Shown in pieces: positions 1 through 64,000 of a DNA stretch of 64,000 bases; positions within the stretch are counted from its first letter, which is position 1; each line of letters starts with the position of its first letter. Location: NCBI RefSeq assembly GCF_030691135.1, contig NZ_JAUYFA010000057.1, positions 1 to 64,000 on the forward strand, read 5' to 3'. The position numbers and the translations under genes are program-made. The notes under the pieces were generated by a model, which had not been told where the DNA came from, searched no databases, and saw only the letters and a list, made by a program, of their open reading frames with translations. This DNA comes from Phreatobacter sp. (GTDB lineage: Bacteria > Pseudomonadota > Alphaproteobacteria > Rhizobiales > Phreatobacteraceae).

Positions 1-47
1 AGCGCATTGCGGATGACCTCGACGCGAACGGGACCGATGGTTTCCAT
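1..47 (-). CDS. hyuB: Hydantoinase B / oxoprolinase beta-type subunit, 5' end only
   Basis: Only the first 15 codons lie inside the window. The readable start (METIGPVRVEVIRNA) matches the opening of the HyuB / 5-oxoprolinase beta family, which usually begins with a '...PVxxEVIRNAL' motif. A GGGAG ribosome binding site precedes the ATG. The gene starts 20 bases after the hyuA stop on the same strand, the normal hyuA-hyuB order. HyuB pairs with HyuA in hydrolysing hydantoin- or oxoproline-like rings. The rest lies beyond the left edge, so nothing can be said about its completeness. Confidence 0.8.
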   Translation of the reverse strand, partial: METIGPVRVEVIRNA

Positions 48-67
48 GGCAGGCTCTCCCGAAACGA

Positions 68-2107
68 TCACGCGAGGCGCCGCGCGATCAAGGCGCCGCT
101 GCTTGCGATTGCGGCACTCCAGCCGGGCGGAATGTATGACGAGGTGTAGGTTTCCGACACGATGGCGGGCCCGCGGGCCACCTGGTCGGCCATCCCGCCT
201 CGCTCGAAGACCGCGACATCCTGAACCCGTCCGTCGACGTGGACCGGCCTCATCATCGGCGCCGTCTCTGCCGGGCGATTAGTGCCCGGCGACGGGACCG
301 GTTTCGGCAGTCTGCCGATCGCAGCCAGCCGAAGCGCGACCATTTCGACTGCGGTATGCGGTTCGTCATAGGAGAAACGCTGACGATGAACGGCATGGAA
401 GCGGCGCGAGATTTCGGCGAGCGCAGACGGCGAGAAGTCCGCACCGTCCACCGGTACGGGGAGATCAAAGGCCTGGCCGGCATAGCGCAGGTCGAGACTG
501 AAGCGCAGCTCGCGTGCTGCCTTCGGCGTGCCATCCTCGGCAAACAGACGTTCGGCTTCCGCCGTCATCCTGACGGCATGGCGGGCAAGCCTCTCGCCGG
601 CCCTTTCGAGCGGGCCGATATCGGTCGTCGTGAGATCGTGGGTGATGTCCGACCACAGGATGCCCCAGGCCGAGAGCGTCGAGGCATGCTCGGGGAATAT
701 GACCCGGTTGACGCCCAGATCATCGGCGACTTCGCAGGCGTGGACGCCTCCCGCTCCGCCGAAGGAGAGGAGGGCGAAATCATCGGGATCGAGACCTTTT
801 TCGAAGAGCGACAACCGGATCGCTGTCGACAGGTTGGAATTGACGACGGCAACGACGCCAGCCGCGATTTCCTCGATGGACAGGCCGAGTGCTCGCGCTA
901 GGGGCGCGGCCGCCGCGACCGCCTTGTCGCGGTCGAGGGTCATGGCGCCTCCCATGAAGGCCTTTGCATCCAGCCGGCCGAGAATGAGGTTGGCATCCGT
1001 CACGGTCAGCTCAAGGCCGCCCCGCCCGTAGCAGGCCGGCCCAGGTACGGCACCTGCCGAATGAGGACCGATCCTTAGCCGCCCGCCGTTGTCGACCCAG
1101 GCGATCGAACCACCCCCGGCTCCGATGGTGCGCATCTCGACCATCGGCAAGCGGACCGGCAAGCCATCGATCTCTCCCTCATTCACGGTTGCCACAGCCC
1201 CCTGATGGACGACCGAAATGTCGAAGGAGGTGCCGCCCATGTCGACGGCGATCAGGTTGGGTTCGTCCAAGGCGGCGGCGAGGCGCCGGGCGGCGGCAGC
1301 CCCTCCGCTTGGACCCGACAGGAGGAGGCGCGCCGGTTCCCGCGCCGCCTTGGCCAGCCCGCTGACGCCGCCATTGGACTGGACGAGATAGATCTGCCGG
1401 GTCAGGTCCGCCTCGCGCAACCGGCTTTCCAGTCTCGCCGCATAGACCGACACGACCGGCATCAGCAGCGCGTTCAGCACGGTTGTCGACAGCCGCTCAT
1501 ATTCCCGGATTTCGAGGCTGATGTCCGATGACAGCGAGATCGCAATGCCGGGAAGTTCCTCGGCCAGAATGGCGCCAGCCCGTCGTTCGTGCACCGGGTT
1601 CGCGTAGGCGTGGAGGAAACAGACGGCTACCGCGGATGCTCCCGCCTCCCTGATGCGGGCGGCCGCGGCACGGACGCTCGCCTCGTCCAGCGCGGTTTCG
1701 ACGCTGCCATCCGCCCGCACCCGTTCGACGACGCCGAACGCATGTCGCCTCGGGATCAGCGGCGGCGGCGGAGACAGCGTGATGGCGTAGACATCCCGGC
1801 GGCCGTGACGGCCGATCGCCAAGACATCCTCGAAGCCCGCGGTGGTCAGGACGGCGCCGTCGGGCAGCTTGCGCTCGAGCACGGCGTTGGTGGCGATGGT
1901 CGTACCATGCAGGATCTGCTCGATATGTGCCGTGTCGAATCCGAATTTGCGGGAGGCCTGCCGGATGCCTTCGATCAGGCCGACCGAGGGATCGCGCGGG
2001 GTGCTCGGCGTCTTGAATTGATGCACGAGACCGGTCGCCCCATCGAGGACTTCGATGTCAGTGAACGTGCCGCCGATATCGACGGCTATGCGAACAGATG
2101 TGGTCAT
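68..2107 (-). CDS. hyuA: Hydantoinase/oxoprolinase family protein, HyuA subunit
   Basis: A 679-residue cytoplasmic protein, close to the usual HyuA length of about 690. It opens with the ASKHA-fold phosphate-binding signature VDIGGTFTDIE and has the second signature DMGGTSFDISV near residue 295, so the ATP-binding core is intact. HyuA with HyuB opens 5-membered cyclic amides such as N-methylhydantoins or 5-oxoproline, usually with ATP. The start chosen is the ATG of MTTSVRIAVDIGG; an in-frame GTG nine bases upstream would add three residues. It lies 46 bases behind the permease of a polyamine-type importer and just before hyuB, so it is probably the catabolic arm of that transport operon. The true substrate cannot be read from sequence. 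Confidence 0.9.
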   Translation of the reverse strand: MTTSVRIAVDIGGTFTDIEVLDGATGLVHQFKTPSTPRDPSVGLIEGIRQASRKFGFDTAHIEQILHGTTIATNAVLERKLPDGAVLTTAGFEDVLAIGRHGRRDVYAITLSPPPPLIPRRHAFGVVERVRADGSVETALDEASVRAAAARIREAGASAVAVCFLHAYANPVHERRAGAILAEELPGIAISLSSDISLEIREYERLSTTVLNALLMPVVSVYAARLESRLREADLTRQIYLVQSNGGVSGLAKAAREPARLLLSGPSGGAAAARRLAAALDEPNLIAVDMGGTSFDISVVHQGAVATVNEGEIDGLPVRLPMVEMRTIGAGGGSIAWVDNGGRLRIGPHSAGAVPGPACYGRGGLELTVTDANLILGRLDAKAFMGGAMTLDRDKAVAAAAPLARALGLSIEEIAAGVVAVVNSNLSTAIRLSLFEKGLDPDDFALLSFGGAGGVHACEVADDLGVNRVIFPEHASTLSAWGILWSDITHDLTTTDIGPLERAGERLARHAVRMTAEAERLFAEDGTPKAARELRFSLDLRYAGQAFDLPVPVDGADFSPSALAEISRRFHAVHRQRFSYDEPHTAVEMVALRLAAIGRLPKPVPSPGTNRPAETAPMMRPVHVDGRVQDVAVFERGGMADQVARGPAIVSETYTSSYIPPGWSAAIASSGALIARRLA

Positions 2108-2153
2108 TGAACCCACTCATTCCGGGCAGGGCAGGGGCGGTGGTTTTTCGGAT

Positions 2154-2948
2154 CTATTTCACGAAGGTTCTGGCAAGGCCGAGCGAACGATCGACGACAA
2201 TGACGATGAAGAGCGTGAACAGGACCAGCAGTACCGATATCGCCGCGACAAGCGGATCGGCGCGCGATTCGACGTGGTGATACATTTCGACGGGCAGGGT
2301 CGACAGGCGCGGCCCGGACATGAACAGCGACAGCACCACCTCGTCGAACGACACCAGGAACGACAGGGCGCCGGCCGCGACGAGGCCGGGGATGATCAGA
2401 GGCAGCGTCACCCTGCGAAAAACCGTGAGGGGCGTCGCGCCCAGGGTTGCGGCGGCCTCCTCGACAGCGATCGGCACGGTTGCCAGCGCGGTTGAAATGA
2501 TCCTCAGGGCATAGGGCAGGGTCACCACCAAATGGGCGAGGAAAAGGCCCTGAGGGGTTGCCAGCAGGCCGGCCCGCGCCGCGACGATGAGCATGGCCAG
2601 CGCCAGCACGATGGTCGGGAGGAGAAGTGGCGCGGTCAGCACGCTCATCAGCGTTGCAGCGCCGGGGGGCGCGAGCCGCACCAGTGCATAGGCCGCCGGC
2701 ACGGCGATCAGAAGGTTCACCACCGTCACGGCACCGGCGAGTTTGAGGCTGAAAAAGAAGGCATCGATCATCTTCGGATGCTGGCCGATCGACGCATACC
2801 AGCGCAGGCTCCAACTGCTCGGCGGGAACGACATGAACACGTCGCCGGAGAACGACAGCGGAATGACGATCAGGACCGGCGCGAGCAGGAACAGAAACGA
2901 CGCGCTCGCCAGCCAGATCAGGATACGGGATATCGGGCGTTCATCCAC
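2154..2948 (-). CDS. ABC transporter permease, PotC type
   Basis: A 264-residue inner-membrane protein with about six hydrophobic segments and the cytoplasmic EAA loop (EEAAATLGATPLTVFRRV) near residue 160 that docks onto the ATPase. It forms the second permease of a spermidine/putrescine-type importer with the gene ending 6 bases upstream of its start. Members of this family carry polyamines, but neighbours of hydantoinases often carry other small nitrogen compounds, so the substrate is open. It is co-transcribed with the ATPase, first permease, binding protein and hyuA. Confidence 0.93.
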   Translation of the reverse strand: MDERPISRILIWLASASFLFLLAPVLIVIPLSFSGDVFMSFPPSSWSLRWYASIGQHPKMIDAFFFSLKLAGAVTVVNLLIAVPAAYALVRLAPPGAATLMSVLTAPLLLPTIVLALAMLIVAARAGLLATPQGLFLAHLVVTLPYALRIISTALATVPIAVEEAAATLGATPLTVFRRVTLPLIIPGLVAAGALSFLVSFDEVVLSLFMSGPRLSTLPVEMYHHVESRADPLVAAISVLLVLFTLFIVIVVDRSLGLARTFVK

Positions 2949-2954
2949 GGCGGT

Positions 2955-3833
2955 TCACCCGATCTGGCGGAGAATACGGGTGTAGACGGCCAAAGCCAGG
3001 CCGAACACCACCAGCACGATGATCGACAAGGTCGCTGCGAGCGGCCAGTCGAGGGTCACGATCGCCTGATCGTAAACCTCTGTTGCGAGGAGAAAAACGC
3101 GTCCACCCCCGAGCAGCTTCGGCGTGATGAAGGAGGAAATCGCCAGGACGAAGGTCAGGAGCGAGCCGAGTGCGACTCCCGGCAGCGACAGGGGCAGCAC
3201 GACCCGCCAGAAGACGCGGTAGGGCGGGGCGCCGAGCGTGGCGGCCGCTTCTTCGACCCGCGGATCCAGGCGGCCGAAACCGGCCAGCAAGGCAAGGATC
3301 ATGTAGGGCATGAGGATTTCGGTCAGACCGATCATCACGCCCGTCAGGTTGAACATCAGCCGAAAAGGCTCTTGTGCCCCCAGCGCGGCGAGGGCCGAGT
3401 TCACCAGTCCGCGATCCGAGAGGATGGCGATCCAGCCGTAGGTGCGCACGACCGAGGACAACAGCAGAGGCGAGATCACCAGCACCAGCAGAATGCTCTT
3501 CCACGCGCCGTTCATCCGGTGGAGGCACAGTGCGATCGGATAGGACACGACCAGGGTTAGGATGGTGACGATCAGGCTCGTTCTGACCGTGTTCGCCAGA
3601 AGCTCCCAGTAGAAGGGGTCCGTGGCCACCGTCGTCCATTTGGCGATCGACCATCCGCCGGTCATCGCGCCGCTCGAACGGATTTCGGAGACCGAAATGA
3701 CCGCGAGGTTGGCGACCGGCAGCATGAAGCCGATCGCATTGATCAGGAGGATCGGCAGCAGCAATGTCGCCGCGGTGAACGTGGTGCCGCGCCGGCTTTG
3801 GGCAGGGCCCTGGGCGGTTGCTGCCGCGCTCAT
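2955..3833 (-). CDS. ABC transporter permease, PotB type
   Basis: A 292-residue polytopic membrane protein with about six transmembrane segments. The EAA motif (EEAAATLGAPPYRVFWRV) is near residue 195. The N-terminal 20 residues are cytoplasmic and polar, followed by the first membrane segment TLLLPILLINAIGFMLP. The start codon overlaps the stop of the ATPase gene (ATGA), which indicates translational coupling. It pairs with the PotC-type permease that follows. Confidence 0.93.
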   Translation of the reverse strand: MSAAATAQGPAQSRRGTTFTAATLLLPILLINAIGFMLPVANLAVISVSEIRSSGAMTGGWSIAKWTTVATDPFYWELLANTVRTSLIVTILTLVVSYPIALCLHRMNGAWKSILLVLVISPLLLSSVVRTYGWIAILSDRGLVNSALAALGAQEPFRLMFNLTGVMIGLTEILMPYMILALLAGFGRLDPRVEEAAATLGAPPYRVFWRVVLPLSLPGVALGSLLTFVLAISSFITPKLLGGGRVFLLATEVYDQAIVTLDWPLAATLSIIVLVVFGLALAVYTRILRQIG

Positions 3834-4945
3834 GGAGCGGCCTCGAACACCAGTGTGTTCGCGACCGACCAGGACAATGTCACGGCTGTGCCGACGCTGA
3901 CGAGCGCACCGGTCGCATCCGTCGACTGCTCGACATTGAAAACGGCGTCGCCCGCCTGAACGTCATATTGCACGACATTGCCGGCATAGGTCGTCCGGAT
4001 GATGGTGCCTGCCGCATGGTTGTCATCGGCGCGCCTTTCGCCGGCGCCATCGAGATGGATACGGTGAGGGCGGATCATCACTTCGACGGGACCGCTGACA
4101 GGACGCGCGCAGCGCATCGTGACGCCGCCGACATGGACCACCTCGCCCGCGCCGGTTCCGGGGAACCGATTGGTCCGTCCGACGAAGGCCGCCACGAAGG
4201 CGGTGCGCGGTCGTTCGTACAGATCTTCGGGCGTCCCGGTCTGCTCGATCCGTCCCTTGTTCATGACGACCACCCGGTCAGCCATGGTCAAGGCCTCGTC
4301 CTGATCGTGGGTCACGAACAGGGCCGTCGTGCCGAGCCGCCGCTGGATGTCCCGGATCTCATTACGCATTTCCTCGCGCAGCTTCGCATCGAGGTTCGAC
4401 AGAGGCTCGTCGAGCAAGAGGATCAACGGACGAATGACCAGCGCCCTTGCCAAGGCGACACGCTGTTGCTGGCCACCCGACAATTGACCCGGCCGACGGT
4501 CCTCGTAACCTGTCAGCCGGACGAGCTGCAGAGCTTCCGCTACGCGCGCGCGGATATCGGCCTTGGCCATCCCGCGCATTTCAAGTCCGAAGGCGACGTT
4601 GGCTGCGACGCTCATATGCGGGAACAGGGCATAGCTCTGGAACACCAGACCCATGTCCCGTTGGTAGGGGGGAACGTTGGTCAGATCGCGCCCGGCGACG
4701 ACGATCTGACCTGCCGTCGTCGGAACCAGCCCGGCGATCATCCGCAGCGTCGTCGTCTTGCCACAGCCCGAGGGGCCGAGCATGGCAAGAAACTCGCCCT
4801 TCCGCACATCGAGGTCGACGGCGTCTACGGCGGCAGTGTCGCCGTAGCGCTTGGTCAGTGCCTGTAGCGACAGGAAACGGTCCGTAGCCGCCGTTTCGTC
4901 CGCGTTCTGTTTCGTCACGGGACTTACATGATCCTCTGCGGGCAT
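3830..4945 (-). CDS. ABC transporter ATP-binding protein, PotA type
   Basis: A 371-residue ATPase that energises the importer on either side of it. Walker A GPSGCGKTT lies near residue 57, the Q-loop at VFQSYALFPHM, the signature LSGGQQQRVALARAL near 157 and Walker B LLLDEPLSNLD just after it. The C-terminal ~130 residues form the TOBE/OB regulatory domain typical of the PotA/MalK/FbpC subclass (VMIRPHRI). It starts 12 bases after the binding-protein stop, and its own stop overlaps the next permease start. Confidence 0.95.
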   Translation of the reverse strand: MPAEDHVSPVTKQNADETAATDRFLSLQALTKRYGDTAAVDAVDLDVRKGEFLAMLGPSGCGKTTTLRMIAGLVPTTAGQIVVAGRDLTNVPPYQRDMGLVFQSYALFPHMSVAANVAFGLEMRGMAKADIRARVAEALQLVRLTGYEDRRPGQLSGGQQQRVALARALVIRPLILLLDEPLSNLDAKLREEMRNEIRDIQRRLGTTALFVTHDQDEALTMADRVVVMNKGRIEQTGTPEDLYERPRTAFVAAFVGRTNRFPGTGAGEVVHVGGVTMRCARPVSGPVEVMIRPHRIHLDGAGERRADDNHAAGTIIRTTYAGNVVQYDVQAGDAVFNVEQSTDATGALVSVGTAVTLSWSVANTLVFEAAP

Positions 4946-4957
4946 GCGGGATGGCGA

Positions 4958-6010
4958 TCAGCGAGAGAGCGGGATCACGCGCCGGCGCCACTGGTCCATG
5001 ATCTGGTCACGCACGCCTGCGACAGCGATCCAGTCGACCGGCACGACGCGATCGAGGAATTTGACGGCCGTCCGGTCGATCGCGCTCGGCGCAATCTGCG
5101 CCTTGGCATTGGTGGGTGCGTAGAACATGGATTCAGTGAAGGCCTTCTGCGCCGGTGCCGACAGGGCATAGGAGATGAAGCGCTGTGCGGCTTGTGCCTG
5201 CGGTGCCCCCTGAACCTGGTTGATCACATTGATCTGGAAGACCGTCCCTTCTTTCGGGATCAGCGCTGCGAGCTTGCCGTTCGATGTGTCGGCGTTGACC
5301 TGCGCGCGGGCATTCCAGCCGATGCCGATCGCTGCCTGGCCATTGATGATCGGCGCGTAGACATCCGGGCGCGGTTCCCAGGTCTGCACGTTGGGGGCGA
5401 TCGGCGCCATGGCTTCGATGCCCTTGGCAAAACGCCCTTCCACGCCCGGTCCGCCATTGAGCTTGTCGAGGATCATGACAAGCGACATGCCCTGGATATC
5501 GGGCAGTCCCGGGATCGCCACACGGCCGCGCATCCCCGGGGTCGCCATGTCGAGAAGCGAGGTCGGCGGCGGCTTCACGGCGTCGGTGTTGTAGATCATG
5601 ACGAGATTGTCGAACGTCACGGCAACGCCGCCGACATTCGGAAACCGAGCATTGGGATAAAGCTCGTTGATCTCCGGGATCGCCGCGGCGTCAAGACGGG
5701 AGAAAATGCCCTCGTCCGTGCCGACCTTGGCCACCGTGACGTCGAGGATCACGACGTCGACCTGCGGCGCCGCGCGCTGTGCCCGCAACTGGCCGATCAT
5801 GGCCGCCGAGTTCGGCAACGGCGAATAGTTGACCCGGATGCCCGGATTGGCCCGCATGAAAGGCTCGACGACCGCTGCGGTGTAGCGATCCTGGAACAGG
5901 CCCGTATAGGCCATGACGTTGATGGTGACCGGCTGTTGTGCCGATGCCCGATTGATCCAGGGGGCAACGATCAGCGATGTGGTCGCGGCGACGAATGTTC
6001 TGCGTTTCAT
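4958..6010 (-). CDS. ABC transporter extracellular solute-binding protein, PotD-like
   Basis: A 350-residue periplasmic binding protein of the bacterial extracellular solute-binding family 1 type. The N-terminus MKRRTFVAATTSLIVAPWI has paired arginines before the hydrophobic core and ends at a probable ASAQ cleavage site near residue 25, so it is a Tat-like or Sec signal. It delivers the ligand to the PotABC-type complex encoded immediately downstream. It follows the RraA-like gene after about 60 bases. The ligand is unknown; the nearby amidohydrolases suggest an amide or cyclic ureide rather than a polyamine. Confidence 0.92.
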   Translation of the reverse strand: MKRRTFVAATTSLIVAPWINRASAQQPVTINVMAYTGLFQDRYTAAVVEPFMRANPGIRVNYSPLPNSAAMIGQLRAQRAAPQVDVVILDVTVAKVGTDEGIFSRLDAAAIPEINELYPNARFPNVGGVAVTFDNLVMIYNTDAVKPPPTSLLDMATPGMRGRVAIPGLPDIQGMSLVMILDKLNGGPGVEGRFAKGIEAMAPIAPNVQTWEPRPDVYAPIINGQAAIGIGWNARAQVNADTSNGKLAALIPKEGTVFQINVINQVQGAPQAQAAQRFISYALSAPAQKAFTESMFYAPTNAKAQIAPSAIDRTAVKFLDRVVPVDWIAVAGVRDQIMDQWRRRVIPLSR

Positions 6011-6070
6011 GTCCAGTCCCCTCGTGCGATGATCCGGTGATGACCCCGGGTGAAGTGGCGTTAGGCTTAA

Positions 6071-6736
6071 TCAGGGTGCGAGCTTCGCATCGACCATGGC
6101 TCGTGCGCCGGAGATATCGGGGAGCTTTTCGCCCTTCCGCAGCCTCTCGAGCAGAACCAGTTCGTTCTCCTGCATGCCGATCGCCTTTTCGGCGACCGCC
6201 CGCGCCTGCAGGGGGTCGAGCACGATGACCCCGCTCTCGTCGCACAGGATCGCATCGCCGGGATGGACCACCTGGCCGCCGACACTGATCGGCACATTCA
6301 CCGCCCCCTCAGACCCGAGGAGCTTGGTGGTGATCGCTGACGGTCCACGGCACCACATCGGCATGTCGACACGCGTAAATTCGGAAAAATCCGTTGCCGG
6401 CCCGTCGACCACGCCGGCCTTGACGCCCGCCATCTTCATGCAATTGGTGATCACGCCGCCCCAGCAGGCATGGCGATCGTCACCACAGCGATCGACGAGG
6501 ACGATGTCGCCGGGGCGAACATGTGCCGTAAGCCAATGCAGCAGCGCCGAGTCCGCATGCGGGATGCGGATCGTGACAGCCGTTCCGGCGACACGCTTGT
6601 TCGGCAGCACCGCCCGAATGTGCCGGTCGACGAAGCCGGAATGAAGAACGTGGCCGACCGTCGCCGTCTCGACCTGCTCCAGCAAGGTGACGAGATCGTC
6701 CGGAATCTGGTCCGGCATCGGTTTGATCACGAACAT
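6071..6736 (-). CDS. RraA-like / HMG-aldolase-family protein
   Basis: A 221-residue protein of the RraA / 4-hydroxy-4-methyl-2-oxoglutarate aldolase fold. The start is set at MFVIKPMPDQ because anything longer would run into the upstream nitrilase gene. The core region (CWGGVITNCMKMAGVKAG, then VVDGPATDFSEF) matches the family's metal-binding loop. In family aldolases the last motif is normally 'DG..RD'; here the arginine is a threonine (PATD) while the aspartate remains. Authentic aldolase chemistry is therefore doubtful, and a related lyase or decarboxylase role on the pathway's open-chain intermediate is equally possible. It sits between the amidohydrolase and the transporter. Confidence 0.85.
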   Translation of the reverse strand: MFVIKPMPDQIPDDLVTLLEQVETATVGHVLHSGFVDRHIRAVLPNKRVAGTAVTIRIPHADSALLHWLTAHVRPGDIVLVDRCGDDRHACWGGVITNCMKMAGVKAGVVDGPATDFSEFTRVDMPMWCRGPSAITTKLLGSEGAVNVPISVGGQVVHPGDAILCDESGVIVLDPLQARAVAEKAIGMQENELVLLERLRKGEKLPDISGARAMVDAKLAP

Positions 6737-6779
6737 GAAGTCCAGCCCTGTATCGGTGCGGGTTGCGGAAGTGGCGGGC

Positions 6780-7586
6780 TCAGAGCGGCAGCACGTGGTG
6801 GTGGGCGACCGGCAGATTGGTGCGGATCGAGTCCTGACGGTCGAAGTCGAGTACGGCCGTCGTCGCGCCGACCTGATCGGGAACCATCGCGGTGACATGA
6901 CCCCAGGGGTCGATGATCATCGAATGACCGTAGCAGGCCTTCTTGCCGTCGGCGTGGTTGAAGATCTGCGCCGAGGCGATAATCCAGCACTGCGTCTCGA
7001 TGGCGCGGGCGCGTAACAGCACTTCCCAGTGGTCCTTGCCGGTCATCAAGGTGAAGGCGGCCGGCAGCACGATCACCTTGGCACCCTTGTCCCGGAGGGC
7101 GCGGAAGAGTTCGGCGAAGCGCAGATCGTAGCAGACCGTGCAACCCACCGTAACATCGTCCGCGTCATAGGTGACGATCTTGTCGCCCCGGCCGACCATG
7201 TCGGACTCCCGATATCGGGCGCCGCCGGGGACGTCCACATCGAAAAGATGGATCTTGCGATAGCGGGCCTTCTCTTCGCCGTCTGGGCCGAAGACCAGCG
7301 AGGTGTTGTAGAACTGGTTGCCGTCCTGCTCGACGATGGAGCCGGCATGCAAGGTCACCTTGTGCTTGGCCGCCAGTGCCTTCATCGCCGCATAGGCGTC
7401 TCCATGAGGCGGCGTCTCGGCGCTCGCCCGCGCATTGTCGGGGCTCGATCCCAGATAGGCGAAGTACTCCGGCAGAACGATGAGCCGTGCGCCATCTTCC
7501 GCGCATTTCGCCACCAAACTGGATGCCACGGCGATATTGGCCGCCTTGTCATCCTGCGAATTCATCTGAACGACGCCGACTTTCAT
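6780..7586 (-). CDS. Carbon-nitrogen hydrolase (nitrilase superfamily)
   Basis: A 268-residue cytoplasmic amidohydrolase. The Glu-Lys-Cys catalytic triad is visible: E in LPEYF (about residue 44), K in YRKIHLFD (about 111) and C in VCYDLRFAELF (about 147). Length and motifs fit the Nit / omega-amidase / deaminated-glutathione-amidase branch. The ATG at MKVGVVQMNSQ was chosen because a strong GGGGGGAT ribosome binding site precedes it; longer in-frame starts have no family resemblance. It is the first gene after the LysR regulator, so it leads the amide/hydantoin operon. Substrate not determinable. Confidence 0.92.
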   Translation of the reverse strand: MKVGVVQMNSQDDKAANIAVASSLVAKCAEDGARLIVLPEYFAYLGSSPDNARASAETPPHGDAYAAMKALAAKHKVTLHAGSIVEQDGNQFYNTSLVFGPDGEEKARYRKIHLFDVDVPGGARYRESDMVGRGDKIVTYDADDVTVGCTVCYDLRFAELFRALRDKGAKVIVLPAAFTLMTGKDHWEVLLRARAIETQCWIIASAQIFNHADGKKACYGHSMIIDPWGHVTAMVPDQVGATTAVLDFDRQDSIRTNLPVAHHHVLPL

Positions 7587-7651
7587 GGCCGATCCCCCCG
7601 GGTGCGTGACGAAGCTAACCATGGGGTCAGAGGGTCGGCAACACTGAAAAA

Positions 7652-7669
7652 CTTGTCCTGAGCTACAAG
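7652..7669. promoter_or_regulatory. Candidate LysR binding site upstream of the nitrilase operon
   Basis: An inverted repeat CTTGT-N8-ACAAG lies between the lysR stop and the nitrilase start, 66-83 bases upstream of the latter. It contains the T-N11-A core expected of LysR-family sites. The location suits activation of the nitrilase-transporter-hyuAB operon by the adjacent LysR protein. Short arms mean chance is possible. Confidence 0.3.
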
Positions 7670-7692
7670 GAAAATCGATCGCTGCCCCAGCG

Positions 7693-8601
7693 TCAGGTAA
7701 CTGCACATCGTTGGGCGTCGAATTCTGCGGCGATGCGCTGGGCCATTCGCGCGATCGTGGCCGGGATGGGGTTCGCTGCGCTTTCTCCATAGACGACATG
7801 GAACCGCATCGGCGGCAGGACGACATTGACATCGATGCGCGCAATTCGCGCAGCGTCGGGATGATCCTCGACCATGGGCGCGGGCAGGGCCGCGATGCCG
7901 CCGCTGTCGCAGAGGAGCCGGATCATCGTGGCGATCGAGTTGGAATTGTAAATGCGCGCCTGGTTTGCCGGGACACCATGCTGTTCGAGGAGGCGCAGGA
8001 TGGCCTGGTGCGGCTGGGATCCCTTGGAATAGGCGAACAAGGGGTGGAGAATGACATCGGAAAGTTCCAGCCGCGAAGGCAGGCCGAGCTTGGCCGATGC
8101 GAACCAGGCGCATTCGAAGCTGCAGACTTCGATGCTCTGCAAGGTCTCATCCATGACCGGGCCCATCAGGATCCCCAGATCGACGCCCCCGTCGCGGACA
8201 AGTTCGGCGATGTTGCGGCTCGTATCGACCGTCAGGTCGAGGCTGACATGGGGGTACGTCGCCTTCATCTGGTCGAGCAGGCGAGGAAGCCACGTGTAGA
8301 CGATCGTGTCGACCGTACCGATCGCGATGGTTCCGCTGAGGGTCGCCGGTGACCCGATCCCGGTGCGGAATTCGGCCACCAGTTTGACGATCTCCTCGGC
8401 CCGTGCCAGCGCGCTCAGGCCGTGAGGCGTCAGGACCACTGACCGCATGTCGCGTTCGAACAGGCGTACGCCCAATTGGCGCTCGAGGGTGGCGATGCGG
8501 CTGGAGACGGCCGCTTGCGTCGTATTCATGCGTTCGCCGGCGGCCGAAAAACTCTTGAGGCGGGCGACCATCAGGAAGGTCTCGAGAAAGCGCAGGTTCA
8601 T
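7693..8601 (-). CDS. LysR family transcriptional regulator
   Basis: A 302-residue regulator. The N-terminal winged helix-turn-helix spans roughly residues 3-60 (FSAAGERMNTTQAAVSSRI, then GVRLFERDMRSVVLTPHG), followed by a periplasmic-binding-protein-like ligand domain from about residue 90. It is transcribed in the same direction as the nitrilase-hyu operon and lies 106 bases upstream of it, and it is divergent from the EamA gene. It probably controls one or both in response to a pathway metabolite. Confidence 0.94.
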   Translation of the reverse strand: MNLRFLETFLMVARLKSFSAAGERMNTTQAAVSSRIATLERQLGVRLFERDMRSVVLTPHGLSALARAEEIVKLVAEFRTGIGSPATLSGTIAIGTVDTIVYTWLPRLLDQMKATYPHVSLDLTVDTSRNIAELVRDGGVDLGILMGPVMDETLQSIEVCSFECAWFASAKLGLPSRLELSDVILHPLFAYSKGSQPHQAILRLLEQHGVPANQARIYNSNSIATMIRLLCDSGGIAALPAPMVEDHPDAARIARIDVNVVLPPMRFHVVYGESAANPIPATIARMAQRIAAEFDAQRCAVT

Positions 8602-9061
8602 GGGGCCGACTGTCCGTCACATTCGCTCGCCTTGCAATCCGAGCCCGTCAACTGCGTCCCGCAGGCGCTGCGACCCTGCCGGGACCTCGGCCCGGGTCGT
8701 CTCGCCAGGGCATCGGCGACGGTATTCTGTACGGGCGGACAGATCGGCATGAAAACGATTTAGAAAGCGCCGATAAGAATATGAATAAAAACATTATATG
8801 CGCGTTTAATCATGTCTATCGTGGGGCGCCAGTCCGGCCGTCACGCACGATCCCGCCTCGTCCAGGCCCAAACTGGATGCGGGATGGCGTCGTGGCCGCG
8901 AGACGTCACCACGCCGCAGGCCCTAAGCTGCTGTCGTCGATGTCGCGGTGCCATTCCCGCCATTGGGGTTGTCGGCGAACTCCTGTAGAGGCGGGGCCAT
9001 GCCGGACGTTGCGGCGCCCGCGATAGGCGCCCGGTTGGGCGACGACAGACCATGAGAACCC
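8602..9061. promoter_or_regulatory. Divergent intergenic region lysR / EamA with an AT-rich tract
   Basis: This 460-base gap holds no convincing gene; short open frames in it lack family features or ribosome binding sites. A markedly AT-rich tract at about 8750-8820 stands out against the GC-rich surroundings. On the minus strand it contains a TATAAT hexamer (8793-8798), a possible -10 box for lysR with a leader of nearly 190 bases, but no good -35 element was found. The right part, next to the EamA start, is GC-rich and without clear signals. Confidence 0.4.
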
Positions 9062-9943
9062 ATGTCCGATCAGCGACAGAATTACGGACTTGGCATCTTC
9101 ATGATGCTGCTGGCGTTTTTCCTGTTCGCGGCGAATGACGCCCTGGGCAAGTGGCTTCTGGCGACCGCGACGGTCGGTCAATTGATGCTGGCGCGCGCCG
9201 TGGTCGGTCTCACGGTGGTTGGTGTCCTGCTGGCCCCCGCCGGTCCCGGACCGCTCCGCACGCAGCCCCGCATCGGTCTGCAGGTCCTGCGCGGTTTCCT
9301 GTCGGCGCTGGAATCGGCCCTGTTCTTCTGGGCCCTGAAGTTCCTGCCGCTGGCCGACGTGATGACCTATTATCTCGCAGGACCGATCTACGTGACCGCC
9401 ATGTCACCCTGGTTGCTGGGAGAGCGTGTCGGTTGGCGCCGCTGGCTCGCGGTCATCCTCGGCTTCGTCGGGGTCGTCATCGCCATCCAGCCGGGACAGG
9501 AGAGCTTTTCCTGGGGGGCGCTCGCGGCCCTGGTCGGCAGTTTCGCCTATGCCTGCTTCATGATCGCGACCCGCAAGCTCGCCGCCACGGATGCCCGGGT
9601 GCTGATGGGCTGGCAACTCGTTGCCGCCCTCGTGATCGGTATCGCCCTGGTGGCCTATCAGGGGTGGGCACCGCTCCGACCCATCGATCTCGCCCTGATG
9701 GTCGTCCTGGGGCTCGGATCGCTTCTCGGCAATTCCTGCGTCAACATTTCGCTGAAGATCGCCCCTGCATCTGTCGTCGTCCCGTACCAGTATTCGCTGA
9801 TCATCTGGGGGGTGTTGATGGGCTATCTCGTCTTCGGAGAGATCAGCGATCCCCCGACCTTCGTCGGAGCCGCCATCATCATTGGCGCGGGCCTGTTCAT
9901 TTTCCTGCGGGAGCAGCAGTTGCGCCATGAGGCGCGGCGATAG
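9062..9943 (+). CDS. EamA/DMT family transporter
   Basis: A 293-residue inner-membrane protein with about ten hydrophobic segments arranged as two EamA repeats; the second begins near residue 150 (SWGALAALVGSFAYACFM). The N-terminal stretch LAFFLFAANDALGKWL is typical of the drug/metabolite exporter superfamily, many members of which export amino acids or intermediates. It stands alone between divergent lysR and a convergent AroE-like gene 25 bases away. No strong ribosome binding site precedes the ATG (only GAGAA). Substrate unknown. Confidence 0.92.
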   Translation: MSDQRQNYGLGIFMMLLAFFLFAANDALGKWLLATATVGQLMLARAVVGLTVVGVLLAPAGPGPLRTQPRIGLQVLRGFLSALESALFFWALKFLPLADVMTYYLAGPIYVTAMSPWLLGERVGWRRWLAVILGFVGVVIAIQPGQESFSWGALAALVGSFAYACFMIATRKLAATDARVLMGWQLVAALVIGIALVAYQGWAPLRPIDLALMVVLGLGSLLGNSCVNISLKIAPASVVVPYQYSLIIWGVLMGYLVFGEISDPPTFVGAAIIIGAGLFIFLREQQLRHEARR

Positions 9944-9968
9944 TGGGCCTTCCGCCAGGCCGACAGGA

Positions 9969-10799
9969 TCACAACCGTGCACCGGCTCGCAGCTCGTCCG
10001 ACGTGGTCGTCGGCAGGCCGAAGAATTCCAGATAGGCGGGGATCATTTCGAACAGCATGTCGAGCCCGGTCTGGACCCTGCAGCCGCGGGCCGCCGCTGC
10101 GCGCAGCAGGGGCGTCATCTCTTCCGCGAGGACCACCTCACCGACGAGGCTGCCCGGGCTCAGGCGGTCCGGGTCGAAGGGCAGGGGATCGTCGGGGTTC
10201 ATGCCCAGCGGCGTCGCATTGACGACGATGTCGAACGCCGCGGGATCGGATGGACCGGTTGCCACCAACAGTCGCGGGGCATGGGCATGCAGGCGGGCGG
10301 CCAGGGCCTGGGCGCGGCTGGTGTCGGTGTCAACGAGGGTTAGGCTGCCAATGCCGGCTGCGGAGAGCGAGGCGGCGATGGCCGAGCCAACGCCGCCGGC
10401 GCCTACCACCAGTGCCGAGGCGTTGGAAGGATCGACACCGTTGCGCGCCAGAGCGCGGACGAAACCCTCGCCGTCGACATTGTGGCCTTCGATGCGGCCG
10501 CCGTGGCCGATGCGCACGGCGTTGCAGGAGCCGGCGATCGTCACGGCGGGACTGGCCTCGTCCAGCATCGCGACGACGTCGATCTTGAGCGGCATGGTGA
10601 TGAGCGCGCCGATGACATTGGTCATGCGGAAGATGACGGGCAAAGCCGCGTTGCCGTCCTCGCGGCGCACCCCCATCGGCACCACCGCCACGTTCAGGCC
10701 GATGCGCGCGAAATAGGGATTGTAGATGGAGGGCGACCTGAACGTCGTCGTGGGATGACCGACATGGGCGATGATGCGGGTTTGACCGTCGATGCTCAT
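9969..10799 (-). CDS. Shikimate dehydrogenase-like (AroE family) oxidoreductase, divergent
   Basis: A 276-residue protein of the AroE/quinate dehydrogenase family, at the usual length. The start MSIDGQTRIIAHVGHP was chosen to match family N-termini. The catalytic lysine is present (LITMPLKIDV, about residue 66) and so is the partner aspartate (GHNVDGEGF, about 102). The nucleotide-binding glycine motif VVGAGGVGSAIAASL starts near residue 124, and NATPLGM follows near 190. The shikimate-holding serine motif, normally 'HSxSPxxHN', is replaced by TTTFRSPSIYN, and the C-terminal Gln of 'GxxMLxxQ' is Glu (GLDMLFEM). It probably uses a different polyol acid from shikimate. It is the last gene of the Liv-type transport operon, 38 bases after livF, so its substrate may be what that system imports. 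Confidence 0.88.
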   Translation of the reverse strand: MSIDGQTRIIAHVGHPTTTFRSPSIYNPYFARIGLNVAVVPMGVRREDGNAALPVIFRMTNVIGALITMPLKIDVVAMLDEASPAVTIAGSCNAVRIGHGGRIEGHNVDGEGFVRALARNGVDPSNASALVVGAGGVGSAIAASLSAAGIGSLTLVDTDTSRAQALAARLHAHAPRLLVATGPSDPAAFDIVVNATPLGMNPDDPLPFDPDRLSPGSLVGEVVLAEEMTPLLRAAAARGCRVQTGLDMLFEMIPAYLEFFGLPTTTSDELRAGARL

Positions 10800-10836
10800 C
10801 GCGTTACCGCCATGGCGCGCCACGCCGGGCCGATCC

Positions 10837-11577
10837 TCATGCCGCAGGCTCCGCAAGGCCGCCGCCGAGGAAGAGCTGCCCCACCCTGGGATCTCTCAGG
10901 ATCTCGTCAGCCGGGCCTTGCATCCTGGCGCGACCGAGTTCGAGCACGATGCCCTCGTCGGAGATCAGCAGGGCTGAGCGGGCATTCTGCTCGACCATCA
11001 GGATGCTGACGCCCTGGTCGCGCAGTTCGGTCAGGATGGCGAAGGTCTCCTGAACCAGCAGCGGCGACAGGCCGATGGATGGTTCGTCGATGAGGATCAG
11101 CCGGGGATCGAGCAGCAGTCCGCGCATGATCTCCAGCTGTTTCTGCTGGCCACCCGACAGGGTCGACGCCTGCTGATCGGCCTTCTGGCGCAAGATCGGG
11201 AAGCGGTCGAGGGCCCGCTCGATGCGCGCCCCGACATCGCGGATGCCGGGGCCGGCCGCGACCGTCCCCAGTTCGAGATTGTGCCGGACCGAGAGTTCGG
11301 GGAAGAGGTTGCGGCCCTGCGGCACGTAGACAATGCCTGCCTCCAGCAATTGGCGCGGCGACCAGCCGGTGATGTCGGTGCCGTAGAAGCGAATCCGCCC
11401 GGAACTCGGCCGGATCAGCCCGAAGATCGCCTTGAAGACCGTCGATTTGCCGGCTCCGTTCGGGCCGATGACCGTGGTGATCGCCCCCCGCCTAACCTTG
11501 AAAGAGCAGCCGTTGAGGATGGTGATGCGGCCATAGCCGCCCACGACGTCGTCGAGTTCGAGGATCGTCTCGGTCAT
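10837..11577 (-). CDS. Branched-chain-amino-acid-type ABC transporter ATP-binding protein, LivF type
   Basis: A 246-residue ATPase. Walker A IGPNGAGKST lies near residue 37, the Q-loop region VYVPQGRNLFPELSV near 85, the signature LSGGQQKQLEIMRGL near 138 and Walker B LILIDEPSIGLSP follows. The 'VPQGRxLFPELTV' form is diagnostic of LivF. The ATG of MTETILELDDVV is used; it follows the livG stop by 11 bases. It works with the LivG, LivH, LivM and LivK-like proteins encoded upstream. Confidence 0.95.
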   Translation of the reverse strand: MTETILELDDVVGGYGRITILNGCSFKVRRGAITTVIGPNGAGKSTVFKAIFGLIRPSSGRIRFYGTDITGWSPRQLLEAGIVYVPQGRNLFPELSVRHNLELGTVAAGPGIRDVGARIERALDRFPILRQKADQQASTLSGGQQKQLEIMRGLLLDPRLILIDEPSIGLSPLLVQETFAILTELRDQGVSILMVEQNARSALLISDEGIVLELGRARMQGPADEILRDPRVGQLFLGGGLAEPAA

Positions 11578-11588
11578 CGCTGCGGTCC

Positions 11589-12332
11589 TCAGTTCCCGAG
11601 ATAGGCTTCGAGAACGGCCGGGTCGGACCGCACCTGCGCCGGGGTGCCCGTCATCAGCACCTTGCCTTCGACCATGACGATCACCCGGCTGCACAGGCTC
11701 ATGACGAAGTCCATATTGTGCTCGATGACGACGAAGGTCGCACCGCGTTCCGCGTTCATTGCGCGTAGCCGCTCCCTCAGATCGGCCAGCATGGTCAGGT
11801 TCACGCCTCCGGCGGGCTCGTCGAGCAGCACCAGTCGGGGACCGGCCATGAAGGCCATGGCGGCATCGAGCAGTTTCTGCTGGCCATAGGAGAGGCTGCC
11901 CGCCCTGGCATCGGCGAGATGGACGAGGCGGAAGAAGCCGATCATCCGGTCGGCCTCGGCCGTCAGGCCCGCATCGCCAGGGCCGAACAGGCGGGCGAGC
12001 ATGGTGCCACGGTGCTCCTGGCCGGCGAGGATCAGGTTCTCCCGCACCGAGAGTTCCGGGAAGACCTGCAGCAGTTGGAAGGTGCGGGAGACACCGCGCC
12101 GATTCATGGCCTCCGGCGTCGATCCGGTGACGTCGACACCATCGAGCCTGATGTCGCCGGCACTTGGTACGAGCTGGCCGAGGATGCAGTTGAACAGGGT
12201 CGACTTGCCGCAGCCATTCGGGCCGATGATGCCGAGGATCTCCCCTTCATGGACCTCGAAGGAGACGCCATCGACGGCGACCACGCCTCCGAAGCTCTTG
12301 CGCAGCCCCGTAACCTGAAGGACGGGCTTCAT
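11589..12332 (-). CDS. Branched-chain-amino-acid-type ABC transporter ATP-binding protein, LivG type
   Basis: A 247-residue ATPase. Walker A GIIGPNGCGKSTLF is near residue 37, the signature LSYGQQKLLDAAMAF near 148 (the LSYG form is typical of LivG), and LVLLDEPAGGVN follows. The motif SRTFQLLQVFPELSV also fits LivG. Its ATG overlaps the livM stop by four bases (ATGA), so translation is coupled. A longer in-frame extension upstream is antisense to livM coding and was not used. Confidence 0.95.
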   Translation of the reverse strand: MKPVLQVTGLRKSFGGVVAVDGVSFEVHEGEILGIIGPNGCGKSTLFNCILGQLVPSAGDIRLDGVDVTGSTPEAMNRRGVSRTFQLLQVFPELSVRENLILAGQEHRGTMLARLFGPGDAGLTAEADRMIGFFRLVHLADARAGSLSYGQQKLLDAAMAFMAGPRLVLLDEPAGGVNLTMLADLRERLRAMNAERGATFVVIEHNMDFVMSLCSRVIVMVEGKVLMTGTPAQVRSDPAVLEAYLGN

Positions 12333-13369
12333 CGCGAAGGTTCCGCCGCGCCCGCGCCAAGCCGCGCCCGCAGGGCGTTCCAGCCGCGCTCGGCGAGTCC
12401 GAGGATGCCCTGGGGGCAAGCAATCAGCAGCAGCAGCACGACGACGCCGAAGACGATCAGATAGAGTCCGCCGGTGAAGCGCAGCCATTCCGGCAGGGCT
12501 ACGGCGACGAGGGCGCCGACGAAGGGGCCGAGCTGGTAGCCCGACCCGCCAGCCACCACCATGAGCAGCAGCATGAAGGACGCCGAGAGGGCGAAGGGCG
12601 AAGGATCGATGAACTCGACGAGGGGAGAATAGAGCGCCCCCGCGAACCCGCCATAGGCCGAGCCGATGGCGAAGGCCAGCAGGGTATAGGCGCGGATGTC
12701 GACGCCGAGCGACGCGGCCCGGATCGGATTTTCGCGCAGCGCGAGGAAGGCCCGGCCCCAGGGGCTGCGGATGAGCCACCAGAGTGCCAGAGCGAGCACA
12801 AGGGTGACCACGACCACGAAGCGATGAAAGGCGAGGGCGCCGTCGGTCCTGATCCCGAAAAGGGTCGGCCGCGCGATGTTGGCGATGCCGAAAGTGCCGC
12901 CGGTCAGCCATTGCTCGTTGCGGAACACCAGCCAGACCAGGGTGGCGAAGGCCAGGGTCACGAAGGCGAGGTAATGGGCCTTGACCCGCAGCGCAGGAAA
13001 ACCGAGCAGCAGCCCGAGCGCGAAGGACAGGAGACCGGACATAAGGAAACAGGAATACCAGTCGACACCGAATTTCGTGCCGAGGATCGCGGTCGTATAG
13101 GCGCCGATCCCCATGAAGGCGGCCTGGGCCAGCGATTTCAGGCCGGCGATTCCGAGGGTCAGGTTGAGGCCCATGACGGCAATGCTGGTGACGAGCCAGA
13201 GGGTCAGCACATAGGTGCCGTAGCGCCCCATGCCGACCGGCAGGAACCAGAGCAGAACAGCGCCGGCGATCAGCGTCAGAAGCACGCCGTCGAGCCGGCG
13301 GGACAGGCCGCTGGCCGCGCGCGCGACCGGCGGGGAGGGAGGCGGCGAGGGCGCGACGACCTCCGTCAT
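12329..13369 (-). CDS. Branched-chain-amino-acid-type ABC transporter permease, LivM type
   Basis: A 346-residue membrane protein with about nine hydrophobic segments and the conserved region LNLTLGIAGLKSLAQAAFMGIG near residues 65-85, which is the LivM/LivH family hallmark. The cytoplasmic coupling loop AFLALRENPIRAASLGVD is near residue 205. The N-terminal 25 residues are Pro/Ala-rich and cytoplasmic. The start overlaps the livH stop (ATGA). It is one half of the transmembrane channel. Confidence 0.94.
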   Translation of the reverse strand: MTEVVAPSPPPSPPVARAASGLSRRLDGVLLTLIAGAVLLWFLPVGMGRYGTYVLTLWLVTSIAVMGLNLTLGIAGLKSLAQAAFMGIGAYTTAILGTKFGVDWYSCFLMSGLLSFALGLLLGFPALRVKAHYLAFVTLAFATLVWLVFRNEQWLTGGTFGIANIARPTLFGIRTDGALAFHRFVVVVTLVLALALWWLIRSPWGRAFLALRENPIRAASLGVDIRAYTLLAFAIGSAYGGFAGALYSPLVEFIDPSPFALSASFMLLLMVVAGGSGYQLGPFVGALVAVALPEWLRFTGGLYLIVFGVVVLLLLIACPQGILGLAERGWNALRARLGAGAAEPSR

Positions 13370-14244
13370 ATCCGGCGCTCCTCGCGGCGGCCGAACAGAC
13401 CTTCCGGCTTGATGAGGATGATCAGGACGAGAAGGGCGAGCGGAACGGCCAGCCGATAGGAGGACGAGATGTAGGCCGCCGCGAGGGAGTCGACCACGCC
13501 GACGATCAGGCCGCCGCCAAGGGCGCCCCGGACCTGGTTGAAGCCGCCGACAATGGCGGCGATGAAGGCGAAAAGGCCAATGACCTCGCCGTTTGAGAAC
13601 TTGGCCAGATAGAGCGGCGAGACCAGCACCGAGGCGAGGACGGCGAGCGCCGCATTGATGGCGAATGTCAGCATCACCATCCGTGCGACGGGAATGCCGA
13701 GGATCAGGGCGACGCCGGGGTTCTGGGCCGTCGCCTGCATCTGCCGCCCCGTCCGTGTACGGGACACGAACCACTGGAGCATCCCGATCGCGATGAAGGC
13801 GACGGCGATGATGGCGATGTGCTGAATGGAGAGCGAGACGCCGAGGATGTCGACGGCTCCGGCGGGAAAGGGCGAGGGGAAGGTCTGGGCTTCCGACGAG
13901 AAGAAGTCCTTGGCGCCTTCCTTCATGATGATGGCGAGCGCCATGGTCGCGATCGCCAGCGGCAGGACCCCGTGGCGGATCATCGGATCGACCACCGCGA
14001 TCTTGAACCCCGCCCCGAAGACGGCGACGAAGACGAGGCCACCGAGGAGCGCGGCCGCCCAGAGCGGCAGGCCGAAGAAGGACACACCGGCGAGGATCAG
14101 GATCGCCGGGAGCATGACATACTCGCCCTGCGCGAAGTTGATCGTCTGCGAGGTCTGCCAGACGAGTGTGAAGCCTATGGCCGCCAGCGCGTAGATGGCG
14201 CCGGTGGCGAGACCTGCCACGATGTAAGCGACGAGTTCGGCCAT
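13366..14244 (-). CDS. Branched-chain-amino-acid-type ABC transporter permease, LivH type
   Basis: A 292-residue membrane protein with about eight hydrophobic segments. The N-terminal GLATGAIYALAAIGFTLVWQ (from residue 11) and the following NFAQGEYVML are LivH signatures. The coupling loop RTGRQMQATAQNPGVALILG lies near residue 165. It forms the channel with LivM. It begins about 100 bases after the binding-protein gene, behind a strong hairpin at 14311-14338, so it may be expressed at a lower level than the binding protein. Confidence 0.94.
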   Translation of the reverse strand: MAELVAYIVAGLATGAIYALAAIGFTLVWQTSQTINFAQGEYVMLPAILILAGVSFFGLPLWAAALLGGLVFVAVFGAGFKIAVVDPMIRHGVLPLAIATMALAIIMKEGAKDFFSSEAQTFPSPFPAGAVDILGVSLSIQHIAIIAVAFIAIGMLQWFVSRTRTGRQMQATAQNPGVALILGIPVARMVMLTFAINAALAVLASVLVSPLYLAKFSNGEVIGLFAFIAAIVGGFNQVRGALGGGLIVGVVDSLAAAYISSSYRLAVPLALLVLIILIKPEGLFGRREERRI

Positions 14245-14310
14245 GCCGGCATGCCTCCTGACGATGGTTCGGTGGCCGCTGTCGCGGCCCGCTGGGAGAT
14301 GGCAGGGGTG

Positions 14311-14338
14311 GACGCGCCGGCCTTGCGGCCGGCGCGTC
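14311..14338 (-). other. Intercistronic hairpin behind the LivK-like gene
   Basis: A perfect 12-base stem (GACGCGCCGGCC and its complement) closes a four-base loop, starting 6 bases past the binding-protein stop. No T-run follows on the minus strand, so it is unlikely to be a full intrinsic terminator for the operon. It is better read as an mRNA 3'-end protecting or attenuating structure that favours the binding protein over the permeases. Confidence 0.6.
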
Positions 14339-14344
14339 TTTACC

Positions 14345-15502
14345 TCAGGGCCGGATCATCGGCAGGGTGGACCGGATGACCTGTCGGCCGCCCTCGACTT
14401 CGGCGAGGAAGCTTTCCCGGTCCAGATCGCCGTTCGCTTCGATCCGGGTCGTAATGAGGATGCCCGGCTCCATCTGCGGCGTGATGGTGGCGCCACGCAG
14501 CGTGTCGGCGACACCTTTGCGATCGAAGCGGCCCATCCTCTCCGTCGCCCACTTGATCATGTGGACGGCCATGTAGCCCTTCAGCCCGTTATGATCCGAG
14601 GCGATGCCGAAGCGGGCCTGATAGCGCCGGCCGAAATCCTGGAAGGCAGGGACCGGCGCATCGATCGACAGGCCGACATGGCCGCGCGCGCCGTTTGCCG
14701 CTTCGCCGGCCAACTGGATGACGCGGGCGCCGAGCAGCGTGGTCTCGCCGATCATTGGCTTGCCGACATTCTGCTGCCGTGCGGCGAGCAGGAAACGCGC
14801 GCTCTCGTCCTCGTTGAGATAGACGAAGACGGCGTCGACATTGGCGTTGCGGATGCGGATGGCGTCAGCCGTGAAATCCGCCTGACCCTGTTCGGTGGAG
14901 ACGTCGAGCGCCACCTGAATGCCCCGCTGCTGCAGTTCGGGGAGCATGGCGTCGCGGCCACCCTTGCCGAAGTCGTTGTTCACCCAAACGATTGCAATGC
15001 GGTTCGCCTTCACCGTCTCCTTCAGATAGGTGGCGAGCTTGGGCATGGCCGCGGCCTGACTGAGCGAGGTGCGGAACAGGAACTGGTTGCCCTGTCGGGT
15101 CAGGCCGGCAGCCTCACCGCCGACGATCTGGGCGATCTCGGCCCGCTGGGCGATCTGCATGGAGGCCCCGATCGGACCAGAGAAGACCGGGCCCAGGACG
15201 GAATAGGTGCCCTCATCGATGGCCCGCTGGACGGCCGCCCGGGTGTTTCCGGGATTGGTCTGGGTGTCGTAGTGCACCATGTCGATCTGGCGGCCGAGGA
15301 TGCCGCCGCGGGCGTTGATGTCGGCGACCGCGAGGTCGATGCCGTTGCGCCACTGGGTGCCCGCCGTGGCGCCGGCGCCCGAGAGCTCGACCACGTTGAT
15401 CAGCTTGACGCGCTCCTGGGCCGTGGCCGGGCCGACGACGGCAAAAGCCAATGTGGTGGCGAGCGCGAGCACCCCTGCGCGGGTGAATCGGGTCATCGGC
15501 AT
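14345..15502 (-). CDS. ABC transporter substrate-binding protein, LivK-like
   Basis: A 385-residue periplasmic protein of the type I (Peripla_BP_6) binding fold. A Sec signal peptide occupies residues 1-29 (hydrophobic core VLALATTLAFAVVGPATAQ). The mature start (VKLINVVELSGAGATAG) and the region near ISVVLGPVFSGP-like GTYSVLGPVFSGPIGASM are typical of Liv-type receptors. It is first in the liv-like operon. The ligand is uncertain; family members bind amino acids, amides, urea or aromatic acids, and the AroE-like gene at the operon end hints at a hydroxylated cyclic acid. Confidence 0.93.
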   Translation of the reverse strand: MPMTRFTRAGVLALATTLAFAVVGPATAQERVKLINVVELSGAGATAGTQWRNGIDLAVADINARGGILGRQIDMVHYDTQTNPGNTRAAVQRAIDEGTYSVLGPVFSGPIGASMQIAQRAEIAQIVGGEAAGLTRQGNQFLFRTSLSQAAAMPKLATYLKETVKANRIAIVWVNNDFGKGGRDAMLPELQQRGIQVALDVSTEQGQADFTADAIRIRNANVDAVFVYLNEDESARFLLAARQQNVGKPMIGETTLLGARVIQLAGEAANGARGHVGLSIDAPVPAFQDFGRRYQARFGIASDHNGLKGYMAVHMIKWATERMGRFDRKGVADTLRGATITPQMEPGILITTRIEANGDLDRESFLAEVEGGRQVIRSTLPMIRP

Positions 15503-15630
15503 ATCCTCCTCGACTTCTTCCGCCGCCCTTCAGTGGGGCGGTCCGGTTGCGCTGATCTAGCAAGGGCGCGCCGGACGAAGCAATGACCATGTCGATGCGA
15601 AAGCAACAGACCACGTCGGGCCGCGCGGGG

Positions 15631-15649
15631 CGCGCGCATGGTGCGCGCG
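15631..15649 (-). terminator. Possible terminator hairpin of the GT2-ending operon
   Basis: A perfect 8-base stem CGCGCGCA/TGCGCGCG with a 3-base loop lies 11 bases behind the GT2 stop codon. It has no T-run, so it may only protect the mRNA end. It also lies upstream of the LivK-like promoter region, which occupies the remaining part of the 158-base gap. Confidence 0.3.
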
Positions 15650-15660
15650 TGTAATGGTCT

Positions 15661-16371
15661 TCAGAGCGGCTCCCGCCGTGTCGGTCGGAGAGCCTCCCGG
15701 CCGATGACCCACAAGATCTTGGTGCCGGCCTTGATCGTCCCGCTCACCGTCCCGGAGACCTTGGAAACACCGATGCGGCGGCGATAGTCGACGGGAATCT
15801 CCCGTGTCCGCAGTCCCACGCGGGCCGCCTTGATCTGCATTTCCACCGTCCAGCCGTAGTTGAGGTCGGCCATGGCGAGACGCTGGAGCGCGGCGTGCGA
15901 GATCGCGCGGAACGGGCCGAGATCGGTGAAACTTCGCCCCCAGACGAGGCGCATCAACGAGCAGGCGAGCCAGTTGCCGAAGACCTGCTGCGGCGTCAGC
16001 GCCCCGGCTTCCCGCTGTCCCAGAACCCGCGATCCGAGCACCAGATCGGCCTCGCCGTCGATGATCGGCTGCACCAGGTGGGTCATTGCGGAGAGATCGT
16101 CGGCGGCGTCGCCGTCGACGAAGACGATAACGTCGACGGGGGGCAGCGCCGCGATGGCGGCGAGGCATGCCCGTCCGTAGCCGGGGCCCTCGACATTCAC
16201 GACGATGGCGCCAAGCCGCCGGCCGACGTCCTGCGTCCCATCCGTCGAGAGGTAGTCACCGATCACGACCGTGTCGACGAAAACGGGCATGGCGCCCAGC
16301 ACCGCCGGCAGTGCCTTCGCCTCGTTGCGGGTCGGGATGACGACGCCGATCCTCGATCCTGCGAGGCTCAT
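15661..16371 (-). CDS. Glycosyltransferase family 2, polyprenyl-phosphate-sugar synthase-like
   Basis: A 236-residue cytoplasmic or membrane-associated GT-A enzyme. It starts with VVIPTRNEAKALPAVL (nucleotide-sugar binding). The metal-binding acidic motif VFVDGDAADDL lies near residue 83, and the acceptor-site region DLGPFRAISHAALQRL near 150. It resembles bacterial dolichyl/undecaprenyl-phosphate mannose or glucose synthases, which supply a lipid-linked sugar to membrane glycosyltransferases. There is no C-terminal membrane anchor. Its start overlaps the stop of a DUF2029-type membrane glycosyltransferase, a logical consumer of its product. Confidence 0.9.
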   Translation of the reverse strand: MSLAGSRIGVVIPTRNEAKALPAVLGAMPVFVDTVVIGDYLSTDGTQDVGRRLGAIVVNVEGPGYGRACLAAIAALPPVDVIVFVDGDAADDLSAMTHLVQPIIDGEADLVLGSRVLGQREAGALTPQQVFGNWLACSLMRLVWGRSFTDLGPFRAISHAALQRLAMADLNYGWTVEMQIKAARVGLRTREIPVDYRRRIGVSKVSGTVSGTIKAGTKILWVIGREALRPTRREPL

Positions 16372-17801
16372 GCCGAGGCTCCCGATGTTGCCGACCGCCG
16401 TGCCAGCAAGGCGATGATGATGACCGGCGCGACATGCAGGGCGGCGAGCCCATAGCCGTGAAGGTCGCGCAGCCCTGCGGCTGCAAGAGGAAAAAAGAGG
16501 TAGTAGATCGGCAGGCCAACCGCCGCCGCCGACAGCGGCCAGGCACCACTCGCCGCCGCAAGCGGCAGGAACCAGACCGCATACCAGGGAAACTGCGCCG
16601 GGGAGAGGTAGAACAGGATCGCGGCGAGCAGGGCGGCGCGGCCGATCAGGCCCTGCAGTCCGGCAGGGCGGCGCACCGCCACCGAGAGACTGGCGATCGC
16701 TGCGGCCGATACCACCAGAACCCGAAGGACGACCTCACCCCAACCGGACCCGAAGACCCGAAAAAAGAGATAGGACGCCCAGGCGAAGGGGGCGTTGTTG
16801 ATGCTCCAGCCGCTGGCATAGGCCGTCAGGCCGGCATTCGCCGAGAGGCTGCTCCAGACCAGCGGGCCGCAAAGCAGCAGCATCGTTACTCCGAGCGCCA
16901 GCGCGAACAGCGCCAGGGCCCTCCGGTCGGGCCAGAGGGCGCGCGCGATCAGCGGCGCCAGGAGGATCGGCCAGAGCTTCACACCCACCGCGAAGCCGAC
17001 CACGAGCCCTGCAACCAGCCCGGCGCGCCGCTGGGCGGCGACCAGCGCCAGCAGGATCGGTGCGGCCAGCGCGGCATCTATATGGGCCTGCCCCGTCAGG
17101 CAGAAGGCCAGCAGCGGGTTGCACCAGTAGAGCGCCGTTGCAAGCGGGCTATGGCCCGACGAGAGCAGCAGCCGCCAGATCAGGACAGCCGTCAGGGCCT
17201 CGGACACGAAGATCACCACGCGCAGGCCGTCGAGGCTCCAGGGGGCGATGAGATGGGCGAGGGCGAAGAGCGCCTGAGCACCGCCCGGGTAGATCGAGCG
17301 CAAGGTGGGAAAGTTGATCGCGGTGATGGCCTGATGGCCGGCTGCGACCATGTCCGGCGGCAGGGCGCCGAGACCCTGAAGCACCTGTTCGGGGGAGATG
17401 GCATAGGGACTTGCGCCCTGAGCCACCGTGGCGCCGTCGAGAAGGTAACGGAAATGGTCGTCTTCCAGCAGGGGCCCGGCGCCGAAATAGGGCAGGCGCA
17501 TGAGCATGCCGGTTGCCGCGACGGCGACCACCAGGCGCCAATCCACGGCAAGGTTGCGCCCCGCCCAGACCGCAAAGGTGACCCCCGCGGTCGACAGCGC
17601 CAGCAGCAGGGCGAGGAGGGTCGCGGCCCACCACGCGTCACGCGTGGCGACCGCCGTATGCCCGAATGTCCAGGCCAGCGCGACCTGGGTCGCGACAGCC
17701 AGACCGAGTGCCGCGACCAGCGCCGTGGCGCGGCGCTCCGGCGACGGGTTGCGTAGCGCGGCAAGGGCGGTGCCCGTCGATGGGATACCCCGAGATGTCA
17801 T
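16368..17801 (-). CDS. Polytopic membrane glycosyltransferase (DUF2029/GT87-like)
   Basis: A 477-residue integral membrane protein with about eleven hydrophobic segments. Its first extracytoplasmic loop, around residues 105-150, contains LLEDDHFRYLLDGATVAQG; the acidic residues there resemble the catalytic Asp/Glu pair of GT-C polyprenyl-dependent mannosyltransferases. YWCNPLLAFCLTGQAHIDA near residue 230 fits the 'NP...GH.D' motif of this family. It likely transfers a sugar from a lipid carrier made by the overlapping GT2 gene product; the acceptor is unknown. Its start overlaps the rhodanese stop (ATGA). Confidence 0.85.
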   Translation of the reverse strand: MTSRGIPSTGTALAALRNPSPERRATALVAALGLAVATQVALAWTFGHTAVATRDAWWAATLLALLLALSTAGVTFAVWAGRNLAVDWRLVVAVAATGMLMRLPYFGAGPLLEDDHFRYLLDGATVAQGASPYAISPEQVLQGLGALPPDMVAAGHQAITAINFPTLRSIYPGGAQALFALAHLIAPWSLDGLRVVIFVSEALTAVLIWRLLLSSGHSPLATALYWCNPLLAFCLTGQAHIDAALAAPILLALVAAQRRAGLVAGLVVGFAVGVKLWPILLAPLIARALWPDRRALALFALALGVTMLLLCGPLVWSSLSANAGLTAYASGWSINNAPFAWASYLFFRVFGSGWGEVVLRVLVVSAAAIASLSVAVRRPAGLQGLIGRAALLAAILFYLSPAQFPWYAVWFLPLAAASGAWPLSAAAVGLPIYYLFFPLAAAGLRDLHGYGLAALHVAPVIIIALLARRSATSGASA

Positions 17802-18388
17802 GGGGCAGCTGTGGTCCTGGTCAGCAGGCGGCCCCAGTTCTCGTCGAAGGGATGTGCGCGCCCTGGTGCTGCCCGGCTCACCAGCGCGCGGCCTTCCGCC
17901 GTCCAGCGGAAGACGCCGCCACGCAGGTTGTACAGACCGGCCCGTGCGTGGGGCGCGATCTGCGAGAGGGTCCGCATCATCAGAACCGAGGAGCGGACGC
18001 CGACCGCGCAGTAGAAGATGACGGGACCGGCAGCTATCCGGTCACGGTGGAGCCTGAGGATCTCCTCGGCCGTACTGCCGGGCTCGATCCGGATGGCCCC
18101 CGGAAGGTGGCCGGTCTCGAATTCTTCCACGGTCCGGACGTCGAACAGCGTCACGGAGCCGCCTGGCAGTCCTGCCGCCAGGGTTGCGGGGGTCATCTCG
18201 GGGACGCGATAGCGGCGGACGACCTCGCGCTCGACATCCTCGAGGGAGACCCGCGGATCGGTCGGATCGAGCGTCCACGGCGCGAGATGCGGTGCGGTGT
18301 TCCACAGGAATGCGGCGGCTGCGGCGAGCAGGATTGCTCCGGTCACGGCACCGATCGCGAGTCTACGGGTCTTCGGGCGTACCGTCAT
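17798..18388 (-). CDS. Membrane-anchored rhodanese-like protein
   Basis: A 196-residue protein with one N-terminal membrane segment (residues 10-28, AIGAVTGAILLAAAAAFLW) and a rhodanese domain from about residue 60. The active-site loop is CAVGVR near residue 129, so the catalytic cysteine and the 'CxxGxR' phosphate-like cradle are present. VTLFDVRTVEEFETGHLPGA is the usual entry motif. The domain is probably periplasmic and would carry sulfane sulfur as a persulfide. The start MTVRPKTRRL avoids overlap with the DUF547 gene 22 bases upstream. Confidence 0.9.
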   Translation of the reverse strand: MTVRPKTRRLAIGAVTGAILLAAAAAFLWNTAPHLAPWTLDPTDPRVSLEDVEREVVRRYRVPEMTPATLAAGLPGGSVTLFDVRTVEEFETGHLPGAIRIEPGSTAEEILRLHRDRIAAGPVIFYCAVGVRSSVLMMRTLSQIAPHARAGLYNLRGGVFRWTAEGRALVSRAAPGRAHPFDENWGRLLTRTTAAP

Positions 18389-18410
18389 GCGGTGTCCAGA
18401 CGTCCTCGCG

Positions 18411-19241
18411 TCAGCTGCGCGGCCGGGTCGTTGCCGTGCGGTTGAGCGCCCAGTCATAGTCGTCCTCGGCGATCCTCGGCGATCCCGCCAATTGGCGCGC
18501 CAGAACCGGCTCGGCATAGGAGCGGAAGTGGGCGATCAGCCCGGCATCGTCGCCGCCGAAATCCTCGATGAACCACTTGTAGATCGATGATACCCGCAGG
18601 CCGCCTGACGGCAGCATGGCAACGCCGCGCGGATGGTTGACGAAGGCCCGCGCCGCCGCGTCCAGATCAGCCTCCAGCGTCGCCGCCCGCCAGACCCGGT
18701 TCATCAGGTTGGGGCAGCCGTTCGAAGCGCAATTGACGATGTAATGGACCCGCGGATCCTTGAAGGTGGGCCGCATGATCACATGTTCAATGTCGTCGAG
18801 GGAGAGCCTGCGGCCCTCGACCGTGACGCGCTGCTGGCGCCAGGGCCCGGTATAGGCCTTCGGATCGAGCCAGGAATCGCTCTTGATGTCGCGGATCGAG
18901 GCGACGGGATAGCGGTCGAGGATGACCTTGAGAGTCACGGCATTGTAGAGGTTGCCCCAGTAGGCCATGGCCTCGGCGCGTTGCATGGCCGAAGGCCGCC
19001 GCGCCGACAACTCGGCGAGATAGGCGTTGAGCGTCGCCATATCAGCGGCGCTGGCTCGCCATCCGGCATAGTCGACGCGGTTGATCCCGTCCGCGTCGAC
19101 GCTCACATATTTATTCAAGAGACTGTCATAACCAGCCTCTGGATCAGCGCTTTGGGCCGTAGCGGCGGTGGCAAAGAGGGCGACCGCAAGGCCGAGGGCC
19201 GAGCGCCGCGAGAGGGATCGCAGAGGAGCCAAAGGCATCAT
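18411..19241 (-). CDS. DUF547 family protein, exported
   Basis: A 276-residue protein with a probable signal peptide (SLSRRSALGLAVALFATAATAQ; twin arginines before the core) and a DUF547 domain over nearly the whole mature length. Family marks are AYWGNLYNAVTLKVIL near residue 98 and HYIVNCASNGCPNL near 160, with two conserved cysteines. The function of DUF547 is not established; the Cys/His-containing papain-like core suggests a thiol enzyme. The start at MMPLAPLRSL was chosen for the GGAGAAAA ribosome binding site ahead of it. It lies between TVP38 and rhodanese genes. Confidence 0.9.
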   Translation of the reverse strand: MMPLAPLRSLSRRSALGLAVALFATAATAQSADPEAGYDSLLNKYVSVDADGINRVDYAGWRASAADMATLNAYLAELSARRPSAMQRAEAMAYWGNLYNAVTLKVILDRYPVASIRDIKSDSWLDPKAYTGPWRQQRVTVEGRRLSLDDIEHVIMRPTFKDPRVHYIVNCASNGCPNLMNRVWRAATLEADLDAAARAFVNHPRGVAMLPSGGLRVSSIYKWFIEDFGGDDAGLIAHFRSYAEPVLARQLAGSPRIAEDDYDWALNRTATTRPRS

Positions 19242-19287
19242 GGTTTTCTCCAGACGACAGCGTCGAAGCGGATGAAGGTCGATGCGT

Positions 19288-20004
19288 TCAGCCACTGCGC
19301 GCCTCGAAACGCTTGCGCAGGGGAATGGCGGCGAGGGACAGGAGCGCGAGGCCGACTAGTCCCGCGATGATCTCCCGCGTCAGGATCGAGCCCGCCGTCA
19401 CCGTGCCGCCCTGGTCGAGGACCGAACCGAGGCCGGCGCCGGCCAGCGAGAAGACCGCCGTGCCCGGGATGATTCCGAAGAAGGTGGTGAGCACATAGGT
19501 GACGAGCGGCACGCTGACGAAGGCGGGCACGAGGTTGACCAGGAAGAAGGGAAACAGCGGCACCAGACGCAGCACGAGGAGATAGGAGCCGGCGTTGCGC
19601 CGGATTCCCTCGGCAAGGCGCGCGGCCGGGGCGCCGAAGCGGTCGAGGGCATTCTCGCCGAAGAGCGACTTGGCGAAGATGAAGATCAGCGTCGCGCCGA
19701 TGGTTGCGCCGGTCACCGTCAGCAGCGTGCCGAGCACCGCGCCGAACAGGAAGCCGCCCGAGAGCGTCAGGAAGACCGCCCCGGGAAACGAGAAGGCAAC
19801 GGCAACTACATAGACCGTGACATAGGCGAGGCTGGCGAGCACGATGTTGCTGCCGACCCAGGTGGTGAGCGTGCCCCTGTGGGTCTTCAGCGTGTCGAGC
19901 GACAGGACGTCGGTCAGACCGGACCAGCGGAGCAGGGCGAAGGCGCAGAGGGCTGCGAGGACCAGCCACAACCTGCGGTCCTTCAGAATGGTTGCGGAAG
20001 ACAT
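19288..20004 (-). CDS. TVP38/TMEM64 family membrane protein (SNARE-associated/VTT domain)
   Basis: A 238-residue inner-membrane protein with about five to six hydrophobic segments. The VTT-domain signature FPGAVFLTLSGGFLFG lies near residues 67-82, and TGATIGATLIFIFAKSLFG follows. The family (DedA superfamily) includes lipid scramblases and undecaprenyl-phosphate flippases. In the same operon as a lipid-linked-sugar synthase and a GT-C enzyme, lipid-carrier recycling is a reasonable guess. A GGAGAAAC ribosome binding site supports the start MSSATILKDRR. Confidence 0.9.
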   Translation of the reverse strand: MSSATILKDRRLWLVLAALCAFALLRWSGLTDVLSLDTLKTHRGTLTTWVGSNIVLASLAYVTVYVVAVAFSFPGAVFLTLSGGFLFGAVLGTLLTVTGATIGATLIFIFAKSLFGENALDRFGAPAARLAEGIRRNAGSYLLVLRLVPLFPFFLVNLVPAFVSVPLVTYVLTTFFGIIPGTAVFSLAGAGLGSVLDQGGTVTAGSILTREIIAGLVGLALLSLAAIPLRKRFEARSG

Positions 20005-20015
20005 CGGTTTCTCCG

Positions 20016-21503
20016 TCACGGGAGGATGCGCTGAACGAAGCCGACGATCCTTCGGGTCAGAGGCCCGAAGAGCTTCGGCGTGTAATAGCTTCCGGCCGCC
20101 CGTTTCGAGATCTCCGACAGCGTCGGATAGGGCATCACGGCGCTTGCGACGGCGCCGATCTTCAGGCCTGCCGAAATGGCGAGGCCCCATGTGCCGATCA
20201 GTTCGCCCGCGCGGGGGCCGACGATGGTCGCCCCGAGGATGCGGCCCTTGCGGCCGAGAACGATCTTGGCAAGCCCTTCGGTCGCGCGCTCGGCCTGGGC
20301 GCGGTCATTGCCGTCGAATGACCAGGTCAGCACCTGGACCTCGTGGCCGGCCTTGCGCGCATCGGCTTCGGTCAGGCCGGCATGAGCCAGTTCCGGATCG
20401 GTATAGGTCACCCAGGGCAAGGCGGCATAGTTGACCTTGGCCGGCAGCCCGAACAGCGCGTTGCGGATGACGATACCTGCGTGATAGCCGGCTATGTGGG
20501 TGAACTGCGGGCCGCCCGAGACGTCGCCGATGGCGAAGACCTTGCGGTTGCTCGTCCGCAGGCGAGCGTCGACGGTGATGCCTTTCGGCGTCGTTTCAAC
20601 ACCGGCCGCGTCTAGGCCGAGTCCTTCTACGTTGGGCCGCCGGCCGGCGGCGACGAGGATATGGCTGCCGCTGACGCTGCGGCCGGTCTCGCCGTCACCG
20701 TCGAGCGTCACGGTCACGAGCCCGTCGTGGCGCGACACCTTCCCGACGCCGGTACGCTCGAGCAGCGTCACCCCGTCCCGAACGAGCGCGGCACGCACGA
20801 CATCGACGGCCTCTGGCTCGTCCCTCGACAGGATGCCGAATTTTTCGATCACGGTGACCTGTGATCCGAGCCGGCGGAAAGCCTGTGCCATCTCGATGCC
20901 GATCGGTCCCCCGCCGAGGACGATGAGGTGGTCCGGTCGTTCCGTCAGTTCGAAGATGCTCTCGTTGGTGAGGAAACCGGACTCGGCCAGGCCCGGAATC
21001 GGCGGGACTGCGGCGCGCGAGCCGCTGGCGACCACGAAGCGCCGGGCCATGACCTTTTCGCCTCCGGCCTCCACCGTTTCGCGATCGATGAAACGCCCGA
21101 CGGCCTGGATCACATGGACGCCGAGCCCCTGGAAGCGCTCGACGCTGTCATGCGGCGCGATGGCACCGATGACGCCGTGGACATGGGCGTGCACCTCGTC
21201 AAAACGGATTTCGGGGGCGGCCGTATGGACGCCGAAACGGCTGCCGTCACGGACGGCGTGCGCCGCATGGGCCGCGGCGATCAAGGCCTTGGAGGGCACG
21301 CAGCCCGTGTTGAGGCAGTCGCCGCCCATTGCGCCCTTTTCGATGAGGACGACGGAGGCACCCATCTGTACCGCGCCTGCGGCGACCGACAACCCGCCTG
21401 AGCCTGCACCGATGACGCAGAGATCGGCATGCAGAACGCCGTTTCTGCGCTCCGGGAGCTTGGGGGGGAGCAAGGATGGTGTCGGGCTGGCCAAGGATAT
21501 CAC
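20016..21503 (-). CDS. FAD-dependent pyridine nucleotide-disulfide oxidoreductase (MerA/Lpd-like)
   Basis: A 495-residue flavoenzyme. The FAD-binding motif is LCVIGAGSGGLSVAAGA near residue 30, and the redox disulfide GDCLNTGCVPSK near 60-71. The NAD(P)H motif LIVLGGGPIGIEMAQAF is near 195 and the C-terminal dimerisation domain starts about 370. It has no N-terminal heavy-metal-binding domain and ends in RIVGFVQRILP without the C-terminal cysteine pair, so it is not a mercuric reductase. This subclass is regularly linked to TVP38 genes, though its substrate is unknown; a disulfide or persulfide is a candidate. It is first in the six-gene operon; the TVP38 start follows its stop by 11 bases. 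Confidence 0.92.
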   Translation of the reverse strand: MISLASPTPSLLPPKLPERRNGVLHADLCVIGAGSGGLSVAAGAVQMGASVVLIEKGAMGGDCLNTGCVPSKALIAAAHAAHAVRDGSRFGVHTAAPEIRFDEVHAHVHGVIGAIAPHDSVERFQGLGVHVIQAVGRFIDRETVEAGGEKVMARRFVVASGSRAAVPPIPGLAESGFLTNESIFELTERPDHLIVLGGGPIGIEMAQAFRRLGSQVTVIEKFGILSRDEPEAVDVVRAALVRDGVTLLERTGVGKVSRHDGLVTVTLDGDGETGRSVSGSHILVAAGRRPNVEGLGLDAAGVETTPKGITVDARLRTSNRKVFAIGDVSGGPQFTHIAGYHAGIVIRNALFGLPAKVNYAALPWVTYTDPELAHAGLTEADARKAGHEVQVLTWSFDGNDRAQAERATEGLAKIVLGRKGRILGATIVGPRAGELIGTWGLAISAGLKIGAVASAVMPYPTLSEISKRAAGSYYTPKLFGPLTRRIVGFVQRILP

Positions 21504-21561
21504 TTTCGGAAGGGTGTGCGTTCGATCAACTCTACGGCGCCCTGTCCGGCGGCGTTACAGG

Positions 21562-21579
21562 ACTCACGCTTTCGTGAGT
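21562..21579. promoter_or_regulatory. Inverted repeat in the control region of the FAD oxidoreductase operon
   Basis: A perfect 7-base inverted repeat (ACTCACG-CTTT-CGTGAGT) lies 59 bases upstream of the flavoenzyme start and 50 bases past the iclR stop. No T-run follows, so an operator is about as likely as a terminator for iclR. Confidence 0.35.
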
Positions 21580-21628
21580 AATGAACTGAACCGTCGAGAC
21601 TAAGGCGTTCTTTCGGTTTGGCGGACGT

Positions 21629-22399
21629 TCAGCCGAGCGACCGTTGAATCTGGGCGGCGGCTTGCCAGAGGGTCTCCGCGATATCCGGCGTGCGACGATG
21701 TGACAATCGACGGACGACGCCGGCGACGGTCAGCGCGGCAGAGGGGAGGCCGGACGCGTCGCGCAACACGACCGAGATTGCCCTTGTTCCCGGCACGATG
21801 CCGCGATCCCGCAGGGCGTAGCCGAGCCGCCGCGCGTCGCGGACCATGGCCACCGACGCCTCGACGGTCAGGCGGTACTCGGCGAGCTGGGGGGCGTTGA
21901 GCACGAGAATGCGTCTGGCCTCCTCGACCGGCAGCGCCGCCAGCAGCGCCAGCCCGGCGCTCGACACGCCGAGCGGCCGACGGTCGCCCACCCTCAGCGG
22001 CACGACCTGGACAGGGTAGGCACCCAGTCGTCGGGCGACGCAGATCGTCTCCGGTCCGGTGCGCTGGGTCAGGAAGAGCGTATCGCCCAGCTGATCCGCG
22101 AGGCGACCGAGGTGAGATTCCGCGGCGGTCATCAAGGGCGTCTGGGGGGCGCGGGCGAGGGCGAGGAACTGAATTTCCTGCCCCACGACATAGCGGTGCG
22201 TCGCTCCCTTCTGCTCCACGAGCCCTTCCTCCATCAGGGCGCGCAGCATCCTGTGCACGGTCGGATGCGGCAGGCCCGTCAGCCGCGCGAGATCCGTCAA
22301 TCCGTAACCACTCTCCCGCGCCATCGACAGGACGCGCAGGAGATTCACGGCCCGCCGGACGGCCTGGGCCCCGCCGGTCGTCTTGCTGTCGACGGGCAT
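21629..22399 (-). CDS. IclR family transcriptional regulator
   Basis: A 256-residue regulator. The N-terminal winged helix-turn-helix covers about residues 12-70 (YGLTDLARLTGLPHPTVHRML), and the effector-binding GAF-like domain about 80-250, including LSVSSAGLALLAALP-like LGVSSAGLALLAAL near 145. It is divergent from the catabolic operon that begins at 22574 and is its probable regulator; a perfect palindrome sits between them. IclR proteins usually sense an aromatic or organic-acid pathway intermediate. Confidence 0.94.
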   Translation of the reverse strand: MPVDSKTTGGAQAVRRAVNLLRVLSMARESGYGLTDLARLTGLPHPTVHRMLRALMEEGLVEQKGATHRYVVGQEIQFLALARAPQTPLMTAAESHLGRLADQLGDTLFLTQRTGPETICVARRLGAYPVQVVPLRVGDRRPLGVSSAGLALLAALPVEEARRILVLNAPQLAEYRLTVEASVAMVRDARRLGYALRDRGIVPGTRAISVVLRDASGLPSAALTVAGVVRRLSHRRTPDIAETLWQAAAQIQRSLG

Positions 22400-22452
22400 G
22401 TCTCCCCCGAGATCCGATGTGGCCAGCGATCATCTCATGCGGCGCAAGGCGA

Positions 22453-22469
22453 TGTCCATCATGTGGACA
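22453..22469. promoter_or_regulatory. Probable IclR operator
   Basis: A perfect palindrome TGTCCA-TCATG-TGGACA lies between divergent iclR and the FAA-hydrolase gene, 54 bases from the iclR start and 105 bases from the other start. Its length (17 bases) and symmetry suit an IclR dimer site, and it could serve autoregulation and control of the catabolic operon together. Binding by this regulator is inference. Confidence 0.55.
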
Positions 22470-22573
22470 GCCAGCGCGACAAGTCGATTGTGCGGGACTG
22501 GCTTTCCGTGATGGGTGGTTCGATCGACAGAAAGCTCCGGTCAAGGAGCGCGGGAAACATCCAGGAGATATCG

Positions 22574-23425
22574 ATGAGGCTCGCGAGCTACCGGACCGCC
22601 GGGCGCGACAGCTACGGGATCGTGCGCGACGACGGCATCCTCGACCTCGGGGCGCGGATGCCGGGAATGCCTGACATGCTCGATGCCATCGCCGCTGGCG
22701 CTCTGACGGACGACCTCTTCCGTGACGAACCCAGCGACGTGTCGCTGGCCGCAGTCACCTGGCGGCTCCCCGTGACCCGGCCGGAGAAAATCTGGTGCAT
22801 CGGCGTCAACTACGCTGACCGCAACGCCGAGTACAAGGACGGCACGTCCGCGCCGAAATATCCCAGCCTGTTCTGCCGCACCCCGTCGTCCTTCGTGGCG
22901 CATGGCGCGCCGCTGGAACGCCCGAAGGTCTCGACGCAACTCGATTACGAGGGCGAGATCGTCCTCGTGATCGGCAGGGCCGGACGGCACATTCCGCGCG
23001 AGACCGCGATGGATCATGTGTTCGGTTACACGCTGTGCAACGAGGGCAGCGTCCGCGACTGGCTCCACCACGGCAAGTTCAACGTCACCCAGGGCAAGAA
23101 TTTCGATCGCTCGGGCGCAATCGGGCCGTGGATCGTCACGCGCAGCGGTGCGGGTGACGACCGCCCCTTCGAACTGACCACCCGGGTCAACGGCGAGGTG
23201 CGCCAGCACGAGACGACCGACCGTCTCATGTTTCCCTTCGACTATCTCATTGCCTACCTGTCGACGTTCGCCACCCTGAAGCCAGGCGACCTCATCGTCA
23301 CCGGCACGCCGACAGGGGCGGGCGCGCGTTTCGATCCGCCGCGCTGGCTCAAGCCCGGCGATGTGGTCGAGGTCGAGGTTCCCCGCATCGGATGCCTCAC
23401 CAACACCGTGGTGGACGAAGCCTGA
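22574..23425 (+). CDS. Fumarylacetoacetate hydrolase (FAH) family protein
   Basis: A 283-residue cytoplasmic enzyme of the FAH superfamily, which hydrolyses, decarboxylates or isomerises beta-diketo or oxo-dienoic acids. [14 protein letters not shown] near residue 75 and the metal ligands in [12 protein letters not shown] near 117 are present, and [16 protein letters not shown] lies near 235. The usual 'NDxSxRD' motif reads CNEGSVRDW, with Glu for Asp. The ATG is preceded by an AGGAGAT ribosome binding site; a longer reading frame upstream crosses the IclR control region and was rejected. It opens the ten-gene operon and probably acts in meta-cleavage-type lower catabolism. Confidence 0.92.
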
Positions 23426-23471
23426 CCCGGCCGCGCCAGCCCTTGACCCTCTGTTCCCGAGCGAGACCATC

Positions 23472-24275
23472 ATGCTGACGACAGCCCAGATCGAGGATGC
23501 AGCCGCGAGGCTGGAGGAGGCCGAGCGCACCGGGCGCCAGATCGGCCAGCTGAGCCTGCAATATCCGGGCATGACCATCGACGACGCCTATCGGGTGCAG
23601 AGCGCCTGGGTGGCGCTGAAGGTCGCCGGTGGCCGCAGGATCAAGGGCCGCAAGATCGGTCTGACGTCGCGCGCCATGCAACTCGCGGTCAATATCGACG
23701 AGCCGGACTACGGTGTCCTTCTCGACGACATGTTCTTCGACGACGGGGGGACCATTCCCACCGATCGCTTCGTCCAGCTCCGGGTCGAGGCCGAACTCGC
23801 CTTCGTGCTGAAGAGCCCGATCGCCGGGCCGGACTGCACCATCTTCGACGTGCTCAATGCTACGGACTATGTCGTGCCCGCGCTCGAGATCCTCGATGCG
23901 CGGATCCAGCGCGTCGATCCGGCGACGAAGACGACGCGCAAGGTCGTGGATACGATCGCCGATAATGCGGCGAACTGCGGGATCGTCATCGGCGGTCGGC
24001 CGTTCCGGCCCGACGCGGCGGATCTGCGCTGGGTCTCAGTGATCTGCGCGCGCAACGGGCGGATCGAGGAGACCGGTGTTGCGGCCGGTGTCATCAACAA
24101 TCCGGCCAACGGCATCGTCTGGCTCGCCAACAAGCTTGCCGCCCATGACGTCGCCCTCGAAGCGGGCCAGGTCATCCTGTCGGGTTCCTTCATCCGGCCG
24201 ATCGACTGCACGAAGGGGGACACGATCCAGGCCGATTACGGCCCGTTCGGCACAGTCTCCTGTCATTTCAGCTGA
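23472..24275 (+). CDS. 2-oxo-dienoate hydratase / 4-oxalocrotonate decarboxylase family protein
   Basis: A 267-residue enzyme, exactly the length of HpcG/HpaH-type hydratases. Family marks are [13 protein letters not shown] near residue 62, the metal-binding acidic pair in [11 protein letters not shown] near 105, [10 protein letters not shown] near 137 and [13 protein letters not shown] near 165. Members hydrate 2-hydroxy-dienoates or decarboxylate 4-oxalocrotonate, so either step of a meta-cleavage pathway is possible. It follows the FAH-family gene by 46 bases, a pairing typical of homoprotocatechuate and related lower pathways. Confidence 0.92.
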
Positions 24276-24285
24276 GGCGAACTCC

Positions 24286-24669
24286 ATGGCGCGCAGAACC
24301 AGCTATTATGTCGAAGGCTTCGGTCACAAGAACCCGATCCCGGCGGCTTGCCGGGTCGGCGATCTGCTGATGTCCGGCATCGTCTACGGCCTCGACCCGG
24401 CGACCGGAAAACCGGCGGAGGGCCTCGACCAGCAATGCCGGCTGATGTTCCAGCATATCAGGGCGATCATGGCGGCGGCCGGCGGCAGCACCGACGACAT
24501 CATCAAGGTCACTGTCTGGCTCGCCGATCGCAGCCAGCGCGAGCCGGTCAACCGTGAGTGGCTCGCAATGTTCCCCGACGAGGCCACCCGCCCGGCGCGG
24601 CAGGCGATGGCGGGCGACCTCGACGGCGGCAAGCTCGTCCAGTGCGACTTCGTGGCGGTGATGGCATGA
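24286..24669 (+). CDS. RidA family protein (YjgF/YER057c/UK114)
   Basis: A 127-residue protein of the RidA fold, which forms trimers and hydrolyses enamines/imines. The substrate-clamping arginine is present in RPARQAMAG near residue 105. The usual terminal 'VEIE' motif reads VQCDFVAV, so the acidic residue is shifted or changed. Members in degradative operons act as aminomuconate or aminoacrylate deaminases; with the hydratase and decarboxylase-type neighbours, a deaminase role on an amino-dienoate is a reasonable inference. Its stop overlaps the next start. Confidence 0.9.
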   Translation: MARRTSYYVEGFGHKNPIPAACRVGDLLMSGIVYGLDPATGKPAEGLDQQCRLMFQHIRAIMAAAGGSTDDIIKVTVWLADRSQREPVNREWLAMFPDEATRPARQAMAGDLDGGKLVQCDFVAVMA

Positions 24670-25301
24670 CGGATCCGGGTGCGACCACGACCGACATCGC
24701 GGCGGCTGATCTGGGGGCGGAACAGAGCTACAGGCTGCTGACCGGGCTCGTCGTGCCGCGGCCGATCGCCTGGGTCACGACCCTGTCGGCAACGCAGTCG
24801 GTCAATCTCGCGCCGTTCAGCCACTTCACCTTCGTCTCGCCCAAGCCGCCGATGCTGGCGATCAGCGTCGGGCGCAAGGGCGACACCTACAAGGACACGG
24901 CGACGAACATCCTCCGCACCGAGGAATTCGTGGTCCATATCGCCGATAGTTCGCTCGTCGGCCCGCTGCATGACAGCGCCGAAGAGCATCCGCCCGATGT
25001 CAGCGAGGCGGATCTCCTGGGGCTGGAGACCGTCCCGAGCCTGCACGTCAAGGTGCCGCGGCTGAAGATCGCGCCGGTGGCGATGGAATGCCGCCTCCGT
25101 CACTGCATCGAGTTCGGCGAGACGCGCAGCCGGCTTTTGGTCGGCGAGGTCCTGGTGTTCCGTCTGCGACCCGATCTCCTCAAGGACGGGAAGGTCGATA
25201 CACGGAGCCTCGATCCGATCGGCCGGATCGCCGGTCCGAACTATGCGCGCCTGGGCGAGATCATCACCCAGAGGGCGATCCAGCAGACGTCGAAATCATG
25301 A
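24666..25301 (+). CDS. Flavin reductase-like (DIM6/NTAB) domain protein
   Basis: A 211-residue FMN-binding split-barrel protein. The region VVPRPIAWVTTLS near residue 30 and SHFTFVSPKPPMLAISVG near 50 are the family signature. Such proteins supply reduced flavin to monooxygenases or act as flavin-dependent oxidoreductases on their own. No partner monooxygenase is in the operon. The ATG overlaps the ridA stop by four bases (ATGA), marking tight coupling. Confidence 0.9.
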   Translation: MTDPGATTTDIAAADLGAEQSYRLLTGLVVPRPIAWVTTLSATQSVNLAPFSHFTFVSPKPPMLAISVGRKGDTYKDTATNILRTEEFVVHIADSSLVGPLHDSAEEHPPDVSEADLLGLETVPSLHVKVPRLKIAPVAMECRLRHCIEFGETRSRLLVGEVLVFRLRPDLLKDGKVDTRSLDPIGRIAGPNYARLGEIITQRAIQQTSKS

Positions 25302-25320
25302 CCACCGGGGGCACAGAGCC

Positions 25321-26193
25321 ATGACCGTCTATCTGCCCTTCGATCCGGCGCCCCGCGCGCCGAAAACGGCCCTGCCGCCGCTGTCCTGCGACAGCCAGTT
25401 CCATGTCCTCGGCCCTGCCGACCGCTATCCCGTGCGGCCCGGCGCCGTCTACGAGATGCCGTCGGCCACGATCGAAACGGCGTTGAAGCTTCATGCGACG
25501 CTGGGGATCGCGCGCGGCGTCATCGTTCAGCCGACGACCTATGGCGCCGACCATGCGGTTACGCTCGATGGTCTCGCCATGGCCGGTCCGAACTATCGCG
25601 GCTGCGCCAATGCCGCCGTCTTCGCCGAGAAGGACGACCGCTATCTGCAGCAGCTCCATGACGCGGGCGTTCGCGGCGCGCGGTTCACGCGCGCGGGGCT
25701 GGGAATTTCCTTCGAGGGCGCAGGCTTCGAGCGGACACTCGACCGCATCCGCGCACTCGGCTGGTACGTCAAGGTGCAGCCCGAAGTGGACGGCATCGCC
25801 AAGAACATCGCGCCCTTCGAGCGCCTGGATATCCCGGTGCTGCTCGACCATATGGGCCGTCCCGATCCGCAGGCCGGCGACGACGATCCCAGCCTCCGGA
25901 AGGTCCTGGAACTGCTAAAGCACGGCAATGTCTGGGTGATGCTGTCGCTCACCGAGAAGGTCTCGCGTGCCGGCCCGCCCTGGGACGATGTGGTGCCGAT
26001 CGTGCACCGCCTGATCGAGGCTGCCCCCGACCGTGTCGTCTGGGGGAGCGACTGGCCGCACCCCGTTTCGACGAAACAACCGCCGAACGAGGGCGATCTG
26101 CTGGATTTCCTCGCCCGGGCGCTTCCGGACGATGACAAGCGCCATGCCGTTCTCGTTGCCAATCCGGCGCGCTTCTTCGGGTTCGACGCATAA
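25321..26193 (+). CDS. Amidohydrolase family protein, 2-pyrone-4,6-dicarboxylate lactonase-like
   Basis: A 290-residue TIM-barrel hydrolase of the amidohydrolase-2 / LigI branch. The N-terminal motif reads CDSQFHVLGP near residue 22; the usual first metal-type histidine of 'HxH' is Gln, leaving one His. VLLDHMGRPD near 178 and the catalytic Asp in VWGSDWPHP near 242 are kept. Members hydrolyse lactones or related esters. The ATG at MTVYLPFD follows the flavin reductase stop by 19 bases. It may open a lactone or cyclic intermediate in the pathway of this operon. Confidence 0.88.
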   Translation: MTVYLPFDPAPRAPKTALPPLSCDSQFHVLGPADRYPVRPGAVYEMPSATIETALKLHATLGIARGVIVQPTTYGADHAVTLDGLAMAGPNYRGCANAAVFAEKDDRYLQQLHDAGVRGARFTRAGLGISFEGAGFERTLDRIRALGWYVKVQPEVDGIAKNIAPFERLDIPVLLDHMGRPDPQAGDDDPSLRKVLELLKHGNVWVMLSLTEKVSRAGPPWDDVVPIVHRLIEAAPDRVVWGSDWPHPVSTKQPPNEGDLLDFLARALPDDDKRHAVLVANPARFFGFDA

Positions 26194-26220
26194 ACCCCAA
26201 GCAATAATCGGGAGGAACAC

Positions 26221-27195
26221 ATGAAACCTTTGATGATCGTCAGTCTCATGGCCGCGGTATTGGCTCTCGTTCAGCCGGCTGCGGTGGCAGCCCAGGAATG
26301 GCCGGCACGCACGGTACGCCTTGTCGTTCCCTATCCGCCCGGCGGCAATGTCGACGTCGCCGCGCGCATCCTTGCCGAGCGGCTGCAGCAGGACCTCGGC
26401 CAGCCCTTCATCATCGAGAACCGGGCGGGCGCCGGTGGCCTGATCGGCGCCGAAGCCGTCGCCAAAGCCGAACCCGACGGCTACACGATCCTGATCGGCG
26501 CCAACGGCCCCATTCTCTTCGCCCCCGAAATGTCCGCGCGGCGCGCCTATGAATGGCGCCGCGACTTCATTCCTGTCACGACGGTGACGCTGACCCCGCT
26601 CGTCCTGCAGGTCCGCGCCAATCTGGCAGCCGACACGTTCGACAAGTTCCTCGCCCTGGCGCGGACCCCTCAGGCACCGCTGAAGATGGCATCGCCCGGG
26701 CCTGGGACGACCAATCACCTCATCAGCGAGGTCATGCAGGCGAAGCTGAGCATCAACTGGACCACGGTCCAGTATCGCGGCAACGCACCGGCAACGAACG
26801 ACGTCATTGCCGGGCATATGGACTTCAACCTCGACCAGTTGTCGGTGGCTCTGCCGTTCCTCAAGGATGGCCGGACCCGAGCCCTGGCGATCACCGGGGC
26901 GCAGCGCTCGCCCGACCTTCCGAATGTTCCGACCTTCACCGAGCTCGGATATGCCGAGTTCGACGGACAGACATTCACCGGGCTGATGCTTCCCGCCCGG
27001 ACACCCGAGGCGATCGTGGCGCGGCTTCACGCGGCGGCCGTCAAGGCGCTCGGGGAACCCGGCGTCCAGGCTCGCCTGCGTGCCATCGGGACCTTAGCCG
27101 CCCCCATGAGCCGGGCTGATTTCCAGCAGTACCTGGAGAAGGAAGACACGACCTGGCTGCCGGTCATCAAGCGCCTCGAGATCAGGTCCAACTGA
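26221..27195 (+). CDS. Tripartite tricarboxylate transporter (Bug/TctC) substrate-binding protein
   Basis: A 324-residue periplasmic receptor with a Sec signal peptide (residues 1-24, MIVSLMAAVLALVQPAAVAAQ). The mature N-terminus WPARTVRLVVPYPPGGNVDVAAR is the Bug-family hallmark, and VENRAGAGGLIGAEAV-like IENRAGAGGLIGAEAVAKA follows. A GGAGGAAC ribosome binding site is ideal. No TctA or TctB membrane subunits occur in the window, so it is an orphan receptor, which is common in this family. It probably binds a carboxylate made or used by this pathway. Confidence 0.93.
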   Translation: MKPLMIVSLMAAVLALVQPAAVAAQEWPARTVRLVVPYPPGGNVDVAARILAERLQQDLGQPFIIENRAGAGGLIGAEAVAKAEPDGYTILIGANGPILFAPEMSARRAYEWRRDFIPVTTVTLTPLVLQVRANLAADTFDKFLALARTPQAPLKMASPGPGTTNHLISEVMQAKLSINWTTVQYRGNAPATNDVIAGHMDFNLDQLSVALPFLKDGRTRALAITGAQRSPDLPNVPTFTELGYAEFDGQTFTGLMLPARTPEAIVARLHAAAVKALGEPGVQARLRAIGTLAAPMSRADFQQYLEKEDTTWLPVIKRLEIRSN

Positions 27196-27202
27196 GCGTT
27201 GT

Positions 27203-27268
27203 CTGCCCCCTGGCATTCCGGGGCAGGCCGCCTTCCCGAAAGGCCTGCCGGAGGTGGATGCCTCCGGC
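27203..27268 (+). other. Cluster of hairpins after the TctC gene
   Basis: Three potential stems follow each other: CTGCCCC/GGGGCAG (27203-27226), CAGGCC/GGCCTG (27224-27247, alternative to the first) and GCCGGAGG/CCTCCGGC with a 6-base loop (27247-27268). No T-run follows. The structure lies between a receptor gene and the SsuB-type gene within a 220-base spacer, so it may stabilise the upstream transcript or attenuate readthrough. Confidence 0.45.
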
Positions 27269-27415
27269 GGGCCATGGACACATGTCAGGGGCGGCGTGCG
27301 GCCGAGGGTCGCCGCCGTCTCCAGGCCTGAAGAGCTTATCATCCACGGGCAGCCCGCGAGCCAGCCGTACCGATTTGCCGGTTGTGGCGGACAGTCGCCC
27401 ATGGTTCTTTGTTTC

Positions 27416-28219
27416 ATGCTGTCTGATCGCGTCGCTGCTCCTCCGGTCATCGCGCTCCGTGCCATCGAAAAGTGGTACGGAACGCGCGACCGTCCTGTCC
27501 ATGCTTTGTCGGCAACCGATCTCGACGTGGGCGCCGGTGAACTTCTCGTGCTGCTCGGCCCCTCTGGCTGCGGCAAGACGACGCTGCTGCGTATGATCGG
27601 TGGCCTGATCGCGCCGACATCGGGACACCTCTCCATCGTCGGGCGCAGCCTGTGGGCGAGGGGTGAGCGGCAGTCCGATGCGCTCGCCGATCTCGGCATG
27701 GTGTTCCAGGACGCCAACCTGTTTCCCTGGCTGTCGATCGAGGACAACATCTCGCTGCCGCTCGAGCTGAAGGGCATGTCCGCCACGGCGCGGCGGACGA
27801 AGGCTCACGATCTCATGAAGCTCGTCGGCATTTCCGGCTTCGAGAAGCGATGGCCCAGGGAGCTTTCCGGCGGCATGCGTCAGCGGGCGGCCATCGCCCG
27901 GGCCCTGTCCTACGATCCCAAGATTCTGCTCATGGACGAACCCTTCGGGGCTCTCGACGCGATGACGCGCGACGCTATGAACCTGGAACTGCAGCGGCTG
28001 TTCCTGACCACCGAGAAATCCATCGTCCTCGTCACTCACTCGATCGCCGAAGCCGTCTTCCTCGCCGATCGAATCGTGCTGCTCTCGCCGCGGCCGGGCA
28101 GGATCGATCAGATCATCACCGTGCCTTTCGCGCGGCCGCGCACGCTCGAACTCCAGGCGACGGCCGAATTCCAGTCTATCGTGCTCGGGCTGCGCCAGCG
28201 CCTGACGGAGATTTCCTGA
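27416..28219 (+). CDS. ABC transporter ATP-binding protein, SsuB/TauB type
   Basis: A 267-residue ATPase. Walker A LLGPSGCGKTTLL lies near residue 48, the Q-loop MVFQDANLFPWLS near 100, the signature LSGGMRQRAAIARAL near 145, then LLMDEPFGALDAMTRD. The 'LSGGMRQR' and 'FGALD' forms are diagnostic of the nitrate/sulfonate/taurine class. The start is uncertain: ATG at 27416 (MLSDRVAA) or 27401 (MVLCFMLSD), neither with a good ribosome binding site. The permease follows after one base. Confidence 0.92.
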   Translation: MLSDRVAAPPVIALRAIEKWYGTRDRPVHALSATDLDVGAGELLVLLGPSGCGKTTLLRMIGGLIAPTSGHLSIVGRSLWARGERQSDALADLGMVFQDANLFPWLSIEDNISLPLELKGMSATARRTKAHDLMKLVGISGFEKRWPRELSGGMRQRAAIARALSYDPKILLMDEPFGALDAMTRDAMNLELQRLFLTTEKSIVLVTHSIAEAVFLADRIVLLSPRPGRIDQIITVPFARPRTLELQATAEFQSIVLGLRQRLTEIS

Positions 28220-28220
28220 C

Positions 28221-29057
28221 ATGGCCGAGGCCCCGAGCGACGCGGCATTTACGGGTCGGCCGGCTCCGCAGCGCCGCTCGTGGCTGGCGGGCCGCGAAGC
28301 CACCATTCCGTGGATCACAACACCGCTGCTGCTCGCCGTTCTCGTGGCGATCTGGCACAGCTATGTGCGGGTTTCCGGCATTTCGCCCTTCATCCTGCCG
28401 GGGCCGGGCGCGGTCCTGTCCGACTGGATCGACCTTATCCAGAGCCGACGCGCCTGGTTCCATGCGGGCATGACCGTTTATGCGACGCTGGTCGGCTTTT
28501 TCTGGGCGGCGCTCATCGGTGTGGTGCTCGGGGTGCTGATCGCCCGGATCCGCTGGCTCGAACTGACACTCAATCCCTTCATCGTCGCGACCCAGGTGAT
28601 CCCGAAAGTCGCGCTGGTGCCGCTCTTCGTCGTCTGGTTCGGCTTCGGCATCACCTCCAAGGTCATCGTCGCCGGGGTGCTCGCCTTCTTCCCGATCCTC
28701 ACCAATACGGTGCTCGGCGTGAAATCCATCGACGAGGGCCACCGCGACGTCATGACCGCGCTCAATGCCAGCCGCTGGCAGATCTTTCGCCGGCTCGAGC
28801 TCCCCTCGGCCTTGCCCTATATCCTGACCGGCTTCGAAGTCGGCATCGTCCTCGCCATCATCGGCGCGGTGGTCGGGGAATATCTCGGCGGCAACCAGGG
28901 ACTCGGACATCTGCTCATCCAGAGCATGAACGGCTTCGAGACCAGCCAGATGTTCGCCGTGCTCATCCAGATGTCGCTGATTGGCTTCGCCTTCTACTTC
29001 TCGATCGGCCTCCTCAAGCGCCTGCTGATCCCCTGGCATGCGACCGGCGGGGCGTGA
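28221..29057 (+). CDS. ABC transporter permease, SsuC/TauC type
   Basis: A 278-residue membrane protein with about six to seven hydrophobic segments after a polar N-terminus of 30 residues. ATQVIPKVALVPLFVVWFG near residue 115 and the coupling loop TALNASRWQIFRRLELPSALP near 175 are typical of the sulfonate/taurine/nitrate class. It works with the ATPase just upstream and the receptor that follows about 100 bases downstream. Confidence 0.93.
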   Translation: MAEAPSDAAFTGRPAPQRRSWLAGREATIPWITTPLLLAVLVAIWHSYVRVSGISPFILPGPGAVLSDWIDLIQSRRAWFHAGMTVYATLVGFFWAALIGVVLGVLIARIRWLELTLNPFIVATQVIPKVALVPLFVVWFGFGITSKVIVAGVLAFFPILTNTVLGVKSIDEGHRDVMTALNASRWQIFRRLELPSALPYILTGFEVGIVLAIIGAVVGEYLGGNQGLGHLLIQSMNGFETSQMFAVLIQMSLIGFAFYFSIGLLKRLLIPWHATGGA

Positions 29058-29156
29058 CGCGGCCGGCCCGCAACTGTCTTATGGGCAAGCCGATTGCGGC
29101 GCGCTCGAATGCCCCTAGTCTCGACATTCGCTGACCACAGGACGACGGAGAGCCCC

Positions 29157-30179
29157 ATGCCCATCCTCGACGGTTCCATCTCCCGCCGCGCGGCGCTGTC
29201 CGCCGGTGCCGCCGGCCTCGTCGCCATCACGGTACGCCCGGCTGGCGCCCAGGGCGCGAGGGCCATGACCTTCATCACGCCCTTCTCCTACATCCTCGCC
29301 TTCGTCGACATCCTCCACGCCCAGGGCGGAGGTTATTTCCAGCGGGAGGGCCTCGATGTGACGATCCAGCAGGGGCGTGGGTCCGCCATGGCCGTGCAGC
29401 AGGTGCTCGGCGGCGGCGGATTGCTGTCGCGGACCGGCGTCTCCGACCACATTCGCGCCTCCAGCCGTCCCGGTGGCGATGCGCTGATCTCGGTGGGAAC
29501 GATCAGCCAGGGCTCGCCCTTCTTCGTCATTTCCTCACCCGACAAACCGATCCGGACACCGAAGGACATGGCCGGCAAGACGATCGGCGTGTTGTCGGTC
29601 GGCGGCGCGACCGAGATCGTGCTCGACTGCATGCTGGTGGCCCAGGGCGTCGACAAGGCCTCGGTGTCGCGGGTACAGGCGCCGAACACCCCGGCCGGCA
29701 TGGCCCTGATCGCCCAAGGGCGCATCGACGGCTACATCGTCAGCGCAGGGGTGCCGGTGGCGCTGAAGGCGGCGAACGAGCGTTTCCTCTCCTGGAACAC
29801 CGACGAGTTCGCGCCCATTCCCGGCCAGTGCTACATCGCCAAGCGTGAGAGCGTGCAGCGCGACGGCGATCTCGTGGTCCGTTTCCTGCGGGCGGTGAAG
29901 AAGTCCATCGACGACATGCTGGCCGATACCGACCTGTCGACGACGCTGAAGCGGATCGAGGGCTTCGAGATCGCCGAAATGCGCAACCGCGCGGTGGCGC
30001 CGGACATCCTGCGCAACGAGATGCAGTTCTGGCTCACTGCAGGCCGGCAGAACATCCTCAAGCACGTGCCGGACCGCTGGCAAAAGGGCTATGACCTGAT
30101 GGCGGCCGCCGGCTTCACACCGGCCGGCAAGGCCGACGGGCTCTACACCAACGAGTTCGTCGAGAAGGCGCTGGCCTGA
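29157..30179 (+). CDS. ABC transporter substrate-binding protein, SsuA/NMT1-like
   Basis: A 340-residue periplasmic receptor. The signal peptide SISRRAALSAGAAGLVAITV has a twin-arginine motif and ends near GAQG at residue 32. The core resembles the NMT1/THI5-like family (GKTIGVLSVGGATEIVL near residue 140). The ATG of MPILDGSIS is preceded by a GGAGAG ribosome binding site; a longer frame upstream is not supported. Receptors of this family bind sulfonates, pyrimidines, riboflavin-like or aromatic ligands; which one is unknown here. Its stop overlaps the isochorismatase start. Confidence 0.92.
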   Translation: MPILDGSISRRAALSAGAAGLVAITVRPAGAQGARAMTFITPFSYILAFVDILHAQGGGYFQREGLDVTIQQGRGSAMAVQQVLGGGGLLSRTGVSDHIRASSRPGGDALISVGTISQGSPFFVISSPDKPIRTPKDMAGKTIGVLSVGGATEIVLDCMLVAQGVDKASVSRVQAPNTPAGMALIAQGRIDGYIVSAGVPVALKAANERFLSWNTDEFAPIPGQCYIAKRESVQRDGDLVVRFLRAVKKSIDDMLADTDLSTTLKRIEGFEIAEMRNRAVAPDILRNEMQFWLTAGRQNILKHVPDRWQKGYDLMAAAGFTPAGKADGLYTNEFVEKALA

Positions 30180-30811
30180 TGCGCTTCGACCGGAGCGAAG
30201 CCGCACTCGTCCTCATCGACCTGCAGCGCGGTTTCGTCGACGCGGAGGGCTTCGTCGCTATCCAGGGGCGCGACGTATCGGCGAGCCGCCAAGCCGCCGA
30301 CCGTTGCGTGGCGCTCGCCCGCGCCGCGCGTGCCGCCGGGATGAGGGTGATCTGGACGCGTCACGTCCTGCGCGCTGACTATGCCGATGCGGGGCTGCTC
30401 GTCACCGAGATCCGTCCGCGCCTCGGGCAGCTCGGTGCGTTGAAGCGCGGCACGGCCGATGTCGAGCTCTACAGCGGCGCCGAGGTTCATCCTTCCGACA
30501 TCATCGTCGACAAGCCGCGCTATTCGGCCTTCTTCGGCACGGATCTCGATGTGATCTTCGCCGCCAACGGCATCCGCAGCCTGGTTCTCGGCGGTGTGAC
30601 GACCTCCATGTGTGTCGAGACGACGGCCCGGGACGCGGCGCAGCGGGACATGCGCACCTTCGTCGTGCGCGAGGCCGTCGCCGATTTCGACCAGGCGCGC
30701 CATGACGCCGCGCTGTCGGCCATCGCCTTCGGCTTCGGCCGCGTGGTCGGCCTTGATGCGATGGCTGAGGCCATGGCCGAGGGTACGGCGGAATTTCCCA
30801 TCGCCGCCTGA
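30179..30811 (+). CDS. Isochorismatase-family cysteine hydrolase
   Basis: A 210-residue cytoplasmic hydrolase. The catalytic Asp-Lys-Cys set is visible: D in LIDLQRGFV (residue 13), K in IVDKPRYSAFFGTD (about 105) and C in GVTTSMCVETTARDA (about 142). Members hydrolyse amides such as N-carbamoylsarcosine, maleamate, ureidoacrylate or nicotinamide. Together with RidA and the flavin reductase it recalls the Rut pyrimidine pathway, but no RutA monooxygenase is present. It ends the operon, two bases from the stop of the convergent ligase gene. Confidence 0.92.
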   Translation: MRFDRSEAALVLIDLQRGFVDAEGFVAIQGRDVSASRQAADRCVALARAARAAGMRVIWTRHVLRADYADAGLLVTEIRPRLGQLGALKRGTADVELYSGAEVHPSDIIVDKPRYSAFFGTDLDVIFAANGIRSLVLGGVTTSMCVETTARDAAQRDMRTFVVREAVADFDQARHDAALSAIAFGFGRVVGLDAMAEAMAEGTAEFPIAA

Positions 30812-30813
30812 CC

Positions 30814-32277
30814 TCAGAGCGGTGCCAGCCGCGCCACCAGGTCACGCTTGAGAACCTTGCCTGCGCTGTTCTTCGGCAGATCGTTGACGATAAACACCGC
30901 CCGCGGCCATTTCGCCCGCGCCAGGCGCGCCGCGGCGAAGGCGATGAGGCTCGCTTCGTCGGCGGGGCCGGACAGCCGCACGAAGGCGGCGATCTCCTCG
31001 CCGAATTCCCGTGATGGCCACCCAACCACGGCGGCCTCGGCGACGGCCGGGTGGGCGGTGAGCGTGGCTTCGACATCGGCGGGATAGATGTTGATGCCGC
31101 CGCGGATGATCATGTCCTTGGCGCGCCCCTTGAGGCTGACGAAGCCGGCAGCGTCGATCTCGGCGAGATCGCCGGGATAGAACCAGCCGTGCCGGAAGGC
31201 CTCCACGGAGGCCTCGGGGTCGCGGTGGTAGGCGGTCGCCACACCTGGGCCGCGGTAACGCAGGCGGCCGACCATGGCGGAGGGCAGGGGGGTGTCATCG
31301 TCGTCAACCACTTCGACCTCGACGGCGAAGACCGGCCGGCCGACGCTGTCGCCATGGCCGTCGATGTCCGCGGGGCCGAGAAGGGTGATGCCACCGCCCT
31401 CGGTCGAGGCGTAATACTCGAAGAAGCGGTCGCAGATGCGGGCCCGGATCGCGCGGCGTTCGTCTGCCGAGAGCGGGGCGCCTGAGGAGAACAGCAGGTT
31501 CAGCCGCTTGAGCGGGGCAAGGGTCGCGTCCGGCAGTTCCAGCAGCCGGCGGAACTGCGTCGGGACGAGGAAAAGGCTGGTGGCATCCGCCGCCGCAACC
31601 GTCGCGATGAGGTCTTCGGGGCTGCAGGGCGGCGGTTTCATGATCACCGTGCCGCCGGAGAAGAGGACGGACATGGCGAAGGTGCGCCCGCCGCCGAAAT
31701 AGAGCGGCGTCGCCATGACGAACCGGTCCCGCCCGTTCAGGCCGAGATTGATCCAATGGGTCATGAAGCGGCGGAAGAAGTGACGATGGGCGATCAGCGG
31801 GCCTTTCGGCCGGCCGGTCGTGCCTGAGGAGAGCGAGAGCACGAAGGGGGTTTCGCCGTCCTGCGGGAAGGCGATGTCGGGATCGGCGGCGGCGATGGCT
31901 GCATCCAGCGTCGCATCCCAGGCGATGGTCTCGATGCCGTCAACGGCGGGTTGGCCAGGCTCGGTCAGCACCAGGCTGGCGCCGAAATGGCCCGCGACAT
32001 TGGCGCGCTCGGCCTCGCTCCAGCGCAGGTCCATGGGCAGGATGATGCGTCCCGCGCGCGCGAGCGCGTAGAGCGCGATCACGTGCCGTGCCGTGTCGGC
32101 GAGGCATAGGCCGACGACGGCAGTCTCGTCAGGCACCCGTGCCGTGATCCAGGCCGCGAGGCGGCGGACCCGCGTCGTCAGTTCCCCATAGCCTATGACC
32201 ATGCCGTTCTCGATCAGCGCGGGATGGTCCGGCCGCGCCCGGGCATGGATGTCGAGGGCGTCCGCGAGGTTCATCAT
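30814..32277 (-). CDS. AMP-dependent acyl-CoA synthetase/ligase
   Basis: A 487-residue adenylate-forming enzyme that would activate a carboxylic acid to its CoA thioester. The phosphate-binding loop LSSGTTGRPKGPLIAH lies near residue 155, YYASTEGGGITLL near 290, GWFYPGDLAEID near 370, and the C-terminal catalytic lysine in PKNSAGKVLKRDL near 475. All key motifs are intact. It is somewhat short for the family, about 500-550 residues. The start overlaps the amidohydrolase stop (ATGA). It probably feeds the acyl-CoA dehydrogenase two genes upstream. Confidence 0.93.
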   Translation of the reverse strand: MMNLADALDIHARARPDHPALIENGMVIGYGELTTRVRRLAAWITARVPDETAVVGLCLADTARHVIALYALARAGRIILPMDLRWSEAERANVAGHFGASLVLTEPGQPAVDGIETIAWDATLDAAIAAADPDIAFPQDGETPFVLSLSSGTTGRPKGPLIAHRHFFRRFMTHWINLGLNGRDRFVMATPLYFGGGRTFAMSVLFSGGTVIMKPPPCSPEDLIATVAAADATSLFLVPTQFRRLLELPDATLAPLKRLNLLFSSGAPLSADERRAIRARICDRFFEYYASTEGGGITLLGPADIDGHGDSVGRPVFAVEVEVVDDDDTPLPSAMVGRLRYRGPGVATAYHRDPEASVEAFRHGWFYPGDLAEIDAAGFVSLKGRAKDMIIRGGINIYPADVEATLTAHPAVAEAAVVGWPSREFGEEIAAFVRLSGPADEASLIAFAAARLARAKWPRAVFIVNDLPKNSAGKVLKRDLVARLAPL

Positions 32278-33137
32278 CGCTGGTCGAGCTTGTAGAGCCT
32301 GATGGCATTGTCGCGCAGGAAGAGGGCGCGGACCTCGTCGGAGAAGCCGAGCGCGTCGATCTCGACCATGGTGCGCTCGAAGTCGAGGACGGGGAAGTCG
32401 GTGCCGAAAAGCACCTTCGTCTTGCCGAAGCTCTTGATGAAATGGACGAAGGACGGCGGCCAGTACTTCGGGCTGTGGGCGTCAGAGCCGATATAGACGT
32501 TGGCGTGTTTCCAGGCCATGGCGATCATCTCGTCGGTCCAGGGAATGCCGACGTGGATGCCGACGATCTTCAGTTCGGGAAAGTCGCAGGCGACGGCATC
32601 GAGGCAGATCGGCCGCCCGACGCTGCGGCGCGGATAGCGCGGGTCGTAGACCATCGACTGGCCGACCTGGAGCTGGATCGGCACGTCGAGCTCCACGCAT
32701 TTGGCGTAGAACGGGTACCATTTGGCATGGTCAGGGGCGAGCTCGAACCAGTGCGGGTAGAAATGCGCGCCGATGAAACCATATTCGCGCACGGCGTGTT
32801 CGAGCTCCCGGACGCCGGTCATGCCCTCGGTCGGGTCGAGACCGGCGAGGCCGAGGAAACGATCGGGATGGGCCTGCACCGCATCGGCAACCAGCTTGTA
32901 TGGCACGTGATAGCAGGCGGGATGGCCGATCTGGCCGACCTTGGCGGCGATGAGGAAGCTCTTCTCGATGCCGGCGCGGTCCATGCGCTCCAGCATCTCC
33001 TTGTGGGTGACGCCGGCGAAGGTCTCGGCCTTTACCCGCATCTTCTCGGTATAGAAGCCGGTGCGGTCGGGCCGGCCGGCGAGGGCCTCCGGGGTCCAGA
33101 TGTTGACCACGGTGTCGATGGCCTTGATGCCGCTCAT
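32274..33137 (-). CDS. Amidohydrolase-2 (ACMSD-like) family protein with altered metal site
   Basis: A 287-residue TIM-barrel protein related to aminocarboxymuconate-semialdehyde decarboxylase. The normal N-terminal 'DxHxH' reads AIDTVVNIWTPE, so both histidines are absent. HVGIPWTDE near residue 195 and the Asp of VLFGTDFPVLD near 245 are kept. Catalysis may use a different metal arrangement, or none. Start overlaps the acyl-CoA dehydrogenase stop and its stop overlaps the ligase start, so the three genes form one translational unit. Confidence 0.88.
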   Translation of the reverse strand: MSGIKAIDTVVNIWTPEALAGRPDRTGFYTEKMRVKAETFAGVTHKEMLERMDRAGIEKSFLIAAKVGQIGHPACYHVPYKLVADAVQAHPDRFLGLAGLDPTEGMTGVRELEHAVREYGFIGAHFYPHWFELAPDHAKWYPFYAKCVELDVPIQLQVGQSMVYDPRYPRRSVGRPICLDAVACDFPELKIVGIHVGIPWTDEMIAMAWKHANVYIGSDAHSPKYWPPSFVHFIKSFGKTKVLFGTDFPVLDFERTMVEIDALGFSDEVRALFLRDNAIRLYKLDQR

Positions 33138-34294
33138 GTTCGTCCCTTTCCCATGAACCCGAGTTCGCGGGCGATCCCGTCGCGCAGGATTTCGTTGGTG
33201 CCCTCACCGAAGGTGTAGAGCCTGGAGTCCCGCCAGAACCGCTGGATGTCGCTGCCTGCCGCATAGCCGGCGCTCGCCATGATCTGCATGCCCTGATCGG
33301 CGACGTCGCGCAGTGTCTCGGTGGCGATGATCTTGGCCTGGGCTGCCTCGCGCCGACAGGGAAGGCCGCGCGCGATGAGGGTCGCGAGGTGCCCGACCAT
33401 CAGCCGCGACAGGTCGATCCGCATCTGCAGGTCGGCGAGGCGGTGCGCGATCACCTGGAAGGAGGCGATCGGGCGGCCGAACTGCTCCCGTTCCCTGGCA
33501 TGGGCCATGACCCCGTCGAGTGCCGCCTGCGCAGCGCCTGTGACGGTCGCCGCCATGCTGGCGCGGGAAAAGTGCAGCGTCGACATGAGATGGCGAAAGC
33601 CGTCGTCGGGGGTGCCGATGACCGCGTCCGCGCCGACCTGCACCTCGCTCAGGCCGATTTCAAAGCTCGGCATGCAATTGTTGCCGACCTTGGCCAGCGG
33701 CGTCAGTGAAACGCCCGGCGCGTCGCTCGGCACCAGAAACAGGGTGATGCCTGCGGCGCCGCAACCATCGGGCCCGGTGCGCGCGGCGGTCAGCAGGAAA
33801 CGCGCGCCCGCGGCATCGCTGATCCAGATCTTGCTGCCCGAGATCACATAGCCCGAGTCGTTCTTGCGGGCCCGCGTCCTGATCGCGCCGGCATCGCTGC
33901 CCGCGCCGGGTTCGGTCAGGGCCAGCGCCATAAAGAACTCGCCGGCGAGGAGGCCAGGCAGCAGCGCACGCTTCTGCGCCGGTGAGCCATAGGTGAGGAC
34001 CGACATGACGCCAAAGCCGACGACACGGTTGAAGATCGAGGCCGCCATGTAGCCGTGACGCCCGAGCCGCTGCTGCACCAGCGCCACTTCGGTCCAGCCG
34101 AGCCCGAGGCCGCCATGATCCGTCGGCACGGCCAGCCCGAAGAAGCCGGCTTGGCCCATGAGCGGCACAAGGTCGTAGGGCGGCACATGGGCAGCGTCAC
34201 GGCGGCGCACCTCCTCGGGCGGGAGATGGCGCGCGGCAAAGCGATCGACGCTGTCGACGATGCCGCGCTGTTCCTCCGTCAGCAATGCATCCAT
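33134..34294 (-). CDS. Acyl-CoA dehydrogenase
   Basis: A 386-residue flavoenzyme of the usual length. The FAD/substrate motif LALTEPGAGSDAGAIRT lies near residue 125, and the C-terminal RLYTFGEGTNEILRDGIARELG near 360 carries a glutamate at the usual catalytic-base region. It oxidises an acyl-CoA at the alpha-beta bond, passing electrons to ETF. It leads the three-gene unit acyl-CoA dehydrogenase, amidohydrolase, CoA ligase and is separated by 119 bases from the upstream ghrA-like gene, so it may have its own promoter. Confidence 0.93.
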   Translation of the reverse strand: MDALLTEEQRGIVDSVDRFAARHLPPEEVRRRDAAHVPPYDLVPLMGQAGFFGLAVPTDHGGLGLGWTEVALVQQRLGRHGYMAASIFNRVVGFGVMSVLTYGSPAQKRALLPGLLAGEFFMALALTEPGAGSDAGAIRTRARKNDSGYVISGSKIWISDAAGARFLLTAARTGPDGCGAAGITLFLVPSDAPGVSLTPLAKVGNNCMPSFEIGLSEVQVGADAVIGTPDDGFRHLMSTLHFSRASMAATVTGAAQAALDGVMAHAREREQFGRPIASFQVIAHRLADLQMRIDLSRLMVGHLATLIARGLPCRREAAQAKIIATETLRDVADQGMQIMASAGYAAGSDIQRFWRDSRLYTFGEGTNEILRDGIARELGFMGKGRT

Positions 34295-34413
34295 TCGCCG
34301 GCTGTCCCACGTCGCTGTCGGGGCAAGCCTTCCTCATATGACAAGATGAAACAAGCGATCATTTGGCGTGGCGGCTCCGCCGGCGGCGCGAGCCTTCATG
34401 CCGTTGGACGGCC

Positions 34414-35340
34414 CTAGTAGCCACGCGTCCGGTCGACGAGGCCAGGCAAGGCTTCGCCGCGCCGGTGGCGGGCGATCGTGTCGAGCACGAAGCGCACGGC
34501 CGTTTCCGGATGTGTCATGCTGGCAACATGAGGGGTGAGGATGATCTTCTCGTGCTGCCAGAAGGGATGACCTGATGGCAGCGGCTCGGGCTCGGCCACG
34601 TCCAGCATGGCTGCGGAGAGCCGGCCGTCGGCGAGGGCCGCGAGCAGGTCGTCCTGGACGAGATGGCCGCCGCGACCGACATTGACGAGCATGGCGCCCG
34701 CGGGGAGGGCAGAGAACAGGCGCGCGTCGAGAATGCCGCGGGTCTCGTCGGTCAGCGGCAGCAGGCAGACGAGGATGTCGGTGCGGGCGAGGAAGGCCGG
34801 CAGGCTGTCGGCGCCGGCATAGCAGTCGACGCCGTCTATGGCGCGCGCCGAGCGGTTCCAGCCGGCGAGCGGAAAGCCGAAGGCCTGGAGCCGGCCGAGC
34901 ACCGCCTGTCCCAGCTGTCCGAGGCCCATCACGCCGATGCGCCGGTGGGCAGCGGTGGTGATCTGGATTTCCTGCCAGATACCGCGGCGCTGCTGGCTCA
35001 GGAAACGCGGCAGGTCGCGGTGCAGCGCCAGCACCGCCAGCGAGACATATTCGACCATGCTCTCGGCGATATTGGGCTCGAGCATGCGCACCAACGGCAC
35101 ATGGTTGGGCACTTTCGTGAAGTCGAACTGGTCGACGCCGGCGCCGACCGAAAAGACGAGTTCGAGGTTCGGAAAGGTCCCGGCGATGTCGTCCGGCGGC
35201 ACCCAGGTGGCGAGGTAGCGCACGGCGGTCGGGTCGGGAATGTCTGGCCACAGATGGAAGGGCGTATCAGGGGCGATGGCTGCGAAATGGCGCCCCCATT
35301 CGGCACCGCGTACGGGATTGGCCTTGTAGAGAAAGGTCAT
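34414..35340 (-). CDS. D-2-hydroxyacid dehydrogenase, glyoxylate/hydroxypyruvate reductase A-like
   Basis: A 308-residue NAD(P)H-dependent reductase, close to GhrA length. The nucleotide-binding motif VMGLGQLGQAVLGRL lies near residue 142. The catalytic Arg is in VNVGRGGHLV (about 225), Glu in LDVAEPEPLP (about 254) and His in LTPHVASMTHPE (about 273). It interconverts 2-oxo acids and D-2-hydroxyacids. It follows the DAO-type oxidase by 23 bases, so it may reduce the 2-oxo acid that oxidase releases. Confidence 0.92.
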   Translation of the reverse strand: MTFLYKANPVRGAEWGRHFAAIAPDTPFHLWPDIPDPTAVRYLATWVPPDDIAGTFPNLELVFSVGAGVDQFDFTKVPNHVPLVRMLEPNIAESMVEYVSLAVLALHRDLPRFLSQQRRGIWQEIQITTAAHRRIGVMGLGQLGQAVLGRLQAFGFPLAGWNRSARAIDGVDCYAGADSLPAFLARTDILVCLLPLTDETRGILDARLFSALPAGAMLVNVGRGGHLVQDDLLAALADGRLSAAMLDVAEPEPLPSGHPFWQHEKIILTPHVASMTHPETAVRFVLDTIARHRRGEALPGLVDRTRGY

Positions 35341-35363
35341 TTTGGCCTCAGGTCAGGGCGAGC

Positions 35364-36692
35364 TTAGAACAGGCCGACCGGAGCGAGCGGGCGGCCGTCG
35401 ATCAGGCGCTCGTAGGCATAGGCGGCCGGATCGATCAGCGGGGCGTCCCCGGTCACGATGTCGGCGGCGAGCTTGCCGGCACCCGGGCCGATGCCGAAGC
35501 CGTGGCCGGAGAAGCCCGTCGCCAGGAAAAAGCCGGGAAGGGTGTCGACGGCGGAGATGACCGGGATCGTGTCCGGTGTCGTGTCGATCGTGCCGCCCCA
35601 CGCCTCGGCGATCGCGATGCCCTTGAGGTCGGGGTTTGAGGTGATCAGGGCGGCGAGCGCCTCTTCCACCAAGGTCATGTCGGGTGCGGGATCACGGACG
35701 CGCTCGGCCTCGAAGGGCGAGGGGCGGTCCAGCGGCCAATTGGTGCCGCGCAGGAGCTGGTCGAGGAAGGGCTTGCCGAGGGCGATCTTCAGGCCCTTGC
35801 GGCGTTGCCGGTAGGTCGGCAGGAAAGTGCGGGCATAGCGGATCAGGTCGGGTGTGAAATCCACCGTGCCGCGGCCGCGCAGGGCGAGCGTGAAGCCGCC
35901 GTCGAGGCGCTTGCGGATGCAGAAGAAATCCGTGCCGAGGGCACCGGTGGTGATGTCGGGGCCTGGCGTCGTCCGGCAGGCTGTGGCGTTGACGAGGCCG
36001 ACGGGGAGGTCGATGCCGTGGCGGCGGCAGAAGAGCGAGGACCAGGCGCCGCCGGCGAGCAGCACCGAGGAGGTGCGGATCGTGCCCTTCTCGGTGACGA
36101 CGCCGCCGACCCGGCCACCGGCCAGCTCGAGACCTCGGGCGGCACAGCCCTGATGGATGGTGACGCCGTGCTTGCGGGCTGCGGCGGCGAGCGCCGGTAC
36201 GGCCATCGAGGGCTCGGCGCGACCGTCGCTGGGCGTATGCAGGCCACCGACCCAGGTGTCGGCGTTGCCCGGCAGGCGCTCCTGCACCTCGGCAGGGGTC
36301 AGCACCGTGGAATGGACCTGCATGTCGCGGGCGATCTCGGCCCATTTCTCCCAGGCGGCGAGCTCGGCCGGGTTCTTGGTCAGGAAGAGCACGCCGGTGC
36401 GGCGGAACCCGGCATCCTGTCCGGCATCGGCCTGCATCTCCTCCCACAGGCGCAGGGCCTCGCGCGCCAGCGGGATCTCGGCACGGGCGCGGCCCTGCTG
36501 GCGGCACCAGCCCCAGTTGCGGCTCGACTGCTCGCAGCCGACATGGCCCTTCTCGACGAGGGCGACAGAATGGCCCTTCTTCGCCAGGTGATAGGCGGCC
36601 GAGACGCCGATGACCCCGCCGCCGATGACGACGACGTCAGCGCTCTCGGGCAGGCGCTCGTCACCCTGGATACGGTCAAGCGGCGGTGACAT
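35364..36692 (-). CDS. FAD-dependent oxidoreductase (DAO family)
   Basis: A 442-residue flavoenzyme of the D-amino-acid oxidase/dehydrogenase family. The dinucleotide motif VVVIGGGVIGVSAAYHLA starts near residue 19, followed by EQSSRNWGWCRQQGR near 53, which is characteristic of a subfamily often linked to peptide-type transporters. The C-terminal FAD contact FLATGFSGHGFGIGPGAG lies near 395. It oxidises a secondary or primary amine, perhaps a D-amino acid, opine or N-alkyl amino acid. It follows the permease gene by 27 bases within the transport operon. Confidence 0.92.
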   Translation of the reverse strand: MSPPLDRIQGDERLPESADVVVIGGGVIGVSAAYHLAKKGHSVALVEKGHVGCEQSSRNWGWCRQQGRARAEIPLAREALRLWEEMQADAGQDAGFRRTGVLFLTKNPAELAAWEKWAEIARDMQVHSTVLTPAEVQERLPGNADTWVGGLHTPSDGRAEPSMAVPALAAAARKHGVTIHQGCAARGLELAGGRVGGVVTEKGTIRTSSVLLAGGAWSSLFCRRHGIDLPVGLVNATACRTTPGPDITTGALGTDFFCIRKRLDGGFTLALRGRGTVDFTPDLIRYARTFLPTYRQRRKGLKIALGKPFLDQLLRGTNWPLDRPSPFEAERVRDPAPDMTLVEEALAALITSNPDLKGIAIAEAWGGTIDTTPDTIPVISAVDTLPGFFLATGFSGHGFGIGPGAGKLAADIVTGDAPLIDPAAYAYERLIDGRPLAPVGLF

Positions 36693-36719
36693 GGCACGAG
36701 GCTCCTGGCAATCGGTCGG

Positions 36720-37598
36720 TCAGTGGATGTCGAGGCGCGGATCGAGCGCGTCGCGCAAGCCATCGCCGAGGAAGTTGAAGCTGGTCACGGCGAGCGTGAT
36801 GGCGATGCCCGGGGCGATGGCGAGCCAGGGGGCACTGGTCATGTAGATCTGGGCATTGTTGAGCATGTTGCCCCAGCTCGCGGCCGGCGGCTGTATGCCG
36901 TAGCCGAGATAGCTGACATAGGATTCCAGCAGGATCGCCTTGGCCACGTTGAGGGTTGCCGCCACGACGATGGCCGCCATGGCGTTGGGCACCAGTTCCT
37001 TGAACATGATGCGCATGTTGGAGGAGCCGAAGGCGATGGCCGCCGCGGTGAAGTCGCGTTCGCGCAGCGCGCGGACCTGGGCCTCGACGATGCGGGCGAC
37101 ACTCATCCAGGCTGTGACCGAGATCAGGATGGTTGTGGCGATGAGCCCCGGTTCGATCAGTGCCGCCAGCGCCAGCAGCAGGAATATCGCCGGAAAACAG
37201 AGGACCGCATCGACGAAGCGCATCAGGGCGGCACCTAAAATCCCGCCGTAGAAGCCGGCAAAGGTGCCGATGACGATGCCGACCGCCATGGCGATCACCA
37301 TGGCGACGATGCCGATGGTCAGCGAGACGCGGCCGCCCATCATCAGCCGCGCCAGCACGTCGCGGCCGAGTTCGTCGGTGCCGAGCACATGCGCGCCCGT
37401 CAGCGGCGGCGAAAAGCGCTGCATGATGTTGATGAACTTGTCGTCGAAGGGCAGCAGGAACGGCCCGACGAAGGATCCGAACATCAGCAGCGCGATGATG
37501 ATGCCGCCGGCCATGGCGAGCCGGTGGCGGCGAAAGCGCTGCCAGGCGGCCTGGGCCGGCGAGAGGTGGACGGTGTCGGCGGCGTATATGGCGGTCAT
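36720..37598 (-). CDS. Peptide/opine-type ABC transporter permease, DppC type
   Basis: A 292-residue membrane protein. The first hydrophobic segment is near residue 28 (MAGGIIIALLMFGSFVGPFLL), and the DppC signature VLGTDELGRDVLARLMMGGR is near 78-97. The coupling loop REDFTAAAIAFGSS-like RERDFTAAAIAFGSSN lies near 180. It pairs with the DppB-type permease whose stop is 3 bases upstream of its start. No DppD/DppF ATPase gene is in this operon or elsewhere in the window. Confidence 0.93.
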   Translation of the reverse strand: MTAIYAADTVHLSPAQAAWQRFRRHRLAMAGGIIIALLMFGSFVGPFLLPFDDKFINIMQRFSPPLTGAHVLGTDELGRDVLARLMMGGRVSLTIGIVAMVIAMAVGIVIGTFAGFYGGILGAALMRFVDAVLCFPAIFLLLALAALIEPGLIATTILISVTAWMSVARIVEAQVRALRERDFTAAAIAFGSSNMRIMFKELVPNAMAAIVVAATLNVAKAILLESYVSYLGYGIQPPAASWGNMLNNAQIYMTSAPWLAIAPGIAITLAVTSFNFLGDGLRDALDPRLDIH

Positions 37599-37601
37599 GG
37601 C

Positions 37602-38555
37602 TCAGCCCACCCGGATGCGCGGATCGACCACCGCATAGAGCATGTCGGCGATGAGCGAGCCGAGCAGCACCATGGTGGCGGAGAACATGAGGATGCCCAT
37701 CACGACCGGATAATCGCGATAGCCGATGGAATCGAGGAAGAGCCGTCCCATCCCCGGCCAGGTAAAGACCGTCTCGGTGACCAGTGCGCCGCCGAGCAGG
37801 GTGGGGAACTGCAGGCCCGCCACGGTGATCATCGGCAGGAGGGCGTTGCGCAGGGCGTGCTGGGACAGGATGCGCCATTCGGGCAGGCCCTTGGCGCGGG
37901 CGGTGCGGATATAGTCCTGGTTGATGACGTCAAGCATGGAGGACCGCATGAACCGGCCCCACATGGCGGTTTCCACCAGCGCCAGAACCAGGGCCGGCGC
38001 GATCAGGTGATGCAGCATGTCGAGCAGTGAGCCCTCGGCGCCGACCGTTTGGCGGTTGCCGGAGGGCAGCCAGCCGAGCGTCACCGAGAACAGGTAGATG
38101 GCGATCAGGCCGAACCAGAAGGTCGGGATCGACAGGGCCACCATGGCGCCGACGGTGGCGAGCTGGTCGAAGATCGAGTAGCGGCGGATCGCGCCGAGGA
38201 CCCCGATCCAGCAGCCGAGAATGACGGCGATGACGGTGGCGGTGGCCATCAGTTCCACCGTCGCGCCGACATGCGCGCCGATGATCTTCAGGACCGGCTC
38301 GCCGTCCCGGTAGGAGACGCCCCAGTCGCCGCGCAGCATCCGCCACAGCCAGTCCGCATATTGGACGGGCAGCGGCCGGTCGAGTCCGAGCTGGCTTGTG
38401 ATGCGGTCGAGATCCTCCTGCGTCATCTGCGACGACAGGGCGAATTGCGACAGCGGCCCGCCGGGGGCGAGGTGCAGGATCGCAAACCCCAGCATCGAGA
38501 CGATGAAGAGCAGCAGAACCGCCTGGCCCAGGCGGTTGACGAGATAGCGCGCCAT
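37602..38555 (-). CDS. Peptide/opine-type ABC transporter permease, DppB type
   Basis: A 317-residue membrane protein with about six hydrophobic segments. The N-terminal segment AVLLLFIVSMLGFAILHLAPGG is typical of DppB/OppB, and TARAKGLPEWRILSQHALRNALLPM near residue 215 is the coupling loop signature. It forms the channel with DppC and lies 27 bases after the binding-protein stop. Confidence 0.94.
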   Translation of the reverse strand: MARYLVNRLGQAVLLLFIVSMLGFAILHLAPGGPLSQFALSSQMTQEDLDRITSQLGLDRPLPVQYADWLWRMLRGDWGVSYRDGEPVLKIIGAHVGATVELMATATVIAVILGCWIGVLGAIRRYSIFDQLATVGAMVALSIPTFWFGLIAIYLFSVTLGWLPSGNRQTVGAEGSLLDMLHHLIAPALVLALVETAMWGRFMRSSMLDVINQDYIRTARAKGLPEWRILSQHALRNALLPMITVAGLQFPTLLGGALVTETVFTWPGMGRLFLDSIGYRDYPVVMGILMFSATMVLLGSLIADMLYAVVDPRIRVG

Positions 38556-38582
38556 GTCAGCCGATCCGGCCCGGCGACGGGA

Positions 38583-40274
38583 TCAGGCCCAGTACCATTC
38601 GCGGATGTTCCAGCAATTGGTGGAGGTGTTGGCGTTCGGACGGAAGCCGCGGAGATTGGCCTTGAGGCCCTCCGAGATCACCCCCTGGTAGAGCGGCAGG
38701 ATCGCCAGATCGGCGCGGATGATCTTCTGCAACTGCCCGTAGCTCGCCTTGCGCGCGGCGAGGTCGAACTGCGTCGCGCCGAGGGCGAGCAGCCGGTCAG
38801 CCTCGGGGTTCTGGTACTGGTAGGTGTTGAAGCCGCGGCCGCCCTTGGCCGGAATGGCGCCGGAGCCGAAGCGCGGCGTGACGTCAGGATCGGCCCCGAG
38901 CATGAAGTTGACCGAGACCAGGGCGGAGTTGAATTTCGACTGCTGCCAGAACTCGCCCCACATGACTGCCGGCGGCATGTTCTGGATCCGCATGGCGGCT
39001 CCAATCCCCCGCCAGTCCTGGATCAGGAGCTGCTGTGTCTGCTCGCGGACGGCGTTGCCAGAGGTGGTCGAGTTTGTGAACTCGATGCGCACGCCACCCT
39101 TGGCGCGAATGCCGTCGGAACCGCGTACCCAGCCGGCGGCATCGAGAAGCGCGTTGGCCTTGGCCGGGTCATAGACATGGGCGGGCAGACCCTGCTGGAA
39201 CGACCAGCCCTGCTGCGGCACGAAGGTCTCGGTCGGCGAAGGCAGCCCGTAGTTCAGGGCATCGATGATCGCCTTCTTGTTGACCGCCATGTAGAGCGCC
39301 TCACGCACGGTCTTGTCCGCGAGAGCGCCGAATTCGAGGTTCGGCGCGATGTGCTCTACGGAGGACGTGGAGGAGACGACGACCGTGCGGTCGCGCAGCG
39401 TCCGCGCCTCGGCGACGAAATTGGGCAGGATTCCCTGGATACCGGTATAGTCCACTTGGCCGGTGCGGAACTGGGTGTAGAGCACGGTCAGGTCGGAAAT
39501 GTACTTGAAGATCAGCCGCTCAACATAGGGGCCCTTGCCGTGATAGGCGGTGTTGGCGGTGAGCAGGATGTTGTCGCCGGGCGTGCGCGAGCCCCAGCGG
39601 AAAGGGCCGGTGCCGATGGGCGCGTTGTTCATCGGCGAGGCGTTCAGGTCCGGCGCCTTTTCCAGGATGTGCTTGGGCACGAGAAACGTCAGCGACAGGA
39701 TCGACAGATAGGGCGAATAGGGCGCGTCCATGCGCCAGTGGATCTCGTCCGGACCGACGACCGTGATGTCCTTGACGAGGCTGTGGCCGACGCGGTTGCG
39801 GACGCGGAAATTGGGGTTGTTGATGAGCTCCAGCGAATATTTGACGTCCTCGGCGGTGAAGGCCGTGCCGTCGTGCCACTTCACCCCGGTCCGCAGCTTG
39901 ATCTTCCAGGTCAGTCCATCGGCCGACAGGCCGCCATTGGCGACGGTGGGCACCTCGCGGGCGAGATCTGGCACGAAGTTGCCGTCCGGGTCGATGTACC
40001 AGAGCGTCGAAAAGAGCTGCCACCACACCGCCTGGTCGACCTCGATGCCCGGCATGAGCGGGTTGAAGACCGTCGGTTCCTGCGACAGGGCCGCGACGAT
40101 CTGACCGCGGGGACGGTCCGGAGGCGTCCCGGGTCGGGCACCCTGCGCGAGAAGCTGCCCGGATGTGGCGAGGCCCGCCGCCGCGCCGGCTCCGAGGACC
40201 ATCAGGGTGCGCCGGCTCGGCTGCATACCGTTGGTCCACAGACCGCTCGTGCCATGCTTCGTGTCGTCGGCCAT
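38583..40274 (-). CDS. Peptide/opine-type ABC transporter substrate-binding protein (SBP family 5)
   Basis: A 563-residue periplasmic receptor of the DppA/OppA family. The signal peptide has a twin-arginine motif (PSRRTLMVLGAGAAAGLA) about 20 residues in. DGLTWKIKLRTGVKWHDGTAFTAEDV near residue 115 is the family signature. The start MADDTKHG was chosen for the GGAAGGGGG ribosome binding site ahead of it; a longer frame reaches into the regulator's promoter region. It opens the operon that continues to the permeases, DAO oxidase and hydroxyacid dehydrogenase. Ligand is likely a modified amino acid or small peptide. Confidence 0.92.
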   Translation of the reverse strand: MADDTKHGTSGLWTNGMQPSRRTLMVLGAGAAAGLATSGQLLAQGARPGTPPDRPRGQIVAALSQEPTVFNPLMPGIEVDQAVWWQLFSTLWYIDPDGNFVPDLAREVPTVANGGLSADGLTWKIKLRTGVKWHDGTAFTAEDVKYSLELINNPNFRVRNRVGHSLVKDITVVGPDEIHWRMDAPYSPYLSILSLTFLVPKHILEKAPDLNASPMNNAPIGTGPFRWGSRTPGDNILLTANTAYHGKGPYVERLIFKYISDLTVLYTQFRTGQVDYTGIQGILPNFVAEARTLRDRTVVVSSTSSVEHIAPNLEFGALADKTVREALYMAVNKKAIIDALNYGLPSPTETFVPQQGWSFQQGLPAHVYDPAKANALLDAAGWVRGSDGIRAKGGVRIEFTNSTTSGNAVREQTQQLLIQDWRGIGAAMRIQNMPPAVMWGEFWQQSKFNSALVSVNFMLGADPDVTPRFGSGAIPAKGGRGFNTYQYQNPEADRLLALGATQFDLAARKASYGQLQKIIRADLAILPLYQGVISEGLKANLRGFRPNANTSTNCWNIREWYWA

Positions 40275-40520
40275 CGTCCAGCCCCCTTCCGTTGCCCGCG
40301 GCATGGCGGCGCCGTTCGCCGGAAAAGAACCGGCGCCCGGCGGATCAGCGTCCGCAGCGTTCAGTGGTCTTGAATTATCGAGAACAAACTTCAACACTGC
40401 TAAACAGGGCTGTCAATGGCACCCTGCGCTTTGCTCGTCTGTTTACGGAGATGATCTCCCGAGGCCGTCCGGATGGCAAAGACGAGACCAGTCAGGGGCC
40501 ACCCCCGGGAAGGACGTCGC
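40275..40520. promoter_or_regulatory. Divergent control region of the Dpp-type operon and XRE-cupin gene
   Basis: This 246-base gap contains a relatively AT-rich section at about 40370-40440. Within it TTGAA-N15-TTCAA (40370-40394) forms an imperfectly supported inverted repeat that could be an operator for the adjacent XRE-cupin regulator. No convincing -35/-10 pair was assigned. Confidence 0.3.
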
Positions 40521-41138
40521 ATGAGCGGTCGAGGCAGCACGGGTCGGGCCGGAGCAGCAGGGGCGAGTGCCACCGTGGCCGAGGACGATAGCGACCAGCG
40601 CCTCGGCGAGACCATCCGCATGATGCGACAGCGCGCCGGGCTGTCGATCCAGGAGGTGGCGAAGACGACAGGCCTGTCGACAGGCATGATCAGCCAGGTC
40701 GAACGGGCGCTGGCGACGCCCTCGGTCCGGACGCTGCGTCTGCTCAGCATCGCGCTCGGCGTGCCGATCTCCTATTTCTTCGAGGACCACGAGCCGGTCT
40801 CGCCGGTCCGTTACATCGTGCGCAAGAACGATCGCCGTCTTCTGCGGCTGACCGCCAGTGGCGTCGTCAAGGAAGCACTGACGCCGGCCGAGAAGGGCGA
40901 GATCGAGTTCTACGAGCTCACCCTCAATCCCGGCGGATCGTCTGGGACCGACTTCGTCCGCCACAGCGGCGAGAAGGCCGGCTATGTACTGGCCGGACGG
41001 CTCAGGCTCTGGCTCGATCACGAGGCCCATGTGCTCGAGCCCGGCGACAGTTTTCGTTTCCCCTCGACCGTGCCACACATGTTCGACAACCCGACGCAAC
41101 AGGTCGCTCGCGTCATCTGGGTGACGACGCTCGGGTGA
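40521..41138 (+). CDS. XRE family regulator with cupin sensor domain
   Basis: A 205-residue regulator. A disordered Gly/Ser/Ala-rich start precedes a helix-turn-helix at about residues 30-85 (GLSIQEVAKTTGLSTGMISQVE), then a cupin domain at about 100-200 (GEKAGYVLAGRLRLWLDHEAHVLEPGDSF split across the barrel). The domain pair is typical of regulators of amino-acid and polyamine catabolism such as PuuR. The ATG at MSGRGS has a GGAAGGA ribosome binding site; another start lies 48 bases upstream. It is divergent from the Dpp-type operon, its probable target. Confidence 0.93.
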   Translation: MSGRGSTGRAGAAGASATVAEDDSDQRLGETIRMMRQRAGLSIQEVAKTTGLSTGMISQVERALATPSVRTLRLLSIALGVPISYFFEDHEPVSPVRYIVRKNDRRLLRLTASGVVKEALTPAEKGEIEFYELTLNPGGSSGTDFVRHSGEKAGYVLAGRLRLWLDHEAHVLEPGDSFRFPSTVPHMFDNPTQQVARVIWVTTLG

Positions 41139-41148
41139 CGCCGACCAA

Positions 41149-41168
41149 CGGCCGCGAAGACGCGGCCG
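41149..41168. terminator. Possible bidirectional terminator hairpin
   Basis: A perfect 8-base stem CGGCCGCG/CGCGGCCG with an AAGA loop sits between the convergent XRE-cupin and glutamine-type ATPase genes. It has no T-run on either strand, so termination strength is uncertain. Confidence 0.4.
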
Positions 41169-41210
41169 CCTCGCGGTCATTCTCCGGCAAGAAGCTGCGC
41201 TGCACGTGAC

Positions 41211-41984
41211 CTAATGGATCGTCGCGAGGAACGCCTTCAGCCTGGCGCTGGGCTGGTCGCGGAAAAAGGTCTCCGGATCCGCCTCGCAATCGACCTTGCC
41301 GTCTTCCATCAGGACGACACGGTCCGAGACCTGGCGGGCGAAGGCCATTTCGTGAGTCACCACGATCATGGTCATGCCGGACCTGGCGAGGTCGGCGATG
41401 ACGTTCAGGACCTCGCCGGTCGTCTCCGGGTCGAGGGCGCTGGTCGGCTCGTCGAACAGCATCAGGTCCGGCTTCATGGCGAGGGCGCGGGCGATGGCCG
41501 CGCGCTGCTGCTGCCCGCCGGAGAGCTTCATCGGATAGGCGTGGGCCTTTTCAGAAAGGCCGACGCGTTCGAGGAGAGCCATCGCTGTCGCCTCGGCCTC
41601 GACCCGGCGTTGGCCGAGCACGAGCATCGGGGCTTCGATGATGTTTTCCAGCACGGTCATGTGCCAGAACAGGTTGAATTGCTGGAAAACCATGCCAATG
41701 TTGCGGCGCTGCGCGACGATGCGGCGGTTGGGCAGCGGCACGAGCCTGCCGCCCCGGTCCTCGAAGCCGATGAGCTCGCCGCCGACGTGGATACGGCCCT
41801 TCTGATAGGTCTCGAGCTGGTTGATGCAGCGCAGAAAGGTGCTTTTCCCCGAGCCGGACGGGCCGATGATGGACAGGACCTCGCCGCGCCCGACATGCAG
41901 GCTGACGCCTTTCAGGACCTCGTTCTGCCCGAACCACTTGTGCACGTTCTCGGCGCGCACCAGGGCCCCATCCACGTCCGTCAT
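41211..41984 (-). CDS. Amino-acid-type ABC transporter ATP-binding protein (GlnQ/HisP class)
   Basis: A 257-residue ATPase. Walker A IIGPSGSGKSTFLR lies near residue 39, the Q-loop MVFQQFNLFWHMTVLEN near 97, the signature LSGGQQQRAAIARAL near 153 and LMLFDEPTSALDPE follows. These are the standard polar-amino-acid importer motifs. Its start overlaps the permease stop by three bases. It is last in the binding protein-permease-ATPase unit. Confidence 0.95.
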   Translation of the reverse strand: MTDVDGALVRAENVHKWFGQNEVLKGVSLHVGRGEVLSIIGPSGSGKSTFLRCINQLETYQKGRIHVGGELIGFEDRGGRLVPLPNRRIVAQRRNIGMVFQQFNLFWHMTVLENIIEAPMLVLGQRRVEAEATAMALLERVGLSEKAHAYPMKLSGGQQQRAAIARALAMKPDLMLFDEPTSALDPETTGEVLNVIADLARSGMTMIVVTHEMAFARQVSDRVVLMEDGKVDCEADPETFFRDQPSARLKAFLATIH

Positions 41985-42769
41985 CAGCGCCGCTCCATGG
42001 CGGCATCACCCCGGGGCCAGAGGTAGTATCCGATCTTCGCGAACAGCGTCGTCGGTTGCTCGTCGCGCTCATGGCGGCGCAGACGGGCTTCGATCAGGCC
42101 CTGGATGACATTCCACACCGTCGTGAGCGCCAGGTAGGTGATCGAGACGACGATGAGCAGCTCGAAGGTCTTGAAGGTGGTCGCTGACATGCTCTCTGTG
42201 AGCTGGAAGATTTCCTGCACGCCGATGACGCTGGCGAGCGAGGTCGTCTTCAGGAGGTGGTTGAAGTCGTTGCCGAGCGGCGGAACGATGACCCGCGTGG
42301 CCTGCGGCAGGATGATGCGCCGGGTGAGCTGGAACGTGCCCATGCCGAGTGATTTCGCCGCCTCGATCTGGCCGCGCTGAACCGCCTGGATGCCGTTGCG
42401 CACGATTTCGGCCATGTAGGCGCCTTCGTGAATGGCGAGGCCCAGCACCGCCGCCTGGAAGGAAGCGGACATGGTGATGCCGAAGAGGGTGATGTCGGAG
42501 AAGCGAAAAAATCCGGCAGCCGCGAGGCCGGAGAAGAATAAGACAAGCAGAACCAGCACGGGAATGCCGCGGATCAGCCAGACGTAGAAGGCGCAGACGG
42601 CTCTGATCGGGGCGAATTTCGACAGCCGTCCGAAGCCGACGAGAACGCCAATGACCAGGCCGAGAAGCATGGCGAGGACGGCCATGAGGACCGTCCTGCC
42701 GAGCGCGATCATGTAGAGGTCTCCCGGATCCGTGAGCCGGCTCCAGAAGAAAGGCCAGTCGAAACCCAT
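41984..42769 (-). CDS. Amino-acid-type ABC transporter permease (HisM/GlnP class)
   Basis: A 261-residue membrane protein with about five hydrophobic segments. FYVWLIRGIPVLVLLVLFF near residue 70 and the coupling loop RGQIEAAKSLGMGTFQ near 140, followed by RRIILPQATRVIVPPLGN, define the class. The start MGFDWPFFW shares one base with the binding-protein stop. Only one permease gene is present, so the channel is probably a homodimer. Confidence 0.94.
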   Translation of the reverse strand: MGFDWPFFWSRLTDPGDLYMIALGRTVLMAVLAMLLGLVIGVLVGFGRLSKFAPIRAVCAFYVWLIRGIPVLVLLVLFFSGLAAAGFFRFSDITLFGITMSASFQAAVLGLAIHEGAYMAEIVRNGIQAVQRGQIEAAKSLGMGTFQLTRRIILPQATRVIVPPLGNDFNHLLKTTSLASVIGVQEIFQLTESMSATTFKTFELLIVVSITYLALTTVWNVIQGLIEARLRRHERDEQPTTLFAKIGYYLWPRGDAAMERR

Positions 42770-43629
42770 CAGAGTTCGGAGCCCTGCATCGCCCACTTGT
42801 CGATGAGGCGCTTGTAGGTGCCGTCGGCGACGATCGAATCGAAACTCTGCTTCATCGGGTTGAGGAGTTCCGTGTTTCCCTTGCGCAGGCCGATGCCGGT
42901 GCCGATGAGACCGAAGGGCTCGCCCAGCGGCTTGAAGTCGTTCGGACGCAGGCCGACATAGTAGGAGGCCGCCGTCGTCGTGGTGCCGAGGGCCTCGATC
43001 TGGCCGGTGGCCAGCTGCTGGAAGGTCTCGGTCGTCGTCGGCAGGACGACGAGATTGATCTCCGGCTTGCCCTCGGCCTTCAGTTTGACGTTCGCCTCAT
43101 TCACCAGATTGTGGATCGTGGTGCCGTTCGGCACGGCCATCTTCCGGCCCGACAGGCCTTCCAGCGAGGTCGCCTGCAGCGTTGAGGCCTTGGTCGTGAC
43201 GAGCCGCTGGCCGGTGCGCGAGAAGGGGATCATGTCGATGATCTCGAGGCGTTCGGGGCGGATGAAGAGTTCCTGCATCAGGGCGTCGCACTGCTGCGCC
43301 TGCAGCGCCGGAATGAGGCCGACGAAACGGAGCTGCACCCAGTTGACCCGCAGGCCCATGCGCGTGGCGATCTCGGTGCCGAGTTCGATCTCGAAGCCGG
43401 TTGGCCGCTGCTGATTGTCATAGAAGGCGCGCGGCGGGTTATCGATGGTCGCGCAATAGGTGATGACGCCCTTGGCGGCGAGTGCCGCCGGCGGCTGGAA
43501 GCGCGCTTGCGCCACGGCCCGGCCGGCGATGAGCGGCGTCGCCACGGCACCGGCGATGCCGCCGAGAACGACCCGGCGGTCGAGAACGGGAATGCCCGGC
43601 TTCGCCGGCGTGGAGTTGGAATCCGACAT
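42769..43629 (-). CDS. Amino-acid-type ABC transporter substrate-binding protein (SBP family 3)
   Basis: A 286-residue periplasmic receptor. The signal region DRRVVLGGIAGAVATPLIAG has paired arginines before a hydrophobic stretch, ending near AVAQ at residue 40. RPTGFEIELGTEIATRMGLRVNW-type residues near 72-95 are the family-3 hallmark. It opens the importer unit. The adjacent sugar-type catabolic genes raise the possibility that the ligand is not an ordinary amino acid. Confidence 0.93.
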   Translation of the reverse strand: MSDSNSTPAKPGIPVLDRRVVLGGIAGAVATPLIAGRAVAQARFQPPAALAAKGVITYCATIDNPPRAFYDNQQRPTGFEIELGTEIATRMGLRVNWVQLRFVGLIPALQAQQCDALMQELFIRPERLEIIDMIPFSRTGQRLVTTKASTLQATSLEGLSGRKMAVPNGTTIHNLVNEANVKLKAEGKPEINLVVLPTTTETFQQLATGQIEALGTTTTAASYYVGLRPNDFKPLGEPFGLIGTGIGLRKGNTELLNPMKQSFDSIVADGTYKRLIDKWAMQGSEL

Positions 43630-43692
43630 GACGCTATCCCTCTGGCTTCGTTTGGAGTTGTTGGTCGTGACGCAGGAACGATCAGGATGATG

Positions 43693-43716
43693 ATGTTTGA
43701 TGCGTTATAATGTTCG
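43693..43716. promoter_or_regulatory. Candidate DeoR-family operator upstream of the amino-acid-type importer
   Basis: Two related half-sites, ATGTTTGAT (43693-43701) and TAATGTTCG (43708-43716), lie 64-87 bases upstream of the binding-protein start. Very similar words occur in the SDR/deoR divergent region, and they resemble the ATGTTCG-type half-sites of GlpR-class DeoR regulators. Control by the nearby DeoR protein is inferred. Confidence 0.45.
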
Positions 43717-43727
43717 TTTTGGCGGGT

Positions 43728-44516
43728 TCATGTCATATAGACGCCGCCCGTCACGTTGACGCCCTGGCCGGTCATGAAGCGAGCCTGGTCGGAGGCGAGG
43801 AAGACGACGACACCAGCGACGTCCTCAGGCTCCTCCAGCCGTCCGAGGGGCGTGAGGCCGACATATTCGTCGAGCACGGCCTGCGGGGTCATGCCCCGCA
43901 ACTCGGCCTCCCAGAGGACCTCGCGCGACTGCATGCCCGTCTTCACGAAGCCGGGGCAGACGGCGTTGACGCGGATGCCCTTGGGCGCGAGCTCGCGCGC
44001 GAGTGCCTGCGTCCAGCCGAGGACTGCGAATTTGGAGGCGGAGTAGTGGGCGAGCAAAGGGGCGCCGACCTTGGCGGCGAGGGAAGCGGTATTGACGATG
44101 CAGCCAGACCCCTGCGCCAGAAAATGGCGCGCGGCGATTTGGTTGGTCAGGAAAATGCCCTTTGTGTTGACCGCGAAGTTGAAATCCCAGTCCTCGTCCG
44201 TGAGGTCGACGGCCCGCCGCATGGTCGAGACGCCGGCATTGCCGACGAGTAGGTCGCAGCCGCCGACCGTCGTGACGAAGCTCTGAAAGGCCTCCTCGAC
44301 CCGCCCGCGTCGCGTCACATCGATCGACAGGGCGATGGCGGTGCCGCCGATCGCCGCCGCCGTCGCACTGGCGGCGTCGAGATCGATATCGGCGACGCCG
44401 ACGATCATGTCCTGGGCTGCCAGGGCCGTGGCGATGGCGCGTCCGATACCGGCCGCGGCGCCGGTGACGAGCGCCTTCCTGCCAGCCAGTTCGGGATAGG
44501 AGGGGACTGCGGCCAT
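43728..44516 (-). CDS. SDR family NAD(P)-dependent oxidoreductase
   Basis: A 262-residue classical short-chain dehydrogenase. The cofactor motif TGAAAGIGRAIATAL begins near residue 17, the NAG-type motif LVGNAGVSTM is near 92, and the catalytic Ser and Tyr-Lys are in NTASLAAKVGAPLL (about 142) and YSASKFAVLGW (about 157-161). It ends in VNVTGGVYMT, usual for sugar or polyol dehydrogenases. It is divergent from deoR and shares its control region, so it probably oxidises a polyol or sugar acid that the FGGY kinase then phosphorylates. Confidence 0.93.
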   Translation of the reverse strand: MAAVPSYPELAGRKALVTGAAAGIGRAIATALAAQDMIVGVADIDLDAASATAAAIGGTAIALSIDVTRRGRVEEAFQSFVTTVGGCDLLVGNAGVSTMRRAVDLTDEDWDFNFAVNTKGIFLTNQIAARHFLAQGSGCIVNTASLAAKVGAPLLAHYSASKFAVLGWTQALARELAPKGIRVNAVCPGFVKTGMQSREVLWEAELRGMTPQAVLDEYVGLTPLGRLEEPEDVAGVVVFLASDQARFMTGQGVNVTGGVYMT

Positions 44517-44547
44517 GGGTCCTCAAAGCTCCTCGGCGGCTCACTAG

Positions 44548-44593
44548 ATACCAAACAATAACGTCCATCAAGGCGGAAAATAATGTTTGATAA
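44548..44593. promoter_or_regulatory. Candidate DeoR operator in the SDR/deoR divergent region
   Basis: ATACCAAACAATA (44548-44560) and TAATGTTTGATAA (44581-44593) form an imperfect inverted repeat: the complement of the first is TATTGTTTGGTAT. The same TAATGTTYG-like word is found at 43693-43716. The location, 32-77 bases from both start codons, fits autoregulation by the DeoR protein. Confidence 0.5.
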
Positions 44594-44636
44594 TGTGCGA
44601 CGTCGGGCTATGACAAGGTGAGAAGCGGAGCTTGGG

Positions 44637-45491
44637 ATGATGTCGGCTCAGCATGGTCTGGATACGGCGGGCGGCGAGGGCAGGGGCGTAGCAGGCCTTC
44701 TCGCGCCGTCGCGGAAGGCTGCGATCCTCGACGAGCTCGCCGCTGCGGGCACGGTGGTCGTGCGGGCATTGTCCGTCCGGCTTGAGGTCTCCGAAATGAC
44801 CATCCGCCGTGACCTGATCGAGCTCGAGGCCGAGGGGCGGCTGCGACGCATTCACGGTGGCGCGCTGCCGGTGGCCTATCTGCCGCCGGCCGCCATGGAC
44901 AGCGAGGAGCCGAGCTTCGCCTCGCGCCTGAGGCGGCAGCAGGAGGGCAAGGAAGCCATCGCCGCCAAGGCCGCCGAGCTCGTCGCCCGCTACCGGACCA
45001 TCGCTCTCGATGTCGGCACCACGACCTTCCTGATGACGCCGCACCTGCGGTCGCTGGCTCATGCCAAGATCTTCACCAACAGCCTGCGGATCGCCGCCGC
45101 CCTCGACGGTGCCGCGCCCGACATCTACGTGGCCGGCGGTCTCGTGCGCGCCGACGAGATGTCGACCTACGGGCCCGCTGCGGTCGCGCAGTTCGAGCCA
45201 CTGTGGTTCGACGTCGCCGTCATCGGCGTTTCCGGGGTGACGCCGGAAGGCCTTTTCGACTATTCGGTCGAGGATGCCGAACTGAAGCGCGTCTACCTGC
45301 GGCGGTCGGGCGTCAGGATCGTGCTGTGCGACGCGTCCAAGTTCCAGCGGATGTCGCTGGTCAATATCGGGGCGCTCGCCCAGGTCAACATTCTCGTCAC
45401 GGACGCGCCTCCGCCGCCGGCCCTTGCTGCCGTGCTGGCAGCAAGTGGCATCGATGTCCGCATCGCCGGCTCATCGGATGCGCGGGCGTGA
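44637..45491 (+). CDS. DeoR/GlpR family transcriptional regulator
   Basis: A 284-residue regulator. The N-terminal helix-turn-helix spans about residues 25-78 (SVRLEVSEMTIRRDLIELEAEG, with IHGGAL closing it). The C-terminal DeoRC sugar-phosphate sensor has IALDVGTTTF near 122, FTNSLRIAAAL near 145, and CDASKFQR near 230. Such proteins respond to phosphorylated sugars. Two adjacent ATG codons are possible starts. It leads the operon with BtpA, FGGY kinase and HAD genes, whose product would be its inducer. Confidence 0.94.
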   Translation: MMSAQHGLDTAGGEGRGVAGLLAPSRKAAILDELAAAGTVVVRALSVRLEVSEMTIRRDLIELEAEGRLRRIHGGALPVAYLPPAAMDSEEPSFASRLRRQQEGKEAIAAKAAELVARYRTIALDVGTTTFLMTPHLRSLAHAKIFTNSLRIAAALDGAAPDIYVAGGLVRADEMSTYGPAAVAQFEPLWFDVAVIGVSGVTPEGLFDYSVEDAELKRVYLRRSGVRIVLCDASKFQRMSLVNIGALAQVNILVTDAPPPPALAAVLAASGIDVRIAGSSDARA

Positions 45492-45524
45492 GTCGCGGCG
45501 CTTCATTTTCTCGGGAGTGAACGA

Positions 45525-46325
45525 ATGGTCTTCTCGTGCTTCGGCGACAAGAAGAAGGTGGTCATCGCCATGGCCCATATCGGCGCCCTGCCGGGGACGC
45601 CGAACTACGACGCCGACGGTGGCATGACCAAGCTGGTGGACGGCGTCCTCGCCGACGTCGAGAAGCTGCAGGCAGGCGGTGTCGATGCCATCATGTTCGG
45701 CAACGAGAACGACCGGCCCTATGTCTTCAAGGCGCCGCCGGAGGGCATCGCCGCCATGACCGCGGTGGTCGAGGCGGTCAAGCCGAGCCTCACCGTGCCT
45801 TTCGGTGTCAATTATCTGTGGGACCCGACGGCCAGTGTCTCGATCGGCGCCGTGACGGGCGCAAGCTTCGTGCGTGAGATATTCACCGGACTCTTTGCCT
45901 CGGACATGGGGCTGTGGCAGCCCGACTGCGCCGCCGCCTCAAGGCTGCGCCGCAATCTCGGCCGGCAGGACATGAAGATGCTCTTCAACATCAACGCCGA
46001 ATTCGCCCATTCGCTCGACCAGCGGCCGATCGAGCTGCGCGCGCGAAGCGCCGTGTTCTCGTCGATGGCCGATGCGATCCTTGTATCGGGCCCGCTCACC
46101 GGTCAGCCGGCCGAGGCCTCGCAGCTCCGCTCCGTCTGCGAGACCGTCAAGGACGTTCCGGTCTTCGCCAATACCGGCGTCAATATCGACAATGTCGGGG
46201 ACATCCTGGCGCTGGCCAGCGGTGTGGTCATCGGCACCCATTTCAAGGTCGGCGGCAACACCTGGAACCCGGTCGAAGGGGCGCGGGTGAAGCGCTTCAT
46301 GGACCGCGTCGCGAGCCTGCGCTGA
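45525..46325 (+). CDS. BtpA/SgcQ family TIM-barrel protein
   Basis: A 266-residue cytoplasmic protein of the BtpA family. AMAHIGALPGTPNYD near residue 15 (the family's 'G.vHL.pLPGsp' motif), GVDAIMFGNENDRPY near 46, and FANTGVNIDNVGDILALASGVVIGTHFK near 205-232 are present. The last part resembles phosphate-binding loops of TIM barrels. BtpA was named from a photosystem I accumulation protein, but most bacterial members, such as SgcQ, lie in sugar operons and have no proven reaction. Here it sits between deoR and a sugar kinase, 33 bases after the former, so a lyase or epimerase acting on a phosphorylated sugar is a guess. Confidence 0.92.
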   Translation: MVFSCFGDKKKVVIAMAHIGALPGTPNYDADGGMTKLVDGVLADVEKLQAGGVDAIMFGNENDRPYVFKAPPEGIAAMTAVVEAVKPSLTVPFGVNYLWDPTASVSIGAVTGASFVREIFTGLFASDMGLWQPDCAAASRLRRNLGRQDMKMLFNINAEFAHSLDQRPIELRARSAVFSSMADAILVSGPLTGQPAEASQLRSVCETVKDVPVFANTGVNIDNVGDILALASGVVIGTHFKVGGNTWNPVEGARVKRFMDRVASLR

Positions 46326-46336
46326 CGGAGACGGCC

Positions 46337-47836
46337 ATGGCCTGCATCCTCGGCATCGACATCGGCACCACCTCGACGATCGCGATCCTGGTGCGTATGC
46401 CCGGCGAGGTTCTCGGCCTCGCCTCGCGGCCGGTGACGTTGAACTCGCTCCATCCCGGCTGGAGCGAGGAAGACCCGGCCGAGTGGTGGCGCAATGTCTG
46501 CGCGTTGACGCACGAGCTGATCGCGACCACCGGGATCGATCCTGCGGAGGTCGCGGCGGTCGGGACGACCGGCATGCTGCCAGCGGTCGTGCTTCTCGGC
46601 GCGGCCGGGGAGGTCCTGCGCCCGAGCATCCAGCAGAGCGACGGGCGCTGCGGGGCCGAGGTGGAGGAATTGCGCCGCGAGATCGACGAGGCCGCCTTCA
46701 TCCGCCGTGCGGGCAACGGCGTCAATCACCAGCTGGTCGCCGCAAAGCTGCGCTGGATTGAGCGGCACGAGCCCGACGTGTTCGGACGCATCGCCACCGT
46801 TTTCGGCTCGTATGACTATATCAATCTCCGGCTGACCGGGGAGCGGCGGATCGAGCAGAACTGGGCGCTGGAGGCCGGGTTCGTCGACCTGGGAACGCAT
46901 GCTGTTGCTGACGACCTCGTGGCCTATGCGCATGTGCCGCGCGCTGCGGTGCCTCAGAAGGCGCTGTCGCAGGAGATCATCGGCACGATCTCGCCAGCAG
47001 CAGCGGCCGAGACCGGGCTTGCAGCGGGAACACCGGTGGTCGGCGGCGCCGCCGACATGATTGCCTCGGCGCTCGCCGCCGGTGTGACCGCCCCCGGCGA
47101 TGTCCTGCTGAAATTCGGCGGCTCGGTCGACATCCTCGTCGCCACCGACAAGGTCCAGCCAGATCCCAGGCTCTATCTCGACTACCATCTCGTGCCCGGC
47201 CTCTTCATGCCGAACGGCTGTATGTCCACCGGCGGTTCGGCGCTCAACTGGTTCGCGCGGACCTTTGCCGGTGGTGAAATGGCGGCCGCGGCCAGTGCCG
47301 GCCTGACGATCCACCAGCATCTCGACCGTCTCGCGGCCGCCCGGCCGGCAGGAGCCGAAGGGCTGACGATCGTGCCCTATTTCCTCGGCGAGAAGACGCC
47401 CGTCCACGACGCCGATGCGCGCGGGATCGTCGACGGCCTGACGCTGAGCCATGATCTCGGCCACCTTTGGCGCGCCCTGCTTGAATCCTATGCCTTCGCG
47501 CTTCTGCACCATCTGGAGGTGCTGCGGGACATGGACCACGAGCCGAGGCGGTTTCTCGCTTCCGACGGCGGCTCGCAGAGCGGGCTCTGGATGCAGATCG
47601 TTGCGGACGTCATCGGCGAAAGGGTGGAGACCCTCGCCGGGCATCCGGGGTCCTGCCTCGGCGCTGCCTGGACCGCGGCCATCGGCGCGGGCTTGACCAC
47701 CGACTGGAACGGGCTCCAGGCCTTCGTGTCGCCCGGCCGCGGCTTCGATCCGGACGGTACGAAGGCGGAGGTCTACCAGCGGGGCTACCGTCGCTACCGT
47801 GAACTCTACCGCCGGCTGGCGGAGCGGCCCGCGTGA
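46337..47836 (+). CDS. FGGY family carbohydrate kinase
   Basis: A 499-residue kinase, the usual length for xylulokinase-like enzymes. The N-terminal phosphate-binding motif LGIDIGTTSTIAIL starts near residue 4, and HPGWSEEDPAEWW near 40 contributes to sugar binding. The C-terminal FGGY signature region includes FLASDGGSQSGLWMQIVADV near 410. It phosphorylates a ketose, polyol or similar sugar with ATP. It starts 11 bases after the BtpA stop and its stop overlaps the HAD gene. Confidence 0.93.
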   Translation: MACILGIDIGTTSTIAILVRMPGEVLGLASRPVTLNSLHPGWSEEDPAEWWRNVCALTHELIATTGIDPAEVAAVGTTGMLPAVVLLGAAGEVLRPSIQQSDGRCGAEVEELRREIDEAAFIRRAGNGVNHQLVAAKLRWIERHEPDVFGRIATVFGSYDYINLRLTGERRIEQNWALEAGFVDLGTHAVADDLVAYAHVPRAAVPQKALSQEIIGTISPAAAAETGLAAGTPVVGGAADMIASALAAGVTAPGDVLLKFGGSVDILVATDKVQPDPRLYLDYHLVPGLFMPNGCMSTGGSALNWFARTFAGGEMAAAASAGLTIHQHLDRLAAARPAGAEGLTIVPYFLGEKTPVHDADARGIVDGLTLSHDLGHLWRALLESYAFALLHHLEVLRDMDHEPRRFLASDGGSQSGLWMQIVADVIGERVETLAGHPGSCLGAAWTAAIGAGLTTDWNGLQAFVSPGRGFDPDGTKAEVYQRGYRRYRELYRRLAERPA

Positions 47837-48516
47837 TCCGCGCCATCGCCTGGGATATCGACGGGACGCTTGTCGACAGCGAGCCGCGGCACCACCGCGC
47901 CCTTCTGGTGGCATCCCGGGCTCTCGGCGTCGCTCTCGACGACCTGCCCGATCAGGCCTTCCGCGGTGTTCACATGCTGGACGTGTGGGAGGTCTTGCGA
48001 TCGCGCTACCCGAGCGATGTGGGAAGGGATCCCTGGCTTGATGCGATCAACCGCGCCTATGTCGCCGATGCCGAGCCGCTGACGCCCATCGCCGGCGGGG
48101 TCGACGTCATCCGGTCCCTGCACGGGGCCGGATTGACCCAGGTCTGCGTGTCGAACTCCAACCGGGTCGTGGTCGATGCCAATATCGTCGCCCTCGGGCT
48201 CGCACCCTACCTCGTGGGGTCGATCAGTCTCGATGATGTGGCCTGCGGCAAGCCGGATCCCGAGCCCTACCGGATCGCCTGCGCGATGCTCGGGCTGCCC
48301 CCGCATGAGGTAGCGGCCGTAGAGGATAGCGCCACAGGCGCGGTGTCGGCGCGCGCGGCGGGGCTGTTGGTCATCGGTTTCGGCCCGGCCCTCGGGCACG
48401 GCGAGGCCGATCTCATTTGCGGGAGTCTTCTGGAGATTCCTCGCCTGCTCCAAGAGGCGGTGGCTGACCGGCCGGCAGGGCCGCAGAGGGCCGTCAGGCC
48501 GGGGTCAGGCGGGTAA
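47833..48516 (+). CDS. HAD family hydrolase, beta-phosphoglucomutase-like
   Basis: A 227-residue phosphatase/mutase. The nucleophile motif AWDIDGTLVDSE starts at residue 6, the second motif CVSNSNRVV lies near 112, the lysine in CGKPDPEPY near 138 and the acidic pair in VEDSATGAVSARAAG near 162. These make a complete HAD site with the cap between motifs I and II. The start is a GTG that overlaps the kinase stop. It probably dephosphorylates or isomerises a phosphosugar of this pathway. Its last 23 bases overlap the convergent NHL gene. Confidence 0.92.
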   Translation: MIRAIAWDIDGTLVDSEPRHHRALLVASRALGVALDDLPDQAFRGVHMLDVWEVLRSRYPSDVGRDPWLDAINRAYVADAEPLTPIAGGVDVIRSLHGAGLTQVCVSNSNRVVVDANIVALGLAPYLVGSISLDDVACGKPDPEPYRIACAMLGLPPHEVAAVEDSATGAVSARAAGLLVIGFGPALGHGEADLICGSLLEIPRLLQEAVADRPAGPQRAVRPGSGG

Positions 48517-49354
48517 TGCGGCTTGGATTGACCTCGGCCAGATAGAGCGTCCCATCGCCGGTGCCCCAGATGCCGTGGGCGCCGTTCAGGACCGGTCGGC
48601 AGGATCCGACCAGGTTGCCGTCGCGGTCGTAGCGCGTCAGCCGTGGCACCTGGTCCGTCACGAAGATCGAGCCGTCGGCCGCGCTCCAGACGTCCATGGC
48701 ACGCGGCAGGTCGGGCCACTGGGCCAGCGCCTCGCCTTCGGGTGAAAAGACCTGGAGCCGGTCGTTCTCGCGATCGGTGACGAGGACCCTGCCGTCGCCG
48801 GCGACCCAGACGCCGTGCGGCGTGCTGAATTCGCCCGGGGACTTGCCACGCCGGCCGAAGCTCCCCAGACGATCTCCCGCCGCCGAAAAGCGCTGCACCC
48901 TGGAGGCGCCATAGCCGTCGGCGACATAGAAGCTGCCATCCGCCGCGAAGGCGACCGAGGAGGGGTGCGAGAAGGGCTCGCCCGGTCGCTCGGGTGAACC
49001 GATCGTCCTCGTCACCGCTCCGTTGGGTCCGAAGAAGACGAGGCGATGGGCGTCGCGGTCGACGACGACGACGCGGTCCTGCGGATCGACTGCCAGCATA
49101 TGGGCGTCCAGAACGTCATCGGCGCCGAAAGACCTGACAACCCGTCCGAGCGGGTCGAGTTCGACGACGGGGTCGCGCGGTTCATCGACCAGCGGATCGA
49201 GCCGCAGCAGAACGAAGACGTGACCGCGGCTGTCGCAGGCGACATCGCTGACCAGGGCGCTCCCGCGTTCGAAGGCGCCGAACGGCCTTTCGACACGGTA
49301 GCGCTGCGGTCCCAGCGACACGAAGAGAGCCCTGGAGGCGGTTTCGGCGGACAT
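48494..49354 (-). CDS. NHL-repeat beta-propeller protein, alpha-amidating-lyase-like
   Basis: A 286-residue soluble protein made of about six NHL repeats. FYVADGYGASRVQRFSAAG near residue 140, the repeat with STPHGVWVAGDGRVLVTDREN near 180 and RLQVFSPEGEAL are typical of the bacterial branch resembling peptidyl-alpha-hydroxyglycine amidating lyase. No signal peptide is visible, so it may be cytoplasmic. The start MSAETAS is preceded by an AGGGGTGA ribosome binding site. It lies about 30 bases behind the second polyamine-type permease, as the last gene of the hydantoinase operon. Its reaction is unknown. Confidence 0.88.
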   Translation of the reverse strand: MSAETASRALFVSLGPQRYRVERPFGAFERGSALVSDVACDSRGHVFVLLRLDPLVDEPRDPVVELDPLGRVVRSFGADDVLDAHMLAVDPQDRVVVVDRDAHRLVFFGPNGAVTRTIGSPERPGEPFSHPSSVAFAADGSFYVADGYGASRVQRFSAAGDRLGSFGRRGKSPGEFSTPHGVWVAGDGRVLVTDRENDRLQVFSPEGEALAQWPDLPRAMDVWSAADGSIFVTDQVPRLTRYDRDGNLVGSCRPVLNGAHGIWGTGDGTLYLAEVNPSRITRLTPA

Positions 49355-49385
49355 GGCGGTCACCCCTGTGGGTTGTGACGAAACA

Positions 49386-50177
49386 CTAGATCGAGGCCAT
49401 TCGCTTCAGGCCAACCAGCCGGTCGCAGACGATGAGTGCGACGATGGTCCCGAGGATGAGGAGCGCGGAGATGGCGGCGACCGTCGGGTCCGGTGACATT
49501 TCAACCTGGTTGAGAAGCTGGATCGGCAGCGTCTTGGTGCGCACGTCCACCAGGAAGATCGAGACGGGATAATTGTCGAAGGACGCGATGAAGGCGAAAA
49601 GCCCGCCGCTGACGAAGCCCGGAAGGATGTTCGGCACCAGCACGGTCCAGAGAGCCGCAGGGTAGGAGCGTCCGAGCATGCGGGCGGCATCGACCATCGC
49701 GAAGTCGAACAACGACAGGCTCGCCAGTACCGTGCGCATGATGAAGGGCATGGTGATGACGACATGGGCGATCAGCAGGGTCGTATAGGTGTCGCGCAGA
49801 CCGAAATCGCGCGCTGCCTGCAGGAAGGCGATGCCGAGGACGAGGCCGGGCAGCATCAGCGGCGAGGCCATGAAGGTCGCCACCGCCTTGGCGCCGGGAA
49901 TCATGCCCCTTGTGATGGCAATGGCGCAGAGTGTGCCCAACACCAGCGAGATGGCAGTGGAGAGGGCGGCGATCTGCGTCGAGAGCCAGACCGCCTGCAG
50001 CATCGAGTCGGCATTGCCGAGGGACGCATACCAGCGCAGCGAGAAGCCGGGCGGCGGAAAGGCGAAGACGGCCGAGGAGGAAAACGACACCGTCAGGACG
50101 ATGAGGATCGGCATGAAGAGGAAGGCGATGACGAGGCCGAGGATGAGGCGACAGAAGAGGGAACCGAAGAGGGCCAT
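49386..50177 (-). CDS. ABC transporter permease, PotC type (second system)
   Basis: A 263-residue membrane protein with about six hydrophobic segments. The EAA-type loop VDAARMLGRSYPAALWTVLVPNI lies near residue 168; it has Asp-Ala-Ala in place of the usual Glu-Ala-Ala. FSLRWYASLGN near 45 is typical of PotC. It pairs with the PotB-type permease 3 bases upstream and is distinct from the first PotC-like copy at 2154-2948. Confidence 0.93.
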   Translation of the reverse strand: MALFGSLFCRLILGLVIAFLFMPILIVLTVSFSSSAVFAFPPPGFSLRWYASLGNADSMLQAVWLSTQIAALSTAISLVLGTLCAIAITRGMIPGAKAVATFMASPLMLPGLVLGIAFLQAARDFGLRDTYTTLLIAHVVITMPFIMRTVLASLSLFDFAMVDAARMLGRSYPAALWTVLVPNILPGFVSGGLFAFIASFDNYPVSIFLVDVRTKTLPIQLLNQVEMSPDPTVAAISALLILGTIVALIVCDRLVGLKRMASI

Positions 50178-50180
50178 GGC

Positions 50181-51059
50181 TCAGTGCTTCTCCCCGCCCG
50201 GCGAGCGGACGAGATAAGAGGAGGCAAGGATCAGCGCGGCCGATATGACCAGCATGATGACCGCCATGCTCGCTCCGAGCTGGAAGTCGCGGATGTTGAG
50301 GTAGGCCTTTGCCATGACCTGCGACATGGTCATGAAGCGGTCGCCGACGAGCAGGCCGGGCGTCACATAGGCAGCCACCGAAATCGAGAAGACCAGGGTC
50401 CCTCCGGCGATGACACCGGGCATCGTGAGCGGCAAGGTCACGCGCAGGAAGGTGTGGAGCGGGCCGGCGCCGAGCGAGGCGGAGGCGTCCATGAGCCGCG
50501 GGTCCAGCATCCGCATCACAGAATAGAGCGGCAGGATCATGAAGGGCAGGAAGACGTTGACCATGCCGAAATAGAGGCTGAACTCGGTGAAAACGAGGCG
50601 CATGGGACGCTCGATGAAGCCGAGGTTCACCAGCAGGAAATTGATGATGCCGTCGCGACGCATCATGATCGTCAGGCCGAAGGTTTTGACGACGACGGAT
50701 ACGGTGAGCGGCAGGAAGATCAGGGCGAAGAGGACCACCTGCCATACGCCCTTGATCCTGGCGAGAGCCCAGGCGGCGGGGTAGCCGACGGCGAGGCAGA
50801 CGGCGGTGGTGATGCAGGCCAGCTGCAACGAATTGCCGATGATCCCGATGTAATAGGGGTCGCCGAGCACCTTGCGGTAGCCGGCGAGGCTCAGGCCCTG
50901 GCTGTCGACGAAACTGTCGCCGACCAGCATGAGCACCGGGACGGCGAAGGCCAGCGCCATGAATACCAGGCCGGGCGCGGCGATCAGCGCCTTCGCATCG
51001 AATTGCCAGCGCGAAACCGGGGTGGGCGGCACTGCCAGGTCGTCTCGGGCGAGCGTCAT
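50181..51059 (-). CDS. ABC transporter permease, PotB type (second system)
   Basis: A 292-residue membrane protein with about six hydrophobic segments. The coupling loop DASASLGAGPLHTFLRVTLPL lies near residue 198. The N-terminal polar tail of about 28 residues is cytoplasmic. Its start overlaps the ATPase stop (ATGA). It forms the channel with the PotC-type gene just downstream. Confidence 0.93.
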   Translation of the reverse strand: MTLARDDLAVPPTPVSRWQFDAKALIAAPGLVFMALAFAVPVLMLVGDSFVDSQGLSLAGYRKVLGDPYYIGIIGNSLQLACITTAVCLAVGYPAAWALARIKGVWQVVLFALIFLPLTVSVVVKTFGLTIMMRRDGIINFLLVNLGFIERPMRLVFTEFSLYFGMVNVFLPFMILPLYSVMRMLDPRLMDASASLGAGPLHTFLRVTLPLTMPGVIAGGTLVFSISVAAYVTPGLLVGDRFMTMSQVMAKAYLNIRDFQLGASMAVIMLVISAALILASSYLVRSPGGEKH

Positions 51060-52186
51060 CGGGCCGCCTCGGTCGGTGCCGGGAAGACGCGGCTGTCGTC
51101 GACGCGCCAGCGCAGCGTCATGGCCGAGCCGGGCTCGACAGTGTCGGGCAGGCGGTTCAGTTCGACATGCAGACGGTCCCCCTCCTGCGCCGTCTGGAAG
51201 TGGAGCAGTGTGCGCGAACCGAAATAGATGACTTCGGCGACGGTGCCGCGCACGGTGTTGTACTCGCCTGCCGGCCCTTCGCCGGCGGCGATCGCCTCGG
51301 GCCGCACGCCGACGACGACCTTGCTGCCGGTGAGGAAATGGCCGGGGGCACGGATCATACCGAAGGGCGTATCGATTTCGACCAGGCTCTCGCTGCTGCC
51401 TTTGACCACGCCGGTGATGCGGCTCGACTGGCCGACGAACTCCATCGTGTAGAGCGATTTCGGCCGGGCATAGACCTCCGAAGGCGTGCCCAGATGCTCG
51501 ATCCGTCCCTCGTTCATCACGGCGATGCGGTCGCTCATGACGAGCGCTTCATCCTGATCGTGGGTGACGAAGATCGACGTGATCCCGAGATTGCGGAGAA
51601 TGTGCCGCAGCTCGATCTGCATCGTCTCGCGCAGCTTCCTGTCGAGTGCCGAGAAGGGCTCGTCGAGGAGGAGAAGGCTCGGCTCGACGACCACCGCGCG
51701 GGCGACGGCGATCCGCTGCTGCTGACCGCCCGACAAGGCTGTGACGGCACGGTCGGCGAAGGCCTCCATCCGCACGAGTCCAAGAGCGTTCTCGACCTTT
51801 CGGGCCTGCTCGGCCTTCGGCACGCCCTTGGCCCGGAGGCCATAGGCGATGTTCTCCGCAACCGTGAGGTGCGGAAACAGGGCGTAGTTCTGGAACACCA
51901 CGCCGATGTTGCGCTTGTGGGCTGCGACGCGCGTGAGATCGCGACCGCCGACCTCGATCGCGCCCTGATCGGGCGCGAGGAGGCCTGCGATCAACCGCAG
52001 CAGCGTAGTCTTGCCGCAGCCCGACGGACCGAGCAGAGAGACGAACTCCGCCCGGCCGACCGAGAGACTCAACGTATCGAGAACGGTGGCGGCACCGAAA
52101 CGCTTGGTGACGTTGGATACCGCCAGATAGCTCGGCTCCTGATGCGTCTCGGTCGCCGGCGGTGTCGCCGTCGCATGCTGGCTCAT
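51056..52186 (-). CDS. ABC transporter ATP-binding protein, PotA type (second system)
   Basis: A 376-residue ATPase with the TOBE-domain extension. Walker A LLGPSGCGKTTLLRL lies near residue 54, the Q-loop VVFQNYALFPHLTV near 98, the signature LSGGQQQRIAVARAV near 151, and LLLDEPFSALDRKLRE follows. The start MSQHATATPP was chosen because its ATG overlaps the binding-protein stop; a much longer frame upstream only runs antisense to that gene. Confidence 0.94.
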   Translation of the reverse strand: MSQHATATPPATETHQEPSYLAVSNVTKRFGAATVLDTLSLSVGRAEFVSLLGPSGCGKTTLLRLIAGLLAPDQGAIEVGGRDLTRVAAHKRNIGVVFQNYALFPHLTVAENIAYGLRAKGVPKAEQARKVENALGLVRMEAFADRAVTALSGGQQQRIAVARAVVVEPSLLLLDEPFSALDRKLRETMQIELRHILRNLGITSIFVTHDQDEALVMSDRIAVMNEGRIEHLGTPSEVYARPKSLYTMEFVGQSSRITGVVKGSSESLVEIDTPFGMIRAPGHFLTGSKVVVGVRPEAIAAGEGPAGEYNTVRGTVAEVIYFGSRTLLHFQTAQEGDRLHVELNRLPDTVEPGSAMTLRWRVDDSRVFPAPTEAAR

Positions 52187-53214
52187 CGCGAGGAGACTTC
52201 CCGCTCGAACCGCTCGATCATCGCATTGCGATTGTCGGCGAAGTATTCCCAGTCGAGGGCGACGAGCTCGGGGAAGCTGACACCCTGCGGCAGCACGGTC
52301 TTGGCATTGGTGGGCTTCGACCAGAAGGTGCGGGCGATGAGGGCCTGCGTCTCCGGGTTCAGCATTTCGTTGATGAAGGCGATGCCAAGATCCTGGTTGG
52401 GGCCGCCCTCGACCAGCGCGACGCCGGCGGGCATGGCGAGCACGCCCTCCTTGGGCATCCCCTGGTCGACCGGCGCGCCCTGGGCCTTGCGGAACAGCGT
52501 CGTGCGGGAATCCGGCGCCATGTAGAGGTCGCATTCACCGGTCTCCAGCAACTGCTGGGCCTGCGGCGCGTTCGACGAGACCTGGATCACGTTGGGGCGC
52601 AGTTCCTTCAGACGCTCGATGCCGGCGCCCCACTCCTTCAAAGCCTGGTCGAGGGGCTTCTTGGTGGCGTAGGAGGCGGCCGCGACCAGCGGCGCGACGG
52701 CCTGGGTGATGCGCATCGAGATCATGATGATGCGCTCGCGGAATTTGCGGTCCCAGGCGTCGTTGTAGGAGGCGAGGCCCTGAGGCAGCGCCCGGGTGTT
52801 GTAGGAGAACGAGCACATCGGCTGGCACCAGTTGACCCACATAGCGTCGCGCGGCTTGGCAGCAGCCGGGATGTCGCCGAGATTGGTGATGTCAGCCGGC
52901 AGCTTCCGGATGACCTTCTCGCGCTCGGCCAGCACCAGCACCGGATCATCCATCATCGTCACGGTCATTGTCGGCCGAGCCTTGTTCGCCCTGATCTTCT
53001 CGAGGTTGATCAGTGAGTTGGTCCCCTCGAAGAGGATCTTCATGTTGTGCTTGCGCTCGATCACCGGAAACAGGATGTCCGTCAGGCCCGGCGAGGCCGG
53101 ACCGCCGACGAAGATCTCACGCGTCTGGCCACGGACAATGTTGGGGAAGCCGGTGACGGCGAAAAGGGAACCGGCAGCAAAGGTGCGGCGCGAAAGGCGG
53201 GTCTTGTAGGCCAT
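52183..53214 (-). CDS. ABC transporter solute-binding protein, PotD-like (second system)
   Basis: A 343-residue periplasmic receptor. The signal peptide contains a clear twin-arginine motif (LSRRTFAAGSLFAVTG) and ends near residue 30. The mature domain (VGGPASPGLTDILFPVIERK) fits the extracellular solute-binding family 1 / PotD type. It follows the dihydropyrimidinase by 87 bases, so the ligand is likely a cyclic ureide or pyrimidine-derived compound rather than a polyamine; that is inference from the neighbour. Confidence 0.92.
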   Translation of the reverse strand: MAYKTRLSRRTFAAGSLFAVTGFPNIVRGQTREIFVGGPASPGLTDILFPVIERKHNMKILFEGTNSLINLEKIRANKARPTMTVTMMDDPVLVLAEREKVIRKLPADITNLGDIPAAAKPRDAMWVNWCQPMCSFSYNTRALPQGLASYNDAWDRKFRERIIMISMRITQAVAPLVAAASYATKKPLDQALKEWGAGIERLKELRPNVIQVSSNAPQAQQLLETGECDLYMAPDSRTTLFRKAQGAPVDQGMPKEGVLAMPAGVALVEGGPNQDLGIAFINEMLNPETQALIARTFWSKPTNAKTVLPQGVSFPELVALDWEYFADNRNAMIERFEREVSSR

Positions 53215-53301
53215 GCTGCATCATCCTCGGGTTGGGGGCGTTGGTCTTGTGTGACGCGGGTTTCGCAAGGGACGTGCCATCTCCCCGCGCCGATCTGCGG
53301 T

Positions 53302-54753
53302 TCAGACGAGGTGACCGTCGACCGCGTTGAACGGCGTCGGGAACCGTTCGAGCGGCGCGCTCATGGGATAGGGTGGACGGGCGATGAACCGGCCACCGCC
53401 GGCGGGTCCGGTCACGGTCCGGCCGTCGAAGATCGCCTTGCCGCGCAAATAGGTCGCCACCGGATAACCCCGGGTCCGATAGCCTTCATAGGGCGTGTAG
53501 TCGCCGCCGTGATGCATCAGCTCATTGGTCAGGATGACCGATTTTTCTGCATCCCAGAGGATGAAATCGGCATCGCTGCCGACCGCCAGGCTTCCCTTCT
53601 GGGGAAATAGCCCGAAAAGTTTGGCGGGATTGGTGCTGGTGAGCCGCACGAAGGTCGGCAGGTCGATGCGGCCCTTCGAGACGCCCTCGGTGAACAGGAC
53701 AGGCAACCGCGCCGCGAGGCCAGGAATCCCGTTGGGCACCTTGTTGAAGGGGGCGGGGTCGCCTGCGAACTTCTTGCCCTTGGGGTCGTCGAAGCGCGTC
53801 GGTGAGTGGTCCGACGAGACCACTTCGATAACGCCGCGCTTGAGATAGCCCCAGAGCGCTTCCTGATCGGCTTTTGTCCGGGCAGGGGGGCCGAAAATGA
53901 ACTTGGCACCCTCGAAACCTGGACGGTCGAGATCATCTGCGGTCAGGGTGAGATAATGAACGCAGGTCTCGCCCCAGACCTTGAGGCCGCGGGCCTGGGC
54001 CCTGGCGATCTCCTCGGCCGACTGGGCCCCGGAGACGTGAAAAATCTGGATGGGGACGTCGAGTGCCTCGGCCAGGCTGATGATCCTGTATACAGCCTCC
54101 CGCTCAGCGATCATCGGTTTGGCATATGCATGAAATTTAGGCGTTGTTAAATCAGCAGAGACGAGTTGTTCAGTGAGCCAGGCGATGAGGTCGTGGTTCT
54201 CGGCGTGGACGCAGACGAGGGCCTCGTTGCGGCGGGCAGCCGCCAGCACACGCAGCGCCTGCCGGTCGTCGAGCCTGACACCGTCATAGGTCATGAAGAC
54301 CTTTACCGAACGGCACCCCTCGGCGATCAGCCGCGGCAACTCGACATCGAGAACCTCGGATGTCGGGTCCGTCACTGTCAGGTGGAAGGAATAGTCGACG
54401 CGCGCCTGGCGAGCCTTGATGTGGTAGTCGGCGGTGATGGCGGCGAGAGAACCGCCCTTCGACTGCCAGGCGAAGCAGACGACTGTCGTCGTGCCGCCGG
54501 CGGCTGCAGATGCGGTGCCGCTCTCCCAAGTGTCGCACATTTCCGGTCCGAGGCCGGTCTGTTCGAGATGAACATGGGTATCGACGCCGCCAGGCAGAAC
54601 AAGCAGTCCCGTGGCATCGACGATCTTCTCGCAGGGTCCGAGATCTCTGCCAATGGCGGCCACCACACCGTCCTTGATGCCGATGTCGGCCTCATAGACT
54701 TCCGTGGCGGACACGATTTTCCCGCCCCGGACGATGGTGTCCAACGTGGTCAT
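53302..54753 (-). CDS. hydA: Dihydropyrimidinase / D-hydantoinase
   Basis: A 483-residue cyclic amidohydrolase. The binuclear metal site is complete: HVH in GGVDTHVHLEQ (about residue 59), the carboxylated lysine in SVKVFMTYDG (about 150), His in VCVHAENHD (about 184), His in IFHVSGAQS (about 240) and the catalytic Asp in VVSSDHSPTRF (about 315). It opens dihydropyrimidine, hydantoin or related rings to N-carbamyl acids. It leads an operon with a PotABCD-type importer, giving a second hydantoin-type module besides hyuAB. No N-carbamoylase lies beside it. Confidence 0.93.
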   Translation of the reverse strand: MTTLDTIVRGGKIVSATEVYEADIGIKDGVVAAIGRDLGPCEKIVDATGLLVLPGGVDTHVHLEQTGLGPEMCDTWESGTASAAAGGTTTVVCFAWQSKGGSLAAITADYHIKARQARVDYSFHLTVTDPTSEVLDVELPRLIAEGCRSVKVFMTYDGVRLDDRQALRVLAAARRNEALVCVHAENHDLIAWLTEQLVSADLTTPKFHAYAKPMIAEREAVYRIISLAEALDVPIQIFHVSGAQSAEEIARAQARGLKVWGETCVHYLTLTADDLDRPGFEGAKFIFGPPARTKADQEALWGYLKRGVIEVVSSDHSPTRFDDPKGKKFAGDPAPFNKVPNGIPGLAARLPVLFTEGVSKGRIDLPTFVRLTSTNPAKLFGLFPQKGSLAVGSDADFILWDAEKSVILTNELMHHGGDYTPYEGYRTRGYPVATYLRGKAIFDGRTVTGPAGGGRFIARPPYPMSAPLERFPTPFNAVDGHLV

Positions 54754-55092
54754 AGGCGCTGCCTCGAAGCCCGTCCAAAGATCGGGGCTTAGACTGCGTC
54801 AGCGATCTACACACCGCAAGCGGTAATATGGATAGAACAGGTATGGCAGGCCGTCACCGCCTCGGCGACGGCGGTCGGCGGATGGGGCCTGCCCGTCGGG
54901 ATCCGGCGAGCAGTCCCTGTCGGTTCCTACGGACACGCGAGACGAGCAATATCCTCGCGCCCTCTTGATATTCGAATAATTGAATATATTACAAGGGCGC
55001 ACATACCGGAGCGCCCGGGGGGCGTCAAGCGGCCATCGCAACGACGCCATGCCCACACCATGCTCCATCGTGAACAGGAGAGGGAGATTCCC
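54754..55092. promoter_or_regulatory. Divergent control region of the dihydropyrimidinase and DUF2892-RND operons
   Basis: This 339-base gap contains no convincing gene. Its right half holds an AT-rich element at 54965-54992 with a plausible promoter for the RND operon: TTGATA (54965-54970), 16-base spacer, TATTAC (54987-54992). The left half is GC-rich with short inverted repeats around 54870 but no clear promoter for the dihydropyrimidinase gene. An AGGAGAGGGAG ribosome binding site precedes the DUF2892 gene. Confidence 0.5.
54968..54987. promoter_or_regulatory. Candidate sulfide-responsive (SqrR/BigR-type) operator
   Basis: A perfect palindrome ATATTC-N8-GAATAT contains ATTC-N8-GAAT, which as I recall is the consensus bound by the persulfide-sensing ArsR-family repressor SqrR. 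It lies inside the spacer of the putative -35/-10 pair upstream of the DUF2892-RND operon, the right place for a repressor. The genes downstream are followed by Sox/Fcc sulfur oxidation genes. No ArsR gene is in the window, so the cognate repressor must be elsewhere. Confidence 0.55.
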
Positions 55093-55296
55093 ATGAACAT
55101 CGACAACGCCGTTCTCAGCTTTGCGGGCCTGATGATCCTCGCCTCGCTGGCGCTCGCCTATCTCGTGTCGCCGTGGTTCCTTGCGTTCAATGCCTTCGTC
55201 GGCGTCAACATGCTGCAGGCCGGGTTCACCGGATTCTGCCCCGCCGCCATGATCTTCAAGGCCATGGGCCTGAAGACGGGTTGCGCGTTCAAGTAA
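55093..55296 (+). CDS. DUF2892 (YgaP-type transmembrane domain) protein
   Basis: A 67-residue small membrane protein with two hydrophobic segments (LSFAGLMILASLALAYLVS and FLAFNAFVGVNMLQAG). The family hallmark GFTGFCPAAMIFKAMGLKTG lies near residues 45-65, with a conserved cysteine. The same domain anchors rhodaneses such as YgaP and occurs in sulfide- and persulfide-related operons. The start MNIDNAVLS is preceded by an AGGAGAGGGAG ribosome binding site. It is 10 bases from the RND adaptor gene. Confidence 0.9.
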   Translation: MNIDNAVLSFAGLMILASLALAYLVSPWFLAFNAFVGVNMLQAGFTGFCPAAMIFKAMGLKTGCAFK

Positions 55297-55306
55297 GGAT
55301 GGGACG

Positions 55307-56308
55307 ATGCGCTCGCACCATTTCCTGATCTCCGGCGTCCTCGGCCTCGCCGTTGCGGCCTTGCCCGCCACGGATGTCCTTGCGGCCGAGGAGGTTGTCA
55401 GCCCTGTCGCCGTGGTGGACAGCAAGGCTGTCTATGGCCGTATCGAAAGCCGGTTCGTCGTGCCGGCCCGCTCGCGCATCGGCGGGACGCTCGTCGATCT
55501 CGATGTGACCGAGGGATCGGTGGTGGAAGCGGGCCGGCCGATCGCCCGTGTCGTCGACGAGAAGCTCGCGCTGCAACTGAACGCCGCCGATGCGCGCATC
55601 CGCGCCGTCTCCTCGCAGCTCGATAACGCGCGGGTCGAGTTCGAGCGGACGACCGCACTTCTGGCCCGTGGTGCGGCGACCCAGCAGCGCGTCGACCAGT
55701 TGCGCACGCAGGCCGAAGTCCTCACCAACCAGATGAATCAGGCGGAGGCCGAGCGGGCCGTCATCCTCCAGCAAGCGACGGAAGGCTCCGTCGTCGCACC
55801 GGCTGCCGGGCGTGTGCTGACGGTGCCGATCCGCCGTGGATCGGTGGTGCTGCCGGGCGAGCAGGTCGCAACGATCGCGGCCGGCGGCCTGTTCCTGCGG
55901 CTCGCCATTCCTGAGCGCCACGCCCCCCTGTTGAAGGTCGGGGCGATGGTGGAGGTCGGTGAACGCGGCGCTGCCGAGTTGGGCGGGGCCACACGCGGGA
56001 CCATCGAGAAGGTCTATCCCCAGATCGAGGCCGGACGCGTCATCGCCGACGTGGCCGTGGAGGGGTTGTCGGATACTTTCGTCGGCGAACGCGTGCTTGT
56101 GCGGGTGCCCGTCGCGACCCGCCAGGTTCTGGCGGTGCCCGAGGCCGCGGTGATGCTGCGGGCGGGAATCGACTTCATCCGCGTCGCATCGGGCGGGGTT
56201 GAACGCGACGTCGCCGTCATCATCGGCGCGGTTGTGGAAACGCCGGCCGGTCCCCGCCGCGAGATTCTCACCGGGCTCAGGCCCGGCGACCGGGTGATTG
56301 TGCCGTGA
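55307..56308 (+). CDS. RND efflux periplasmic adaptor (membrane fusion protein)
   Basis: A 333-residue HlyD/AcrA-type adaptor with a Sec signal peptide (residues 1-25, ending near VLAAE). The barrel-sandwich hybrid half-motifs are VDLDVTEGSVVEAGRPIARV near residue 65 and VVAPAAGRVLTVPIRRGSVV near 163, flanking an alpha-helical hairpin of about 70 residues. No lipobox is visible. It connects the inner-membrane pump, whose start overlaps its stop, to an outer-membrane channel not encoded here. Confidence 0.93.
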   Translation: MRSHHFLISGVLGLAVAALPATDVLAAEEVVSPVAVVDSKAVYGRIESRFVVPARSRIGGTLVDLDVTEGSVVEAGRPIARVVDEKLALQLNAADARIRAVSSQLDNARVEFERTTALLARGAATQQRVDQLRTQAEVLTNQMNQAEAERAVILQQATEGSVVAPAAGRVLTVPIRRGSVVLPGEQVATIAAGGLFLRLAIPERHAPLLKVGAMVEVGERGAAELGGATRGTIEKVYPQIEAGRVIADVAVEGLSDTFVGERVLVRVPVATRQVLAVPEAAVMLRAGIDFIRVASGGVERDVAVIIGAVVETPAGPRREILTGLRPGDRVIVP

Positions 56309-59300
56309 CCGAGACACCGAAACTCGGCATTGCCGGCGCGTTGACCCGCGCCTTCATCACCTCGCCGCTGACGCCGCTCTTCCTCCTGGCCTCTCTGGTG
56401 CTGGGAATGGTGGCGCTGGTCACGCTGCCGCGCGAGGAAGAGCCGCAGATCTCCGTGCCGATGGTCGACATTCACGTGCGCGCCGACGGCCTGAAGGCCG
56501 AGGATGCTGTCAAGCTGGTGACCGAGCCGCTGGAGACGCTCGTGAAGTCGATCAACGGCGTCGAGCACGTCTATTCGACCACCCGAGACGACGGCATGCT
56601 GGTGACGGCGCGGTTCCTCGTCGGCACCTCGGCTGATGCCGCGATCCTGCGTGTCCACGAAAAGCTGCGCGCCAATCTCGACCGTCTGCCGACCGGCATT
56701 CCCGAGCCGCTGATCGTCGGCCGCGGTATCGACGACGTGGCCATCATGGTCCTGACACTCGCCGCCCGGCCCGGCGCCGTCGACCGCTGGAGTGCCAACG
56801 ACCTGACGCGTGTCGCCCGGGAGTTGCAGGTGGCCGTCTCCCAACTCGACAATATCGGCCTGACCTACCTGGTGGGCCAGCAGCCCGAGGAGATCCGTGT
56901 CGAGCCCGATCCGGAGCGTCTCGCCCGTGCCGGCCTGACGCTTCAGGCGCTCGCCGCCAAGGTGGAAGGCGCGAACCGGGCCTTTTCCGCCGCGACGATC
57001 CGCGACGGGAACCGCCAGATCGGTCTTGTCGCGGGACAGACGCTCAGTGGCCTGTCGGAGATCGGCAATCTCCTCGTCACGACGCGCGACGGCCGCCCGG
57101 TCTATGTGCGCGACGTCGCGCGCGTCCTGCTCGCCACGGAGACCGCCGAGACCCGCGTCTCGCATCTGGCGCGCAATGGTGAGGGCAGATTCGACCGCGC
57201 GCCGGCCGTCTCCCTCGCCATCGCCAAGCGGGCAGGGGCCAACGCGGTGACCGTCGCCCACGACATCCTCGCCGCGGTGAAGCGGCTGGAGGGCAACGTC
57301 GTGCCCGGCGATATCGCCGTCCACGTAACGCGCGACTATGGCGAGACCGCCAACGAGAAGGCCAACGAGCTGCTTTTCCACCTCGCCCTGGCGACGATTT
57401 CCATCGTCCTGCTGGTCTGGGTGGCGATCGGCTGGCGCGAGGCCCTCGTCGTCGCCATCGTTATTCCAGTCACGATCCTGCTGACGCTCTTCGCCGCCTG
57501 GATCATGGGCTACACGCTCAACCGCGTCAGTCTCTTCGCGCTGATCTTCTCCATCGGCATCCTCGTCGACGATGCCATCGTCGTCATCGAGAACATCGCC
57601 CGCCACTGGGCGATGAAGGACGGGCGCTCGCGCGTTCAGGCGGCGATCGACGCGGTCGGCGAGGTCGGCAATCCAACCATCGTCGCGACGCTCACCGTCG
57701 TCGCGGCCCTGCTGCCGATGCTCTTCGTCTCGGGCATGATGGGGCCCTATATGAGCCCGATCCCCGCCAATGCCTCGGCGGCGATGATCTTCTCCTTCTT
57801 CGTCGCGGTCATGGTGACGCCCTGGCTGATGTTGAAGTTCGGCAAGGCCCACGGAGGCGCCAACGGGCATGCGGGCGGCGGCCACGGGGCCGACGACGGG
57901 GGCGTCCTCGGGCGCGCCTATCGGCGTGCGGCGGCACCGATCCTCGCCTCGAAAGGGCGTGCCTGGATGTTCCTCATCCTCGTCGGCATCGCGACGCTCG
58001 GTTCGATGGCGCTTTTCTACACCCAGCATGTCACGGTGAAGTTGCTGCCCTTCGACAACAAGTCCGAACTCGGCGTCGTCGTCGACCTGCCGCGCGGCAC
58101 GTCGGTGGAGGAGACCGACCGCACGCTGCAAGAGATGGCGGCACGCCTTGCCGGTATCGCCGAGATCGCCTCGATCCAGAGCCATGCGGGCACCGCGGCG
58201 CCGTTCAACTTCAACGGGCTGGTCCGCCATTCCTACCTGCGCAACGAGCCGCAGATGGGCGACCTGCAACTCAACCTCGTGTCCAAGGACAAGCGCAAGC
58301 GCGCCAGCCACGACATCGCGCTGCAGGTGCGCGAGACGCTGCGCGCCCTCACCCTGCCGCCTCGTACTGCGGTGAAGGTGGTCGAACCGCCGCCCGGACC
58401 GCCGGTCATGGCGACGCTGCTCGCCGAGATCTACGGGCCCGACGCCGATACGCGGCGGCAGTTGGCGACCAAGGTGCGCGAGGCCTTCGCCTCGGTGCCC
58501 TTCATCGTCGACGTCGATGACAGTTTCGGCACTGCCGCCGAGCGGCTGCGGCTGACGGTTGCCGATGATTCGCTCGAGTTCCACCGCGTCGAGCAGTCCG
58601 ACGTCTTCTCCACCATCCGCATGCTCTTCGGCGGAACGACCGTGGGCTATTCGCACCGCGGCGGCGGGCGCCAGCCGATCCCGATCCGGCTCGCCCCCGC
58701 CAAGAGCGGTCTCGTCATTGACGAGCGGGCACTGGCGACCCCGGTGCCAGCCAATATCCTGCCCGGCGACCGCTCCGTGGTCGAACTCGGCGACGTCGTG
58801 CGGCTGACCCGCGAGACGACGTCGCTGCCGATCTTCCGCCGCAACGGCCGCGCCGCCGAGATGGTGACGGCTGAGCTCGCGGGGGCCTTCGAAGCGCCGC
58901 TCTACGGGATGATCGCCGTGCAGCGCGCCATCAATGCGGCGGACTGGGGACCGGTGCCCAAGCCGGTCATTGCGCTCAACGGCCAGCCCGTGGACACCAC
59001 GAAGCCGGTGCTGCTCTGGGACGGCGAGTGGGAAGTGACCTGGGTGACATTCCGGGACATGGGCGCGGCCTTCATCGTGGCGCTGCTCGCCATCTATATC
59101 CTGGTCGTGATGCAGTTCGGTTCGTTCAAGGTTCCGCTGGTCATCCTGACGCCCATTCCGCTGACCTTCATCGGCATCCTGATCGGCCACTGGCTGTTCA
59201 ACGCGCCCTTTTCGGCGACGTCGATGATCGGTTTCATCGCGCTCGCCGGCATCATCGTGCGCAACTCGATTCTGCTGGTCGACTTCATCCGCCATGCCCG

Positions 59301-59538
59301 CGCGCCGGGGCGCCCGCTGACGGATGTCCTGCTGGAGGCCGGAGCCATCCGCTTCAAGCCGATCCTCCTGACGGCGCTCGCCGCCATGATCGGGGCGGTG
59401 ACGATCCTGACGGATCCGATCTTCCAGGGGCTGGCGATATCGCTGCTGTTCGGCCTGGCGTCCTCGACGCTGCTGACCGTGCTGGTGATTCCGGCGATCT
59501 ACGTGGTGTTGCGCGGGGAGCGTACTGCTGCGGCCTGA
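56305..59538 (+). CDS. RND efflux transporter permease
   Basis: A 1077-residue inner-membrane pump with about 12 transmembrane segments and two large periplasmic loops. The proton-relay aspartates are in SIGILVDDAIVVIENIARH near residue 420. In segment 10 the AcrB lysine (K940) is replaced by arginine: LAGIIVRNSILLVDF near 985. A His/Gly-rich cytoplasmic linker (GGANGHAGGGHGADDGG) lies near residue 520. It is somewhat longer than AcrB (1049). Substrate is unknown; the operon with DUF2892, the sulfide-type operator and nearby sox genes suggests export of a sulfur-related toxic compound, which is inference. Confidence 0.93.
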   Translation: MTETPKLGIAGALTRAFITSPLTPLFLLASLVLGMVALVTLPREEEPQISVPMVDIHVRADGLKAEDAVKLVTEPLETLVKSINGVEHVYSTTRDDGMLVTARFLVGTSADAAILRVHEKLRANLDRLPTGIPEPLIVGRGIDDVAIMVLTLAARPGAVDRWSANDLTRVARELQVAVSQLDNIGLTYLVGQQPEEIRVEPDPERLARAGLTLQALAAKVEGANRAFSAATIRDGNRQIGLVAGQTLSGLSEIGNLLVTTRDGRPVYVRDVARVLLATETAETRVSHLARNGEGRFDRAPAVSLAIAKRAGANAVTVAHDILAAVKRLEGNVVPGDIAVHVTRDYGETANEKANELLFHLALATISIVLLVWVAIGWREALVVAIVIPVTILLTLFAAWIMGYTLNRVSLFALIFSIGILVDDAIVVIENIARHWAMKDGRSRVQAAIDAVGEVGNPTIVATLTVVAALLPMLFVSGMMGPYMSPIPANASAAMIFSFFVAVMVTPWLMLKFGKAHGGANGHAGGGHGADDGGVLGRAYRRAAAPILASKGRAWMFLILVGIATLGSMALFYTQHVTVKLLPFDNKSELGVVVDLPRGTSVEETDRTLQEMAARLAGIAEIASIQSHAGTAAPFNFNGLVRHSYLRNEPQMGDLQLNLVSKDKRKRASHDIALQVRETLRALTLPPRTAVKVVEPPPGPPVMATLLAEIYGPDADTRRQLATKVREAFASVPFIVDVDDSFGTAAERLRLTVADDSLEFHRVEQSDVFSTIRMLFGGTTVGYSHRGGGRQPIPIRLAPAKSGLVIDERALATPVPANILPGDRSVVELGDVVRLTRETTSLPIFRRNGRAAEMVTAELAGAFEAPLYGMIAVQRAINAADWGPVPKPVIALNGQPVDTTKPVLLWDGEWEVTWVTFRDMGAAFIVALLAIYILVVMQFGSFKVPLVILTPIPLTFIGILIGHWLFNAPFSATSMIGFIALAGIIVRNSILLVDFIRHARAPGRPLTDVLLEAGAIRFKPILLTALAAMIGAVTILTDPIFQGLAISLLFGLASSTLLTVLVIPAIYVVLRGERTAAA

Positions 59539-59568
59539 GACCGTTGGTTTCAATGGCGAAAACGAAAG

Positions 59569-59604
59569 CGGCCCGCGCCGCGGTTTGATCCGGAGCGCGG
59601 GCCG
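59569..59604 (-). terminator. Intrinsic terminator of the sox/fcc operon
   Basis: A 10-base perfect stem CGGCCCGCGC/GCGCGGGCCG lies 14 bases past the cytochrome c stop. On the minus strand it is followed by CTTTCGTTTTCG, a T-rich tail. The RND gene converges from the other side and ends 31 bases away. Confidence 0.6.
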
Positions 59605-59617
59605 TCATCGACGATCG

Positions 59618-60079
59618 CTACTGTGTGCGCTTGCCGTCCGCGGCGAACTGCCGAAGGTAGGCGGTCAGGTCGGCGATCTGCGTTTCGCTGCGGATGCCGG
59701 CGAAGACCATGCGCGTGCCAGGCGTGACCTCGCGCGGGTTGCGGATGTAAGCGGCGAAATTCTCCGTCGACCAGACCTTGGACGCGACTGCCGGTGTCTT
59801 GTAGGCCGGGGAGTAGTTGAATCCGGCGACGGAGCCGGCCAGCCGGCCGAACAGGCCGTTCAGTTGCGGGCCGACCACGTTGCGGGCCGTCTCGCCGACC
59901 TGATGGCAGGCGCGGCACTGGGCAAAAACCCGCTCGCCGGCTGCGGCATCGCCGGCGGCAGGAGCAGCGGGGGCTGCGGCAGCTGGCGCCGCGGGGGTGG
60001 TCGGCGCGGGAGCCTGGGCCATCAGGGGTGAAAGCACGGTCGTCGTCGCGAAGAATGCGGCGAGGGCTGCGATGCGCAT
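59618..60079 (-). CDS. Class I c-type cytochrome (c2/c550-like)
   Basis: A 153-residue periplasmic cytochrome. A Sec signal peptide (MRIAALAAFFATTTVLSPLMAQ) is followed by a Pro/Ala-rich linker to about residue 45. The haem-binding motif CRACH lies near residue 56, with VVGPQLNGLFGR near 70 and the likely axial methionine in GTRMVFAGI near 127. It probably carries electrons from FccB/Sox enzymes to the terminal oxidase. It is last in the operon, 82 bases after fccB, and ends at a terminator. Confidence 0.92.
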   Translation of the reverse strand: MRIAALAAFFATTTVLSPLMAQAPAPTTPAAPAAAAPAAPAAGDAAAGERVFAQCRACHQVGETARNVVGPQLNGLFGRLAGSVAGFNYSPAYKTPAVASKVWSTENFAAYIRNPREVTPGTRMVFAGIRSETQIADLTAYLRQFAADGKRTQ

Positions 60080-60161
60080 GGGTAAATTCCTTTGCGTGGG
60101 AGACCAGGGATGGCGGCGGCCGTCATCCCTATTCTTGTACATAGGGCGGCTTAAGAACGGA

Positions 60162-61436
60162 TCACGTGAACATGTCAGCCGTGATGCCGGCATACCAGCC
60201 CATGTTCTCTTCCTGGGTCTGCTTGCGGAGCTCGGCGGTCTCGCCGGTCTTCGAGATGAAGGTCTCGGTGGCGGCGATTTTGCCGTCCTTGGCCTCGTAG
60301 CGGCCACCAACCTTCACGGTGTCGTCGGTCTGGATCAGGCTCCAGCAGGTGTTGGCGTAACGGGCCGGGAAGGTTCGCGCCCCTGCAAGCTCCCCACGCA
60401 CCATCAATGCGGCAACCTTCGCCTGGCTGTTGGCGGAAAAGCCTGATTTCGGCATGTCGCCGGCGATACAGGCGTCGCCGAGAACATAGATGTTCGGATC
60501 ATTGGCCGACTTCATGGAGGCGGCATCGATAGGGCAAAAGCCCGAGGCATTGGCCAGCCCCGCATCACGCGCTATCGCGCCGGCCATCTGTGCTGGAATG
60601 ACGTTGACCAGCGCGACATTGTCATAGGTCTCGAAGCCGGTGACCACCGTGTTGGTCTTAGGGTCGACCGACTTGATCCCGTCGTGCACCTTCGGGCCGA
60701 TCCACTCGACCATCCCGGGATAATGCTTTTCCCAGCCTTCCTGGAACAGCCCCTGCTTGGAGAAGCTCTCCTTCGGATCGAGGACGATGATCTTGGACCG
60801 GGTTCGGCCCGAGGCCTTGAGGGCATGGGCCATCATCGAGACGCGCTCGTAGGGACCGGGCGGGCAGCGGTAGGGATTGGGCGGCGCGATCATGACGATC
60901 ACCCCACCGTCGGGTACGGCATCGAGCCGGGCCTTCAGCAACCGGGTCTGCGGGCCGGCCCGCCAGGCGTGCGGCATCGTCTCTTCGTGTTCACGGCCCC
61001 AGCCGGGAACGGAATCGTATTTCATGTCGATGCCGGGCGACAGGACGAGCCGGTCGTAGCCCAGCCGCGAGCCGTCGGCGAGGACGACCTCCTTCTTCTC
61101 GCGGTCGACGCGCGTCGCCATCTGCTGGTTCATCCGGAAGCCGTTGGCGGCCGAGACCTTGTCATAGGCGTGGGTGATCGATTCGAAGGAGCGGTAGCCG
61201 CCGAGATAGAGATTGGAGTGGAAGCAGGTGGTGAACTGGCTCTGCGGTTCAACCAGTACGACGTCGATGGCGTTGCGGGCGTCCTTGGCGATGTATTTGG
61301 CCGCGGTCACGCCACCGGGGCCGCCGCCGACCACGACGACACGTGCCCGGGCCTGGCCGAGAAGCGCCGGAGCGCCCAGGGTCACGGCCGCCATTGCACT
61401 GCCTGTTGCCAGGAAATGTCTGCGATGGATCGTCAT
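60162..61436 (-). CDS. fccB: Flavocytochrome c sulfide dehydrogenase flavin-binding subunit (FccB/SoxF type)
   Basis: A 424-residue flavoprotein exported by a twin-arginine signal (HRRHFLATGSAMAAVTLGAPALLG). The FAD motif VVVVGGGPGGVTAAKYIA starts near residue 33. SQFTTCFHSNLYLGG near 73 and ANASGFCPIDAASM near 300 carry cysteines in the regions that form the redox-active pair of the family. The C-terminus (YTDMFT-like GITADMFT) matches FccB. It oxidises sulfide or polysulfide in the periplasm and passes electrons to the small cytochrome encoded two genes upstream. A GGGAGGAAG ribosome binding site precedes the ATG. Confidence 0.93.
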   Translation of the reverse strand: MTIHRRHFLATGSAMAAVTLGAPALLGQARARVVVVGGGPGGVTAAKYIAKDARNAIDVVLVEPQSQFTTCFHSNLYLGGYRSFESITHAYDKVSAANGFRMNQQMATRVDREKKEVVLADGSRLGYDRLVLSPGIDMKYDSVPGWGREHEETMPHAWRAGPQTRLLKARLDAVPDGGVIVMIAPPNPYRCPPGPYERVSMMAHALKASGRTRSKIIVLDPKESFSKQGLFQEGWEKHYPGMVEWIGPKVHDGIKSVDPKTNTVVTGFETYDNVALVNVIPAQMAGAIARDAGLANASGFCPIDAASMKSANDPNIYVLGDACIAGDMPKSGFSANSQAKVAALMVRGELAGARTFPARYANTCWSLIQTDDTVKVGGRYEAKDGKIAATETFISKTGETAELRKQTQEENMGWYAGITADMFT

Positions 61437-61491
61437 GTGTCTTCCTCCCATTGTTGTTTTGGCCGGTTGTTACGGCTTGTTGTCGGATGTT

Positions 61492-62001
61492 CTATCCGAT
61501 CTTGAGATAGGCGAAGCCCTTGCTCTGGAGCGCGGCGACGGTCGCAACGCCCGAGGGGACGAAGGTGATGAAATCGGCCTTCCTGACCTTGGAACGATCG
61601 AGATTCAGCCGCTGGAAGGTGATGTCGCAGAGATGCACCTTCAGGCCGTTCTGGGCCTGGGCCAGCACCCGCTCGAAGATCTGCGGCACCATGGCCTCGT
61701 CCCGCCAACTGGTGCCCTCAAGGCTCTCGAGGAAGAACTTCACCCCGGTGCCATGCGCCACGATAACCAACTGGATGGCGAAGGGATCCGCGCCATAAGC
61801 GGAAAAATGATTGGCGATATTCGTCAACATCTGCACGAAGCGGGGCGGATCGCCGAAATCGCAGTGGTAGAGACAGGCGACGTCCGCTTCCTTCTTCAGG
61901 TCGGAGAACTGCAGCATTGGTGTGGCCCGCGCCGGAGTCGCAGCCACCGCGGAAGCCAGGGCCGCGCCCCCCAGGAGAATTCTACGATCGATGCCCGCCA
62001 T
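61492..62001 (-). CDS. DsrE-like family protein, exported
   Basis: A 169-residue protein with a probable twin-arginine signal (IDRRILLGGAALASAVAAT), cleaved near residue 26. The rest is a DsrE/DsrF-like domain (VACLYHCDFGDPPRFVQML near 42 and KVHLCDITFQRLNLDRSK near 122). The Cys in LCDITF is at the position usually used for sulfur transfer. It lies between the FccA-like cytochrome and FccB, so it may carry sulfane sulfur in the periplasm for Fcc or Sox. Confidence 0.88.
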   Translation of the reverse strand: MAGIDRRILLGGAALASAVAATPARATPMLQFSDLKKEADVACLYHCDFGDPPRFVQMLTNIANHFSAYGADPFAIQLVIVAHGTGVKFFLESLEGTSWRDEAMVPQIFERVLAQAQNGLKVHLCDITFQRLNLDRSKVRKADFITFVPSGVATVAALQSKGFAYLKIG

Positions 62002-62031
62002 GTTCTGCCCCGCTCCCGCGTCCCGTTGTCG

Positions 62032-62361
62032 TCATTCGCGCGGCTTCAGGCTGCCGAAATAGGTGGCGAGGGCCGCCACTTCCTCCGACGACAGCCTGAC
62101 CGCCATGGCCTGCATCACCTGGTTCTCGCGCTCGCGCCGTCTGTAGCTTTCCATCATCGCCACGAAGGCATCCTCCGGTAGGCCGATGATGGCGGGAATT
62201 CCCGCCACCTGACGCCCCGAGATCTGGTGGCAGGTGACGCATTCGGCCGACAGATACTCGCCGAGGGCGAGGTCACCGGCACGGCCGGTCGCCGACAGCC
62301 AGAGTGCGGTCGGCAGGACGGCGAGCAAGGCCAGCGCGGGGGATCGCCGGCTCTTGCTCAT
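62032..62361 (-). CDS. Monoheme c-type cytochrome, FccA-like
   Basis: A 109-residue periplasmic cytochrome with a Sec signal (LALLAVLPTALWLSATGRAG). The haem-binding motif CVTCH lies near residue 41; the likely axial methionine is in VMQAMAVRLSSEEVAALATYFGSL near 85. Size and C-terminus match the monoheme partner of flavocytochrome c. The ATG overlaps the soxD stop (ATGA). It probably receives electrons from FccB encoded two genes downstream. Confidence 0.88.
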   Translation of the reverse strand: MSKSRRSPALALLAVLPTALWLSATGRAGDLALGEYLSAECVTCHQISGRQVAGIPAIIGLPEDAFVAMMESYRRRERENQVMQAMAVRLSSEEVAALATYFGSLKPRE

Positions 62362-63083
62362 TCGACCCTCGGGCCACTGCGTCCCTCGGGCGTCACGTCG
62401 ATCACGCGGGCGCGGCCGGTGACCTGCGGCACCGTCGGGCGGCAGTCGGTCATGCAGGGGTTCGGATTCCAGAAGGCCCGTTCCGTCGTCTCGCGGTCAT
62501 CGTCATAGAAGCCGCCGACATTGGGCATGGGGACGGAGGTGAAGTTCTCGCGCGTCAGTTCGAAGCTCTCCGGCACGAGGTCGTTCAGGTACATGATGTA
62601 GGCGGTGAGGGCGTAGACCTCGTCGTTGGAGAGCGACTGGGCGTTGCCGTATGGCATGGCGCGCCGGACATAGTCGAAGGTCGTCGAAAGGTAGGGCCAG
62701 AAGGATCCGAGGGTCTTTTCCGGGTTCTCGCCCTTCAGCGATCCGCGACCTCCGGCGAGAACTGGCCAGCGCCCCGCACCCTCGCCGAACTCGCCGTGAC
62801 AGGCGGCGCACTGGGTCTGGTAGATGTCCTCGCCCTTTTTCACGCTGCCGCTGCCGGGAGGCAGACCCTGTCCGTCAGGACGGATCGCGATCGCCCAGGC
62901 GGCGACCTCGGCCGCATGGGCCTCGCGGCCGAGCCCGGTCCTCTGCGGCGCAGCCACGTGTGCAGCGGCGGCGACGGCGCCAGCGGCGGGCGCCGCAGGG
63001 CGCTGCTGTGCGAGGACCATCCCGGTTCCGGCGAGCGCGACGCACAGGGTCGCGGCGGTGAAGACCTTAGCCGATCTCGACAT
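62358..63083 (-). CDS. soxD: SoxD-type c-type cytochrome of sulfane dehydrogenase
   Basis: A 241-residue periplasmic cytochrome. The signal peptide includes FTAATLCVALAGTGMVLAQ. The N-terminal SoxD motif GLGREAHAAEVAAW lies near residue 50 and DGQGLPPGSGSV near 70. Only one haem site is seen, CAACH near residue 91, and the protein ends about 150 residues later, so it is shorter than the diheme Paracoccus SoxD. It pairs with SoxC to oxidise SoxY-bound sulfane sulfur. The start MSRSAKVF has a GGGGAG ribosome binding site. Confidence 0.88.
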   Translation of the reverse strand: MSRSAKVFTAATLCVALAGTGMVLAQQRPAAPAAGAVAAAAHVAAPQRTGLGREAHAAEVAAWAIAIRPDGQGLPPGSGSVKKGEDIYQTQCAACHGEFGEGAGRWPVLAGGRGSLKGENPEKTLGSFWPYLSTTFDYVRRAMPYGNAQSLSNDEVYALTAYIMYLNDLVPESFELTRENFTSVPMPNVGGFYDDDRETTERAFWNPNPCMTDCRPTVPQVTGRARVIDVTPEGRSGPRVE

Positions 63084-64000
63084 TTTCGGTCTCCCCATTG
63101 GCGCGGACCAACCAGGTCTGGATGCCGTTGTTGTGATAGATGGAGTTCACGCCGCGCACCTTGCGCAACTCGTCCTTGGTGGGTTGGACATAGCCCGTCT
63201 CGTCGATGGCACGGGACTGGATCATCAACTCCTGGCCGTTCCAGTCGAAGTCGACATAGAAGCGGGTCAAGGACATCGGCAGGACCGGTCCATCGATCCG
63301 CGCGGTGCGCCAGTTGCGGCCGCCGTCGATGGAGACGTCGACACGACCGATCTTGCCGCGGCCCGACCAGGCGAGCCCGGTGAGGACGTTCGGTCCCTTG
63401 TGTTTGAGCGGGGCCTGGGGGGAGGGGTTCGTCACCACGGATTTCGCGTCCATGATGAAGGTGAAGCGGCGGGAGCGGCCGTCGGCCAGCAGGTCGGTGT
63501 ATTTCGACGTTTCCTCGCGCTGATGCCAGGGCTGGTCGCCGACCTCGATGCGGCGGAGCCACTTGACCCACATGTTGCCTTCCCAGCCGGGAACGACAAG
63601 GCGGACCGGATAGCCCTGTTCCGGGCGCAGGGCCTCACCGTTCATCGACCAGACCACCAGACAGTCCTTGAGGCCCTTGTCGAGCGGGATGGAGCGGGTC
63701 ATCCCCGAGGAATCGGCCCCTTCCGCCAGCAGCCACTTGGCGTTGGTCCTGATCCCGGCCTCGTCGAGCAAGGTTTTGAGCGGGATGCCCGTGTACCAGA
63801 CGTTGTGGACCATGCCGTGGGTGAACTGGCAGCCGTTGAGCTGGGCGCCGCGCCATTCCATGCCGGAATTGGCGGCGCATTCGAGGAAGTAGGCGTGGTT
63901 CTGCCGACCGGGAAAGCGCTTCAGGTCCTCGACGGTAAAAACCATGGGCTTGTCGACGAGGCCATTGATCATCAGGCGGTGCTTGCTTGGATCGATCTCG
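63067..64000 (-). CDS. soxC: Sulfane dehydrogenase molybdopterin subunit SoxC, 5' end missing
   Basis: The right edge cuts this gene; about 310 C-terminal residues of a usual ~420 are visible. The molybdopterin region contains the cysteine ligand in YFLECAANSG, followed by QFTHGMVHNVWYTGIPLKTLLDE. RLVVPGWEGNMWVKWLRRIEV and the C-terminal dimerisation domain (GRGKIGRVDVSIDGGRNWR) match the sulfite oxidase/SoxC family, and ENVEIG is the end. The open frame runs to the edge without a stop, with EIDPSKHRLM upstream as in SoxC. Its stop overlaps the soxD start region. Confidence 0.92.
   Translation of the reverse strand, partial: EIDPSKHRLMINGLVDKPMVFTVEDLKRFPGRQNHAYFLECAANSGMEWRGAQLNGCQFTHGMVHNVWYTGIPLKTLLDEAGIRTNAKWLLAEGADSSGMTRSIPLDKGLKDCLVVWSMNGEALRPEQGYPVRLVVPGWEGNMWVKWLRRIEVGDQPWHQREETSKYTDLLADGRSRRFTFIMDAKSVVTNPSPQAPLKHKGPNVLTGLAWSGRGKIGRVDVSIDGGRNWRTARIDGPVLPMSLTRFYVDFDWNGQELMIQSRAIDETGYVQPTKDELRKVRGVNSIYHNNGIQTWLVRANGETENVEIG

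Follow-up and report, generated by a model that had tools for sequence, protein, structure and literature searches.

All six genes under study were confirmed on the minus strand, between positions 15661 and 21503, of a 64,000-nucleotide stretch of DNA from the genus Phreatobacter, referred to here as the window. The genes, and a motif that precedes them, are as follows.

21553..21578, minus strand: composite motif (imperfectly conserved palindrome plus TGTAACG), ahead of the MerA-like gene
20016..21503, minus strand: MerA-like FAD/NAD(P) disulfide oxidoreductase, 495 aa, GTG start, redox pair CLNTGC
19288..20004, minus strand: TVP38/TMEM64-type VTT (DedA superfamily) membrane protein, 238 aa
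18411..19241, minus strand: DUF547 protein, probably exported, 276 aa, NCAS-x-GCP (Cys171, Cys176)
17798..18388, minus strand: single-domain rhodanese, membrane-anchored or exported, 196 aa, loop CAVGVRSS
16368..17801, minus strand: GT-C fold glycosyltransferase (GT87), 477 aa
15661..16371, minus strand: GT-A fold GT2, polyprenyl-phosphate sugar synthase-like, 236 aa

Start positions were refined for TVP38 (20004), DUF547 (19241) and the rhodanese (18388). The MerA-like and TVP38 genes are separated by 11 nt, TVP38 and DUF547 by 46 nt, and DUF547 and the rhodanese by 22 nt, while an ATGA overlap joins the rhodanese to GT87 and another joins GT87 to GT2. This spacing suggests that the six genes form one operon. 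No sigma-70-like promoter, a feature that the original prediction would have counted against a single unit, was found inside the set. Five terminator-like sites were present in the 7.6-kb region versus 2.7 (sd 1.6) in shuffled sequence, and two of the five, one in TVP38 and one in GT2, lie within the operon and on its coding strand. The base composition of the operon resembles that of the remainder of the window, and neither repeats around the operon nor tRNAs in the window were informative. The original prediction of six genes lying together, several of them overlapping, is borne out by the coordinates, the Pfam matches and the two ATGA overlaps; its description of a set without assigned function that combines lipid-linked sugar chemistry with thiol/persulfide-type proteins also holds, and no function was found for the set.

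The MerA-like protein exceeds the gathering thresholds of PF07992 (192.5 bits, threshold 26.1) and PF02852 (99.7 bits, threshold 25.3), and scores 395.7 bits against the MerA model TIGR02053, under the equivalog cut-off of 454.45. Mercuric reductase MerA carries a C-terminal cysteine pair for Hg(II). The window protein has cysteines at positions 29, 63 and 68 only, and because Cys29 is the sole cysteine besides the 63/68 redox pair of CLNTGC, the C-terminal pair is absent; the protein had been described beforehand as lacking metal motifs. Its redox pair is retained. TVP38 has six hydrophobic segments and belongs to the DedA/VTT superfamily (PF09335, 67.8 bits, gathering 33.9). A survey of DedA proteins groups TMEM64-like proteins with COG0398, argues that COG0398 proteins probably do not act as undecaprenyl-phosphate flippases, and identifies the fusion of MerA and TVP38 domain types as the most common fusion of its DedA subfamily (PMC10127716). 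A flippase role considered for TVP38 is disfavoured by that argument. As in the fusions of the survey, the two genes adjoin here, and they form one open reading frame in an Erythrobacteraceae locus (L114); unlike the fusions, the window genes are separate and tied to a glycosyltransferase module.

The DUF547 protein is a clear family member (PF04784, 80.3 bits, gathering 27), with C171 and C176 each conserved to 90% or more across an alignment of 33 sequences. Its predicted structure has a pLDDT of 90.3. No match to this model was found in the PDB by Foldseek at E<=0.001, the best VIA-align Z was 3.1, which is not proof of a new fold, and the best match of the sequence to the PDB reached only E 0.73. 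Our search of the open literature found DUF547 in 21 papers but in no paper's title or abstract, and no paper for combinations of DUF547, TVP38, rhodanese and arsenosugar; DUF2064, TIGR04282 and TIGR04283 yielded two papers. Given this absence from titles and abstracts, and a confident model without a PDB match, genomic context for DUF547 is useful. The rhodanese (PF00581, 50.9 bits, gathering 22.2) has an N-terminal hydrophobic segment and the loop FYCAVGVRSS, in which Cys127 is the only cysteine of the protein; the loop cysteine is invariant in 11 aligned sequences. The loop is intact, as originally proposed. Among NCBIfam models, NF045521 ("rhoda_near_glyco") gives the top match both for the rhodanese of the window and for all eight order relatives tested, but the window protein scores 54.1 against a cut-off of 145 and the eight relatives also fall under it. 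A rhodanese from Bacteroidota (L092) is a full member at 194 bits (cut-off 145).

The membrane glycosyltransferase passes PF09594 narrowly (26.7 bits, gathering 25), which together with its fold places it in the GT-C/GT87 group. Its model (pLDDT 90.2) matches ALG3, PIG-M, PIG-U, PimE, ALG6 and ArnT at Z of about 16-22, and the best 38 matches (Z 22.0 to 7.7) are all GT-C enzymes, PIG-U, oligosaccharyltransferases or complexes containing one. Identity to the top solved structures is 12-16%, and the sequence profile found only PimE in the PDB (E 0.064). GT2 (PF00535, 39.2 bits, gathering 23.3) aligns with the AglJ model TIGR04182 over 220 residues at 111.5 bits, under the equivalog cut-off of 325, and its D86, D88 and D91 are invariant in 18 aligned sequences; from sequence, it is probably a polyprenyl-phosphate sugar synthase-like enzyme. 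Such synthases pair with GT-C enzymes in ArnC/ArnT, RgtE/RgtA and DPM1/PIG-M. The window pair is alike in that a GT-A GT2 adjoins a GT-C membrane transferase whose model matches PIG-M, PimE, ALG3 and ArnT, and different in its linkage to rhodanese, DUF547 and TIGR04282.

The contiguous six genes were found in 3 of 12 genomes of the genus and in one Methylobacterium MAG (L043). In L043 the MerA, TVP38, DUF547, rhodanese, GT87 and GT2 genes are preceded by a TIGR04283-like gene and a radical SAM gene of no assigned class, and are followed by a TIGR04282 gene and a TIGR03169 flavoprotein gene, all in about 12.3 kb. The four additional genes have counterparts of 54-69% identity on contig C84 of the window genome, G000, which encodes the TIGR03169 flavoprotein, a TIGR04282-like CofC-type protein, a radical SAM protein and a TIGR04283-like glycosyltransferase. 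MerA-TVP38 occurs at loci without the other four window genes in genomes G001, G007, G005 and G010; in the Phreatobacter genomes G007 and G001 it forms MerA-TVP38-TIGR04282-TIGR03169, divergent from radical SAM-TIGR04283. The six genes are two modules, MerA-TVP38 and DUF547-rhodanese-GT87-GT2, rather than a closed unit, and both belong with the second locus of the same genome. The contiguity of the operon proposed originally survives, and conservation beyond close relatives is half upheld, with the contiguous six seen outside the genus only in L043. At the Erythrobacteraceae locus L114, all of the ten families except TIGR03169 have relatives, an ArsM-like gene is also present, and GT87 and GT2 share one open reading frame. 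In one locus set, all eight loci from the order but outside the genus that include a rhodanese gene carry it on the opposite strand; in named loci L039, L043 and L044 it is on the same strand. A downstream liv-type ABC operon was discarded as a partner, as it follows the six-gene operon in L020 and not in L021; the flanking IclR gene had no match in G001 or G007 at E<=1e-60.

At the second locus, the TIGR04282-like protein scores 132.9 bits (cut-off 134; DUF2064 Pfam 68.3, gathering 25.8), and the TIGR04283-like protein 124.5 bits over model positions 52-207 only, below the cut-off of 182. The scanned proteins of the two loci (8 window, 6 C84) included no nucleoside phosphorylase. In G000 the upstream motif occurs only at these two loci, with two spacings, the pattern having been derived from the same sites that it then finds. 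Across the 12 genomes of the genus, the short-spaced form was seen only ahead of the six-gene operon (G000, G002, G009). The long-spaced form was confined to G000 and G007, where it precedes the radical SAM gene; G002 and G001 lack it at their radical SAM loci.

We compared 94 loci, 76 chosen by GT2 and 18 by GT87 (window included), after removal of duplicates L037, L045 and L100 and of L108, a close relative of L033. A separate GT87 is missing from 27 of these, some cut by contig ends, and the fused GT87 of L114 stands outside the 67 counted GT87 loci. Across phyla the window-type GT2 adjoins a TIGR04282-type protein. The two are fused in three loci: L050 joins GT2 to a TIGR04282-type (DUF2064) domain, and L047 and L048 join it to DUF2064 and a second GT2. 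Among the 76 named loci chosen by GT2 alone, TIGR04282 is present in 28 (9/9 of those run against NCBIfam were over the cut-off), DUF547 in 28 and the rhodanese in 22. The sole contrast to these counts, 20 loci of 3 to 16 kb around TIGR04282 (one per genome, 18/20 genomes with GT87), contained no rhodanese, DUF547 or GT87. A radical SAM/SPASM type lies beside GT87-GT2-TIGR04282 in L189, L191, L192 and L193 (L189 checked by Pfam). In 397 genomes of the order, TIGR04282 occurs in 50/53 genomes with GT87 versus 65/344 without (Fisher 1.3e-27, uncorrected for kinship); by genus, counted by hand, in 32/32 versus 33/109. The two genes are mostly unlinked in the GT87-bearing genomes, with none of 39 strong-GT87 genomes that have TIGR04282 carrying both within 20 kb on one contig, and TIGR04282 is often in a housekeeping-like context; the co-occurrence may therefore partly reflect shared ancestry.

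Taken together, the anatomy, fusions, clustering, co-occurrence and second locus form the basis for reading the six-gene operon as the membrane/periplasmic arm of a modular, arsenosugar-type lipid-linked sugar pathway whose cytosolic arm, with another radical SAM enzyme, is at C84. We put the probability of this reading at about 0.55. The GT-C fold and the shared upstream motif also fit it. Points against it are the sub-cut-off scores of the TIGR04282-like and TIGR04283-like proteins, the missing linkage of TIGR04282 to GT87 in strong-GT87 genomes, the loci in which GT87 has no window-type GT2 beside it (5 of 10 further strong GT87 loci) or no separate GT87 was seen (27 of 94), the lack of a nucleoside phosphorylase among the scanned proteins, the argument of the DedA survey on COG0398 proteins (PMC10127716), and a motif pattern that was derived from its own sites and whose long-spaced form is missing in G002 and G001. 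By analogy with ArsS, whose chemistry is taken in part from PMC12159101, the radical SAM enzyme would produce a modified nucleoside or sugar. The TIGR04282-like (CofC/DUF2064 type) protein, perhaps with the TIGR04283-like protein, would convert this to a nucleotide-sugar. GT2, judging from its family and the GT2-TIGR04282 fusions, may load the sugar onto polyprenyl phosphate, and the GT-C enzyme, as its modelled fold suggests, would transfer it to an acceptor on the periplasmic face. TVP38 could scramble or move a lipid, and thiol/disulfide redox may come from the MerA-like enzyme and TIGR03169. Outside, the rhodanese and DUF547, both taken to be exported and each with conserved cysteine, might act on the product or acceptor, speculatively by sulfur transfer. 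The fusions and clusters thus nominate a concrete route that runs from TIGR04282 through a polyprenyl-phosphate GT2 and a GT-C transferase, with the exported rhodanese and DUF547.

A narrower version, which we consider unlikely and whose odds overlap with those above since it is a special case, holds that the set finishes or exports an arsenosugar or arsenolipid, with the C84 radical SAM enzyme replacing ArsS. Related sets near arsenosugar genes had been anticipated, and the 94 loci bear this out: by BLAST cluster, ArsS is present in 12 (five phyla by record title), TIGR04169 in 11, an ArsM-like gene in 7 and any of these in 18, while NCBIfam on cluster samples placed ArsS of L081 and TIGR04169 of L051 over the cut-off, with each of the four ArsM-like proteins sampled falling short of it. 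The triple fusions of L047 and L048 both lie beside ArsS, and L047 also holds a TIGR04169-cluster gene, DUF547, an aquaporin-family gene, an ArsM-like gene and GT87. ArsM-like proteins keep Cys53, Cys148 and Cys198 in 7/7, the C84 radical SAM profile matches ArsS by hhalign (99.1%, E 1.3e-18) over the N-terminal 197 columns only, and its C-terminal cysteine cluster appears ArsS-like by eye. Like ArsS-type neighbourhoods (TIGR04167, TIGR04169, TIGR04282, TIGR04283), the window genome has TIGR04282-like, TIGR04283-like and radical SAM genes. In contrast to them, its two halves are on different contigs, and its radical SAM protein passes the cut-off of no curated family, favouring Rv1681 (85.6) over ArsS (63.6), both sub-cut-off. 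The best ArsS (TIGR04167) score in the whole genome is that 63.6, against a cut-off of 300, and ArsM (NF008823) was not matched at E<=1e-15 in any of G000, G002 and G009; the predicted lack of an arsM/arsS-type gene thus extends genome-wide at these thresholds, and ArsS/ArsM-type membership was rejected for the window genome. ArsS exceeds its cut-off in 1/397 genomes of the order and in 0/53 with GT87. As TIGR04282 passes in 105/397, this suggests that NCBI "arsenosugar biosynthesis glycosyltransferase" names are over-broad. A search of part of the open literature (PMC12159101, PMC8787705 and PMC13077682 included) returned no account of an ArsS product becoming a lipid-linked arsenosugar, which does not prove its absence from print.

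We are similarly doubtful that the set simply glycosylates an envelope component such as lipid A, hopanoid or protein in the ordinary way, with no radical SAM or metalloid link and with the redox genes as passengers. GT-C relatives with matching folds do such work, and GT87 and GT2 are adjacent in 17/17 non-own matches of one homologue search, while other partners vary. The loci with MerA-TVP38 and no glycosyltransferases, the commonness of the MerA-TVP38 fusion in the DedA survey (PMC10127716) and the unlinked TIGR04282 of strong-GT87 genomes also fit this reading. The repeated linkage and fusion to TIGR04282-type proteins argues against this, as do the rhodanese and DUF547 counts in loci selected only by GT2. 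Chance or local assembly without shared function would account for an exact gene order restricted to three Phreatobacter genomes and one MAG, but we hold it very improbable given the tight spacing with its two start/stop overlaps, the recurrence of the order in a second genus (L043) and the regrouping of these families in other orders and phyla.

The modular lipid-linked sugar pathway could be one instance of a general, arsenic-independent route, an extension that we regard as a long shot. Different radical SAM enzymes (ArsS; the unclassified enzyme of Phreatobacter, Methylobacterium and Erythrobacteraceae; the radical SAM/SPASM type) would be interchangeable at its head, each producing its own unusual sugar, for example a 5'-modified ribose. 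An unchanging tail of TIGR04282, GT2 and GT-C would deliver the sugar to a lipid or envelope acceptor, and rhodanese and DUF547 would modify it there. If true, "arsenosugar" would be one special case.

The predicted operon at 15661-21503 consists of six minus-strand genes, a set that the original prediction had observed correctly. Its last two junctions (rhodanese/GT87 and GT87/GT2) are ATGA overlaps.

Genes of the operon, in order from 21503 to 15661
Minus strand, first gene: MerA-like flavoprotein
Minus strand, second gene: TVP38/VTT membrane protein
18411-19241, minus strand, third gene: DUF547 protein
Minus strand, fourth gene: rhodanese
Minus strand, fifth gene: GT87 membrane glycosyltransferase
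Minus strand, sixth gene: GT2

The first three junctions have gaps of 11, 46 and 22 nt; three starts (20004, 19241 and 18388) were set apart from the longest open reading frames. A scan for sigma-70-like promoters within the six-gene set found none. A terminator scan, for which chance predicts 2.7 matches, placed two inside the set, within TVP38 and GT2. The DUF547 protein has a signal-like N-terminus and the rhodanese a hydrophobic N-terminal segment, and both proteins are therefore probably located outside the cytoplasm.

Contiguous copies of all six genes were found in three of the 12 genus genomes (the window's own genome G000, G002 and G009) and in a Methylobacterium MAG (locus L043). Two more genes follow the block in L043, one for TIGR04282 (136.5 bits against a cut-off of 134) and one for a TIGR03169 flavoprotein (416 bits against 310); upstream of the block are a gene for a radical SAM protein and one of TIGR04283-like type. 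Counterparts of exactly those four genes are held by contig C84 of G000.

Second locus, contig C84
176781-177935: TIGR03169 flavoprotein, 393.5 bits
177892-178686: TIGR04282-like
178891-179856: radical SAM, 69% identical to the L043 radical SAM
179853-180530: TIGR04283-like

The six-gene set thus appears to form one half of a modular system that has been split, with the other half lying at C84; the original prediction was right in tone but overlooked this. In the genus genomes G007 and G001, MerA, TVP38, TIGR04282 and TIGR03169 genes stand in one row, divergent from radical SAM-TIGR04283, and searches for GT87 and DUF547 found neither. G005 and G010 have MerA-TVP38-TIGR03169 only, and a contig end cuts the second locus of G009. 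The five genus genomes with TIGR04282 include all three six-gene genomes (hypergeometric 0.045). On the simplest reading of these layouts, a DUF547-rhodanese-GT87-GT2 module would have joined an ancestral cluster, giving the state seen in L043, and the cluster would later have split in G000, G002 and G009. On C84, the radical SAM/TIGR04283 locus is succeeded by a gene for a VirD4/TraG-like coupling protein (L194:11806-13104), which hints at mobile or rearranged DNA around the split.

A composite upstream motif (CWCAYGAA, KKG, then YGTAACG) occurs in two forms. Among the 12 genus genomes, the short form is confined to the stretch ahead of the six-gene operon (G000, G002 and G009). The longer-spacer form is likewise confined to the stretch ahead of the radical SAM gene (G000 and G007), being unmatched at this gene in G002 and G001. 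Backwards control patterns gave zero matches. Across 5.66 Mb of both-strand locus sequence the motif gave seven matches (one a duplicate), all at these promoters and including L043. The pattern was written after the sites had been seen, and its uniqueness is therefore informative and not an independent test. A perfect 7-bp inverted repeat (ACTCACG/CGTGAGT, 21562-21579), situated some 60 nt ahead of the MerA-like gene, is operator-like; it is imperfect in two genus relatives, and the exact palindrome was found in 0 of 244 other loci.

The MerA-like protein retains the CLNTGC redox pair, scores 395.7, below the MerA cut-off of 454.45, and has no Cys pair at its C-terminus. The GT87 structure model (pLDDT 90.2, from a 45-sequence alignment) had GT-C enzymes or their complexes as its top structural matches, and a Foldseek comparison likewise pointed to the GT-C fold. 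ALG3 matched with Z 22.0 and rmsd 3.7 (346 aligned), followed by PIG-M (Z 21.0), PIG-U (19-20), PimE (17.0), ALG6 (16.8) and ArnT (16.7). Most of these GT-C enzymes use polyprenyl- or dolichyl-phosphate sugars as donors. By sequence, PimE was the sole match to GT87 (E 0.064). The top NCBIfam match of GT2 was AglJ, at 111.5 bits against a cut-off of 325. Its best PDB profile matches were glucosyl-3-phosphoglycerate synthases (E 9e-15), and dolichol monophosphate mannose synthase (E 7e-12) covered a larger share of the protein. The DUF547 protein was modeled confidently (pLDDT 90.3), with no Foldseek match in the PDB at E<=0.001; Cys171 and Cys176 each show at least 90% conservation across an alignment of 33 sequences.

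Of 61 genomes drawn from the genus and the order, 17 carry GT87, and GT2 adjoined it in 17/17 matches outside the window's own genome. With the window counted among 18 loci, the rhodanese family occurred in 11 and DUF547 in 5; the rhodanese was on the opposite strand in all eight non-genus loci having one, but three named loci (L039, L043 and L044) have it on the same strand. A GT2-profile scan of named loci yielded 80 spread over many phyla, the best 80 among no fewer than 595 candidate stretches. Adding the earlier loci and removing four (three duplicates and one close relative) gave 94, of which 76 were chosen by GT2 alone. The 94 loci contained GT87-like genes in 67, rhodanese in 33, DUF547 in 33, TIGR04282 in 28, a NapH-like membrane iron-sulfur protein in 24 and a CoA-disulfide-reductase-like flavoprotein in 22; for the 76, the counts were GT87 49, rhodanese 22, DUF547 28 and TIGR04282 28. 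Five of ten further strong GT87 loci were without an adjoining window-type GT2. In Erythrobacteraceae E2-1 (L114:8669-12906), GT87 and GT2 form a single ORF (702 aa), followed by TVP38 and MerA in another (713 aa).

Among 397 genomes of the order, GT87 occurs in 53 and TIGR04282 in 115, the latter in 50/53 GT87-positive genomes (the exceptions being G069, G118 and G218) versus 65/344 GT87-negative ones. The window-type GT2 shares one ORF with a TIGR04282-type (DUF2064) domain in L050, single ORFs of L047 and L048 each combine GT2, DUF2064 and a second GT2, and L058 has a TIGR04283-TIGR04282 fusion with both parts above cut-off. L047 additionally carries ArsS, DUF547, an aquaporin-family gene, an ArsM-like gene and GT87. 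GT87 matches were weak (103-133 bits) in 11 of the 53 genomes, and in nine of these GT87 adjoins TIGR04282, with GT2 also at all nine loci. By coordinates, the two genes lie within 20 kb in 0 of 39 strong-GT87 genomes carrying TIGR04282. In 20 loci fetched around TIGR04282 in the window's order (L225-L244), it is paired with TIGR04283 beside a radical SAM gene (12/20), rnhB (13/20) and a DNA methylase gene (9/20), and rhodanese, DUF547 and GT87 were found in none. This context looks like inherited housekeeping synteny, and part of the GT87-TIGR04282 co-occurrence may therefore be due to ancestry. Since these 20 loci carry no ArsS match, the name "arsenosugar" looks over-applied to the TIGR04283-TIGR04282 pair of this order. 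In the weaker GT87 subgroup (L185-L193), GT87 adjoins TIGR04282 and a GT2 in 9/9 fetched loci. Of these, L185-L188 and L190 also have a Cys/Met PLP enzyme plus an epimerase, L189 and L191-L193 have a radical SAM gene instead, and L189 and L191 additionally carry a gene of nucleoside phosphorylase-like type.

The known kind of system nearest to the six-gene set is the arsenosugar-type gene neighbourhood, from which it differs in that its halves are on separate loci and ArsS and ArsM were not found in the genome. Arsenic itself could be the cargo, given that ArsS, TIGR04169 and ArsM-like genes are linked to related loci across phyla (the ArsS cluster in 12, TIGR04169 in 11 and ArsM-like genes in 7 of the 94 loci, with at least one of the three in 18), and that ArsM-like neighbours occur in Alphaproteobacteria (L032, L039, L052 and L114). 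Cys53, Cys148 and Cys198 of the ArsM-like proteins, presumably the counterparts of the catalytic Cys of ArsM, are kept in 7/7 aligned, and the radical SAM protein shows distant similarity to ArsS (hhalign 99.1%, N-terminal 197 columns). However, searches of the window's own genome found neither ArsS nor ArsM, and the radical SAM protein fits Rv1681 better than ArsS, both scores being far under cut-off. ArsS exceeded its cut-off in 1 of 397 genomes of the order (G289), itself without a GT87 match. According to PMC12159101, ArsS adenosylates arsenic. On the evidence for and against, we therefore put the probability of an arsenosugar-type pathway architecture with a different radical SAM head and an unspecified cargo at roughly 0.55, and consider its special case, arsenic as cargo, unlikely. 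The operon is of moderate to good interest because it offers steps that can be tested in the downstream half of arsenosugar-type pathways, for which there is as yet no explanation.

In the Hyphomicrobium/Methylocystis-type loci L032, L039 and L052, the GT87-GT2 pair lies beside genes for an ECF sigma factor, an ArsM-like methyltransferase and a Pst-like ABC transporter, with neighbour families assigned on L052 and clusters extended by BLAST. This neighbourhood is possibly an arsenate/phosphate-responsive island.
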